Shown in pieces: positions 1-64,000 of a stretch of DNA of 64,000 bases. The stretch's first letter is position 1, and every line of letters starts with the position of its first letter. Under the pieces are notes generated by a model. That model was not told the origin of the DNA and searched no databases. It saw only the letters and a list, made by a program, of their open reading frames with translations. The stretch is from positions 46,465 to 110,464 of the forward strand of contig CAJNDT010000950.1 of NCBI GenBank assembly GCA_905221615.1, written 5' to 3'. The position numbers and the translations under genes are program-made. Origin of the DNA: Symbiodinium sp. CCMP2592. Taxonomy: Eukaryota; Sar; Dinophyceae; Suessiales; Symbiodiniaceae.

Positions 1-149
1 GTGTCATGCTGCGGGTACCTTTCAAGTGATTCAAGGTTTTGAAGTTGATAGAATGTAAATATGATACCAAAGTTGTTTCGCAAAAACTCAGGCCCCACAA
101 CAACCTGCTCTCCAGGATTAAGTATTGCGACTTGGGAAAGTTTCCCTCG

Positions 150-305
150 CAGCAGTACCTAGCACCCTTTGGGATTGCCCGAGTACAGCCAGTAGGAGCT
201 AGGATGTGCGCTCACGTGGCTGGCTTGGCATCTTCTGGTGTTGCTGCACTCCGCGCATTTGCGGATGTTTGTATCTGCACCCGGAGGCACGAAACGCAAG
301 TTTGA
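150..305 (+). CDS. exon-like island, unknown protein
   Basis: An open frame free of TTTAGGG repeats reads through an alanine/valine-rich stretch (AHVAGLASSGVAALRAF) to a TGA. It ends where a CCTG/CCTA microsatellite begins. I do not recognise the product. There is no visible partner exon nearby, so this may be one exon of a gene extending left of the window, or chance. Confidence 0.22.
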   Translation, partial: QQYLAPFGIARVQPVGARMCAHVAGLASSGVAALRAFADVCICTRRHETQV

Positions 306-530
306 AACTTAAGCCGTCCTACCTGCCCGCCTACCTGCCTACTTGCCTGCCTACCTACCTGCATAGATACATGCGTACAGACATACATACAATCACTTCG
401 GGCTTTGGGAGTTTAGGGTTTAGTTTAGGCTTCAGGGCTTTAGGGTGTTAGCGCTCTCGGGCTTTATGGCTATGGGCTTAGGGGCTTAGGGTTTAGGGCT
501 TCAGGGTTTAGGTTTATAAGGATTCCATAA
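306..530. repeat. CCTG/CCTA microsatellite then TTTAGGG-like tract
   Basis: About 60 bases of degenerate CCTG/CCTA and CATA repeats pass directly into degenerate GGGTTTAGGG units. Nothing coding is visible in this stretch. Confidence 0.7.
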
Positions 531-932
531 AGGGTTGTAACAGGGGTTTTTTGGAGGATTCAGCTAAGTAGAGGGCGGACAACCCTGGTTATTCAGTCGC
601 AACATTCCTTAAGATTCCCGAATAGACATTGGGGGAGGTATAAACACCCCGAGAACCACCGTCTGTGAAAAAGGCTTCTATGCACTCTATACTACTACAG
701 GCCTCATAGGGCTCTATGTTCATAGAAGTTGAATTCCCAAACCCAAACTTGGCCAGGTACCCAGGGGGGTCAAGTACCAAACCATCCAAAACCCTGAACA
801 CCCCTGCTCCTTTTTGCTGTCCGTGGCTGTATGCTGCTCAAACCAGAGGCAGGACGCGTCTTACAGCTAGGTTCTTCTGGCGTCGCAAGTGCGACTTTGT
901 CGAGCGCCCCTTCCGCTCTCCGGCGAAGCACC

Positions 933-7818
<6,886 letters not shown>

Positions 7819-8627
7819 AGGAGCAGCATCAGTGCTCAACAGGAGCCTCGGGTCTAGGATTCCCCGGGCTCTCATGCTTTGACGGTTTCCATCTGCGGTC
7901 CACATGGCAGACTACAAGTTAGCAAGCTCTGCGGGTCTAGGATTTAGGATTTGGGTTTGGGCTTCCAAGTTCAAGCATATTGGCGTACACAGCCCTAAAC
8001 CCTAAACCCTAATGACGTTGTACACTGTCAAGGTGGCTCATAGGCAGGCAAAAGGGGTAGCACGGAAGCCTACGTACTTGGTGATGCCATTCCCCAGGGT
8101 TCCTGGTTATAGTATCAGTATAACCCTCATCGCTATAAACCCGATTGGATGCGACACAGGACCTGCAGAATGGTATTCAGATATACATACATATGTATAC
8201 ACGAACTAGTTACATATTATGGTATTTTAACGTAGCCCCAACCCTAGTCTATTACTTTCCCCTCAAGCATTGGCAGTTTCACGGAGTTACTGTGCGAAGC
8301 CAACGTCTTCAGGATGGGGTCTATGTCATGGATCTCATAGGGTTTACATCATAGTATGATCCCCGAAGCCAAAACCGTAAATCCGAAAATCCTAAGCAGC
8401 TCTGTAATAAGCCCAAACTGAAGCCTTTAAGCCTCTGAAAAGCAAAACACCCCGTGAACTATCTGTCCCCCTATAGATCCGTAACCCAAGCCCCAAAAAG
8501 CAGGAACCAGCCGGGAGAGCAATCTGCGAACGATCTCCGGGAGCTTTCGGCTTTGTTTTTTGCAGATTTGACGTTTATAGCTTCCGGGCTATAGGGATAT
8601 TATACCCATAGACCTGCTAAACCCCCC

Positions 8628-8831
8628 TGTTTTGTAGGCTCCTATTATACACCCTAAAAAAGGGGTGATGGGGACCCTACAAAGAAGTAGGTTCTGGTAG
8701 GTTAAGGTAATATTGGGTTTACGGATGAGCTTAAATAGTTACCAATGCTGTTGGGGGGGGGCTCCTTATTATCAATTCTGGTAGAATGGGTCACAAAACC
8801 CCATCCTAATTATAAGGCCTCCCCCTATAGA
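8628..8831. mobile_element. two adjacent TIR elements, families P and D
   Basis: Family P (AAGTAGGTTCTGGTAGGTTA arm) spans about 8628-8712. Family D (AAATAGTTACCAATGCTG ... CCTAATTATAAGGCC) spans about 8728-8831. Boundaries are approximate because the arms are diverged. Confidence 0.55.
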
Positions 8832-9210
8832 CCCTTTAAAAAGGATCCGTATCCGCTCTATTAGATGGTTTTGGGGTTTGAGGGTTTAGAGGTTTACAGG
8901 TGAAGACTCGGACAGATGGTGCTTATAGGTTTTTGAGTCCAGGGTTTGAGGGTTTAGGTTTTGGGGTTTAGGTTTTAGGGTTTGAGGGTTTGCAGTTCGG
9001 ATGTACAGGGCCTCAGGTTTTGATGGTTTTGGGTCTCCGGATTCACGTCTCAGTTGCAGGGTTAGTGGCTTAGTCATCGGACCATGCCATTGCTGCTCCC
9101 TACATAACTTTGGGCTCAGGGTGTAGGCCATATTGAAGAGTTTAGCATACTAGGGAGTCAGGTGTTCGGGTTTAGGGTTCCGCTGGTTTTAGTTTTTATG
9201 CTTGAGTTGC

Positions 9211-9690
9211 CAACCAAGTTCTGACTGCACGCCAACTGTTGCGGCGGCCAGTTCTGTGTTTGACTCGGAACCGGAACGGTGTGGTCAAGAGATCCGATTT
9301 CAGAGTCCCTTCTCGATACTACTGAGGACTCTTCGGGGCTTAGGGCAGCTTCAGCGAAGAAGCCCTTCCATAGGAAGCTACTGTTTCCCTAGTCCCTAAA
9401 GCCTACACCCTGAGAGGTCGCGAGCTTCTAGGGAAGCCCTAAGCCCATTGTTTCGATTCTGCGCTTCCAAAGTGTGCGTGTGCCGTTTAATGCGTTGGTC
9501 GCCACGTATCGACACGCAGATATCCGGAAAAAGTCTCTAGGATGCCCAGTACCTTATTCCCTTTTTGTAGTCTTAGGTTCCGTATGAGGTTGCCCAATAA
9601 TAAAAAGGGAGCCCTTTTTACTCCTAAGTGCAGGCAAGGATTAGGGCTCCGGGGTCGCGGTACCTTCAATTCATGCTTGAGCCCAAAAGG
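9211..9690 (-). pseudogene. broken unit 1 copy of the convergent minus-strand gene
   Basis: The segments align with the minus-strand exons at 20560-20723 and 20852-21012. Relative to those, this copy has an in-frame TGA (in ATGAATTGAAGG read on the minus strand) and lacks about 16 bases near 9505. It is also split by a family H element at 9537-9632. Frame relations are lost in the 9211-9345 block. The exon corresponding to 21202-21300 is not found. Product unknown. Confidence 0.5.
9537..9632. mobile_element. TIR element, family H
   Basis: Starts CTAGGATGCCCAGTACC; the core has CCTTATTCCCTTTTTGTAGT and CCAATAATAAAAAGGGAGCC. The right end is degenerate. Copies: 19731, 32446, 47365 and 56053. 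It is absent from the paralogous site in unit 2, so it inserted after the duplication or was lost there. Confidence 0.7.
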
Positions 9691-9736
9691 GTTGAGGTCT
9701 TTAACTTTAGGAATCGGGATTACGCCTTACTGGCAC

Positions 9737-9862
9737 CTACTTAAAGGATCATGGGACTTAGTAAGTAGGGTTATAAGTAGGTTATACTTAGGATAACCCC
9801 TCTTAGGGGACTTATAACCCCAGTTATAACCTACTTACTAAGCCCCATGATCCTCTAAGTAG
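9737..9862. mobile_element. TIR element, family B
   Basis: CTACTTAAAGGATCATGGGA at the left is mirrored by CCCATGATCCTCTAAGTAG at the right. Arms extend through ACTTAGTAAGTAGGGTTATA. Other copies: 11488-12260 (expanded), 33027, 36607, 40716 and 58307, plus variants at 34749, 42331 and 53173. Confidence 0.85.
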
Positions 9863-9934
9863 GGATGGGGTGTTTCATTTTGCTACGGCCGCTGCCGCCT
9901 CGCTTTGCTCTGGGATTCACGGTCTCATATACAA

Positions 9935-10047
9935 CATATGGGAGTTTCCGAAAATAGGGGACCATAATATAGTACCCTAAATAGTAGGATCCTTATTAAA
10001 GGGACACCCCAAAACAAGGTACGCCAAATTTTCGGAAACTCCCATAT
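9935..10047. mobile_element. TIR element, family A
   Basis: Complete copy with ATATGGGAGTTTCCGAAAAT at the left and its inverse TTTTCGGAAACTCCCATAT at the right. It lies in the spacer between the two duplicated units. Confidence 0.85.
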
Positions 10048-10230
10048 AGCTACTGTATAGATCCTTTTTTCATGCTGCCCAGGTCAAACTCAAAGTCAAG
10101 TCCGAACGCGTTCGACGCATGCTCACATGATGCTCAAGCCAGAAGCAGGCCCCGTTTCGCCCCTGGGTTCTTCCGTCGTCGCACTTGCGACTTTCTTGGG
10201 AGCCACTTCGGCTCTTCGACGAGAAGCACC

Positions 10231-10335
10231 ATGGCAGCGTCCCCCTGGACCATGCGGGATGTGTCGGCAGTGATCCTCATCGTCGTGTGCTTCTGCTTCG
10301 CTTGGTTGGTGTCCATGGGCCGGGGGTTCTCAAAA
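10231..10335 (+). CDS. exon 1 of unit 2 gene: start and membrane anchor
   Basis: CACCATGG start context as in unit 1. It encodes MAASPWTMRD and a helix. The upstream 100 bases are conserved with unit 1 but frame-shifted by two bases, so they are probably untranslated. Confidence 0.6.
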
Positions 10336-13300
10336 GTACCCCTAGTCACTGTAGCTCCCATTGTACTTTTTTTGTATCCTGGGTGTTAGTTTGCATAGGA
10401 TCCTAAACAACAAGTTGATATAAACCAAGACCGGACTAGAATGGTTCATCAGTAGTCGTAAGTAGGGTTATCAGTCCCCAAATATGGTGAATAGCTATAG
10501 CTGCCCTACTTAAGGTAGAAGTAGCATGGGGTTTATCCTCGGTCTCGGAATCCTGGGGTCAAAAGCTGTTGGCCTTCAGATTTTTGAGGCGGTAAGGCCC
10601 TTTACTTAAGCCTCCTAAGCCCAAAACCCTGAACTAAGCTCCTAAGTAATCCCTGAACATTAAATCCTAAAGCTTCCACCCTAAGTCCTAGTCCTAACCC
10701 CAAAGACTTCAGCCTCCGACCCTCTGTCACACATCTTCACACAGAGGCCGCTCTAAATCACGCCCCCCCCTATTCACTTTCACAACGGTCGATCACTTAG
10801 AGGAGTAGATGCTGCTCCTAAGCCAAAACCTTGGGTTCCAAGATTCGCAGCTTCCCAATCCCTGGCAGGCCAGAATCTGTTTCTCTTGCATTTTCCGGAC
10901 CGAGAATATGCAAACCAGCAGTTGGAGAACGCGGTGGGCCGGCTGTCGGTGGTTGCTGGTAAGTTGAAGCATAGACCCTCAGAGCATACCTAAATCCGGA
11001 ATAACCTGCTGCTTTAAGGACTTATATAAGGAAAATATAATAAGGAACCCTAAAAGGGTAGGTTATTCAGGGTTCAGGTAAGGCCTCAACCCCAGCTACA
11101 TCCTAAGCTGCTTCGGGATGAGACCCCCGGTTCCATGTTGCCTGTGTAGGCTGGTGGAGGGATTGGACTAGAAACCCTAACCCAAACCACAAACCTCAAA
11201 ACAGTCCACCCCGAACGCGCAAGTCTGAGTTCTTCACTATTTCCGAAGCCCAGGTCTAGTGTTTTGTGCATGGTTTAGGGTTGAGGGGTTTGAGCGATTT
11301 AAGGTTACTAGGACCTAGAATAGGCCCTTATTCCCTTTGTTGGGGGTTCAGGTTCCCTTATAAGCCCCTTTAAACCAAAAAGGGCACCCTTTTTATTCCT
11401 AGGCTACTCTTGGGTCTAGGTTACGGGTTGCAGGGCTTTGGGTTTGAGGTTTTCGGGCCTCAGCATGGAGTCTGGAGTCGGTCAACCCTACTTAAAGGAT
11501 CATGGGACTTAGTAACTAGGGTTCCTTAAAGGGCTCCTTAAAGGGATCTATAGGGGTTCCTTAAAGGGATCTATAGGGTTTAGGGTTTAGGGTCTACTTA
11601 AAGGATCATGGGACTTAGTAACTAGGGTTCCTTAAAGGGCTCCTTAAAGGTATCTATAGGGGTTCCTTAAAGGGATCTATAGGGTTTAGGGTTTAGGGTC
11701 TACTTAAAGGATCATGGGACTTAGTAACTAGGGTAACTAGGGTTCCTTAAAGGGCTCCTTAAAGGGATCTACTAGGGGTTAGTAACCTTAAAGGGATCTA
11801 TAGGGTTTAGGGTTTAGGGTCTACTTAAAGGATCTACTTAAAGGGGGACTTAGTAACTAGGGTTCCTTAAAGTCCTTAAAGGGATCTATAGGGGTTCCTT
11901 AAAGGGATCTATAGGGTTTAGGGTTTAGGGTCTACTTAAAGGATCATGGGACTTAGTAACTAGGGTTCCTTAAAGGGCTCCTTAAAGGGATCTATAGGGG
12001 TTCCTTAGAGGGATCTATAGGGTTTAGGGTTTAGGGTCTACTTAAAGGATCATGGGACTTAGTAACTAGGGTTCCTTAAAGGGCTCCTTAAAGGGATCTA
12101 TAGGGGTTCCTTAAAGGGATCTATAGGGTTTAGGGTTTAGGGTCTACTTAAAGGATCATGGGACTTAGTAACTAGGGTTATAATTAGGGTAACTATACTT
12201 ATAACCCCAATAAGGGTACTTATAACCTTAATTACTTACTAAGTCCCATGATCCTCCAAGGAAGCCATAAGCCCTAAACCCTGCCAGCGTGGCCCTCTTG
12301 ATGACACCTTCCTCGGCGACGTGCAGCGCTCGTACTGGGGCCCGCGCCTTTCGCGAGGGATCTCAGCAGCTTTTGAAGTTATTTTTAGGGTACCTTTTTG
12401 GCGTCCTTATAATAAGGATCCTACTATTTAGGGTACTATATTAGGGTTCCCTATTATCGGAAACTCCCATATACACAGCCAGATATGCTTTGCATAGCAT
12501 GTCAGGGTTTTAGTACATTGCCTGGGGTGTAGGGTTTTCGGGGTCGACAGGTAGAGGATGTACCGAAAGGTCGTGAACAAACAAAAGAAAAAGCAGACAC
12601 GCAGACTGGCAGACGAAAATACAGAAACAGACACAGACACAATTTTGAAGCCGACAAAAAACCCTAAACCCTTACCTACAGACCTGAATATCATCCAATC
12701 CCAGACACGCCTGCTTCCTTCACCGTTTCATAGCGGAACCCCACATGTGAAGCAACCCTACCCCCTTAAACCCCCAAACCCTTGTTCTCCTAAGTCCTAA
12801 ATCCAAAAACCCAAATCCTAAATCCCCAAGCCATAGCCGAAAGGGTCCCAAGCACGACATCAAGGACACCCTCGGCCTACCAAAACCTGCTGTAACATAG
12901 GGTTCAAGGCCTCATCACACGAAATCATCAGCGGGTCTGGAATAAAGGCAGCGCAAACCCTTAAACCCAAGCCCGAAGGGTTTTCATGTAGTTCGGCTGC
13001 CCAAGCCGGCTGGAAACACTTTGAAGTTTCAGAAAACGGGAAGTCGTCTTGATTTTGACACCCCGGTCGAAAGCGCTCTTTGGGCCTAATTAAATACTTA
13101 GCAATACCATTTTGAGGGTTCCTAATTATTGTTATACTTTTCCCCGAAGCCCTATTTGAGTTGTTAAGGCCCCTATATCGCTTGTATCACCTTTCCAGAA
13201 CCCCGTGCATGGCCAGATCATTGAAGGCGCTGGATGTGGTTTGCCCCCCACGTCTTCTCGTCGATCGTCTGGTGGAATTTCGCTTGGATCCAACTCGTCA

Positions 13301-16300
13301 AGTGGATCCGTGCTGAGCATATCTGGCTGCACCGCTGGAATGGTAGGATCCAGGCCATGGCATTCGGGTTAGGGCTGACCTCAAACAGCCTAGCTTTCGT
13401 CAGAAACTAGATCAGGACATCAGAGTACGCAACCCTATTAGTATAGGGTCATTTAGGTCCATGTTGGGTCTACAAGCCCTTCTTTTTTTGGGGTGGCGTT
13501 CAGGGCCATGTGGAGCCTCTCGACCTACAGCCCCCCCCCCCCCCCCCCCCCACGTCCCAAACCATTCAGTGAGGTGGGTCTGCGCGCCGAGGGACTCTGC
13601 TATAGGGGCCCTTCATAATTAGAATAGGGTCTTGCGGGGTCTGATATACTATAGCTATAATAGCCCTAAACCCTAAACCCCAAGCCCGAAACCCTAAACC
13701 CTAAAATAACAAGGAGCCCCCCAAAATGGCAGGGTTTAGGGTTTAGGGTCTGACCTGTAGCGGCTAGGCGGGGTGGGGACACAGGTTTCACGGGCCTAAA
13801 CCTAAACTCCCAAACCCTTCATTGGGGAACCCGGAACCCTGAAAGAGGAGTCGGAAGAGTTAGTCGTGCCATCGCATTGTAGCCCCCATTTAGCTACCTT
13901 AAGCTGCCAGAACCTACTCTTTCGTAGGTTCTTATTATGCATCCTGATACGGAATTTCTATATTGACCCTGCAAACAAGCAAGCTTTGGTAGTTGTAGGA
14001 AGGTAGATTGGAACATACTACCCCCCCCAGAACCTCATTCTAATGATCAGCATATTCCCCCCCCCCCCCACCCCCCTGCAATGCAATTTTTCGAGGTCAC
14101 GGCCATGATGGGCCAGATCATTACAGGAATCGGCCTTGCGAGTCAGTCTCCAACGCACGGGGTGAAGATGCTGAGCATCTGGGCACAACACGATTGGGGT
14201 TTGGTTGTTGTTTCGAGCCGTTTTGGGATGCACACGGCCTGCAAGTTCAGGCGTTTTGTAAGTTGAGGGCATGAGAACCCAAGGAGCGGAGCATTCGGGT
14301 CGTGAGGGTAGGAAGGACCCTGAAACAACACGATGGGACTATCAACCAGCCACTTGAAGTCAACGCATGTAGCCCTGCCCCATCAAGTATAGCACCACAA
14401 GTCATCGCTGTCACCGGGGGCCTCAACATGGGAGTTTCCAACAGTAGGGGACCCTAACATAGCACCCTAGACAATAGGATCCTTATTATAAGGACCCCAA
14501 CATAAGGTGCCCCTAAGTTTCGGAAACTCTAAACCCTTAGAGAGCCCGGTAAAGGAACCCTTATAGGTACCCGTATAGTAACCCTGTAAACCACCCCCAA
14601 AATAAGTCACCCGTACCTTTTTGAGAAGCTCCCACATCATCACATCTCCGGAGGAGTGGCCGGCTGTCTCTGCGAACATAGTCATTAATACAGGGGCCGA
14701 AATAAATGCATATATTATTTTGGGCGCACCTTAGAATTACATGTTTTTTTTATTGCCCCCAAACCCTATTCTAGTTCTTAAGGCTCTCATGTTAGGACAT
14801 TTCTCTGCGATCAGACATGACGTTCCTTTCCGGATGCAAAGTCAAATCTATGGTGAAACTGATACTTACCAGAAGCGCCAGAAGTGGTCGCTTTGATGGA
14901 AAAGCAGAAGCCAAACCTTCAAATATAACTGAACCAACCAGCTCCGGGAGTAGTCTGCACATGAGACTTGGTGAGCATAACACTTCTGAAGACGCTATGA
15001 ATGGTGCTGTTGGTGTTTAATCGCCATGATCTGAACTTCTGTTGCCATCGTGTGCGTCACATCAAAGGGAGTAATACAAGTAGTGGTCGTCGTCGCGATA
15101 TTCCAGGTCTTATGGGTTTTGGCGGGCCTGCGATAGTATGGATATTGGGGGGGGGTATTATGACGGTAGCGATCTTGGTATTCGTAGCACAGCAAGGGCA
15201 GTATCAATATCACGAGCCGTCGTCATTGTCATAGGCAAAGTCCTGTTAGCATCAAGTTTTGTGTTCATGGCACCAGCACTGGCCACGGTCTTTGCAACGG
15301 TAAGACAAGGCAGCCAACACACAGTAGGTAAGACAACCGCACCACCCATGGCGACACTCGTCATCTGTTGGCCATCATAGTACGATACTTTGTTGTAAAC
15401 AGAGCAAGTGAAGATGAAACTATCAACGACAGTCACTGCGAGGGCAAGAAGGACACCAATGCAAGCTGGAGAAGAGGGACGCACAATTACAGCAACAATC
15501 ATAAAGGCCTTTGTTCCCAGCATTCGTTCTTGGCTACTAGAAGCAGAGCTGAGGCACTGCTTATGGTCTTGCGATGGCTTATGTCTTGGCGAACACGGTA
15601 TACTACGTCCGGCAGAAGGCCCTACACAGCCTGCCCGTCATCAAAGTTCGTAGGATTGAAGTAGAGTGCTTCTTCGTTAGAAATTTTTGAATTACATACA
15701 GCCCACCTTCATGATGGCGGCGCGCTGATACGTACCCTGCGTGGCTGCTCGCACTCCACATATTTCAGCCAACTCACTCGCTCGTATGGGCTGCTTCAAC
15801 AAACCCAAAACCCAAAACCCGATGATTACGACAACCTGAATGTCAGGACATCGTCCGACACAAGTACTGGGCCACGAAGCTCTTTGGCTACTCCCAAGCC
15901 ATCGCGCTGCAGCGGCGTCTCGGTTATACAGACGTCGACGACCATCGGCTGGTGTTTAGGGTTGCTGACAGGCATGCAATCTTCAGTGAGGTGAATCACT
16001 GAGATGATGGCTCTCTTGCTTAGATATCATAATATCATCTTGCTGCAAGTAGGGTCGATCCGAAGCCGTGACTGGCTCTTAGGGAGTTGTTCAGGACTTC
16101 CCATCGCAGGTGGCCAGATCAATATGCTGAACCCTACACCCTAAGCCCTACCTTAACCTCAAATAAACTCCTTGTTGAGGACTTATATAAGGAAATCTCA
16201 ATAAGGAACCCCAGAAAGGTCATTTTCTTTCGGCCCAGGTAAACCCGAAACCCTAATCATGTCACAGCAAAGCCCTACTTGAGCATTGTTGCTTCGCCGC

Positions 16301-18982
16301 GTATGCTGCGCTGCCAAGGGTGCAGTTGTTATACTTTCAGGGTTATGGCTGTGCGTTCAGGCTTTGGGGTTGGCTTCTAAAGGCTGTTCGACTTTCTATG
16401 CCGTTGGAGAGGCAGGTGTGCAGCAGAGGACACCTCCAGCAAAGGTGCCACACTGTTTCTGAGTCTATCTCTCATGATCACCCTCCCGAAGCCTTCAATC
16501 CTAAACCCTCAAGCATTACCTTAACCCTGAATAACCCTACCTTTTTGGGGTTCCTTATTATGATTTCTGTATATAAGTCCTTGCAAATGTAGATTCTTAG
16601 TCGGGGGTTAAGGTAAACCCTTACAATATCATAGGAGGCCAAAAGGGGTTTTAGCCTATGGGGTTTAGTAGGGATTAGGGTTCCCGTAATAGGGTGCATA
16701 TTAAGGAATCCCTACCCCAAGAATCTTAAACCCCCCTTTTGGCCTCCTATCACAATAACTTGCAGGGTCTACTTGATGCTGTTCGTGACTTCCACTCTCC
16801 TCGGGGACTCTCCGTTCTGGGCCATTGCGAAGTCCAGCTCTTTGGAAGATCGCAACGCAGCTTCCAAGGAGATGGCAAGGGCTCCCTAGGGGTTTAGGGG
16901 TTTAGTGTTTAGGGTTCAGGATTTAGGGCTTTGGGGTTTAGGTGTTTAGGGGTTTGAGGGTTTAGGGTTCAGGGTTGAGGGCTTACGGTTTAATACTTAG
17001 TAGAGTTTAGGGCTGAAGGTGTAGCGTTTAGGGTTGCGGGTTCTAATTATGAAGGACACAAGAAGGTAAGATAAGGCGCTAAGCCTGGTGAGCTTCGGAG
17101 GATACAACATAGCGCCCTCGAGAACACGATAAATATAGGGTCTAAAATGGCTTAAATCAAACCAATGCTCTTCGGCGGGATTCTTTACTATAGTTAGAGC
17201 ATACTATACCCCAAAACTCCATCCTGTGTGTAAGGGCCCCTATACGAGGATGTGGGGTATATGCTATATCGGGACCATTATGGTTTCTGTTAGCAGTCAG
17301 ACTTTCTTGTCGTTGGGTCCAGAGAGCTGTCCCAAAATAGTTCGCAGAAAGCCTATAGAGTACTGTAGACCGCAGATTGAAAGACGCATAGTCTTCGGAG
17401 GCATAAACGTCAGGGTCCCTACTGTTGATCTTTGTTTCAGGGAGAGAGGTTTCTTAATCAGGGGTCGACATTACCGAGCTCTGGCACAACTTGCTTGCGA
17501 ATGCTCGTGTAAGACGGTTGACAAACTGGAAGCACAGTATCGTTGTCATAGCAACGGACAGAAGCGCTGGTTGGAGTAAGTTTTGGCTGGTAAACACTGC
17601 AGCCCTAATCCTCTAGCAAACTTCAGGCGCAGAAGCCCATAAACCCTAAACCCCACAGGAACTAAACCCGACCACTCAAAGCCCTGAACCCTTCAGAGGA
17701 CATGTTCGACGGCTCTTTCTCAATGTGCATTTTCACAGCCATCATTCTGACAGAGTGGTACCAAGCGGCAGACGTCCACGAACTTCAGGAGTACCGCGTC
17801 AAGGACCTACCGCCGAAATTACGGTTCAGAGTTTGGGATTCTGGGTTTCGGGCATCCGCAGAACAGTGGCCTCTGCCTGTTTGAGTAGCGTTGGAGCCAT
17901 TGCGGCTTGTGGGTGTTTGGCCTTCAGAAGTATCAGCATCCCAGTAAGCCCAATTCGCAGAGTGGACTTGGCCACCGTGTTGATTGCTCCGCAAGTGCTC
18001 AGCAATATGAGCTTCGTTGCAGCCAGAACCCTGTTGGCAAGTGACGACTGACTGTCGCCACGACTGCCAAAAATCCTAAGCCCAATAGCCAAGAGACCTC
18101 AGCAGTTGAACTGGGGTGTTGAAGCTGAGGAGCTGGGTACTATTAGGGCTTAAATGAGAACTTCAATAGTATATTGGGGGGCTCCCTACTGTAACTGTAG
18201 TATCATATACCCCAAAACCCTATTCTAATTAGTAAGGCCCCTACACTCGGCAGCCTTTTGGGAGTGATTAACCTCCTATGGTATCGGAAAGGTAGTTTTT
18301 CGGGGGAGGGAACTCATGAATGCTTCCCTTTATCAAAAAGCGGCTAAAGCACGAAGCGTAGAGGCCCCCAACCAACCGTAAGCTTTAAACTCTCAGCCCT
18401 AAGCCAAACCCCAAAGCCAAACTGGCCCAAGGCCCCAAACTCCTAATCCTAATCCCCTGAGCTTGGGTTTGAACCCAAAATCTTAAACCAAGTGTCGGCG
18501 GGGTTCTTCCTAGACCCGGCAACATACCCGAAATACACACTAGTAACGACCAGAAGGGCTCGATTAAAGGCCACTTGCAAACTGCTTGTCTGCATGGATC
18601 CCATCAGCTCCCGTTGTTTGAGCTAGTTGTGCAATAAAAAATCGGGGTTCTTAGCAAGGATCTGCTAGTTCGGACAGATGAGCCAAAAAAGGGATCAGAA
18701 TAGGGTTTGGGGGCTTACTTTTGCTGTGACTATAATCTTTCAAACTACGGTTGATGGTATAAATCCTGCATTACCTTAAGGACCCTAAACTATGGGAATA
18801 ATGGTATATTCCTTATTATGGGTGATGCAGGATTTATATCATCAACGGTAGTATGGTAATTCTTCAGGCCATACTGGGTTAGGTGGTTTGTAAGCAACAG
18901 AAACACCCGCTCATAGTGTCTCTCAGAGGATGCCAACACGAAGAGTGGCCTACCTCCTGTGCAGCAGCCTCTGGTGGAGTGA
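10231..18982 (+). CDS. multi-exon membrane protein gene, unit 2 copy (DUF2306-like, tentative)
   Basis: Second tandem paralogue and the better preserved one. Approximate exons: 10231-10335, 10870-10958, 12285-12375, 13227-13357, 14096-14189, 15554-15640, 15847-15951, 16766-16880, 17699-17806 and 18929-18982 (TGA). The protein has an N-terminal anchor (RDVSAVILIVVCFCFAWLV), a soluble stretch, a Trp-rich helix ending LHRWNGR, helices MMGQIITGIGLAS, YGLAMAYVLANTVYYV and VYLMLFVTSTLLG, and a short Pro/Gln-rich tail. Order and motifs recall DUF2306 proteins, whose biochemical role is unknown. Good donors occur at 10959 (GTAAG) and 15952 (GT); a GC donor (GCAAGG) is likely near 16876. The gene converges on a minus-strand gene at 20.5-21.3 kb. 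Some small exons, for example near 16105, may be missing. Confidence 0.6.
10870..10958 (+). CDS. exon 2 of unit 2 gene
   Basis: Reads QNLFLLHFPDREYANQQLEN then AVGRLSVVA. A GTAAGT-like donor at 10959 ends it. Unlike unit 1, the 3' part of this exon is fully readable. Confidence 0.65.
11308..11420. mobile_element. TIR element, family G
   Basis: Copy of the element at 6019, with CTAGGACCTAGAATAGGCC at the left and GCTACTCTTGGGTCTAG at the right. Confidence 0.75.
11488..12260. repeat. family B element expanded by a seven-unit tandem array
   Basis: Unit starts (CTACTTAAAGG) are seen at 11488, 11593, 11700, 11821, 11932, 12038 and 12143, giving a period of about 105-121 bases. Each unit carries ATCATGGGACTTAGTAACTA, then CTCCTTAAAGGGATCTATAG, then two TTTAGGG-like heptamers. 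Only the last unit continues into a family B core and right arm, ending ATGATCCTCCAAGG just upstream of exon 3. Confidence 0.9.
12285..12375 (+). CDS. exon 3 of unit 2 gene
   Basis: Same QRGPLDDTFLGDVQRSYWGP block as 2795, here continuing RLSRGISAAFE. It sits between a family B right arm and a truncated family A element (12381-12472). Confidence 0.6.
13227..13357 (+). CDS. exon 4 of unit 2 gene: Trp-rich membrane helix
   Basis: Reads RWMWFAPHVFSSIVWWNFAW then IQLVKWIRAEHIWLHRWNGR. A TGA lies in frame just upstream, so the exon must start at the AG before GCGCTGG. Confidence 0.62.
14096..14189 (+). CDS. exon 5 of unit 2 gene: membrane helix
   Basis: Starts after TTTTTCGAG and reads VTAMMGQIITGIGLASQSPT then HGVKMLSIWAQ. 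A poly-C tract precedes it, as in unit 1. Confidence 0.6.
14428..14530. mobile_element. TIR element, family A
   Basis: ATGGGAGTTTCCAACAGTAG at the left pairs with TTTCGGAAACTC at the right; the core has the ATAGCACCCTAGACAATAGG block. It lies in intron 5 of the unit 2 gene. Confidence 0.75.
14690..15530. other. unassigned intronic stretch with degenerate triplet sequence
   Basis: No TTTAGGG repeats. Frames are open on both strands, including 201 bases from ATG at 14817 (+) and 363 bases on the minus strand at 15158-15523. Composition is biased toward GTA/TCG-like triplets such as GTAGTGGTCGTCGTCGCG. I see no conserved partner in unit 1 and do not call a gene. Confidence 0.4.
15554..15640 (+). 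CDS. exon 6 of unit 2 gene: membrane helix
   Basis: Reads AYGLAMAYVLANTVYYVRQK then ALHSLPVIK. In-frame stops lie upstream (TAG, TGA), so the acceptor is the AG just before GCACTGC. Confidence 0.6.
15847..15951 (+). CDS. exon 7 of unit 2 gene
   Basis: After TCAG it reads DIVRHKYWATKLFGYSQAIA, LQRRLGYTDVDDHRL, and is followed by a GT. The H..W....F.Y..A..LQR pattern resembles the conserved His-containing helix of DUF2306 proteins. Confidence 0.62.
16627..16752. mobile_element. TIR element just upstream of exon 8
   Basis: ATATCATAGGAGGCCAAAAG at the left is mirrored by TTTTGGCCTCCTATCACA at the right. It ends about 13 bases before the acceptor of the next exon. Confidence 0.75.
16766..16880 (+). 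CDS. exon 8 of unit 2 gene
   Basis: After TTGCAG it reads VYLMLFVTSTLLGDSPFWAI then AKSSSLEDRNAASKEM. The next bases GCAAGG fit a GC-type donor; reading on reaches TAG. Confidence 0.58.
17226..17579 (+). CDS. open reading frame inside intron 8, uncertain
   Basis: A 117-residue open frame without TTTAGGG repeats, rich in Arg and Cys. Its first 45 bases overlap the right end of a family D element. No paralogous segment is seen in unit 1. I do not recognise it. Confidence 0.2.
   Translation: MCKGPYTRMWGICYIGTIMVSVSSQTFLSLGPESCPKIVRRKPIEYCRPQIERRIVFGGINVRVPTVDLCFRERGFLIRGRHYRALAQLACECSCKTVDKLEAQYRCHSNGQKRWLE
17699..17806 (+). CDS. exon 9 of unit 2 gene
   Basis: Reads DMFDGSFSMCIFTAIILTEW then YQAADVHELQEYRVKD. 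Protein and length match unit 1 exactly apart from conservative changes. The sequence beyond GTCAAGGAC diverges between the copies. Confidence 0.62.
18746..18850. mobile_element. TIR element, family E
   Basis: Arms ACGGTTGATGGTATAAATCC and GGATTTATATCATCAACGGT. It lies in the last intron of the unit 2 gene. Other copies: 34205-34301 and 49083-49186; a solo arm is near 34373. Confidence 0.85.
18929..18982 (+). CDS. last exon of unit 2 gene with stop
   Basis: Reads DANTKSGLPPVQQPLVE and stops at TGA, exactly as in unit 1. Confidence 0.62.
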   Translation, partial: DANTKSGLPPVQQPLVE

Positions 18983-18989
18983 AGGAGAA

Positions 18990-19096
18990 GCACAATTTGG
19001 GGGCCTTATTAGTAATTACTTATACTATTTTAGGAGTTCCTGTTTATGACTATAGTAAAATGGGCCCCCAAACCCTATTCTAACCATTAAGGCCGC
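18990..19096. mobile_element. TIR element, family D
   Basis: Left GGGGCCTTATTAGTAATTAC, right TAACCATTAAGGCC, with core TAGGAGTTCC and CCCCAAACCCTATTCTAA. It lies immediately after the stop codon of the unit 2 gene. This is the most numerous family in the window. Confidence 0.7.
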
Positions 19097-20549
19097 TGTA
19101 TAAACCTAGAGGGTCGATCGATCTTGTCCCCACAAAACCAGGATGAGGATGGTCTACTGGGACCTATTTCGGAGTTTCTGAATGTTTTTTTTTGTTTTAA
19201 GGGGGGGTTCAGGGTTTAGGGTTGGGGGGTACCTTATTTTGGGGTCCTGAGAATAAGGATCCCACTACTTAGGGTACTATTTTTACGGTCCCCTGTTTTC
19301 GGAAACTCCCATTTCCATAATGGTAGTTTATATGGACCCTCTGGGTTTGGTGTCAAAGCTGGAAACATGGCTCCAGGATTTGGGACTTGGGGTTAAGACT
19401 ACAACCGAGCCGAGCCCAAACCCCGAAATCCAAAACGCAAAACCCTAAAGGCCCCAAACAAAGTGTCAGCCGTGCAGTGGTGATGTGCAGACGTCAAGGT
19501 GGTTCAGAGAGAATAGGGGGCGCAGAGCTCCGGCTTTGTGGAATCCTCCTGATGTAATTCTAGCGAGCTTTGATGTTTAGGGTTTAGGATCGATTGCAGC
19601 TCATTTATAGGGCTGCTATTACTTGACACCACGAATGCACAGCCCTGGCACGTGAGCAACACACTAGACATTGCATATCAAGCATTTTCGAATGTCATGT
19701 TCCTGACTGTGCCCTAGTCTTAACTGGGCCTCCCAGTGGGCCATGTTTCCTTTTTTGTAGTCCTAGGTTGCTTATATAGTTACCCAATACCAAAAAGCGA
19801 GCCTAGGTTACTAGGCATCCTAGTAAAGCCTAAAGACTGGTTCAATGTCCGGGAGGTCAATACAATTTACCACTGTGAGGGCTTAAAGTAAGTTGGTGTC
19901 CTTGCTCTGCTATGTTCGTGATAAGTTCCTGTCTTAAGTTCTTGAACAAGGGCCGAGGCTTAACAGCTATCCCTCGACCCCTTTCAAGGCTGAAACTCAG
20001 ACAAGCCGATCACGCACTTTTGAGCCCCATCAAAATAGGTGGGCCTAAATCGTTACCAGTACTATTCTAGGGTTCCGCATTCCAGTAGTACAAGAAGCCC
20101 AAAACCCTATTCTAATTATGAAGGCCCCTACATTAGGCCTTTCAGTTGTTCTATATTTCTCTGTACAAGGCTTAACTGGACCATGTTTTTACGAACACGA
20201 TGCAGAGGTTTTGGTAGGGCCCACGTGGAAACCGTGTCCTGACCCTACACCCTAAACACTAAACTCAAGCCAACCCTGAAGCCCAAACCCCCTCCCTCAA
20301 ACAAAAGGCCCTAAACCCTAAACCCTAAGCCCAAAACCTGAGCTCTGAAGAAGGACTCGGTCTGGTGGTGAGCACTCTGAGAGTGATCCGGAGGGCTGCC
20401 TTTCCTGTTACCTTTCAAGACACGGAGTTTAGGGCCGTTTTTAGGTTTACGTTTGGGGGCCTAGGATTTAGAGTTTAGGATATTGTTGGGGTTCTGGGGT
20501 TTAGAGTTAAGGATACTGCTGCATTTCGGGCCCGTTTAGGGCTGATTTT

Positions 20550-21300
20550 TGTGCAAGGTTCTGACTGCACGCCAACTGTTGCGGTGGCCAGTTCTGTTTC
20601 CGCTTCGACTTCCCGGTACGGGAACGATGAAGCCTGGAGATCTGACATTTGAGTCCCTCCTGCGTGCTGAGGACCCTTGGGGCTTAGGGCGGCTTCGGCT
20701 AGGATGCCCCGGTCATCTGCATATGACGTTGCTGCCCCTAAATACATGACCCTATAAACCCTAAACCCTATAAACCCTAAACCCTATAAACCCTAAACCC
20801 TAGAAGCCCTAAACCCTAACCTGAAACTGGGCTTCTAGCGAAGCCCTAAACCCCACAGCGTCAGCTCTTTGCTTCCAAAGTGAGCCTGTGCCTTCCCCTG
20901 CGGTCGCCACGTAATACGTGGGGATACGATCGACACGCAGCCACCCGGAGTTAGTGTGCGCGAGGCTAGGGGGAGGAACTTCAATTACTTCTTGAGCCCA
21001 GGAGGTGGCAGCGCTTCAGGGTTTAGGGTTTATAGGGTTTATTTAGGGTTTAGGGTTTAGGGTTTATTTAGGGTTTAGGGTTTAGGGTTTATTTAGGGTT
21101 TATTTAGGGTTTAGGGTTTAGGGTTTATTTAGGGTTTGTTTAGGGTTTAGGGTTTAGGGTTTTGACCGCAGCTGTAAAGCCTAAAGCTTAGGCTTGCATT
21201 TTCAGTTTGCCAGTCGATCATCGGTCCCCTTGGCGGGAATCTTCGGGTGATGGCACTGGTAGTACTCCTCAGCCCCACCCTGCTGCGGAAACACGTCCAC
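20550..21300 (-). CDS. minus-strand multi-exon gene fragment, unknown protein
   Basis: Three coding-like blocks in minus orientation: 21300-21202 (VDVFPQQGGAEEYYQCHHPK), 21012-20852 (AATSWAQEVIEVPPPSLAHT, then GWLRVDRIPTYYVATAGEG) and 20723-20560 (AEAALSPKGPQHAGGTQMSD, then TELATATVGVQSE). The middle block has a long open frame with mixed polar composition typical of real coding. The last shows TELA.ATVGVQSE conserved in unit 1 while the intervening bases differ. The plus strand is also partly open, so strand is likely, not certain. The gene converges on the membrane-protein gene. I do not recognise the family. Confidence 0.45.
20745..20815. repeat. CCCTAAACCCTATAAA tandem tract
   Basis: Several repeats of ACCCTATAAACCCTAAACCC separate two exons of the minus-strand gene. 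Confidence 0.85.
21015..21165. repeat. TTTAGGG array with TTTATTTAGGG variant
   Basis: Tandem GGGTTTAGGGTTTATTTAGG units form a higher-order pattern of two or three heptamers plus one TTTATTTAGGG. It lies in an intron of the minus-strand gene. Confidence 0.9.
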
Positions 21301-21321
21301 CCTAAACCATGAGCGTCTAGC

Positions 21322-21665
21322 TTTACCTTAAACTACCATGGACCATAACCTACTTTTTTGTAGGTTCTTAGTATAAACCCTAATAAGGGATTTATCGGAA
21401 CCCTACAAAAAAGTAGGTTTCGGTCGGTTAAGGTAGAGTCACAATCCCAGATCTAGAACCCTCTCCCTCAAAGCTTCTAATGTAGGAACCTGATTAAGAA
21501 ACCCTGGGCCTATAACCCCAAATTAGTAGGATTCATACAAGGAACCCAAATAAAGGCCCAAGGTTTCTTAATCAGGCTAGACCCAAAGTAGTTCCTTTTT
21601 GGGTGTGTCCTCTTTTTTGGTTAGGGACTCTAATATACCACCCAAAAAGGAACTACTTTGGGGCC
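21322..21665. mobile_element. three consecutive TIR elements, families P, K and M
   Basis: Family P (21322-21433, arms around AAAAAAGTAGGTTTCGGT), family K (21481-21576, TGTAGGAACCTGATTAAGAA and TTTCTTAATCAGG) and family M (about 21580-21663, CAAAGTAGTTCCTTTTTGGG and AAAAAGGAACTACTTTGGGG) follow one another with little spacing. Confidence 0.75.
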
Positions 21666-21719
21666 CCTGGGTAGACCCAACGCTAAATCCCAAACTTTGG
21701 ATCGACAAACCCAGGAACC

Positions 21720-24550
21720 TGAACCCGTTATGGGGTTTAGGGGTTTGGTGGCTTCGGGTTTACGGGTTTAGGGTTTGGGGGTTTAGGGGTTTTGGTGGTT
21801 TCGGGTTTAAGGGTTTGGGGGTTTAGGGGTTTAGGGACCCTAAACCCTAAACCCCTAAACCCTAAACTCTAAACCTTACGGCTTTTTAGGGTGTAGCCGC
21901 TCACAGGTGGCAGCCCTGCGCCGGCAAACTCAGGCGTCTCGGACATTAGCAAACGAGCCTCCCGGGTTTCGGGCTTAGGGGGGTTTAGGGGTTTAGGGTT
22001 TAGGGCTTCGGGTTTAGAGTTGAACCCTCAGGAATTCTCGCAGGGATCAGCATATGCGAGCCCTAAGCTAGGTGGATTTCACTTGTAACCTTGATAGAAC
22101 AGTCACAGTTCGTCAACTACTTAAATCCCAAAACTGCGATCCCGACTAAGTGAGCAATCGCCAAACCCCCTAAAACTCCGCACGCGTTCTCAGGTGTGAA
22201 GTTAGGCTCTGCGGTTGCAGGGTTTAGGGTTTGAAAGTGTCGGGTTCAAGGGTTGAAAGGTGCTAGGTTGCAGAGTTCGGTTGGTTCTTGTATTTAGAGT
22301 ACAGTTGTTGATTGATTCAGTTCGCTTAGTATGTCTTAGAATTAGATGTCTCCGTGTTAGAGGGATACAGGTGCAAGTATTCCTTGTTGTTTGGCTTCGG
22401 ATGTTTCGGGGTGTCAGAGAAATGCAACGGTACTACCATCCTCGCCGTCAGCAGTCGGTGTGGGCTCGGAGTCAAGTGCGTTCTCAGCCTGGATCAGGCT
22501 TCCGTGTTCAGTTTCAGTATGGGGTTCAAGGTTCAGACACTTACCGCATAAAACCCAAGCTGTAACTTTCAATTCTCAGCCCAGACCCGTAGCCTTTGAG
22601 AGGGATTTCCAAGAGGCTACAGCAGCGGCAACTGGTGCCCATCAAACTTGGTGGCTCCGGCAGCGTGATCTAGGGTCAGTTAGGGTTCATTTTTTTTTTG
22701 GACGGGCAGGCCGTTGCCAGGGTCATGCTTTTGGTGCAGCTGTTCTGCTTGAGCGTGTTTCTGTGCCTGGGTTGTAGAGGGCTTCGACACGAGTTCTTAC
22801 AATATGGTTCTACAAAGGGCTATATAAACCCCAAACCATGAACGGTGAAACAGTTGTTCTGAAGCAGATATGAGGCTCGAACAACTCCAGGCCTTTAGGA
22901 ACCTTATGTGCATGTAGCCCTGAAGTCTACGTCACTAGGCACTCAATCCTGTTTAGGGTTAGGGGTTTAGGGTTTTAGGGTTGAGGGTTTCAGGGCCGGG
23001 TGTCTGGTCAAAAGCCCAGGGTTCCGGCCCAAACCCAGGAAATCCATGCAAGGTGCAACGGAGGCCGTCAGAGCGCAATTCCGAACAACCAGTCATCTTC
23101 TAATCCAACGTCGCCCACCCCCGTAACCCTAAACCCCCAAACCCTAAACCCCGTAACCCTAAACCCCTAAACGTACGTATACCGGGGATACTCTTCCAAA
23201 TCATATAAATGATTCCTAATACAGCAACCCTACATTCTACTATTCGGACCTGTTGGGGTAACATTGGGAAGGTGAGATGCCGGGGCACGTCTGACAAACC
23301 ACGTAGAACCCATGAGAGTCGGACCTTGAAAGTTATTCCTATAGTCTCCATTGCAGTTCCTCTTTTTGGTTAACCAGTTTTCTGGTTAGGATCCTATAAT
23401 GGAGATTCTGGTTAACCAAACAAAGGAACTACAATGGAGAGACTATAGGTACGGTCGAGGCCCCCCAAACCGAGAGCCCCAAGCCCTGAACCCTAAACTT
23501 CAAGCCCTTAACCCTAAACGCTGAAACCGAATTAAACCCTAAACTCTAAATCCACCCTACACCCTAAACCCAAGCCCTGAACACGAGCATTAGCATAAGG
23601 ACCTCTGTAAAGGAGCCTATAGTCTTTGATCTGAGAAAGCAAGCAGGTTGGGGCCGACCTCAACCCAAGCACAGTCAGGGTTTAGGGTTTAGGGCTTTAG
23701 GGTTTAAGGATGTGGGGGTTTAGGGTTTAAGGGTTTAAGTAAGGGCTTAGGATTTAGGCGGGGTTTAGGGTTAAGGAGTCTAGCGGGGTTCAGGTTTCGG
23801 CAGGGCTTAGGGTTTGGGCTTTAGGGTAGTTTAGACTCTAGAGTTCTGGGTTTCAGGAGGATCCCAGGAGGAAACGACACTCTGAGCCAATCGAGACCTA
23901 CAAGTCCTTCAAGACCTACTCTACTACAGAAAGGGTTCGCCAATGTGTGCTACGCCCCCTACACACATGGTAAGAGAACCCTTGCAGAAGGGCAATATGA
24001 ACAACGGCCAGGTCAGCTGCGGCGTTTGCACATGCACCACCAGGATTCCTCCCCCGGTTGCTCTGAGCTCTATCCTAATTAAACTATTGTTGGGGCTCCT
24101 TATAATTACAGTATAATCTTTCCCAAAACCTGATTAAAAGTATTGAGTAAGAGCCCCATGTTGAAGGTCGAGGCTGAGGGCGGCACAAGGGTTTATAGGG
24201 CCTGTAGGGCTTCTATGCTTCGGGACATGGGGTTCAGGGCGGGATGCTGAATGCCCGTGTTGTTTGTGGTTTAGATGTAGACATATGGACGGCATGTTTT
24301 TTTTCAGTAAGGTAGAGATTCTGCGGTAAGAAGGTGCCGCAGTCTCCAGCCATTCCTTACAACCCAGTGAGTCCTGTGACGTCACTCGGCTCTTTGAGGA
24401 CTCTCAGCCCCAAAGCCCCTGCCCGAAATATTTAAACCTCATACGCCTCTCAAGCGATTTCACTCTCACACCCCGCAGCCTCAACACCAAACCCCAAATC
24501 GTAAACCCTGAGCCCGAAGCCTCTGAAACAACCTACACCCTCAGTCCTAA
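21720..24550. other. intergenic or intronic stretch, few coding signals
   Basis: Dense TTTAGGG-like tracts at 21730-22020, 22940-23010, 23100-23170 and 23480-23830, with a family L element at 23340-23448. Near 22390-22780 both strands are open: the plus strand reads EATAAATGAHQTWWLRQRDL, the minus strand reads LIQAENALDSEPTPTADGED before a stop. An exon is likely there, but I cannot choose the strand. Confidence 0.4.
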
Positions 24551-24574
24551 ACCCCAACCTACCGGCAGGAGCGC

Positions 24575-24668
24575 GTGCCAGTACTGCGACGGCTACGGCG
24601 GTCCTGCGAGGATCACCAGCGCAAGCCACCGAGGCGGCCGTTCTAGTCAATCAAGCATGGTGGCCTAA
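24575..24668. other. GC-rich exon-like island, strand unresolved
   Basis: All frames are open for most of this island. On the plus strand one frame reads SACQYCDGYGGPARI, with a CxxCxGxG-like start reminiscent of DnaJ zinc motifs. A single occurrence in a GC-rich island is weak evidence. Confidence 0.25.
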
Positions 24669-25094
24669 GTTTTTATTGCCAGTTATACACATTCAAACCC
24701 AAACATGTACACAGTTGTTAAAGAATAAACAGAATTGTTTGTATTGTTTACCAACAAAAAAACATGTTTGGGGTGCCTTACTACAAGTACAGTATACTGT
24801 ATTCGAATCCCTACTGAAAGCAATAAGGCCCTTATGCAAGGCCTTCCTGTTGGGGTTGAATGTAACGGTTCCTTCATGGTCCCGTTGGAGGTTCGTGTCA
24901 ATGTTCTTCGAGTTTTAAGGTAGACCTGCCATTACTGCACCTTTGTCCTCCAAGGGCCCCATGGTTGAGGATCACTATCATCATCATTATCACAGAATTA
25001 GGTTGGTAATAGGGCATCGGCATTAACATAAGGCTTGGGTCTTGTTTTGGTGGCGGTTTGGTTTGGAGTCTGATGTTTGACCACAGAAATCCGA

Positions 25095-25095
25095 G

Positions 25096-25161
<66 letters not shown>

Positions 25162-25310
25162 GACAACCAATACTGGTACAAATGGTACTGCTACTGCCCC
25201 TGCTGCTGCTGTTGCTGCTGTTATCAGCTGCTATCAGTACCATGACTACCAGTGTTGTTGTCAATATCTTCTTGACTAGCAATATTGTGCTGGTTGCGTT
25301 GTCATTATTG
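25095..25310. repeat. (CTA)n microsatellite with degenerate triplet flank
   Basis: About 20 perfect CTA/ACT triplets are followed by degraded ACT/GCT/GTT triplets to about 25310. Open frames coding poly-Thr, poly-Leu, poly-Ser or poly-Val are by-products. Confidence 0.95.
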
Positions 25311-25579
25311 GTGTTTCTCCTGCTTTGATTCTGTCCATTGTTCGTGCTTGTGACAGGAGCTGAACAAGAGTTGGACAAGACAAACGCATCGGTAGTCGTA
25401 GTGGGGTTGGTTATAGCTGCGCTCTTGATGTTGGTATGAGTACCATCAGCAGCCTTTGCCGGGAGCTTTCTGCAACAGCTATGATGGTGATGGTCTTGCC
25501 ACCCGAAGCCCTATAGCGGAGAATCGTTTAAACCCTAAAGCCCCAAACCCAAAGCCCTGAACCCGAAACCCTAAGCCCT

Positions 25580-25675
25580 ACCTGTAGCCGAAAAGACCTT
25601 CCTTTTCGGGGTTCCTTATTCTAGGATTTCCATATAGTTCCTTCGAAAGGTAGGTCTTTTCGGCCCCAGGTATAC
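25580..25675. mobile_element. TIR element, family F
   Basis: CTACCTGTAGCCGAAAAGAC at the left and GTCTTTTCGGCCCCAGGTA at the right, with core TTCCTTATTCTAGG. Related elements: 7663, 10983, 16151, 28396 and 45363. Confidence 0.7.
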
Positions 25676-25837
25676 CCTACAACCCCTAAAACCCTAAACC
25701 CTAAACCCCTGCTAAACCCTACTTGCCATTCTTGTTTCTCCTCTTCCTGGATCGTCCTCAGAGCTAAGACCAGAGCCTCCGAGCCAATGAACCCGACTCT
25801 GCTCGGACCGCTAGGATTCGTGGGTTTAGGGTTTAGG

Positions 25838-25839
25838 CT

Positions 25840-25873
<34 letters not shown>

Positions 25874-25916
25874 CACACATACACATACATATACATATAT
25901 ATATATATACACATAC

Positions 25917-25957
<41 letters not shown>

Positions 25958-26052
25958 CACATACATTTTTTAGGGTGTAGGGATGTGTATATATATATAT
26001 ATGTATGTATTAGGGTTTAGGGTTATATGTATGTATATATACATACATATGG
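25838..26052. repeat. (AT)n / (ATAC)n microsatellite cluster
   Basis: Runs of TATATA and TACATA are interrupted by short TTTAGGG-like pieces. Tyr/Ile-rich open frames on both strands are artefacts. Confidence 0.95.
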
Positions 26053-26089
26053 GCTCTACATCTTGCTAGCAGTGCCGAAGCTCTTAACC

Positions 26090-26360
26090 CTTAGGCGCTC
26101 AGCCCTCAATGAATATCTTCAAACCGCCCAGGCTCAGCGTTCTTCGCCGCTCTTCTGACACTTCCGCTGGTATGGCAGTAGGCACAGAAGCGTATAGAGC
26201 TCCCGTTTTATGAGCGTGGAGTTTCGGGTTGAGGGTATGGCCCTGGCTAAACCCTAAACCCTAAAATGGTAGGACATCAGGTTCCAATCGAGATACTCCA
26301 CGAGGCACAGAAGCTGCCGTGTCCATTCGGGCAGAGGCCGCCCTCGAGAACTGCCCTGAA
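26090..26360 (-). CDS. two exon-like islands, strand probably minus
   Basis: Minus-strand frames at about 26230-26150 read TLIKRELYTLLCLLPYQRKC and at about 26345-26275 read LPEWTRQLLCLVEYLDWNLM. Short CCCTAAA tracts separate them. Product unknown; plus-strand alternatives contain stops in at least the first island. Confidence 0.25.
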
Positions 26361-27105
26361 TGCTCCTAATCCCTCTAGACCCTAACCTCTAACCCTGAGC
26401 AAAGGAAAAGATAGAAACCCTTGAAAGCAACGCAAAAGGTTTCAACTTCGAGGGTGGGTTTAGGGTTTTAGGGTGTTCGGTTCTGGACCCGAGACCTTGA
26501 ACACGCAAAAAGTAATTCTTGGGCCATGGAGCTGATGAGCAGTAAGTCTAGCCATGAGTCAAGGATCTACCGCTGAAACGTCCGACCAGGCGCGCTTTGG
26601 GTTTAGGAGCTTGAAAATGATCTCTGCTATGTTGATTTTTTCTACGATATGAACCTTATCGTTCTGATTATCATTGCACAGTCTGGGTTCGAGGACTGAA
26701 ATATCCCGAAACCACCCTCCAAGACCTAAATCCAAAGAAGATTAGCACATGACTTCGCATAACCTCCAAAACATCACAAACATAGCCACAGCCCAAATCC
26801 AACGTGCAGAACGCTGAATCCAAACCCCAACAAAATCCACAACTAGCAACCGTAAAACCTACATCACAAAATCCGGGACTCCAAGCCTTTTGAACCCAGT
26901 AGTTTATGGTCTTCTGTAGAACAATTCCAGGGAAACAGTAGCCCAATCCCGAAAGCGAGAAAGCCTAAAACTCTCATGCCAAGACTATTTTAGGGTTCCT
27001 TAATCATGATTGTAGTAGAATATACCGACCCCAAAAACCCTATTCTAATTTTTACGTCCATTGCATCACATGTTGTCGTCGTCTAAGCCACAGTTGTAGC
27101 ATAGT

Positions 27106-27219
27106 CCCTAAGGGTCCATGTGCCCAAGTAGTATATACATTGGCCTTAAAGTAGTCCCCCATATAGGTGCTTTGGGGCGACCAAAGTATGTACTGTTTGG
27201 GCACATGGACCCGTACGGG
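27106..27219. mobile_element. TIR element, family C
   Basis: Left AAGGGTCCATGTGCCCAAGT, right TTTGGGCACATGGACCC. A second copy at 32941-33150 is split by a family B element; a solo left arm is at 34884. Confidence 0.8.
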
Positions 27220-27389
27220 GTTGTAGCAGGAGAAGTAGTGGAGCCCTCCAGACCTATACTCAGCTGTTTAATGAGGTGATCTTATTCATATTCTCCGTCC
27301 GAATTAGCAGACTTTCAACTTTTTTGGTGTAATGAAACCCCCTTAGAAGGTGATGTATTTTTTTAGATCTTTTGAACTCAGCAACTAAG

Positions 27390-27509
27390 ATGAGCGAGCG
27401 ACAGTTCTTCAGTGCACGCCTTCTGCAGCGGTTTGCCAAATTATCTTCGACTGCGGCCAAGAGTGCTGTGACCCGGGGCAACATCAGCCAAGCACCTGCT
27501 GCGCCATAA
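27390..27509 (+). CDS. probable first exon with organelle-targeting-like N-terminus
   Basis: ATG starts a 39-residue frame MSERQFFSARLLQRFAKLSS then TAAKSAVTRGNISQAPAAP, ending TAA. It has regularly spaced Arg/Lys and hydrophobic residues with no acidic residue after position 3, as in mitochondrial presequences. The real exon probably splices out before the TAA. A possible following exon at about 27622-27712 reads NKLLLGLCRGEKTPEPAFES. Product unknown. Confidence 0.4.
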   Translation: MSERQFFSARLLQRFAKLSSTAAKSAVTRGNISQAPAAP

Positions 27510-28006
27510 ACGGGTTTAGGGTTTACCTGTGACCCCAAACCCTACAAATAGTAGGTTATGACCACTTAAGTAGCGGGTAGAACCTTTAAAACGGTAGGTT
27601 TTTGGATCCCCAGGTAGGGTAGGAACAAGCTGCTGTTGGGGCTTTGCAGAGGAGAAAAAACTCCGGAGCCGGCGTTTGAATCCGTTCTTCGAGCGGAATC
27701 CCCTAAGCACTAAAGTTACACTGCATATCGCGGCAGGTCTCGGACATACTGTTAAAAGTTTAGGTTTGGTTGAAGGTTTGGGGTTTTCGACTTGTTTGTT
27801 TAATTCTCTGAGTTGTTGGTGTTTTTTGCGCTGTCCTTCCCTGTGTCTCCACTTGCTGGTTTTATCCTCCGTAAGTTCCTTTCCCATGCGCCTGTGATTT
27901 CGCTCGTTCTGCGAAGAAAGCAGAAAGAGATCATTTTTGGACCTCTTGTGACTTGTGGGTCCGACCTTGAGCCGTTCTGCCTAGGCTCGGAAGTGTTGAC
28001 ATAAGC

Positions 28007-28118
28007 ATGCATGTGGGTGGTTGTCAAAATTATGGTCCCTGTTTGGGTACCCTAAATATCAGCTGCCGTAATATAATAAGGACCCAAAATGGGACCCTAA
28101 TTCTGACAACTAGCCATG
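28007..28118. mobile_element. TIR element, family J
   Basis: GTGGTTGTCAAAATTATGG at the left and AATTCTGACAACTAGCCATG at the right. Other copies: 29736-29843 and 31590-31705. Confidence 0.8.
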
Positions 28119-28395
28119 TGCTAGCCCTGGTGAGGTTCCGTGAGAAGGATTAGCATTTGCTGTTTCTGCCCCGTAAACCCCTTCAACCTGGAAGCAATGC
28201 ACCCCTCCTACGCCCCTAGCACCCTAAAAAGCTAGCTGCCAGACCCTCAGACCCACACCCTCACACCCTCAAAAACCCAAACACCGAAAGTAGCTGAAGC
28301 ACGACATTCTGTTCTGATCTGATCGGCAAGATCGAGCCTGGTAGAAAATAATTGGGCCCCCACCCCAACCCTCAAGCTCTGAATCCTAAGCCCTC

Positions 28396-28485
28396 CCTTA
28401 ACCCTGAATAACCTGCCCTTTTCTGGACTTATATAAGGAGTTTAAAAAAAGGAACTCTAAAAGGGTAGGTTATTCAGGCTTAAGG
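28396..28485. mobile_element. TIR element, family F
   Basis: CCTTAACCCTGAATAACCTG at the left and GGTTATTCAGGCTTAAGG at the right. Confidence 0.8.
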
Positions 28486-28729
28486 TCGTCCCTAAACAAG
28501 AAATGCGCTGACACCGGAAGCCCGAAGCCCTTAAACCCCATATGTCCCACCACTAAACTTTCATTAAACCTAAACCCTAAACCCTCATCCCTGAACCCTA
28601 AATTCCCTAAAATCCCTAAACCCCGAGCCCCAAAGAGCCTGTGGCCCTCGTGGGTGTTGCTGTCAATGGGTCCCTGCGCATCTGTAAAGACTCTTGGCCC
28701 AGCTTGACCGTGGGCCGACTGCCTCTCGT

Positions 28730-28940
28730 TTAGGGTTTTAGTATGAGGGTTTCGGGATTTTAGGTTTAGGGGTAAAGGGTTTTTAGGGATTCTAAATGTT
28801 AGAGATGTTAAGTATTTTAGGGTTTTTAGGGTTTTAGGTTTAGGGATTTTAGGGTTTTAGGGTTTCAGGTTTAGGGTTTTAGGATTTTAGGGTTTAGGGA
28901 GTTTAGGGTTTCAAGCTTAGGGTTTAGGGTGTGTATACCC
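28730..28940. repeat. TTTTAGGG/TTTAGGG interstitial tract
   Basis: Degenerate heptamer and octamer repeats over about 200 bases. A small exon-like island at 28655-28735 precedes it, but both strands are open there. Confidence 0.85.
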
Positions 28941-29040
28941 CGAACCCTTCATAAGCCTCAAAGCCTAAACCCTGAACAATCAACCCTAAAGTCCGGCGAA
29001 GCCCTAGACCTCATCCACCGACAGAACTGTCGGGTGCTTC

Positions 29041-29124
29041 GTAGGGAATGGGGGAATGGATCCCTTTAAGTATCCCTTATGTAATCCCCAATAATAGTCC
29101 CTAGAACCCATTCCCCAATTCCGT
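29041..29124. mobile_element. TIR element, family N
   Basis: GTAGGGAATGGGGGAATGGA at the left and CATTCCCCAATTCCGTCG at the right. The other copy forms an intron of the redoxin gene at about 62266-62458. Confidence 0.75.
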
Positions 29125-29242
29125 CGTAAGAACTAGACAGAGAAAGCCTCTCCCCCCTAGTTTCGGGCTGCAGTCTGTAGAGTCCCATAGCCAGATGCGT
29201 TTGCCCGGAAGCCAGGAAGCTTGAATCATTTGAGTTTAGCCG

Positions 29243-29450
29243 GGGGTTTAGGGTTTAGGGATGGTTTAGGGGTTTATGGATTTTTGGGTTTAGGGTGTAG
29301 GGTTTAGGGATTTAGGGGTTTAATAAGGGGTTTAGGGATTTAGGGGTTTAGGGATTTAGGGGTTTAGGGTTTAGGGGTTTATAGGGTTTAGGGATTTAGG
29401 GGTTAAGGGGTTTAGGGGTTTAGGGTTCGGGGTTTAGGATTCAGAGGGGC
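29243..29450. repeat. TTTAGGG/ATTTAGGGG interstitial array
   Basis: About 25 degenerate heptamers in tandem. No coding signal. Confidence 0.9.
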
Positions 29451-29735
29451 TTCAAGGTTTGGTTCAAAGTTCTTCAGGGTTGTCTTGAACTTGCCGAGCA
29501 TAAAGCCTAAACCGACCAATCTTAAGGGCTCCTCTAAGAGAACTATGGGGATCTATAAGGGCTCCTTGAAGGGATGTAGAGGTTCCTTTAGAGGATCTGT
29601 GACCTACATACAAGGGCTCCTTTAAGCTCTTAGGCGTCTCGCCCTTTCTGCACGTCGCACGCCTAATTCGCAAACAACCGCGACGCGCTGTGAAGCCATC
29701 GCCTGGCGGGATAAGAAGTGCAGCTTGACGCTTCA

Positions 29736-29843
29736 TATAGGTAGTTGTCAAAATTAGGGTCCCTTTTTGGGTCCTTAATATAATATGGCACCTAATATTT
29801 GGGCTACCTAAAAATGGACCCTAATTTTGACAACCACCCATAT
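29736..29843. mobile_element. TIR element, family J
   Basis: ATATAGGTAGTTGTCAAAAT at the left and TTTTGACAACCACCCATAT at the right. It abuts an island at 29630-29735 that is open on both strands. Confidence 0.85.
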
Positions 29844-30245
29844 AACGGCCTTAATAATTAGAATAGGCATTGGGTCCCATTTTACTGTAACCGCAACAAG
29901 GAAGCAAGGTAATTGTCAAGGCCCCTATATTTGGACTTTAGGATTTGGGGTTTGGGGTTTAGGGTTTAAGTTTGTGTTTGTGAGTTTTTTGGGGGGAGTT
30001 TAGGGTTGAGGGTTTAGGGACTAGAAACTCAGTCTTAGAGCTGTTTTAGCTGTTTGGTTAGGGGCCCTAAACCCTAAACCGTACGCTTTTGGGTTTTGGA
30101 TCTTGCAAGGGGTTTCTCGGGCGGTCACGTGGCTTTCAACAGGTTTCCAGATGTAAGGGCCCGTGTCCAGTTTTGTTTAATACTGTTTTCCATGGCGAAA
30201 ATATGTCCATACATAGACATGAACACGCAAACAGACGGGTATGTT

Positions 30246-30249
30246 TATT

Positions 30250-30281
<32 letters not shown>

Positions 30282-30530
30282 AGAGCATGCACACATGCAT
30301 TGCGAAGGGGTTGTATTGCAAACGCAAGCACATCAATAACACCGAGGTTTTCACTCGCACATTACAACAGACACAGACACACATACATACACAACGGCAG
30401 GCTAATACAAAATTGGTTCATGTACATAGTGAGGTGCAGGCGTCAGGCTGTTCAAAGCAGGATTGCGTTCTCAGGGGCAAGGGTTCCTTTGCAGGTATCA
30501 CCCACAAGAAGATTGAACGCAGCACATGAA
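30246..30530 (+). CDS. (AT)n run followed by an exon-like island
   Basis: After a (TA)n run, the segment 30432-30530 reads VQASGCSKQDCVLRGKGSFA then GITHKKIERST and stops at TGA. The composition is plausible for a C-terminal exon. Unknown product; the left part is repeat. Confidence 0.25.
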
Positions 30531-30867
30531 GATGGATGGAACCATCATTAGAGTTTAGGGTTTAGGGCAGCCCTAAACGGAACGCACCAGGATCTTGGTC
30601 TTCAGGCTTTTGGCGATTCTGCGACTGTTTCGGATTAGGGTTTAGGGGTGGGTTTAGTAAGCGGGGCAGGTTGGTCTATAAGGGTTACTACAAGGGATCT
30701 ATGATCAGGGTATACAGGACCCTGATTAAGAAGCCTTGGGCCTTTATGAGGGTTCTTTATATTACTATTTTGGGGTGTGATGTCTGGCCAAGGCCAGGCC
30801 AGGGCTTAGGGGGCTGCATGTTGAACTTACCCAAGCACTAAGGCAAAATGTCGAGGATATGTAAACA

Positions 30868-30872
30868 TATAC

Positions 30873-30936
<64 letters not shown>

Positions 30937-30940
30937 ATAG
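30868..30940. repeat. (AT)n(GA)n microsatellite
   Basis: A TATA run continues directly into about 20 GA repeats. An exon-like island (LEQVSRGLVFKLFCPCSSVW, plus strand) follows at about 30958-31060. Confidence 0.9.
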
Positions 30941-31489
30941 CATAGCAGTGCTCCTTAGCCTTGGAACAGGTCTCCCGCGGCCTCGTTTTCAAGCTCTTTT
31001 GCCCTTGCTCAAGTGTGTGGATGCTCGTGCGGCTTCAAGTCAATCCGGCCCTCAGCCTTAAACTATTCTCAAAACCCTATTTTCGGAAACTCCCACATTC
31101 CTCATTTAAAAGTAGCAAAGTCGCTGAACTAGATTAAACTTCCAAGCCCTGAACCCCCAGCTCCGAAACTCGAAGTCCCGAACCCCAAGCGTTGATGGAA
31201 TGAACGGTTTAGGGTTTAGGGGTTTCGGGTTTAGGGTTCAGGATTAGAGTTTAGGGTTTAGGGTTTAAAGCCCGGGAAGAACGGCTAAGCCCTACCCGCA
31301 ACAGTTTCTCCTGAACCCAAAAAAGTAGAAGGATAGTCCGCAAGAGCAGTGAACAGAAGCGAAGCCCTAAAGCCGAATCCCCCGATCCTTAGCCCCAAAC
31401 CTTAACCGGGATCCGAAATCAAGGACACGTAACCCCAAAGCTCAAACACAAAAGCAATAGCCCCCAAAAGGGGTACCAAGTACCGGCGT

Positions 31490-31594
31490 TCTCTAAGAGC
31501 CATGCCAGCGATCCTGGAAGTGGGGCCGACAACGATTACCGACGAGCAGCTCGGTGGGCTTTGTGGGGGCCGAGCGGAAATTCTCAACAACATG
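31490..31594 (+). CDS. exon-like island ending at a family J element
   Basis: Plus frame MPAILEVGPTTITDEQLGGL then CGGRAEILNNM has G/C-ending codons and mixed composition. It runs directly into the left arm of the family J element at 31590, suggesting the element is the following intron. The minus strand is open too, but reads hydrophobic low-information sequence. Confidence 0.38.
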
Positions 31595-31705
31595 TGGGCG
31601 GTTGTCAAAATGATGGCCCTTTTTTGGGTACCCGAAATATTCGGTGCCGTATTATAATAAGGACCAGAAAAGGGACCCTAATTTTGACAACCGCCCGTGT
31701 GATGT
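31590..31705. mobile_element. TIR element, family J, adjoining an exon
   Basis: GTGGGCGGTTGTCAAAAT at the left and ATTTTGACAACCGCCCGTGT at the right. Confidence 0.85.
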
Positions 31706-32192
31706 AGGCGACGTTCATCAATCCCTATACCGAATACCTAAACCCCTAAACCATAAAGCCACCATGCCTAATCTCTAGATCCTAATCCTAAACCCTAAAG
31801 CCACTTTACCGAATCCCTAAACCCTACTCCTAAACCCTAAAGCCACTATACCTAATCCCGAACCCCAAACCCCAGACCCCAGAACTCTACAGCTCAATCT
31901 CGGGCCCACCGCCTTGAACCTCAACCCTTAAAAAAGGGCCGTCATAGTCTAGCCATTGGTGTTGGAGGAGCTAAGGAGCCAGTTATGATGATAATCCCTA
32001 CTAAATAAGGAGCTAAAGAGCCAAGGGAACCCCAAAGCCATTGGTTAGTAGTACATACAGTTTTCCTGAAGAAGCAATCTTTCGACTCAAGTTTTGCTTC
32101 TTCTACTACAACATACCCCCCCAAGCAGATTCCATCTGTCTTAAGGCTTATCAACCCTAAACGTCCCTACAGCACTGTGTCCTAGACGAGGA

Positions 32193-32258
32193 AGCCCCAT
32201 CTTGTCGACCCGGTGGTGTGGCAGCTGGGGCAAATCCTTGAGGCGGCTGGAAGGGGCT
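32193..32258 (+). CDS. exon-like island
   Basis: Reads PHLVDPVVWQLGQILEAAGR in the plus frame, then TTTAGGG repeats begin. Product unknown. Confidence 0.33.
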
Positions 32259-32445
32259 TTTAGGGTTTAGGGTTTTAGGATTTAGGGTTTAGGGTTTTAG
32301 GGTTTAGGGTTTTCTGGTTTAGGGCTTTGGATTTAGGGTTTAGGGTTTCAGGGAGGGCTTTGTGTTTAGGGTTCAGGCTTTGGGCTCCAGGGTTTAGTTC
32401 ACGGCGTTAGGGTTCTCAGGTTTGGGGTGTAGGTTTAGGGTCAAG

Positions 32446-32562
32446 CTAGGATGCCCAGTAGTACCCTTATTCCCTTTCTGTAGTCCTAGTTTCCTTATAA
32501 AGTTAGTTACCCAATACCAAAAAGCGGAGCCGTTTTTATTCCTAGGTTACTTGGCATCCTAG
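32446..32562. mobile_element. TIR element, family H
   Basis: CTAGGATGCCCAGTAGTACC at the left and TACTTGGCATCCTAG at the right. Confidence 0.85.
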
Positions 32563-32615
32563 TAACAGATTTAGAGTTTAGGGTGTGAGCCTGGCGGGGA
32601 GGGCATTTCGGCTTT

Positions 32616-32853
32616 GAGGTTTGGGACTTTCGGCGCACGAAGTACTCCTATAGAACCGTCACGGCACCATTCAACCAACCTTCACAGAATTTTCATCGAA
32701 AACAAAACAGAGGCCTCTAAACTTGCCCTGTACCCTGATACCCTAGATGCTAGTCTGATTCCTATCAATCTTTTATCTACTAGAGCCTGCGACGCGAAGG
32801 CCAATGCCCCGCTGCTGAATGTCACCCGGCTGCGTTTCAATCCCACTGAATGG
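32616..32853 (+). CDS. two exon-like islands, plus strand
   Basis: The first (about 32616-32690) reads GFEVWDFRRTKYSYRTVTAP. The second (32783-32853) reads ACDAKANAPLLNVTRLRFNP then TEW before a GTAGGT donor at 32854. They are likely exons of one plus-strand gene together with neighbouring islands. Unknown product. Confidence 0.4.
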
Positions 32854-32940
32854 GTAGGTTGAGGGCTTTCTTAGGGTTGAGGGTACTGCGGGCAAGAATG
32901 ACCGACAGCTGCTTCTTTGAGAGATAACCTAGTAGCCATT

Positions 32941-33150
32941 CCCTAAGGCTCCATGTGCCCATATAGTATGTACTTGGGCCTTACAGTACCTATACAGGGA
33001 CCTCTTCAAGGTTTAAGTATCTACTATACTTGGAGGATCATGGGACTTATAGTAAGTAAGGTTATAAGTACCTTAATTGGGGTTATAAGTATAATAACCC
33101 TAGTTACTAAGTCCCATGATCCTTTAAGTAAGTGTACATGGAGCCTTTGG
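32941..33150. mobile_element. family C element with a nested family B element
   Basis: Outer arms CTAAGGCTCCATGTGCCCAT and GTACATGGAGCC belong to family C. Inside, 33027-33130 is a full family B element (TACTTGGAGGATCATGGGAC ... CCCATGATCCTTTAAGTA). Confidence 0.75.
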
Positions 33151-33591
33151 CCATGATGCAGGTAAGACTCAGAGATTCTGAGATAAGAGGAGACCTCGAC
33201 CGGTTTTAGCGATGTGTGTGTGTGTGTGTGGGGGTTTTCGGCGCTAGAGACTTCTGGAGACTCCTTACGTCCGTGGGGAGGGGTGTAGGGTTTTGGGTTT
33301 AGGGTTTTAGGGTTTAGGATTTTGGGTTTAGAGCTTTGGAGTTTAGGGTTCTAGGGTTTGTGGTTTAGGGTTTTAGAGTTTAGGGTTTCAGGAGGTATGT
33401 TTGTAAGCATGATGTTATGGCATCGTACCAGAGTCCTCATACATGTGCCTTGGGTTATAATTATTGGCTTTGCTGACGGTAGCATACATTTGTGTACATG
33501 TGTGTATATATATATATATATATATATTATAGATAAACACACACATATACTGGCGAGTGTAAGACATCCTCCTTGCTTGCTGTAAACGACA

Positions 33592-33660
33592 CACATCTGC
33601 TGGGGACGAAGAGGCCGGTATGGAGCTGGAGTTGGAAGTTCGCTTGGGCATTCTCAAAGG
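33592..33660 (+). CDS. exon-like island
   Basis: Reads SAGDEEAGMELELEVRLGIL then KGWAGF in the plus frame, with an acidic start. Unknown product. Confidence 0.35.
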
Positions 33661-33749
33661 CTGGGCCGGGTTTTGGTCGAGGGACTTTTGGGGTTTGAGA
33701 GCTTGGGGCTTGAGGCTCCGGGGGTAGAGATGTTTTGTCCAGGGATTAC

Positions 33750-33859
33750 AGTAGAAGCCAGAAAGTTGGAACATGGGCTTAAGAGGAGTAGTGCTAGGAT
33801 CCCTTATGCTGCACTTGAGGGGCATGAGGATACCAATGTTCCAACTTTCTGGCTTCTAC
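33750..33859. mobile_element. TIR element, family I
   Basis: AGTAGAAGCCAGAAAGTTGG at the left, CCAACTTTCTGGCTTCTAC at the right. Other copies: 2230, 34460, 59290 and 60679. Confidence 0.88.
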
Positions 33860-34204
33860 CATAGGGTTCGAGGGCTTAAGATTTCTGTTCAGGCGCTGTG
33901 AGGGTTGGAGTTTCAACATTCCAAGCGGTTCAATGCAGACTCAAAGAGTCTCGCGACCCCAGAGGCTGCGCAGTCCTAAGCCCTAAATCTCAAACCCTAG
34001 ATCCATCTAAACCCTCAACCCTAAAGCCTAAACCCTACCACCTTAAACCCATCTAAACCCTAAGCCCTAAATCCTAAACCCTACCACTCTAAATCCATCT
34101 AGCCACTAAATCCCTAACCCTTTATTATAGTACCTCTATAGAGCCCGTTAGAGGAGCCCTCATAGACCCTAGGAAGAGGCTACGCAGTACTAAACGTCCT
34201 CGCA

Positions 34205-35360
34205 ACTGTTGATGATATAAATCCTGCATTACCTTAAGGACCCTAAACTATGGGAAATATGGTATTTTCCTTATTATGGGTCATGCAGGATTTATACCAT
34301 CCTAAACCCTAAACCCCCTATAGATCCCTTAAACTGAAAGGAAGCCTTATAGATCCCTTTAAAGGAACCCTAGGATTTATATCATCAACAGTATCCCCCT
34401 TTAAAGAACCCTATAGATCCCCTTACAGAACCCTATAGATCCCTTTAAAGGAACCCGGTACAGTAGAAGCCAGAAAGTTGGAACATAATTATCCTCATGC
34501 CCTTAAGGGTTAAAGTATGGGGAATCCTAGAACTAATCATCCTAAATCCATGTTCCAACTTTGTGGGGTTCACTGTAGATCAACCGAAGGATGGAGAGCT
34601 GGCCGGCCCAACCTTCCCTGCTCCACGGAGGCTTTCGGCCCGAGATTCCCTACTTGGAGGGTCTTTAGGGGACTTAGTAACATAATGGGTTTGTTAAGGG
34701 CCCCTTTAAAGGGATCTATAGGGATTCTATAAGGGTTTAGGGTTTGGAGCGCTTGGAGGGTCGGGGGACTTAGTAACTGGCTATTTTAAGGACTTATAAG
34801 GACCATCACCCCAATTCGGGTCCCGTTTAGGGTACTTATAAGTCTACTTGCTACCCACTTACTAAGTCCCCCGACCCTCCTACTAAGGGTCCATGTGCCC
34901 AAGTGGGAGTTTCCGGAAATTAGGGGTACCTTAGGGTTCCTTTAAAGGGATACTGTAGGGGATCTCTAAGGGTTCTGCAAAGGGTTTAGGGTTTAGAGTT
35001 TCCGGAAATTAGGGGTACCCCATTTTGGGGGTCCGTACAATAAGGATCCCACTATTTAGGCTGCTATGTTAGGGTCCCCAATGCAAACTGCCAAATACGC
35101 TCCTTTAATGGGTTCCCTAAAGGGGTGCAAAGGGCTTAGAGTTCCTCAGGAAGGGTTCCTTTAAGGGTTCAGGGTCTAGGGTTTAGGATTTAAGGGTTGA
35201 GGGTTTAGGGTTCCCTAAGACTCCTTTTAAAGGTTCCTTCAAGAGTTCCTTAAGGGTATGCGTCGGGCTATAAGCCCCTTCATATGGTTTATAACCCTAG
35301 TTACCCTACTCTAATTATAAACCCCACGTATAACTGCCCATGAACCTCCAACTAAGGGTT
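34205..35360. mobile_element. cluster of broken and chimeric elements
   Basis: In order: family E (34205-34301), a solo E arm near 34373, family I (34460-34576), a diverged family B start near 34650, a B variant (34749-34882), a solo C arm at 34884, two partial A elements (34903-35080) and a B-like right arm near 35345. CTATAGATCCCTTTAAAGGA motifs fill the gaps. Confidence 0.7.
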
Positions 35361-35491
35361 CTGCAGGGTTTGGGTCTAGGGGTTACGGCGGGTTTGGGGA
35401 TTGGGTGGCTGAAAAGTGTGGTGGAAGTTTAGCTCCAGGGCACGAGGGCCTGGTCCCTGAGTGACGAGAGCAAGTGGTTTCGTTCGAGATC

Positions 35492-35644
35492 ATGATTCCG
35501 CAAGCGCTGAAATGGGCATCGCGTCGGAAAGCCCGCGACAGCTTCTTCACCTCGTCGAGGTGGAACTGGCTCGCAGAGGTGCCCTGCCAAGTTCCGAAGA
35601 GGAGGAAAGCCAGGGGCCCAGCACATCACATTGATTTTGGGTAG
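35492..35644 (+). CDS. exon-like island, basic protein segment
   Basis: A 50-residue frame from ATG reads MIPQALKWASRRKARDSFFT then SSRWNWLAEVPCQVPKRRKA and stops at TAG. The island is free of repeats. A minus-strand frame of 103 residues also exists but is Arg/Pro-rich and less convincing. Product unknown. Confidence 0.38.
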   Translation: MIPQALKWASRRKARDSFFTSSRWNWLAEVPCQVPKRRKARGPAHHIDFG

Positions 35645-36014
35645 CTTGTCACTTGCATCACTCTTTTGGCTCGCCTGTTTTGCCCTTGTGTTGCGCCGCG
35701 GCGGCCCCTGCTTGCCCCTTCTGTGGAGGGGAACCCTCAACCGTAGAACCGTAACATAGGGGCCTCAAGAACTTCTTATACTATTCTGGGGGCTCCTTTT
35801 AGTACTGATCGTATGATGAGCACCGAAACCATGTTACAATTGCTGAGCCCCCTGTACTCAAACCCCTAACCCCTGAACCCCTAACTCCTGAACCCTAGAA
35901 CCCTAAACCCGAGTTCCGATAGCCTTTAAGGACCCGGAAGATCCCCGCCAAAGCTCCAGGAGCAGAACAAACAGCAAAGTCACGAGGAAGCTTTGCAAAC
36001 TAATAGAGTGCAGA

Positions 36015-36112
36015 ATAGTAATCACTTCCCGCTAGCATTAAACCCCCCCTAACATACAAACTTTAATATTAACGGGGCGGGGTGTTTAATATATTATAGG
36101 GGAAGCGATTAG
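36015..36112. mobile_element. TIR element, single copy
   Basis: AGTAATCACTTCCCGCTAGC at the left and TAGGGGAAGCGATTAGAACT at the right, around an A/T-rich centre. The arms pair imperfectly. Confidence 0.5.
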
Positions 36113-36606
36113 AACTGTTTGGAGAATGTAGTAGATCAGAATAGAAGATAATGTAACGTAGCTTTTTTCGTTAATGTAGAACAAAGACTACAACAGTCTC
36201 TTAACCAGTGAAGCCTATATAGAAGCCTGGGCCTATTTCTGTTAAGCTCTGCGTTCCTAAACCCCACACCCTGCAATCCCAAGACGTCACAACCAAGCCC
36301 CTTACCCCTAAAACCCAAGCCCATAAACCCCTTCAGCCCTCATCCTTCAGCAGATACAGCAACCGTAAAGAACCCACACAGAGTCGTAGAGCCCTTGTTC
36401 AGAACCTGTAGGACCCTTGTATAACCCTGATGAAACCCTAAACCCTACACCCTTAACCTTCGCGTGCAGCAGAACCTGTCTAGAACCCTTACAGAACCTG
36501 ATGGAACCCTAAACCCTGATCCCGTAATTACACCCTGACCCCCTAAATCACTAAACCCCTAATCTCTTAAAGCTTAAACCCTTTGTAGAACCGTTGTAGG
36601 ACCCCA

Positions 36607-36733
36607 ACTTAATTAAAGGATCATGGGCTTAGTAAGTAGGGTTATAAGTAGGTTATAATTAGGATCACCCCACTTAGGGGACTTATAACCCCAGTTAGAA
36701 CCTACTTACTAAGTCCCATGATCCTCCAAGTAG
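36607..36733. mobile_element. TIR element, family B, next to an exon-like island
   Basis: TTAAAGGATCATGGGCTTAG at the left, CCCATGATCCTCCAAGTA at the right. The island just after it (36743-36806) reads KLFWEALLVPQCATRLPKQR on the plus strand. Confidence 0.85.
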
Positions 36734-37838
36734 CACCTCGAAGCTTTTCTGGGAGGCCTTGCTGGTGCCTCAGTGCGCGACTCGCCTGCCAAAGCAGCGC
36801 CATACCCGGTTTAGGGTTCAGAGTTTCGTGTTTGGGGCGGGGGTTTAGGGTTTCTAAAGAGGAGCAAATGTAGCCGTGGCGCCTTATCTGAGAATGAGGA
36901 AGCACGGCCTTTAGCTTGGTTTAGTCAGGGGTTTTGTTAAACGTAGCATAGTAAGGGTCTGTTAAACTTAGTGTGGTAAGGTTCTTTTGTCGGTTTACGG
37001 AGGGTGTTTAGGTTTAACAAGAGGTCTTAATGGGGGCGCCTGAAACTTCGGGGTGCTTATAACAAGGGTCCAAGTGTTTCATCTTAGGAGCTCGTATTTT
37101 CTGAAGTTGCAGTAGGAACCCGCCAAAGTTTCAAAGACATACAGTCTATCTAGCGGATTACTGTCTTTCAGCCCGACATCGTTAGCACTCCTCTCGGTCT
37201 GTCAAGACGGATGGATGGATAGCCTGGCCTGTTGAGAGCCCCACTCACAAAACCCTTGTGGGGACCCGGTGTTCTCCCATGTGGTCAGGTCCCCAAAGTG
37301 AGCAAGGTCTGCACGAAATCGTGACTCTACACGGAGCCTGACTAATTACTAAACACAAGTCCATAGCAAGCGTCGTTACCTTTTTGTCACCATGATGTGG
37401 TATGCCCCAAATCCTCTTACAAGTACGAAGGTCTTTAGATTCTTTAGATTGCGTGTAGATCCTTCTTTTTACATATGCCGCAGGTTCAACAGGTGTCTCG
37501 GCAAGGCGGGCACGCAGGTCTGTAGGCAGAACTAAGCCCCACGCCGTCAATCACTTCCCTTCTAGCCCATAAAGCCCGACGCAGAGACCGCATGAGTACA
37601 TCTGTGAATGACGGGTAACATGAATGATGGGTACAAGTAGATTTCCGAATTTCGACCCTCAACAAGCTCAACAGCTTGCAGCCTGCAACCTTGAGCTCTC
37701 GGCCCCACGCCCTAAAACCTAAAATCCCAAGCATTGAATGAAACTTTGCAGAAAGCCACAAACCCTGCATGAAAAAGCTACGCCGAGCTAGAACCGTCGA
37801 GCCGGGAAGCTGTGAGCCAATGAGCCTTGCACCCTAAT

Positions 37839-37930
37839 GTAGGAACCTGATTAAGAAACCTTGGGCCTTTATTAGGGTTCCTAGTATTTTTGGGGTTTTA
37901 GGCCAAGGGTTTCTTAATCAGGGTCCTACA
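37839..37930. mobile_element. TIR element, family K
   Basis: TGTAGGAACCTGATTAAGAA at the left and TTTCTTAATCAGGGTCCTAC at the right. Confidence 0.85.
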
Positions 37931-38099
37931 GTAAACCCTTAAAACCCCGAGCTATAAAACCCTAAACCCTGAACCCCACAAGCCCTAAACCATCAAATCC
38001 CTGAACCCTAAGCCCCTTTAGATCCCTTACAGAACCCTTTAAGGGACCCTCTTATTGAACCCCGTAGTACCCTTCAAAGGAGCTCTAAAACCGAGAGCC

Positions 38100-38180
38100 C
38101 AGGAGAACTTCCACTACAAGTTCCAGCCCGGTATTCCACCAGAGATCTTCGTCGAGTTGATGAACAAGCTTCTTGGAGGG
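38100..38180 (+). CDS. exon-like island
   Basis: Reads QENFHYKFQPGIPPEIFVEL then MNKLLG, with strong G/C third-base preference. It is one of the most convincing single islands. A second island near 38416-38490 reads VARAATEVARTRLFELSRSP. Product unknown. Confidence 0.45.
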
Positions 38181-38944
38181 TTGAGGGGTTTAGGGTTTAT
38201 AGGGATTCAGGGTTTATGGGTTTAGGGTTGAGGCGTTTAGGGTTTAGGGTTTATGGGTTTAGGGTTGAGGTGGGTTTAGGGTTTAGGGGTTCAGGGTTTA
38301 CGGCCCCAGATTACTTGTGTTTCATGCAGGATCCAGGGCTCATAGGGTGTTGGAAGCTAGGGTTCAGTAGGGCTCATACTCATGCGGTGTGCTGTCTGGG
38401 GTATATTTCGGGTTTGGGTTGTTGCTCGGGCTGCCACTGAAGTTGCTCGGACCAGGCTTTTTGAGCTGAGCCGCTCACCCCAGGCCCAAAAGCACAACAA
38501 TCAAGCCCGAAGCTGCATCAACAAGAATCCTTGACATAGAGTACAAAAGCGTCCCGATAAAGACACCCAAGCCATAAGGCCACAAGGATGTTGGAGCCTT
38601 CAACATTCATGTGACTTCTTAAATCCCCAAGCCGCAAACTCCACTACAGGCTTCAGATTCACTGCTAAGCCGGGAAAACACTGTCAAGCCACAAATACAC
38701 GAAGCGCCTGGGGCAATCTTTAAACTCAATGGAGCCCTTTAACGGAGCGCTTATCGGAAGCGGTAAGGGAACCTTTATGTGTACACGCTACCGAAACCTG
38801 TGAAGGAACCTTTCAAACAGCCCTTAAAGGAAGCTCTCGAAAGACCCCGCACTGAACACTTTAAGGGTTCCCCTAAAGGTTCCCTTAGAAGTTCCCTTAA
38901 GGGCTCCCGCAAAGGAACACTTTCCGGGTTCTTTAAATTCAGGG

Positions 38945-39028
38945 GAGCTTCGAGATTTCTGCTTCGCCCAACCGAGGCTTGAGAAGCTCGAGCTGCCATG
39001 TCGTGCTCTTGGTCGTCTGCTCTCTTAG
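38945..39028 (+). CDS. exon-like island with stop
   Basis: Reads ELRDFCFAQPRLEKLELPCR then ALGRLLS and ends TAG. It may be the C-terminal exon of the gene holding the 38.1 kb islands. Confidence 0.4.
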   Translation, partial: ELRDFCFAQPRLEKLELPCRALGRLLS

Positions 39029-39224
39029 GTTTAGGGTTCCTTCAAAGGGATCCATGTAGGGGTTTAGGGTTCCCTTCCTCTTCAAGGGCTTTAGGGGCTC
39101 CCAAATTCCTATAAGTGTTTCAATAGATCTCCACAGGTTTCGGGATCTCAGTATCCCCGCAGCCCCACCCCTGAGTTTTGCTTAAAACAGCGGTGAAGTA
39201 CGGCTCAGACTGTGGTTTGGTTGA

Positions 39225-39312
39225 GTGTATATATATATATATATGATACGTGCCATATATATATATGACATATATGTGTATATAGATAGATAGATAGACA
39301 GATAGATAGCGA
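39225..39312. repeat. (TA)n / (GATA)n microsatellite
   Basis: TA runs are followed by ATAGATAGATAGACAGATAG repeats. Confidence 0.95.
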
Positions 39313-39489
39313 TCCTCTGGATTTCTGGTGAGTGTTCAGGGGATTCCTCTTGAAGCGTGGTGAGTGTAGATTTGGGATGTCCTAAGAGCCAGGCAGTCTT
39401 TTTCCACGTCGGAATTCCGATCACATATATCTAGGGGTGCCTAAACTTCGCATTAGTTCAGTTGATGCACTACTGCAGTTCCTCTGGCC

Positions 39490-40923
39490 ATGGCACCTAA
39501 AGTGGCCGGCAAGCGCAAGCGGGGGAAGCAGCCAGAGTGCGCAGAAGCAAGGCCAGTGCATTGGTGGACTGGGAAGAACTTGCAAGATCTGGTCGCTTGT
39601 TTCAAGAAGGAGCTTGCCCTTTTTCTGAAAGGTTCCTTTATCGATTCTGAGCACTGGTACCAGCGCAAGTTTCTGTATTTTCAGCGCAACTACGCTGAAG
39701 TGCCTGGACTGCTGGAAAGATGCAATGGCGTCATTGAGAGCATGAACCGCATGGTCGACGAGCACATCGACAAAGTTCTTTCAGAAGGTCCTTCATCCTC
39801 AAGAGAACTAATGGGAGAAGGCGAAGAGGATGTGTTGGGACCTTTCTTGCTGTGCGAACCAGAAGAACACAAAGGCTTTCTGAGATTATCCCGCGAAGCA
39901 AGGGTCCTCAGAAGCAGCTTCCGCGAGAGCTTTCGAACAAGGTCGAGCATGTTCTTTCCTGCTGGTGGCACCGAAATGTGCGCGCTTGGGTGGTGAATGC
40001 TGAGCGGGATTTATTTGCATCTCAGTTCTCTCGGCTGCTGTGGGGTGCTTCTGCAGACCATGTTGAGATCAAAGTTGTGGGCAGGCCTGCTCGAGCGGCA
40101 GTGCACTTCCTGTTGCCCGTTTCTGAGCCTTTGGAGACATTAGCCAACATGGCAGATGAGCACATCATCATGAAGTGGCAAGAGCGAAGTGGACGAAACG
40201 AGGAATACTATGGCTCATGGCTGCTAATTAGAGGTCATCGATGGTCACCGGGAGCAGTGTGTCCGACAACTCATCCGTGAGCTTAGGGACATCACAGTTC
40301 CCATGAATGCAGATCCAGAGAAGCTGTGCAAAATCCAGGAGCTGGAGCGGTCACTTTCCAGCTCCGTGGATGGATGCGGATGTTTAGATTTCGAAAGTTG
40401 GTTGACCTGAAGGTTCAGTGCAGCGGCATGACGGAGGACGAAGGAGACCGCATCAAAGGGAAAATGCAGGAGTTTTTACCGATCAAACGTTTTGCTTCCT
40501 GCAACGAAGAGCTGGAAGAAGGCGAGGATGAAGAGTACTTCGAAGATCCAACGTGCAGGGTGTTACCAGCGCCGGAGGATCAGCAATTGCTTGCCCACAT
40601 GAACTGCCTGGAAGAAGAGCCTCAGATGACCGTCGAGCTGAGCTGGATCAAGTTGTCGGACTGCGAGCTGCGCGTGGAGGTGCTGGCACGCGTCCCTGCA
40701 GATTACAAATGCCCCTACTTAAAGGATCATGGGACTTAGTAACTAGGGTTGTAATTAGGGTAACTATACTTATAACCCCAATTAGGGTACTTATAACCTT
40801 ACTTACTAAGTCCCATGACCCTCCAAGTACCACGTGGTGCGACTGAAGCCTGGCGACCGAGCCCATCACTTCGATGAGATCTCGTGGAGTAACGGCGAAG
40901 ATCGAAGGGCCCAGCGCGGCTGA
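39490..40923 (+). pseudogene. long near-intronless gene with frame changes and an inserted element
   Basis: ATG in GGCCATGG opens a basic start (MAPKVAGKRKRGKQ), possibly a nuclear signal. It is followed by WWTGKNLQDLVACFKKEL and an acidic loop. Coding quality (G/C third bases, no repeats) persists to TGA at about 40921, but the frame changes near 39903, 40215 and 40375. After the shifts it reads SNKVEHVLSCWWHRNVRAWV, then RQLIRELRDITVPMNADPEK, then APEDQQLLAHMNCLEEE. A family B element at 40716-40829 interrupts it; joining its flanks gives ..YKCPYHVVRLKPGDR.. in frame. About 470 residues if continuous. I do not recognise the family. The frames alternate between the same two phases, so three small indels or tiny introns are the alternatives; a decaying retrocopy seems most likely. 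Confidence 0.55.
40716..40829. mobile_element. family B element inside coding sequence
   Basis: TACTTAAAGGATCATGGGAC at the left and GTCCCATGACCCTCCAAGTA at the right. Both ends have TA outside CTT/AAG, fitting a TA duplication. Removing it with one TA restores the reading frame. Ends are not GT-AG. Confidence 0.85.
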
Positions 40924-41472
40924 GAGATGATGGCAAGACAGGGGATAGCCGTGTGAGTTGCGTGGCAACTCGCAGCAGAAAGTTGGACTGATGCAGTTTA
41001 TCACGCCTTCGTGCCTTTTCATCTTTCGCCTCTTCTATGCTTTCTTCGCTGTCTCACCAAGTCTGATTGAAGAGGCGTCCCACTCGCCGCACTTCTTTTG
41101 ACAGTTGCAGTGCGCGGCTGTTTCGATCGGCACAGCTGCGTAGTTCGCTGCGTAATTCGAGAGATCGGATCGAGGAGCTGACGCCGGGTCCTGACAGAGG
41201 ACGCACCGTCCGTGGCTGTGGGTTGACAACTAGAGGGCTAGTCAGCTGAGACGGCATGGTAGGAGCTTGTGAGTGCCGTCCTTGGAATACGGTCATGATG
41301 ATAATTCGTTTATCACTGATATCAAAACATTTTATGGTGGAGTATGGTAAACCATTCTTGGCAGATATCGGTTTGAGGTTGTTGAGCCCTGGGCTTTGGG
41401 TTTTCGGTTTAGCTGTGCAGTTTGGGACTTGTGCTTCGGTGTTTGTACAGGAGGGCATTGGGGTGTGCTTCA

Positions 41473-41582
41473 GGGCGAAGGGTCCCCAGACTCCGGACAA
41501 CAAACTCCAAGCCATCCTCTGTGCGAGTGCTTCAGGCAGCGCCGCTGACGAGGAGGTGCTGGATATCGTGCGACTGAGCTGA
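41473..41582 (+). CDS. exon-like island with stop
   Basis: Reads AKGPQTPDNKLQAILCASAS then GSAADEEVLDIVRLS and stops at TGA. Composition strongly suggests a real C-terminal exon. Product unknown. Confidence 0.42.
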
Positions 41583-42330
41583 GTTTGTCGCCAAAATCTT
41601 AGCTTGCCACTCTCTCGCCTGAGCTTCCAAGGTCTAAGACGAACCTCAGACCATTAAAGCTACCAGCATGCGGGATAATGTGCACTTGAGGGAGCTTACT
41701 AGTTTTCTAGTTTCGCCGTCTTCCCTCAGTTCAGCCCTCGACGACCCGATCAAGTTTCTACTACTTGGAGCCCTGCTGAGAGACCTGATCAAATTTCGCT
41801 GCAGCCAGACCCCAAGCCCAGTACTCCCCATTAAAATCACCCGAAACCCGAAACCCTGTACCCTTAAACCCGAAACCCCTAAATCCTAAAATAAGCCGTC
41901 AGAACTAAATCTAACAACCTGAACCCCTGCAACCCTGAAGCCTTGAGTCCGAGTATAGGCGCCTGAATGACCAAATCTTGCCACCAAAACAAGTATTCAA
42001 GTATATTCCCTCTACCTATATACATACAGTGTATCGTCCCGACTGTAGTTAACAAAGCCCTCATATGAAATTCAGCCCGACACCGTGAGGCAATCAGTAG
42101 GTAAGGCATCGAGACTCCAAGGTACGATGTGCCCCATCAGCAGCCCAACATGCCGCCGCGCTGCCTGGCCGAACGACTCCCTAGACCCTGAACCCAAGTC
42201 ATCATACCTTCTTGCTTATGGTGACCGTATGACTCATTCTGCAGTCTACCCTACCCAACACTTTTTTCACATCATAGACCCGCAGCCTTAAGTTCTGAAG
42301 TAAACCCTCATTCTAATCAGCACGGCCACC

Positions 42331-42449
42331 ATACTTGGAGGTTCATGGCTCGTTTCAAACGGAGTTTATAATAGGTAACCATAACTACAGACCGCATTAG
42401 TGGCGTATAATCCCTACTTATAACTAACTACCCATGAACTTCCAAGTAT
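42331..42449. mobile_element. TIR element, family B variant
   Basis: TACTTGGAGGTTCATGGCTC at the left and CCCATGAACTTCCAAGTA at the right. A sister copy lies at 53173-53357. Confidence 0.75.
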
Positions 42450-43440
42450 CCCGAACCTACTCCCTCAACCCTAAACCCTTACCCCAAACCTCTTAAACCT
42501 AAACCCTCAGCCGAACCGCTTAGACTCAAACGGGAGTTCCGGACGACGAGGGAGCCTAATGGGTTTGGGGTTTAGAGTTAAGGGCTTGTGGAAGGCTCTC
42601 CAAGACCATGAATATAGATACTGTATATACATATACATATATATGGAGGTATATATATATATATATGGAGGTATATATATATATATATATAATATAGGTT
42701 TTTTTATTTCCGTGTATTTGTGATTCTTTACTTTATATATTTTCACATATCTACATACAACGGTCTTAGAAGGGACTGTCGGATTAATGAGTGATGTCAG
42801 AAAATCGCTTCCGGGCATCCCAAATCTCCCGAACTCTCCAAGCACCAAACGCTAATCCTGTACAAGCAAAACCCTAACCGGTCCTAGAATCACCGAGCCT
42901 TCAACGATTAAGGCCATATCGCAAACCTGAATCTCAAGCACTTCCTGCCACTTACACCCCGTAAAGCCCCAAACACAAGAAGCCTAAAGGCTTACACAGC
43001 TTAAACTTTAAGACCCACCAATAGGACCCCAACAGACCCCGTATATACCTATATGGAACTCTGCGATCATGGAACCAGCTTTAGGACAGGATCTTAGGCC
43101 ACTTCCGGCTCTCTGAATCCCAACAGCCCGAACGTCAATAGAACTATTTTGAAGTTCTGAAGGGTTTAGGGTGATGGGGTTTAGGGATTTAGGGTTTCGG
43201 GTTCAGGGTTTAGGGGTTTAAGGGTTTGGGGTTTAGGGTTTAGGGTTCTTAGGACCGGTTAAGGAACCCTGCAAGAGTGTGAATCCTTAACTGGGACCAA
43301 GGTAGAGCCCTCGGGGAGACCCTGGGAGACCCTTAAAGGAACGAAACCCCCCTAAAGCTTAAACCCTATAAGCCCTAAAACCGAACCCGAAACCCTATAG
43401 ACCCTTCGAAGACCAACCCTAAACCTTAAACCTTAAGCCA
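42450..43440. other. no gene seen; microsatellite and TTTAGGG tracts
   Basis: An (AT)n cluster lies at 42615-42695 and TTTAGGG-like tracts at 43155-43250. The rest is unassigned with only short, unconvincing frames. Confidence 0.5.
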
Positions 43441-43446
43441 TAAACT

Positions 43447-43585
43447 CTTCGAAGATCTAGGGCACATCCGCGTCTCCCACACGCTCTCCGAAGATGCTGA
43501 GAGCGGGCAGCGGCGTTGGGTGAACCCAGTAGCGATGGTGAAGTCCAGGCGAGAAGGAGCCTCGGCTGTGTGGCGGGTTCTAGGG
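43447..43585 (+). CDS. exon-like island
   Basis: Plus frame LFEDLGHIRVSHTLSEDAES then GQRRWVNPVAMVKSRREGAS. Good codon pattern; TTTAGGG repeats begin right after. Product unknown. Confidence 0.42.
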
Positions 43586-43859
43586 TTTCGGGTTTTAGGG
43601 TTCAGGGTTTTAGGGTTTTGGGTTTGGGGTGTTAGGGTTTTACCCAAACGATGAGACAAAAACGCAAAAGCAACAACACATAGAACCGATCAACAAATAG
43701 AACAAACACGAACCATACGAGTACGAATGACAACGTAATCCTAACAGCCAAGGCAAGAGCAAATGCCTCAGCCGAGGTTCTGACAAAATTCTAATAGCTT
43801 TACGACAACACTCAGAAGCTCGAGTAATCCAAAGTCCTAAACCCTGAATTTTCTAAAAC

Positions 43860-43960
43860 CCTGTAAACCCTTTTTACTAAACCCTAAGGCCCTAAACACC
43901 CTAAAACCCTAAACCCTAAAACCCTACACCCAAAGCCCGAAACCCTAAAACCCTAGGGCT
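43860..43960. repeat. CCCTAAA interstitial tract
   Basis: Degenerate CCCTAAAACCCTAAACCC units. Confidence 0.85.
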
Positions 43961-44286
43961 TATGGTTGTTGTTTTTCGTATCCAAGCCTCTGTGGCCTCT
44001 CGGTGTCGGGGCTAGAACCCTGAGAGAGACCCCTTGAAGGCCGTAGAGGAAGCCGAAATTAACAAAGCCCCTGAAGCCAGCGTCGCCACAAACATTTGCT
44101 CAACTCGACACCCCAAAGTCCCAGACACTTTAAGGGAGCTTTATCGAAATCCTAAACCGGAAAACTACATAATTCTTAGAAACCTTAGAGGATTGCTTAG
44201 AGGAGCCCTTAAAGGAACCCTTCTATAGATCCCTTAAAGGAGCCCTTCTTGGAACCCTTCCATAGATCCCACAAGGGAGCCCTAAG

Positions 44287-44384
44287 CATCGCCCAGCACT
44301 GGATCTCTTCGCCGGCCGCTCGGTACCCACAAATGGGCCGACGTTCGATCTCCGGGTCGCGCTGAGCACGGAGGTGCGGATTTA
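44287..44384 (+). CDS. exon-like island with stop
   Basis: Reads KHRPALDLFAGRSVPTNGPT then FDLRVALSTEVRI and TAG. Further islands of similar quality follow at about 44592-44642 (FQLPFKPGFHSNFGSG) and 44833-44940 (AKLRGTTLPSPSSHQAFGDL), all plus strand, so they may form one gene. Confidence 0.4.
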
Positions 44385-44999
44385 GGGGTCCAGGGTTTAG
44401 GGTTTTCGGCCTACGTTAGGGTTAGAACTCTAAACCTGAATTAAAGAAACGCTTGTGCTTAAAGGAACAATGAGGATCCTGTACTGTTTGAACATGACCC
44501 CGAAAGCTTGTCGCTTAACGTGAGAAGGGGATCTTCGTAAGGGCAAGTCCCGTTTGCCAGCTGGTTTCAGGCTCTCCAAGCCTAAACCCAAGAGAACAGT
44601 TCCAGCTGCCCTTCAAACCAGGATTTCACTCAAACTTTGGCAGCGGCTGACAGCGTAACGCTGCCATACCTGTGCCAGTACTATGCGTGGTTGCAGTCCG
44701 GGTATTCTGACAATGCTGGTGACAAATAGCAAGCACTAGACTACACCCGACGCTGAGTTAAATGGGATCCTTATTGCAAGGACCTCTGTGTTGGACGCAC
44801 TAAGCCATCCCTTCCCTATCCTTCCCTGCCCTGACCAGGCAAAGCTACGCGGCACAACGCTGCCGTCGCCAAGCAGCCACCAGGCGTTCGGGGATTTGAA
44901 GTATCACGTGGGGTTGTCAGTTGTTGGACTTGTTTAGCCCCATGTTGTCATGTACTTGTTTAGTTGCTCTGACAACGCGATCACGGCTAGATGAGTAGC

Positions 45000-45110
45000 G
45001 GGAGGAGGGGGAGGAGCAGGACAGGAGGAGGAGGAGGAGGAGGAGGAGGAACATGGCCACTAGTGCAGCGCAGCCGCATGGAGCTTCGGCAGTTTAGGGC
45101 TGGAGGTTCA
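45000..45110 (+). CDS. (GGA)n run and possible N-terminal exon
   Basis: A GGA-rich run ends in AACATGG, which starts MATSAAQPHGASAV. Short and unrecognised. Confidence 0.25.
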
Positions 45111-45362
45111 TGGTCCATGCTTCAAGGTATGTCCGGCTTCTGATGTAATTAGGCTTCTACTCTACTCTTGGCAAGCGGTGCCTGATGGGCCCCGAACCCT
45201 ATTCTAACTATTAAGGCCCCTATTATAAACCCTAAACCCTAAACCCTAAACCCCTTATAGTAGACCAGCATCACCTTGTTTCCCATCTGGAGCCTCGAAT
45301 TCGGAGCCCTGGAAGCCTTGAGCCCCCCCACAAGGCCGCAAGCTTTAGGCTTCAGGGTCTAG

Positions 45363-45440
45363 GAACCTACATTTTTAAGGATTTATGTAAAGAAATCCTA
45401 GTAAGGAACCCTAAAAAGGTAGGTCATTCAGGGTTAAGGT
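45363..45440. mobile_element. TIR element, family F
   Basis: GAACCTACATTTTTAAGGAT at the left and CCTAAAAAGGTAGGTCATTC at the right, continuing AGGGTTAAGGT. Confidence 0.7.
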
Positions 45441-45987
45441 AGGCCTTCGGGTCTTGGAAGTCCCGAAGTCATAAAGTTCTCGTTGCAGGGTTGAGGCTTT
45501 CGGGGTTTGTTTTTGTTGCTCCCATGTTGTGGTGGTCGAATCACTGCAGTCGGTTTTAAAAGCTCCAAAGCCCAATGGATTTCGGAGTGTGGGTTTGGTT
45601 CACTTCCTGCTAGTCCTGTCGACGTACACCGCAGGTGAGCATCAAACGGGAGAAGAGGTGGGAGGGTTCGGGGATGGATGCGGGATTCGTCTCCTGGGCT
45701 TATTTGGTTTGTGCTTTGGGATAACTTTTTAATTTCCCTTATTTCCTTATAAAAGGAACCTATTCATAAACAATTCTCAAAGGGTTTAAAGCACAACCCA
45801 GTTATGAGTCCTCAGTTTAGGGCTCAGTCTGTACATGTACACTTTCAGAGCAAAACGCCTGTGTAGACCGAATAAACAACGTAACCTAAACTCATGACCT
45901 GCAGCGGGCAACCTGTCTCCGATTACATGCAACAGCAACTGCCCCACGATGGTCAGGGAAAAAGACTCGCAACAGAAACCAGGGTCC

Positions 45988-46098
45988 CAGGACCCAGAGT
46001 AGGCCCTTATTCTCTTTTTTAGGGTTTAGGTACCCTTATAACCACCTTTAAACCAAAAAAGGCACCCTTTTTATTCCTAGGTTACTCTTAGGTCTAGG
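45988..46098. mobile_element. TIR element, family G
   Basis: CCAGGACCCAGAGTAGGCCC at the left and TTACTCTTAGGTCTAGG at the right. Confidence 0.75.
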
Positions 46099-46164
46099 AT
46101 CCGACCCAGAGCTTGTACCTCCAGCTACCCAGCTTCACGCTCCAAGCACATAGTTCACAGACTC

Positions 46165-46967
46165 AGTACATGACGTACGTCGTTTTCGGCCGGTTTGTTT
46201 GAAGAGTGGCCGCTTTGTTCACCATCGCCAGCTGCACGGTCTAAGCACGCAAGCACGTCCGTCCAGCATTTGGAGCGTGGATGCGATACGTCCACGCTCC
46301 TAAACGGCCCTAGCCCGTAGGGAAGATGAGATTCGCTGCTGACATTAACCCGAGGTTCCATGGCTGGGTCCCGGGGTTTCTCTTGAGTCGAAATGCTTGT
46401 TTAGGGGTTTAGGCCTCCATGAGGGGGGGATACTTCATCTGTAAAGACTACGCCTGGTTTAGGAATCAGTATTATGTACAAGGTTACAAGGCCTTCTATC
46501 CGCGCGCTATGGTCATGAGGCCACCAGCAGTCCCCGCTACAGGAAGCAGAGAAGGCACGCCCGCAGGCACGCAGCGCAGGCGACTGTTCTACGTTGTCGA
46601 TGGGCGAGCGTGAGGCCAGCAGCAGCTCTTGCACGGGCCAAGGAGGTGTGATCAGCAAGAAGGGTTTAATCAGCAGAGCTGGTGGTTGAAGGTGGCCTCT
46701 TCGTCGCTTGATTTCTCTTACGCGCTCAGGCATGTGGTAACCTCAAGGCTCCAACTTTCTTTGACGGATATCGTGGAGAACTTCCCCAGCGAAGACATTG
46801 GAAATCCGTGGCTGCAGTTTGGGGCAGAATCCCCACTGGCTCCCCTCAATGCGTCACTTGCGATCATCGGCACGCCTTCAGGAAAGCCGTTTCCGGAAGC
46901 CAGCATGCATCCTGGACAACATCTGCTCACCCACTGCCGGTGGGAGCAGGGCAATACAGGGGCCTAA
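46165..46967 (+). CDS. group of coding islands, unknown protein
   Basis: Three plus-strand blocks: 46165-46320 (SAGLFEEWPLCSPSPAARSK), 46422-46616 (GYFICKDYAWFRNQYYVQGY then KAFYPRAMVMRPP) and 46629-46967 (DFSYALRHVVTSRLQLSLTD then IVENFPSEDIGNPWLQFGAE). The last is 112 codons open, the longest repeat-free frame around. It ends exactly where a family D element begins (46955-47057), which may be the next intron. Relations among blocks are assumed from strand and spacing. Confidence 0.42.
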
Positions 46968-47057
46968 ATGATTACCAATGCTGTTTTGGAGGTTCGTTAC
47001 TATGCTTATAATAGAATATGCCCCCTTGACCTCATTCTAATTCTTGAGGCCTCTACA
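46955..47057. mobile_element. TIR element, family D, at an exon edge
   Basis: ACAGGGGCCTAAATGATTAC at the left and AATTCTTGAGGCCTCTACA at the right. Confidence 0.7.
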
Positions 47058-47364
47058 TCATAGAGCCCTTCTAGACTCCCTTTAAGGGAACCGCCTACTC
47101 TAATCACTTCAGGCCCCTATATTTCGAGTGCCGTGCTGCCCCTTGACTCGCTGATGGGGCAGCGGCTCTTGGAGGTGTAAGGCTTTCGAGAGCGAGTGCA
47201 CTGTGGTCTTGATAATAGTGCTCCCGAAGATCCCCAAAGGGTGCAAGTACTAGTATATAGTGGGCAGGGTTTAGGGTTTAGGGTAGTGTATATTTTGGGG
47301 GGGGCACACATATGCACTGAGCAGCTGCTATAGTGGTATTTGGATCCTTTGGGAGCTAAACCTC

Positions 47365-47468
47365 GGATGCCCAGTAGTACCCTTATTCCCTTTTTCTAGT
47401 CCTAGGTTCCTTATAAAGTTACCCAATACCAAAAAGGGAGCCCTTTAGCAGGTTACTGGGCATCCTAG
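47365..47468. mobile_element. TIR element, family H
   Basis: GGATGCCCAGTAGTACCCTT at the left and TTACTGGGCATCCTAG at the right. Confidence 0.85.
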
Positions 47469-47652
47469 AAACCCTCACGTCGCTGCAGGCGCCGCACCTT
47501 GGATTTCAAGGCCGGCCTTTCTTGCAACCCTAAACCCTAAAGCCTAAACCCTAAATCCTAAACCCTAAACCCTAAACCCTAAACCCTGAACAAACATCCG
47601 AGCGCCTGACGAGTTTGCAGGGCCAAAGAGTCTCCAGGGTTTCAACGGTCCA

Positions 47653-47763
47653 TTATGGGAGTTTCCGAAAATAGGGGACCCTAATATAGCACCCTAAATC
47701 GTAGGATCCTTATTCTAAGGACCCCAAAATAAGGCACCCCTAGTTTTCGGAAACTCCCTTATA
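47653..47763. mobile_element. TIR element, family A, well preserved
   Basis: TTATGGGAGTTTCCGAAAAT at the left and TTTTCGGAAACTCCCTTATA at the right. Confidence 0.9.
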
Positions 47764-47994
47764 GGCACCCGTTTTGCCGTTTCAGGAATTTCGGTTTCAG
47801 GGCGTAGCGTCTACCTCAAACTTCCAGAGCTATTTGTAGGGTCTTCTTATCGAGCCATATGCCTTATGATAGGATTTGGGAACACCACCAAAACAATTAG
47901 GTTCTCGTAGCTTCAGGTGCGCTTCAAGCCTCAGTCTTTCGATAGAAGGCTCCAAACCAGCAGTAGTGGTCGTCCAAACCGGTAGTAGTAACTC

Positions 47995-48100
47995 AGCACT
48001 CGTCGTCGTCGTAGTAGCCGTAGTCGTAGACGTATTCGTAGTCATTGTCACAGTCGTGGTCGCGGTCGTCGTCGTCGTAGTCGTAGTCGTAGTAGTAGTC

Positions 48101-48184
<84 letters not shown>

Positions 48185-48185
48185 C
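47995..48185. repeat. (GTA)n microsatellite with degenerate GTC/GTA flank
   Basis: About 25 perfect GTA/TAG triplets are preceded by degraded GTCGTC/GTAGTC. It is the mirror of the 25.1 kb tract. Poly-Val and poly-Tyr open frames are by-products. Confidence 0.95.
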
Positions 48186-48485
48186 ACTATACGAGCGTGA
48201 TAACAGCCATCGCTGACAACACTAGCATGGCTACGAGCAGTGCTATATATTATTGGGAACATCTCGGCAGCGATATTCGAGACATCTCCTGCCTTGAGAA
48301 AATGGCCGCAATGGCAGTTTCAGCGGCAGCAGCAACGAATACAAAGGAGATGGCGACTCTTTGGCAAGCCCCAAGACCTGAAGTCCCAAGACCCCGACCA
48401 TGTATCAGCCCTAAAGCCCTTAGAGCTCCAAAATTTTCTCCGAAGCTTTAGGGTTTAGGGTTTAGGGTTTACGAATACAAAATAA

Positions 48486-48566
48486 GATCGTGCTTCGTCA
48501 GGCGTGGAAAGTGGACTTCACCAGGGTCCGGAGCGAGGTCGCGCAGGGACGCAGATCGGCCCTGGG
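48486..48566 (+). CDS. exon-like island
   Basis: Reads KIVLRQAWKVDFTRVRSEVA then QGRRSAL with G/C third bases. Unknown product. Confidence 0.4.
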
Positions 48567-48884
48567 GTTGGGTCTAGGGCTCAGGGTGTCGGACTTTAGG
48601 GGTCACTTCAGGGTTTAGGGTTTAGAGCTTTGGGTTTCAAGTGTTGGGGTCGTAGGATTCAGAAACTTGGGCAGAGACCCTAAGCCCTAAGCCTAGCAGG
48701 ATGTTCGCGCAGCAGTAACTACAGCCAGCATCTTCGCACACATCGCTAGAATCATTGCTATCGGTCATGCTCTTTGATCTTCTTGCTGGCATGAACCCCA
48801 AGCTCTCGAAGTCCAACCTTCAAGACTTCTAGCTGTCTGACTTCGATATGACCAAACTTCCATTCAAACCGCAACGTGCATAAT

Positions 48885-48982
48885 ATAGGGGCCTTCAGAA
48901 GTAAAGTAGGGTTTGGGGGTTTCTTTATTCTAGTTATAGTATAATATAGCCCCAAACCCCAGTCTATTCATTCAGGCCCCTA
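48885..48982. mobile_element. TIR element, family D
   Basis: TAGGGGCCTTCAGAAGTAAA at the left and TATTCATTCAGGCCCCTA at the right. Confidence 0.75.
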
Positions 48983-49082
48983 CTGTACATTCTCTCTGCA
49001 AGCCCCGCAACCGCGTTCAAAAACTTGATGGCTAGAGGCCTGGAACCGAAAGCCCCAACCCATGGGAGTCGTTCCTTGAGAT

Positions 49083-49186
49083 ACGGTTGATGATATAAAT
49101 CCTGCATGACCCATAATAAGGAACATACCATTATTCCCATAGTTCAGGGTCCTTAAGGTACTGCAGGATTTATATCATCAACCGTA
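49083..49186. mobile_element. TIR element, family E
   Basis: ACGGTTGATGATATAAATCC at the left and GGATTTATATCATCAACCGT at the right: 20-base perfect arms. Confidence 0.92.
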
Positions 49187-49611
49187 CATCTCAAGTATAC
49201 AGCCCTACCTGAGCCCCTAAAACCTACACCCTCCTCCCAAACCGCACTCCCTGAAAACCCACAACCCCAAGTCCTAAGCCCCAAACACGAAAGCCTGAAC
49301 CATAATCCTACACCCTGAACCCCAAAGCCTGAGCTCTAAACCCGAGCTCCCGTCACGGCGCGCAGGCAGATGGGAACCCGGAGTCTCGAATAAATTCAGC
49401 TTCGAGTTTATTTAGGGTTTAGGGGGTTAGGGTTTTGGGCTAGGGTTTAGGGCACAGAGACTACTTGCGTACATGTAGATGCAGATGGATAGATGTCGAT
49501 AGATGTGGTCCAGAGGCCCACAACTTTAAACCCGGAGGGTAGGTGTTTAAGGTTGCAGGCTTGAGATTTCGACCGGTTGGGGAAGGTGTTTAGGGTGTCT
49601 GGTCAGGGTGA

Positions 49612-49830
49612 TAGTGAGGTCAAAATCTGCTCAGGTAGAGTTGAGTTGTGCTCTGGGGAGGGTGATAACCTTGCTACACAGAGAAGGCCAGCGCCGCACA
49701 GATGTTCAGGCTCCTTGTGTAGGTCAACAAAGCCACCCATCCCAGGTCCCGCTCACTGTTGCCACAAGGACCAGCAGTCCCCGAACTCATGAAGTCACCA
49801 AAACTCCCACACTCCCGCATTACCCGAAGC
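49612..49830 (+). CDS. exon-like island, uncertain frame
   Basis: Two plus frames are open; the better reads SAQVELSCALGRVITLLHRE. No recognised family. Confidence 0.25.
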
Positions 49831-50539
49831 CTTAAACCCTATAAACCCTAAACCTCTAAACCCTAAACCCCAAACCCGAAGCCCGAAGCAAAGAGCCCCA
49901 AAGCTTCAGAGGTTTTTCGCCTCTCGTTCCGCCAGGCGCTACGAAGCCCTAAAGCCAAAATCAAGACAGCTCTGCAAAGCTTACCTGAACCTGCCCAAAC
50001 CTACCTTTTGTCGCTTCCTTATAGTTCAAAGCGTTTAAGATAAGGCTAAAGGCTTTAAGGGCTTTAAGGCATGGGGTTAAGTTAAGGGTGTAGAATATAA
50101 TATTGCCTGATGGGTTTCTCGCGTAGGCTTTGTACCCATATGGAAGTCTTTATAGAAGCCTCTTAAGGCCCCTGTGGAACCTTGAACTATGATGCCCTGA
50201 ACTCAGCCCCTAAAATGCTAAGTCCCTGAAACTCCTAAACCGCTAAACCCTAAACCGCAAGCCCTAAACCCAAGACCCCAAGTCGCTAAACCCTCAACGT
50301 CCAAATCCCTACACCTTAGACCCCCAAAACCTTATACACCCTGATAACTCTTATTTCCTACGAGCCTAAACAAAGAAGGAAGCTAATCCCTTCCCTCTAG
50401 TATAAAAGGTCCCCCCTAATATAAAAACTGGATTTCGGAGGTTTCTAGAGAGTCCAGGTAGACCCTAAACAAGTTTCATAAGCAATCATAACCCTTACAA
50501 CATTTATTACTTGGAACTTCGCTGTACCACGTTCTGAGT

Positions 50540-50720
50540 GGCCTTCTTTACAGGAGGTACTTGGCAACTTTATCCTGTGCACTTGACTACTTTTATCGTG
50601 TGCACTTGGCTACTTTATGTTCTGTACTTGGCTACTTTCTCTTGTCCACTTAACTACTTTTATCTTGTTCACTTGGCTACTTTCCCCTGTACTGGACTAC
50701 TCTCTCTCTTTACTTGTTTG
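50540..50720. repeat. degenerate minisatellite of ACTTGGCTACTTT
   Basis: Six or seven imperfect units of about 20-25 bases centred on ACTTGGCTACTTT, for example CACTTGACTACTTTTATC and TACTTGGCTACTTTCTC. Related ACTTGACTATTTTCTCGGCC pieces recur inverted and direct to 50975. Confidence 0.8.
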
Positions 50721-51142
50721 GGGTTAAGGTTTTCAAGTTATTCGCGGAGTCGGGTGTTATAGGTTTTTTGGGTGTAGTCGGCTTAGGCCGACAAGGCCAG
50801 AACATGGGCCAACTTGGGTTGCTTGGGTCCTGGTCACTTGACCACTTTTTCGCCCCAGAAAAGAGTCAAGTAGACAAGCAGCAAAAGGTGCCAAGTGCTG
50901 TGAATTACGGCACTTGGCCTTTTTCCCGTCCTGGCACTTGACTATTTTCTCGGCCCCGAAAGTAGTCAAGTAACCAGAGAGTCCGGAGGGGATTTGGACC
51001 CCCTAAATGGTCCCCGAATCAGCACAGAAACACAGGTGGCCTGCCCAAAAATCTGGCTCGTAGGTTTGTCTTTGTTACTTGCACCAGTACAGTGGCGGGT
51101 AGTGTAGTAGCGAGACTTTGGGATTTGGGCCCCAGTAGGATG

Positions 51143-51222
51143 CCAAGTAGAGGCGCAGAAAGAAGCCAAGCAGAGGCCCAGAAAGAAGCCAAGTAGAGGC
51201 CCAGAAAGAAGCCAAGTAGGGT
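51143..51222. repeat. 23-bp minisatellite
   Basis: Three and a half units of AAGTAGAGGCCCAGAAAGAA+GCC in tandem, with one or two mismatches each. The unit shares AAGTAG with the neighbouring minisatellite. Confidence 0.9.
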
Positions 51223-51327
51223 ACCAGATTCCTGTAAAGAAAACATGTTAGAGGAAAACCCCAATTTATTACCTAAGATCCTAAAGACCCCTAAACCCTT
51301 AACCGGACCCCTAAAAATCTAAGCTCC

Positions 51328-51475
51328 AGGTGCTGAGCTACGAGGTGGAGTTGGAGTTGAAGTCGTCTCTCCTACGTAAGAACCTGGAGGCAAAGCTTAA
51401 TGGTACCATGGCCATTTTAAGTTGCCTTGCTCGACGCGTTCGAGGGTGTAGGGTTTAATCTACAATGGTTCCATG
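51328..51475 (+). CDS. exon-like island
   Basis: Reads QVLSYEVELELKSSLLRKNL then EAKLNGTMAILSCLARRVRG, with alternating charge as in a coiled coil. Ends near TAA. Unknown product. Confidence 0.38.
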
Positions 51476-51487
51476 GCCGCTGTCTAC

Positions 51488-51599
51488 AGTAGGGGCCTTA
51501 ATAATTACAAATACTAGTTTGGGGGTTCCTTATTACAATTACAGTATAATGGGCCCCAAGACCCCATTCTAATTATTAAGGCCCCTACAGTAGGGCTCC
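51488..51599. mobile_element. TIR element, family D, best-preserved copy
   Basis: AGTAGGGGCCTTAATAATTA at the left and TAATTATTAAGGCCCCTACA at the right. Confidence 0.9.
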
Positions 51600-52489
51600 T
51601 TGAGGGCTGAGGATTTGGATTAGGGTTTGGGTTGCGGCGCTGACGGTTGAGAGCGCAGCGCAAGAAGTCTAACCCTACTCAACTCCAAAGAGTCTACCTT
51701 TGTGTGTTACTTATTCTGATGTCCTTATATGGGCCCGTAAAAGATGGGTTTTTGGCTGTCCAGGTAAGCCTTAATGCGGTGCACTCATAGGGGTTTTGGG
51801 AGGTTTTTGAAGCTCTGTTCGTGGATGTGTGTCGGGTTTTAGCGTGAAGTGTCAGGATGCAGATCTGGAAACCGACTGAAAGTCACTGTACTGAACTGAA
51901 AGGATACTGTACCCCAAGACTCCCCAGAACCTCCATTTATCAGGCCCGTAGATTACCCACACGAGAGCAACAACCAAGTCGAACGAGTTTATCAGTTCGA
52001 TCATTGTCCGCTTGGGAAGCCTCCTAGCATCCTTTCGCTGTGTGTCTTTTTCTAGCTTTAGAGACAGGTTGTGAGGGTTTCAGGTGCCTTTCGGCTTAGT
52101 CCTTCGGAGTCCGCGGTAATGACTTCAAGGTTATCCTAGGCCTTTAGGGAAAACTAATTGCTTAAGCTCGAACTCCTACAGACATGAAGCCTTCAAACCT
52201 TGAAAGCCGCGATGGGCCACGTCACTAATCCAACAAATCCAAACCCCCTAAACCCTAAACACCCCATCTCCTAAACCCTAAACCCCTAACTCCCGAGAGC
52301 TTAAGGGCCCCATTCGCTTCAACACCAAGCCAAAAGTTTGAAGTGGTTTAGGGTTTAAACTGTTTAGGGGTTTAAGAGGTTTAGTGCATATCGGGTTTAG
52401 TCAATTTCGGGTTTAAATCAAAATTTTAAGGTTTAGGGTTGAGTCTCAGGAGATGATACCCACAAGCTGCCGCCCGGATGCAAGCCAGG

Positions 52490-52566
52490 GATCGTGCCCT
52501 TATCACTTACGGTTTCTTGGAGGCTCTTGCGTTCCCTATCTGGGTCTGGAGGCCCACACCTGCTTA
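52490..52566 (+). CDS. exon-like island, membrane helix
   Basis: Reads ARDRALITYGFLEALAFPIW then VWRPTPA before TAG. It is immediately followed by the element at 52567-52694, which may be its intron. Not matched to a family. Confidence 0.35.
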
Positions 52567-52694
52567 GGGGCCAGAAAAGCACATAAGCATAAGCATGTTT
52601 ATAGGGATATCCCTACCTTAATGGGCTTCATTATAGGGGTGTGTGTATGGGATATCCCTATCCTTATTTTTGCTTATGTGGTTTTTCGTGGCCC
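52567..52694. mobile_element. TIR element next to an exon
   Basis: GGGCCAGAAAAGCACATAAG at the left and CTTATGTGGTTTTTCGTGGC at the right; inner TTTATAGGGATATCCC and GGGATATCCCTATCC also pair. Confidence 0.8.
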
Positions 52695-52757
52695 TGCCTG
52701 CAGCCCTTCATCCCTGGGCTCAGAATCGCAATATTGCACGGCTGCCTCCTTTTCAGT

Positions 52758-52812
52758 GGTTTAAGGTTTAGGGTTTAGGGTTTAGGGGTTTAGGGTTTAG
52801 GGTTTAGGGTTG
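52758..52812. repeat. TTTAGGG tandem array
   Basis: Seven to eight near-perfect heptamers. Confidence 0.9.
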
Positions 52813-53354
52813 TTTTCGCCCTCCGCCCCAGCAGCCATAGCCTTGACAAGCACAGTCACGAGCAGCAAGAGACGAACATGCAAGAGCCCAAGGGCAACCT
52901 ATAGCTACGCAGCCTACGGCTCATTTAAGCCTAAACACCAACACCCGAAGCCATCAAGACTCTTTGCAAACCCTGAACACTGAATCTTCATGGGCAAGGT
53001 GCAGCAGACAACCAGCCACCGAAGCTTAGTGCTCGTCTTGCAAGGTCCAGTAGCCGAAACATACCTGCAGCCGTCAGATTTTCGGGGTTTCTGGTTTGGA
53101 TGTAGATTTTGGTGTTTAGATCTACCCCCTAAACCCGATAAACCCTAAAGAAAGGTATGCGTCATAGGGTACTCTACTTGGAGGTTCATGGGTAGTTAGA
53201 AGTGGGGTTATAAGTCTCCGAATATGGGTTATACTTATTAGTTACCCTACTTATTACCCTACTTATAACTACCCCTAAACCCTAAACCCTATACCCTTAT
53301 AGAATCCCTATAGATCCCTTTAAAGGGACCCTATAACTACCCATGAACCTCCAA

Positions 53355-53470
53355 GCACACTTCCTGTGTCTTGAAAGCAGCACTGCACAGGTGGGAGCTG
53401 CTGACCGACTTCTTAGATGCCAGCCGGGATCTAGCTGCAGCTTGCTCGGCACTAATGGTTGGAATAGTAA
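53355..53470 (+). CDS. exon-like island
   Basis: Reads VLKAALHRWELLTDFLDASR then DLAAACSALM, helical in character. It follows directly after a family B variant (53173-53357), whose arm CCCATGAACCTCCAAG ends at the exon. An AGTAATACT-type degenerate repeat comes next. Confidence 0.4.
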
Positions 53471-53692
53471 ACACACTGAATACTAAGAGTAATAATACTC
53501 TTATGAATAATCCTAAGAGTAATAAGGCTGAGAGTAGTAATACTAAGAGTAATAGTCGTATAGAAAGCAGTAATGTAAGAAGCTGTGGGATTTTAGGGCT
53601 GGGCGGAGTTTGAGGGTTGGGAGGATCAGGGGTTGAACTTGAGGGAGTTGGAGATGAGGGGTTCGGGGGGTTTGAGGTTGAGGGAGTTTGGG

Positions 53693-53732
53693 TTTAGGGT
53701 TTAGGGTTTAGGGTTTAGGGTTTAGGGAGGGA
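53693..53732. repeat. TTTAGGG array
   Basis: Five perfect heptamers. Confidence 0.9.
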
Positions 53733-54329
53733 GTTTGGGATTTAGAGCCGATTCAGGGGTTTTCAATGTAGGGTTTGAACGAATTTTGGGGTGAAGGGTT
53801 CAGGCGTTGAGGGAACCATAAGTTTCAGGGTTCAGACGTCAAATCCGAAGCGACTTGAAGATGTTTTGCGTTCAGTGTCTGACACAAGGAGCAATATGGG
53901 AATAGGGACCTGAGTAATTACCAATACTATTTTGAGGGTTCCTTACCATAAGTATACTGTCATGGGCCCCAACACCCTGTTTTAATTATCAAGGCCCGAG
54001 AGTAGCTTGGTGATGCTAGGGTCAGAAATTTGGCCCTAAAACCTCTAACATGTGCAGCCTCTTACAGTAAGAAATATGATACTTGATACTGTAGACGTCT
54101 GAGTAACACAGACACACACGCACACACAAAGCAACAAAAAGCAAGAGAACTTTGTTCTAGTTGTAAGGTCATGGATACCCCCTCCCCCCACATAGCCCTA
54201 GACAACAGCTTCAACTCCCGGATCTTTAAGCGCGAGAATCGAGAAGCCGAATCTCAAAGCCCTCAAAAGCCCAATGCCTTCATGCGGATTAGGGTTTACA
54301 CAGGGTTCCGTGCGCAAGGCGCAGCCCTA

Positions 54330-54716
54330 AAACCGGAAACCAGAGAGGAGGTGTTGCTCAGCAAGGTCGAGAAGTCGCCCCATATCATCTTTATATGTAG
54401 CGTCAACGAAACCTTCGACAAAATGGTTCAGCCTGGCAGCAAGTTGTCGGTGCCGGAAAAGGATATAGTGATGCAGACTCTTGCAAGGAGGCTTCTGTCG
54501 CCTTGGCCATGCGGAGCCTGGGAGGCTACGTGGCAACAGAGCAGTGGCTGAACTTTGCTGGAAAGCGCAAGTCCTCAGCCCCTTCCCGGGGACTTTGACA
54601 GAGCCGACAAGCAAGATGCAGACGGAAGCCACCCGAGCAGAGCTTGCAAGGAAGGCGCAGACGCACGAAGCCAACCTTTCAGAGGCCGTGACATTATCCT
54701 GGGGAACTAAAGGTTA
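54330..54716 (+). pseudogene. coding block with two frame changes, unknown protein
   Basis: Frame 1 reads EEVLLSKVEKSPHIIFICSV then NETFDKMVQPGSKLSVPEKD. From about 54480 the coding quality moves to a second frame (SVALAMRSLGGYVATEQWLN then FAGKRK). From about 54590 it moves to a third (SKMQTEATRAELARKAQTHE). G/C third bases follow each frame in turn, as expected for a coding stretch carrying small indels. A TIR element with arm CCTTATTAAGGGTCCGTCCT begins right after, at about 54717. Confidence 0.42.
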
Positions 54717-55339
54717 ACCTTTCAAAGTATACCGGGATTATACAGGGGTAGTTGTAGTCCTGCAAAAAGGCTCAAGGTCCTTATTAAGGGTCCGTCCTTT
54801 TGCCCTTGGATCCAAGAAGCGATAAGGCGCTGGCCTCCGAAACCTGGCCTCTGAAGAAGCCTCCGGCGCTGAAACCGGAGCGGGCATTTCGGGGCTTTCA
54901 GGCTTTGGGGTGTTAGGCTTTTTGAGTTTGGGCTGGAGGGCTATAGGGTTTCGGGTTTTTTCGGGTTTTTGAGTTTGGGGTTTAGGCTTTAGGGCTTTAG
55001 GGTTTTCGGTGTTCAAGCTTAAGTTTGAGGGCTTGGGGTTTAGGGTCTCTCGATTTCGGAGACTCTGGGTTCATGGGGGAACGGCTCACAGAGGGCCTGG
55101 TAGGATGGTATAACTTTAGCTGGGTTGCTTGAGACCCATCTTCTGTAAATCCTTACACATAGGCCCCATAGTAGTTCATTTTTTGGGTTCATATTCCCAA
55201 TTCCATAAGGTAATCCCAAAACGGAACTACTATGGGGAATACGGATATACATGCCAACTAAAATCCATCGGAAAAATATTTACTAGATACGGTCTATCAG
55301 GAAAGCAATGAATTCGACGGTTGCAAGGGATGCGTAACT

Positions 55340-55620
55340 GGACGGGTGCGGTGTAGGTTCCGTGATGAAGGTTTCTGTGTAGGCGCTGTGGTCTTTGCAT
55401 GGTGTGGGCGCCACAGCCAGCGCTTTCACGAGGGTCGCGTATCTGGACTTCTTTGCTTGCAGATACCACGGCACAGCCGCTTCAGCGTGAAGCAGCTTTG
55501 CGACCAACGCCGAAGTGAAGCGTTTGAATGCGGGTCTCATTCTCGGGGAATGCCATGCAGATCACGTCTCTGCCCGGATGGAAAGAAAGGAACTTCACCT
55601 TCCTTCAAACTAGGATGAAT
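55340..55620. other. exon-like island, strand unresolved
   Basis: Both strands look coding. The minus strand reads KVKFLSFHPGRDVICMAFPE, then NETRIQTLHFGVGRKAAS. The plus strand reads FATNAEVKRLNAGLILGECH. Without expression or homology data I cannot choose. Confidence 0.4.
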
Positions 55621-55773
55621 CGGACATGAAGCTGCTATCGACGCAGCTCTGGTCATGTGCAGCTCTGGTCATGTAGATAAAACACTAAACCAAGCACTAG
55701 TAGCTCTCAAGTTGGCGCAGGCCGGTATTTATGGGCCACTTTGACTTCTCGGGGATGATGCGTGCGGCGAAAA

Positions 55774-55804
<31 letters not shown>

Positions 55805-55834
55805 CAACACAGCCCGCCCCGAGCCGATCAACGT

Positions 55835-55925
55835 GGTCGTTGTTGCTGGATGGCAGGTGTCCTGGTTAGCGGTCTACACTCTGCACGTTCCATTGGGCGT
55901 CTGCTTGTGGTTAAGCCCTGAACCC
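55835..55925 (+). CDS. exon-like island, hydrophobic
   Basis: Reads PINVVVVAGWQVSWLAVYTL then HVPLGVCLWL, one or two membrane helices. It follows a (CA)n run at 55775-55803. Confidence 0.3.
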
Positions 55926-56052
55926 TAATCCTCAATCCAACACCATGCAGTAAACCCCATAAAGCTGGAAGCCGGATTAAGGACAAATAGTGCTGGGAAC
56001 CCCCATGCATTAGTCTTAAGGATTGCGGCTATTGGGTTTCCAACTTTGGGGC

Positions 56053-56156
56053 TTCTAATATAGCCCTTATTCCCTTTTTGTAGTCCTAGGTTCCTTATGA
56101 AGTTACCCAATACCAAAAAGGGAGCTCTTTTATTCCTAGGTTACTGGGCATTCTAG
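56053..56156. mobile_element. TIR element, family H
   Basis: Core CCTTATTCCCTTTTTGTAGT and CCAATACCAAAAAGGGAGC; right arm TTACTGGGCATTCTAG. Confidence 0.8.
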
Positions 56157-56157
56157 C

Positions 56158-56284
56158 CCTATAGATTAGGAGCTGCCCTCACCCTGTAATAGTGGCTATA
56201 AGGATTATATAGGATTATATTAGGGCCCTATTATATTCCTATTATACCACTATTACAGGGTGGGGGCAGCTTCTAACCTATAGA
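56158..56284. mobile_element. TIR element, adjacent to family H
   Basis: TATAGATTAGGAGCTGCCCT at the left and GGGGGCAGCTTCTAACCTAT at the right; inner CACCCTGTAATAGTGG and CCACTATTACAGGGTG are exact inverses. Confidence 0.9.
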
Positions 56285-56723
56285 CCCTAAGCCCGAAGCC
56301 CAAGTGTTTCAGGGTTGTAGGGTGGGGGGGGGGGGGGGGGGGGGGGGGCCCGGAAGCCTAGTCACTGACATCCTAACTCTCGCACCCGAGTCCGAACCCC
56401 AAGCCCTAAACCCTGAACCATGGGCGATAAAGCACAAATCCTCAAATGCTGAGCCCTTCATGCGAATGCAAATAAGGACCAAACCCTACTCTTTTGTAGG
56501 GTCCCTACAGATTCCATATTAGGGTTTACAATAAGAGCCTACAAAAAAGTAGGTTTTGGTAGTTTTAGCTAGACTCCAAGAAGGACCCCAGACAGCAAAC
56601 CACAAGCCCGAAGCCACCCAAGCCCTCCGCACCAACAAAACTTAAAGTAGGGGCCTGAATACTTACCAGCATTATTTCTTGAGATTCTTTGGTATGTTTG
56701 TACGGTATAAGTATAAGTATAAG

Positions 56724-56754
<31 letters not shown>

Positions 56755-57246
56755 GTATATATACTCCAAACTAGTCAGGCACCTTCGTTCCCTGAATCCC
56801 CTACAACAAGCATACTATCGCGGCCCTTTTCTTCCCAAGCCCTCATCCCCGATGTCTGAAACCCTACTGTTGGAAGAGACCAGCCTAGGCTTTCGTGTTA
56901 CGGGCTTAGGGTTTCCTGCGCCGTGTAGGGGGGTTAGGGTCGGGATGGGGTGCTTAGCTTTTAGGGCCGGAACGCAAGAACAGAACAAGGCACAACCACA
57001 ATACTCTGTGGAAAAGTCTGCAGGAGAAGCCAAGCGCATACAGTAGCCATAAACACTTTCGACAGTAGAGAACACAAGAAAGTCCAGGGTGTAAAGCATT
57101 TAACCAAGAAGCTAGCTGATCGAAATATTTAAAGAAGAAAGCAAATGACATTAACCACAAGCTACCCTCCACCTAGCTAAGCCCTAAAACCCTAAACCCT
57201 AATCCCTAAGCCCCTTTTAGTTCCCCATGAAAGTAGGTAGCTAAGC

Positions 57247-57340
57247 CCTAGCCAGAAGACGCTGTCATACGCTCGCGCATCGATCAGGAGCCGGAAGGTA
57301 AGTCGGCCGAAGAGAAGGAGGTTCCCGTCAACTTTTGGGG
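57247..57340 (+). CDS. exon-like island, charged
   Basis: Reads PEDAVIRSRIDQEPEGKSAE then EKEVPVNF. A GTAAGT lies inside (57298) and could be a donor after EPE. Unknown product. Confidence 0.4.
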
Positions 57341-58306
57341 TTTCAGGGTTAGGGGTTTAGGTCTTAAGCGTTTAGGGTTTAGGGGCGTAGGGTTTGGGTT
57401 GTAATTAGAGCTTAAGGCGTTTAGGTTGAGGGTTTCAGGGTTCCAGATGTTCAGCTGTGTGGGGCCTCAGGCTGTCGACAGAGGCTTGTTGCATTTTTTG
57501 CCACTGGTGCCAGTGTGGAATATTCTGGAGTATGGCTTGGCTTGGTGTTGCCGGATAGCAAGTATAGGTTTTGGAGGTTTAGGGTTCGTAAGAGGTACAA
57601 GGTATGAACCATTTGGTGCCATATTCATTGCTTATCACTTTGGATCAGGGTTTGTGGTTAGGTCTGCTCAGAGCATTTACATACCCGATTCGGATGCTGG
57701 CGAGTGTCGTCCGTAAGAATGCGTGTTGTCGGGGCTTAATTGGCCGAATGTCGGTCGTAACAACTCGTAGTGCCGAGTCTTGGTGGCTCGTACTGACCAA
57801 TGTCCGCCGAACAAATCGTGCTGCCGGGTCTTGGTGGTTTTTCTGACCAAACTCCGTATTCATCAGGCGCCGCCTTAGCTGTTGAAGCACAGGATCTGGA
57901 AGTCTTCTATTCGGTTCTCGATAGCTAAGGAGCAGTTGCAAGAAGCTTCAGCCCGGAGCAATGTTTCTGATCATTCAAGCCCCGGACCAAGTAGTATTAT
58001 TGTACTCAGGAATGATATCTCTTGCCTCAAGGCTCAAAGAACCTGTATGGTAGCTGATAGCCCGCCCCCTAAACCCCAAACCCTGACCTGAAAGTAACCC
58101 TTACCTGAACCCCAAAAGTATGTAGAATAATAGCCTTTTATAGGTTTTGGGCCATTATTTTACCTACTTTGGGGGGGGTCTAGGTATGCTTAACGGAACC
58201 CCGCATGGCTCTTAAACGGGACCTGCGAGTTTCGCGTTCGACTTCGGTAGGCTGCTCGGGCGCCATGCAGAGACGAACGGGGAGCCGGAAACCCCTTTAA
58301 GGGATC

Positions 58307-58430
58307 TACTTGAAGGATCATGGGACTTAGTAAGTAGGGTTATAAGTAGGTTATAATTAGGATAACCCCACTTAGGGGACTTATAACCCCAGTTATAACC
58401 TACTTACTAAGTCCCATGATCCTCTAAGTA
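58307..58430. mobile_element. TIR element, family B
   Basis: TACTTGAAGGATCATGGGAC at the left and GTCCCATGATCCTCTAAGTA at the right. Confidence 0.9.
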
Positions 58431-58575
58431 GGGTTTGGTGTTTGGGATACAATATGAGACTCTAGGGTTTGGGGTGCAGGGCCTGGGATTTGGGGCGTAG
58501 GGTTCAGAATGAGGAGCTCGGTTCGGGGGTTTCAGCCACCGACTCGTATGAGCCAATCCTACCTTCCGGATTTGG

Positions 58576-58755
58576 ATGAGATTTTCTGTTGTCGGTGCGC
58601 TCATTGCCGTTTCTGCTACGAATGGGAGCAACTGTGAGGGAATCCATCATGCCTTCCTCATTTTCTCCTCATGTGTTGGATCGGTCAGCAACCACAAGAC
58701 CCCTCTGTTCCCTTGGATTCCTTCAACACGCGCACCTTGCTCTCGAAGATCATAG
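58576..58755 (+). CDS. short ORF with signal-peptide-like start
   Basis: ATG starts MRFSVVGALIAVSATNGSNC and runs 59 residues to TAG. The minus strand over 58685-59280 also has two open frames of about 100 residues, one beginning MVSVVFAALFCVMSPFKVCY. Only one strand can be right; I favour neither strongly. Confidence 0.25.
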   Translation: MRFSVVGALIAVSATNGSNCEGIHHAFLIFSSCVGSVSNHKTPLFPWIPSTRAPCSRRS

Positions 58756-59289
58756 GGTTGAGATACTGAACGATTCGGGGGAGTGTTCGCTTGCGTTCCT
58801 CCAAATTGTGTAAGCTGAAGGGGTATTCATGCGTCATTTGCATGAGTCGTTTGCTTTGGTGCTTCTGGCTTCGGATGCAGTGCGGCAAACAGGCTTGCAG
58901 TGATGATCGGAGTGTATATGTTGCAGTGGGACCTTTGCAAGCCCCACTGAATAATTCGGGTTCTTGAAGTTTTAACAGTTCGTGGGAGGGGGAGCGCATT
59001 GTGTATTGAAGCGTATGGGGAATCGTTCCTCTGTCTCTGTTTTATTGAACTGGTCCTCCTCATGAAAGGACAGTTGACGGGCTTGAGGAGCACCCACATA
59101 AGTTGGATTACAAGCCGTGAAATTTCGGCCTCTCGAGGTCTCATTCGAAACTGAAATCCTGAAGCTCCCAAGTTGAAAACCCTTCAATGCGCAAGCCCTA
59201 CGCCCGTAAACCCGTAAACCGTAACATACCTTGAAAGGAGACATGACGCAGAATAAAGCGGCAAAAACTACAGACACCAAGCGCCATTA

Positions 59290-59393
59290 CAGTAGAAGCC
59301 AGAAAGTTGGAATATCATTATCGTAACCCCTGTAAGGTAAATTATAGGGGATCCTTCCATTAATCCATATTCCAACTTCCTGGAGTTCCCTGT
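59290..59393. mobile_element. TIR element, family I
   Basis: CAGTAGAAGCCAGAAAGTTG at the left and CAACTTCCTGGAGTTCCCTG at the right. Confidence 0.85.
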
Positions 59394-59757
59394 AGGCCTA
59401 CAAGAAGCGGCTACCGGAGCGGCCCGAGCCCCTGATCGGCCTCTCAGCTGAACGTCGCGCAGTTGTGGGTTGAAGGCTGGGGGTTGTGGGTTCAAGGTTT
59501 GGGGTTTTGGGCGGGCGGGATGTTAGGTGATTGTAGTATTCGTAGTTCCTGCTTTGGCTTGCCATATTCATGGCCCAAATTTGCAAATTTCGCTCTTAAC
59601 AAAACACCAAGTAACCCGACAAGGAAAAACACCAAATAACCCGACAAGGAATTACAATGGAACCATTTTCAGCAGGCGAAAAGCGTAGGGTTTGAGGTTA
59701 AGGCTTGAAGCTATGGGTTTATCGGATGTAGGACATCTGCTGTTCTGCTGTTTGGTA

Positions 59758-59858
59758 TGACTAGGTAGGGCTTTGGGACATTTTATATTTTCCCTTATTG
59801 GGCTTAAGAGGATCTTATTTACTAATATTTTTCAAAGGCTCTAAAAGCCCCACCTAGA
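59758..59858. mobile_element. TIR element, single copy
   Basis: ACTAGGTAGGGCTTT at the left and AAAGCCCCACCTAG at the right, with paired inner A/T-rich arms. Confidence 0.65.
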
Positions 59859-59959
59859 TGAGAAGTCAGGATGTTTGGGTTCGGGTTTGTCAGCTATGTT
59901 CGGGATTTAGGGTTTCGGATTCAAGCTGGACGCAACTTCATCTTTAGGATTGAAGGTTC

Positions 59960-60420
59960 AGGTTCTGTAGACCCCCAATGTCATTGGAAGCTTTAGGAAG
60001 AAGCGTTTTTGGATTTCGGAGTGTTACGATTTTACCGTTTCCGGCGTTTAGGGTGCAGGGTTTGGGGTTCTTGATTGTTTTGGTTCTTGCTGTTGGTATG
60101 TCGATCGCAGCTGGGGCCGTGGTTGAAATGCCAGTTGTGTCTTTGTCATCATATACTGATTGTTTCCGGCATCCACAACGATCGCGCCACGCGGTGTTGT
60201 GGATGACCTACGTCGTTGTTATGGTTTCTCCCGCTAGCTTTGTTTATTGATATCCTGGCTACTGCTACTTCTTCTTGTTCCTCCCATTCTTCTTTTTTCT
60301 TCTTGTCTTCCTTGAATTCGCGACCTGCCTTTGAAACGTCTTGCATCGATCTCCTGCGAAACTTTGTCCCAATCCTTGAGAAATTGCCTCAGCGTGGGCT
60401 TAGTCTCTGAACGTTCCCTT
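59960..60420. other. repeat-free stretch, strand unresolved
   Basis: The plus strand has a 90-codon frame (with LIVLVLAVGMSIAAGAVVEM). The minus strand reads TLRQFLKDWDKVSQEIDARR from about 60410 downward, which looks like a soluble helical domain. I cannot settle the strand. Confidence 0.35.
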
Positions 60421-60474
60421 TTAAGACAGCAAGCACTGAGACAAACACACGATTCGTAGTCCTGGACATATTGG

Positions 60475-60863
60475 TTGCTGTCCTTGCTTGTCTACGTCTT
60501 CAGGCTTCAATATACATCTTCAAACCTCCATTACCGCTTACCGAGGGCTGCCGTAAAACTTGTCGGGGAGGTGACAGATGGTTGTTTCGAACCGCAAACC
60601 CCAATCAGAAACCCTTACAAATACAGTGAGCACGTAGCCTCAAACAAATCTTCACTACATCTCGACACACTGCTCCAGGTTAAAGGGAACTCCAGAAAGT
60701 TGGAATATGGATTCAGGGTAGGATACCTTGTAATTTACCATAGAAGGGTTAGGATAATCATATTCCAACTTTCTGGCTTTTACCTGAGGTTAGTTATATT
60801 TACACACGACAAGCCCTAAGCCTGAACACCATTGTCACGACCATAGTGCATTCCGTATCCTGA
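60475..60863 (+). CDS. two-exon gene, unknown protein, intron is a family I element
   Basis: Exon 1 (60475-60678) starts MLSLLVYVFRLQYTSSNLHY and includes AVKLVGEVTDGCFEPQTPIR, ending ..LDTLLQ. Exon 2 (60789-60863) reads VSYIYTRQALSLNTIVTTIV then HSVS and TGA. Joining at 60678/60789 keeps the frame. The intron is exactly one family I element with GT and AG at its ends, inside the duplicated AGGTTA. About 92 residues. The start could lie upstream if there are more exons. Confidence 0.45.
60679..60788 (+). mobile_element. family I element acting as a GT-AG intron
   Basis: Direct repeats AGGTTA at 60677-60682 and 60787-60792 flank it. Arms CCAGAAAGTTGGAATATGGA and CATATTCCAACTTTCTGG. Confidence 0.8.
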
Positions 60864-60985
60864 CAGATGTCATGGTGTCCTCCTTATACTACAAACCTAC
60901 CTGAAGTGATTCAGAGACGCAAAACGTTAAACCCACCTAAACCGTAATTCTTTTTTTTACACTCTCACCTTTCAAGCCTGAGCCC

Positions 60986-61115
60986 CTCACCCTGCACTTT
61001 AACTTTGACCTACAAGGTCACTACTTGTACCGACTCTCCACGGCCGGGTGGCCCAACAAGCAGCAGAAAATCGACGACACACCCAATGCGGCTAAAAGAT
61101 GGCATCTGCAAGGGT
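60986..61115 (+). CDS. exon-like island
   Basis: Reads FKPEPLTLHFNFDLQGHYLY then RLSTAGWPNKQQKIDDTPNA and AKRWHLQG, followed by GGGTACT, a possible GT donor. High-quality coding composition; the minus strand is not comparably open. Product unknown. Confidence 0.45.
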
Positions 61116-61788
61116 ACTATAATCTGGGGGTCTCATAATAACTAGTCAATTAATTAATTAAAATAGGGTTTTGGAGCCCACTATACTATACTTATAATGG
61201 GATTATGACCGGCAAATAAAATTTTTGGGTTTTCATGATCTCAATAGGAGATAATTGCCAGTAGGACCAGGAAGTTACAATCGCCCTGTCCGGGGGTTTG
61301 CTATGCTGCCAAAAGACCAGATGTGCTGCATTTCCTTGACATGTACACCGTTTGTTTACTCTGGTTCTCTGCTTTTAATTGTTTCTCTAAACTAGATCAC
61401 ATACCCCAGGAATCAGATGTACCTGCTAGACCTAGATGACAACAGCAGACCGTCAATGAGCCAGGAACTAATCTCATAAAGTCAAACACACGAACCAGCC
61501 GTTAGCCCAAAACAATACACATGAAGTTCCGTTCGCTTGGATTGGCTGCAACAAGTAAAAGATAATATGATCAAAGGAGAAGATAGTGAATGCTTTAGGG
61601 ACCTTAATGAATGTGAGAACCCCAAACCTGAACCCTAAACGCGAATTCATGAGCGCCCCAAGCCCAAAACAGCAGCCGATGAGATATTTGGGACTATACA
61701 GACCTTTATTTTGGCAGAATGTAACAAAGCCCCATTATGGTAGGGATTCCACAAAATCCTAATTATGGCAACGGCTCGCCAGCTCTTC

Positions 61789-61796
61789 GGCTCAAG
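61789..61796 (+). promoter_or_regulatory. GGCTCAAG, possible spliced-leader relic
   Basis: The 8-mer equals the 3' end of the dinoflagellate spliced leader and lies 16 bases upstream of the ATG of the redoxin gene. Eight bases can occur by chance; the bases further upstream match only loosely. Confidence 0.25.
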
Positions 61797-61812
61797 TTCT
61801 CTATGCGTAGCC

Positions 61813-63606
61813 ATGGCCAAGGGATCCCCTCAATGGTTCGAAGAGACCCTGAAAGCCAGCGAGAAGCCCGGTGGCAAGCGTGGCATTTTTAGAATCATGG
61901 GGGTTTAAATTGAATAAAGGCATTTAATGAGGGTTGAGGGTGTTTACAGCTTGGGGAATTTCGGGTTAAGGGTATAGGTATTCAGGATTTAGGGTACTTC
62001 GAGTTTAGGCCTTAGGGTACTTAAGTCTTCGCTCTAGTATGGAGTTCCTTTGTTTAAGGTTCCGCTGCTTGCAAACAGCAGTCTAGGTACTTGGAGTTAT
62101 AGACCCTCTCAATAAGGTCCCTTTTAAGAGAGCCAGAAGTAGGGTTCGGAAGGGGTACCCTTTAATCAAGGGGTTTCCCTCATCATGCTACCCAGGTACT
62201 TGTGCCTGGTTTGGTATCGGGGGAAGTGGTGACCCTTCTGCAAGTTTTACGTGCAGGACTGTCTGGTTCTTAGTAGCGAAGGGGAATGGATCCCATGACA
62301 GTCCCTAATAGTCCCTTCCCTTATAGTCCCTTAAGGTCCCTTCTAGTCCCTTAAGGTCCCTTATAGTCCCTTAAGGTCCCTTGTAGTCCCTTAAGGTCCC
62401 TTATAGTGGTCCCTATATCTAACCCACTCCCCCATTCCCTATACTAATCACGAAGCAGACAGAGGACCTGGAGAAGCTGAAAGCTGACATGGCCTCCAAG
62501 GGTTTCGCCATTTATGGACTGGTCTCCCAGCCTCAATCCGAGGCTCAAAAGGGGAAAAGGAGGGACCCTTAACTTAGGGCTCCTAGGGGGATCTATTACG
62601 CTTTAGGGTTTAGGGTTTAGTAGGGGAAGAGGTTAATGGGGACCCCTACCCAAAAATGGCCTATAAAATGGGTATATAATAGCTCTTTTAAGGGTATATA
62701 CCTAGGGGTCCTTATTAAGGGTCCCTCCTTTTACCCTTGGAGAGGCTGACTCGGCAAAAGAGGAGTGGGGAATTTCCTACGACATCATCGGCTCGCCGGA
62801 CGTGTCTCTGGTGAAGCATCTCGCCGATGAGAAGATCATCAACCTGGTCATTAGCGACTTAGCAGCTGAGTAAGTAACTTTGATTTTGTTGGTTTGAATC
62901 CTGCCATATGTAGGGGGGTTGTGTAGCGCTATCATAATTTGAAAGGTCAACCTGCTTTGGGCCAGAGAGGTCAGCAGCAACAACCCTGGACCTTAAAACT
63001 TAAAGACCTTAAGCAGTTCAGGCGAGAAGAAGCTTAATTAAACCCTAAACGGCCCTAGAGACTAAACCTTAACCAACAACCCTAAACAAAAACCCAGGCG
63101 AGAAGAAGAACTACCCGAATGGTATGGTTCAGCCCGCTCTTCTCTTTCTGCGCCGTTCGGATCGAGCAGTGCTCTTCAGCTGGGCCGTGGCTCCTGCCTC
63201 GTGTCATCCGGGATAGCATCCCTTGTGGGGTTCAGGGTGGAGCCCATACAGTAACAGTCTGTAATAGGGCTACTATTAAGGTCCTAATATATCTATATTT
63301 TGTATATGATTCAACTACTAATGAGTCGGGGCCGTACCCAAGCTTTAGGGTTTTTTAAGGCTTTAGGGTTGAGGGTTTTAGGGGTTGCGCTTGCTTTTTC
63401 TGAGCTTCCTTCCCTGGCGAGCTGAGGACTCGTCGGAGTTTGGGTTTGCGAGCTACCGTCCGACCCCAGGCGATGTCTGGAAGGCTGTATCTAGCAAGTT
63501 AGAGGCGCCGGTGAGCGAACTTCCTGTGGTGGAAGAGATGCCTATCGATGGAGTGGGAAAGGCCCTCTATCGTTCCATGTGCAGTTGCTTTGTGCGAGAC
63601 AATTAG
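61813..63606 (+). CDS. redoxin (AhpC/TSA-like) selenoprotein gene, UxxC active site
   Basis: Thioredoxin-fold peroxiredoxin-like protein, probably a thiol/selenol peroxidase or reductase. Exons: 61813-61887 (MAKGSPQWFEETLKASEKPG), about 62059-62086 and 62196-62265 (YLCLVWYRGKW, TGA, PFCKFYVQDCL), 62459-62542 (TEDLEKLKADMASKGFAIYG then LVSQPQSE), 62745-62869 (ADSAKEEWGISYDIIGSPDV then SLVKHLADEKIINLVISD), about 63098-63215 (YPNGMVQPALLFLRRSDRAV then LFSWAVAPAS) and 63427-63606 (YRPTPGDVWKAVSSKLEAPV, ending CSCFVRDN, TAG). The order RG.W.PFC, then LK...G..IYG..SQ, then EWG..YDI, then QP.LLF....RVLF.W matches the redoxin family. TGA at 62230-62232 stands where the peroxidatic Cys is expected. 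Total about 220 residues. Introns at 62086, 62266 and 62543 are element insertions; exon 1 to 2 may hide another small exon. Confidence 0.72.
62086..62195 (+). mobile_element. intron of redoxin gene flanked by GGTACTTG repeats
   Basis: GGTACTTG occurs at 62086-62093 and 62195-62202. Removing the element and one repeat gives ..QQSRYLCLVWYRG.. in frame with the UGA codon. The donor would be GT at 62087 and the acceptor CAG at 62193-62195. Confidence 0.65.
62230..62232 (+). other. in-frame TGA, predicted selenocysteine codon
   Basis: Context is CGG GGG AAG TGG TGA CCC TTC TGC, read R-G-K-W-U-P-F-C. The frame is open and family-like on both sides, and conserved Trp, Pro-Phe-Cys neighbours place it at the catalytic position. 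Confidence 0.72.
62266..62458 (+). mobile_element. GT-AG intron made of a family N element with 20-bp tandem repeats
   Basis: GT at 62266 and CAG at 62456-62458 join L to TEDLEKLK in phase. Arms GAAGGGGAATGGATCCC and CCCCCATTCCCTATACTAAT mark family N. Inside, about four copies of TAGTCCCTTAAGGTCCCTTA occur at 62335-62405. Confidence 0.7.
62543..62744 (+). mobile_element. GC-AG intron made of a TIR element
   Basis: Arms GGGGAAAAGGAGGGACCCTT and AAGGGTCCCTCCTTTTACCC. The sequence GAGGCT occurs at both edges; splicing after GAG (62542) to GCT (62745) gives QSEADSAKEEWG. This makes the donor GC and the acceptor AG followed by G. Confidence 0.75.
63018..63110. repeat. 14-base direct repeat flanking a CCCTAAA-bearing insertion
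   Basis: CAGGCGAGAAGAAG occurs just before CTTAATTAAACCC and again just before AACTACCCGAATGG. The second copy is the start of the next redoxin exon; the stretch between holds CCCTAAA-like motifs. Confidence 0.6.
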
Positions 63607-64000
63607 AAGAAAGCCGCTGGGGTCCCCGAAGCCCTGGCTGCGAATGATGCTGCCTTGACTCATGTCAGGTGGTTGAATGCTGCCATGGCACAGACCGAGA
63701 AGATCTCCAGTCGTTGAACATGTCGTTCCTCGAAAGAAGCCTTCACAATCAATCTGCGATTCCATAAAGCCATCTTAAACCTGAAGCCATACACCTGAGC
63801 AGATGCCTTAGATGGGGATCCACTCGCTTGGGGGTTTTACCGATTAGGATGAAATTCGTAATTTGGATATATATATATATATATCAAAAATTGAATCTTG
63901 ATCATCAATATATAAATTTTGATCATCATAAATCGAATTAAGATAATTATCGCACTATATTCTGAATTATTTCTATTTTTACGTTATCATATGTCTACAT
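63607..64000 (+). other. 3' flank of redoxin gene; possible SECIS region
   Basis: No further gene is seen. Two stretches have ATGA followed by a possible stem and a GA: 63640-63710 (poor pairing) and 63848-63905 (ATGAAATTC ... (AT)n ... GAATCTTGA, better pairing but A/T-rich). Neither is a confident SECIS element by eye. Confidence 0.25.

Follow-up and report, generated by a model that had tools for sequence, protein, structure and literature searches.

Does an in-frame TGA at the active site of a Symbiodinium redoxin-like gene encode selenocysteine (Sec), or does it end the protein? The question is raised by a window of 64,000 nucleotides (the whole stretch analysed here, contig C950:46465-110464 in a 1.098-Gb assembly of 5383 contigs), in which the plus strand reads TGG TGA CCC TTC TGC at 62227-62241. 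The original prediction, made from the letters of the window, held that the TGA at 62230 lies inside W-TGA-P-F-C and that a family-like reading frame runs on both sides of it across several exons. Both points are borne out by our gene model (Table 1): six exons on the plus strand (61765-63606) give 639 nt that are fully in frame, with a product of 212 residues that matches Pfam redoxin families, and the spliced frame reads ..LVWYRGKW-TGA-PFCKFYVQDLEKLK.. around the codon, which sits at the catalytic position and is the only internal stop among the 212 codons. The gene start had been placed at 61813; there is an in-frame ATG at that position, but another in-frame ATG lies upstream at 61765. G+C at the third codon position of the exons is 0.67, and the overall G+C of the five introns is 0.44-0.48. 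The motif alone is not rare, with the 15-mer TGGTGACCNTTYTGY found at 41 places genome-wide versus 28 for a reversed control. Because this genome-wide pattern is mostly chance, the significance of the TGA lies in its gene context, not in the motif. A Pfam scan of 10 of the 30 window ORFs of at least 120 aa found no family above cut-off.

Table 1. Features of the proposed gene, its 3' flank and the tRNA-Sec loci (positions refer to the window unless a contig is named).
Feature	Position	Strand	Remarks
Exon 1, MATARQLFGSSSLCVAMAKGSPQWFEETLKASEKPGGK..	61765-61877	+	ATG 61765, second in-frame ATG 61813; frame and splice model
Intron 1, GC..AG|G	61878-62195	+	hand-chosen borders
Exon 2, WYRGKW-TGA-PFC	62196-62256	+	61 nt; splice model
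In-frame TGA	62230-62232	+	proposed Sec codon, residue 50; aligns with Cys of bacterial relatives
TGC, second (resolving) Cys of UxxC motif	62239-62241	+	Cys in 80/80 kept relatives
Intron 2, GA..AG|G	62257-62464	+	contains degenerate 10-bp tandem repeat
Exon 3	62465-62542	+	splice model
Intron 3, GC..AG|G, introner-like	62543-62744	+	inverted repeats and duplication
Exon 4	62745-62853	+	splice model
Intron 4, GC..AG|G	62854-63097	+	14-nt direct repeat across 3' end
Exon 5	63098-63195	+	splice model
Intron 5, GC..AG|G	63196-63426	+	hand-chosen borders, least certain junction
Exon 6	63427-63606	+	TAG stop 63604-63606; splice model
3' flank in full	63607-64000	+	394 nt, contig ends at 64000; SECIS unrecognised
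Open frame after TAG	63607-63717	+	36 codons, then TGA 63715-63717
tRNA-Sec loci	C3335:34821-34906; C4457:507003-507088		each near other tRNA genes

We set the intron borders manually, guided by the dinoflagellate rule (GC or GA donors and AG|G acceptors), and their regularity is therefore not independent proof of the model. In S. microadriaticum, the predominant donors are GC, GT and GA (PMC5177918). Splice sites and intron type, together with the size of the genome, suggest a host in Symbiodiniaceae. Support for the chosen borders comes from the family scores: with the borders moved to GC/GA..AG|G and the upstream ATG included, the AhpC-TSA score rose from 24.1 to 33.5 bits (Pfam cut-off 26) and the Redoxin score from 26.8 to 28.6 bits (cut-off 26.6), and an apparent insertion after the motif was gone. 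The exon 1/2 join of our first splice model, together with its seven-residue insertion after the motif, was dropped and its borders judged wrong. The model also allows us to ask whether the TGA could be avoided by alternative splicing around it or could be a sequencing error at that base, either of which we regard as very unlikely. Splicing to exon 3 from a GT at 62209, a codon boundary within exon 2, would keep the phase and remove 48 nt that include the motif, but the product would be left without YRGxWxPFC, where our alignments show the family at its most conserved (in the alignment of 80 relatives described below, these columns are mostly imposed by the search pattern). Skipping exon 2 altogether, at 61 nt, breaks the frame.

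With these borders the 212-residue product exceeds the Pfam cut-offs for both AhpC-TSA and Redoxin, in agreement with the family originally assigned. The product has the YRGxxCPxC active site of the peroxiredoxin-like subgroup, with TGA replacing the first Cys. PF13911, which we take to be the profile of SELENOU, a related Sec redoxin, is absent among the four Pfam families listed for the product at E up to 10. Using the protein of the first splice model, an NCBIfam search returned a single weak, irrelevant match, whereas 20 plasmid records were matched, 11 of them named "peroxiredoxin-like family protein" at the match. Five of these 20 records were aligned, and in all five a Cys stands at the TGA position and both Cys are present. 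Identity to these five is 23-28%, and the C-terminal tail of the Symbiodinium protein past about residue 180 is unmatched in them. When bacterial and archaeal genomes were scanned, at least 586 stretches matched and at least 429 were relatives, of which we kept 80; identity was 42% at most, across a segment of 64 residues, and the second Cys of CPxC (the +3 position) is present in 80/80. The scan pattern demanded Cys at the first CPxC position and was thus unable to find Sec-type relatives. In the 80 relatives, 24 columns reach at least 70% conservation; the product, written with Cys in place of the TGA, matches 13 of these, and five of the 13 had been imposed by the pattern. The Symbiodinium gene therefore shares with the bacterial peroxiredoxin-like family (YRGxWCPxC or YRGxHCPxC) both the YRG-x-x-C-P-x-C motif and the overall alignment, but differs in having TGA where the bacterial proteins have the first Cys and in having introns, which its bacterial relatives do not. 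Part of the first-model sequence gave nine pattern matches and no relative in viral contigs, and among solved structures the only matches were weak and thioredoxin-like (best E 0.0058).

A Sec codon requires that the genome decode Sec, and we find evidence of this elsewhere in the assembly. Two loci that share one alignment and a TCA anticodon match the tRNA-Sec family at 63.3 bits, where the cut-off is 47; matches above that cut-off also occur in 5/14 control genomes, and those in the remainder stay below it. ARAGORN did not call either of the two genes. Four weaker matches of the tRNA-Sec search, all on contig C5051, are tRNA-Cys or tRNA-Ser according to the same program. In addition, a glutathione peroxidase (GPx) exon on another contig (C4844:494000-503999, at about 1000-1600 of that piece) reads ANVASR-TGA-GFTKKHY. 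The TGA in NVASR-TGA-GFT stands at the classical GPx Sec site, and this gene is likely a second selenoprotein of the genome. A GPx family search gave three genome matches, including the exon downstream of this TGA exon; the best match is an uninterrupted Cys-type gene on contig C5051. Given the tRNA-Sec and a TGA at the GPx Sec site, this genome very probably decodes Sec. Exon-by-exon searches, which are weak for split genes in an intron-rich genome, gave no match for SepSecS or for Rdx/SelW-type proteins.

A different decoding of the TGA, its reassignment as an ordinary sense codon in the nucleus, strikes us as extremely improbable. PMC6394959 reports such reassignment in a syndinean, Amoebophrya sp. 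ex Karlodinium veneficum. However, the window gene has a single TGA, at the redox Cys, and its other Cys codons are TGC in 5/5 cases, so that within this one gene TGA does not serve generally for Cys.

Based on the conserved Cys position, the otherwise open frame, the usable splice sites, the tRNA-Sec and the second Sec-type gene, the selenoprotein reading is the best supported. We consider it quite probable that the locus encodes a functional selenoredoxin with a UxxC site, belonging to the peroxiredoxin-like family of bacterial type; its exact splice borders, Sec insertion, SECIS, expression and chemistry are inferred. The original prediction of a Sec redoxin with a UxxC active site is thus strengthened by the Cys position, the frame, the tRNA-Sec and the GPx; its accompanying statement, that the gene is expressed and not a pseudogene since no other defect is visible, fares less well, given that the frame remains open beyond the TAG and that no SECIS was recognised in the 394 nt that follow.

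These same two observations favor a pseudogene, in which the TGA would be a nonsense mutation in a former Cys-type redoxin and the TAG at 63604 perhaps a second one. We nevertheless judge a pseudogene unlikely: the stop sits at the catalytic codon, which is 1 of the 88 single-base routes to a stop in the frame and 1 of the 21 routes to TGA (counted with Cys typed at the TGA position), no frameshift is needed, there are usable splice borders at every junction, and the genome has both tRNA-Sec and a Sec-type GPx. Neither was a second copy seen that could take over, in searches that are insensitive. A search of the genome with the protein itself gave seven matches among the best candidates scored, six in the window gene and one by chance, the latter on contig C307 (E 0.926), where no redoxin-like frame was seen among the ORFs. 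A search with the AhpC-TSA family gave 13 genome matches, 0/13 with an internal stop; the window gene itself was not returned, which shows that this search misses split genes. Eight of the 13 lie on contig C5051, one with RGSWCPYC, and the five elsewhere (on C136, C2223 and C4801, and two on C1098) include no close relative, with blastp E of at least 0.025 or no match. Overall, no Cys-type backup copy was seen in these own-genome searches, which scored the best candidates and are insensitive to split genes. Contig C5051 has long uninterrupted frames and holds the uninterrupted Cys-type GPx as well as the eight AhpC-TSA matches; it looks bacterial and is probably from an associated bacterium or a contaminant.

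We next consider the 3' flank, since a selenoprotein gene would need a SECIS there. The sequence from 63607 onward had been proposed as the place to look, and in its 394 nt none was recognised. Rfam at E up to 10 listed no SECIS in 61500-64000 (one irrelevant match below threshold) and, at gathering thresholds, nothing in the whole window. An initial, less strict search for SECIS hairpins yielded nothing that we accepted, and the best score of a custom SECIS scan of 63607-64000 (6.6) was equalled or beaten by 16/100 shuffles. The same scan found nine candidates of at least 6.6 on the plus strand of the whole window. This silence means little, because Rfam is equally silent after the TGA of the GPx used as control, listing no SECIS in the 10 kb with the Sec-type GPx exon, about 8.9 kb of which follow the TGA; the 3' end of the GPx was not located in those 10 kb, and its SECIS could sit further on. 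The custom scan of the GPx 10 kb gave a best score of 10.8, for a candidate not established as a SECIS. Across the whole genome, Rfam SECIS_1 matched nowhere at E of 0.001 or better, a result that is uninformative because the controls are also silent. The contig end has no match elsewhere in the genome, nor did any contig prove to overlap it.

The frame that stays open after the TAG has a protein-like composition. Its G+C by codon position, with the closing TGA counted, is 0.57/0.54/0.59, compared with 0.56/0.43/0.67 in the exons, and 63607-63717 has no other match in the genome. This piece is either 3' UTR that is open by chance or former coding sequence, and since the frame is open past the TAG, a second nonsense change is possible.

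Returning to the selenoredoxin, we propose that a nuclear dinoflagellate gene encodes a 212-residue thioredoxin-fold "peroxiredoxin-like" protein of the AhpC/TSA type, in which WCPFC would have turned into WUPFC. With tRNA-Sec, the TGA would be decoded as Sec under the control of a 3' UTR SECIS, which may lie beyond the contig end or diverge too far for our models to recognise it. The protein may act as a thiol/selenol oxidoreductase or peroxidase: Sec50 would attack the oxidised substrate, Cys53 would resolve this intermediate by forming a selenylsulfide, and the protein would be recycled by a reductase, for example thioredoxin.

Replacement of Cys by Sec in the thioredoxin-like active sites of algae is already known, and the window gene fits this class. 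PMC7539508 counts 29 Sec genes in S. minutum (26 elsewhere in the paper), among them three clustered PRX selenoprotein genes. The same paper describes SymSEP, a Sec family limited to Symbiodinium with a Trx-like domain and CxxC homologs in algae and bacteria, and AhpC_b of the diatom Thalassiosira oceanica, a UxxC AhpC/TSA protein whose nearest homologs are prokaryotic Cys proteins. UxxC Redoxin and Prx-like selenoproteins are also listed for prokaryotes in a review (PMC13188914). Compared by these descriptions, the window gene resembles SymSEP in its proposed Sec form in Symbiodinium, its Trx-like character and its CxxC homologs in algae or bacteria, and resembles AhpC_b in its AhpC/TSA domain, UxxC motif and prokaryotic Cys homologs, although AhpC_b is a diatom protein. 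The PRX genes of S. minutum, as described there, are Sec genes of peroxiredoxin type in what is likely the host group of the window gene, but they form a cluster of three, whereas our own-genome searches show one locus here. The window gene is possibly one of the published Symbiodinium SymSEP or PRX genes. A more novel history, namely a separate Cys-to-Sec switch in a peroxiredoxin-like gene of bacterial type, acquired by dinoflagellates, that is single copy, has no Cys backup, is distinct from PRX and SymSEP and possibly uses an unrecognised type of SECIS, is a tentative suggestion that we think is rather unlikely.

A gene caller for which any TGA means stop would truncate a gene of this kind. 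Each confirmed case corrects the annotation and adds to what is known of how coral symbionts use selenium, a group in which redox enzymes matter for heat and light stress. With a tRNA-Sec and a Sec-type GPx in the same genome, the selenoprotein claim can be tested directly.

The introns of the gene contain several repeats. Intron 3 has 24-bp terminal inverted repeats (62549-62572 and 62715-62738) that are 96% complementary, and it is flanked by a GAGGCT duplication (62540-62545 and 62742-62747) that is split GAG|GCT at both junctions. This structure is evidence for the exon 3/4 junction that does not depend on the splice rule. By sequence likeness, and with 40 of 506 candidates scored, sequence similar to intron 3 is dispersed, with at least 62 matches in at least 40 places including intron 3 itself. 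The introners of S. microadriaticum, as described in PMC9860276, have 4-bp duplications and inverted repeats that supply the splice sites; intron 3 resembles them, but its duplication is 6 bp versus 4 bp there. At the 3' end of intron 4 there is an exact 14-nt direct repeat, CAGGCGAGAAGAAG, at 63019-63032 and 63095-63108, and an acceptor at the first copy would give an early stop. Lastly, about half of intron 2 consists of a degenerate 10-bp tandem repeat (TCCCTTNTAG / TCCCTTAAGG) at 62317-62416.
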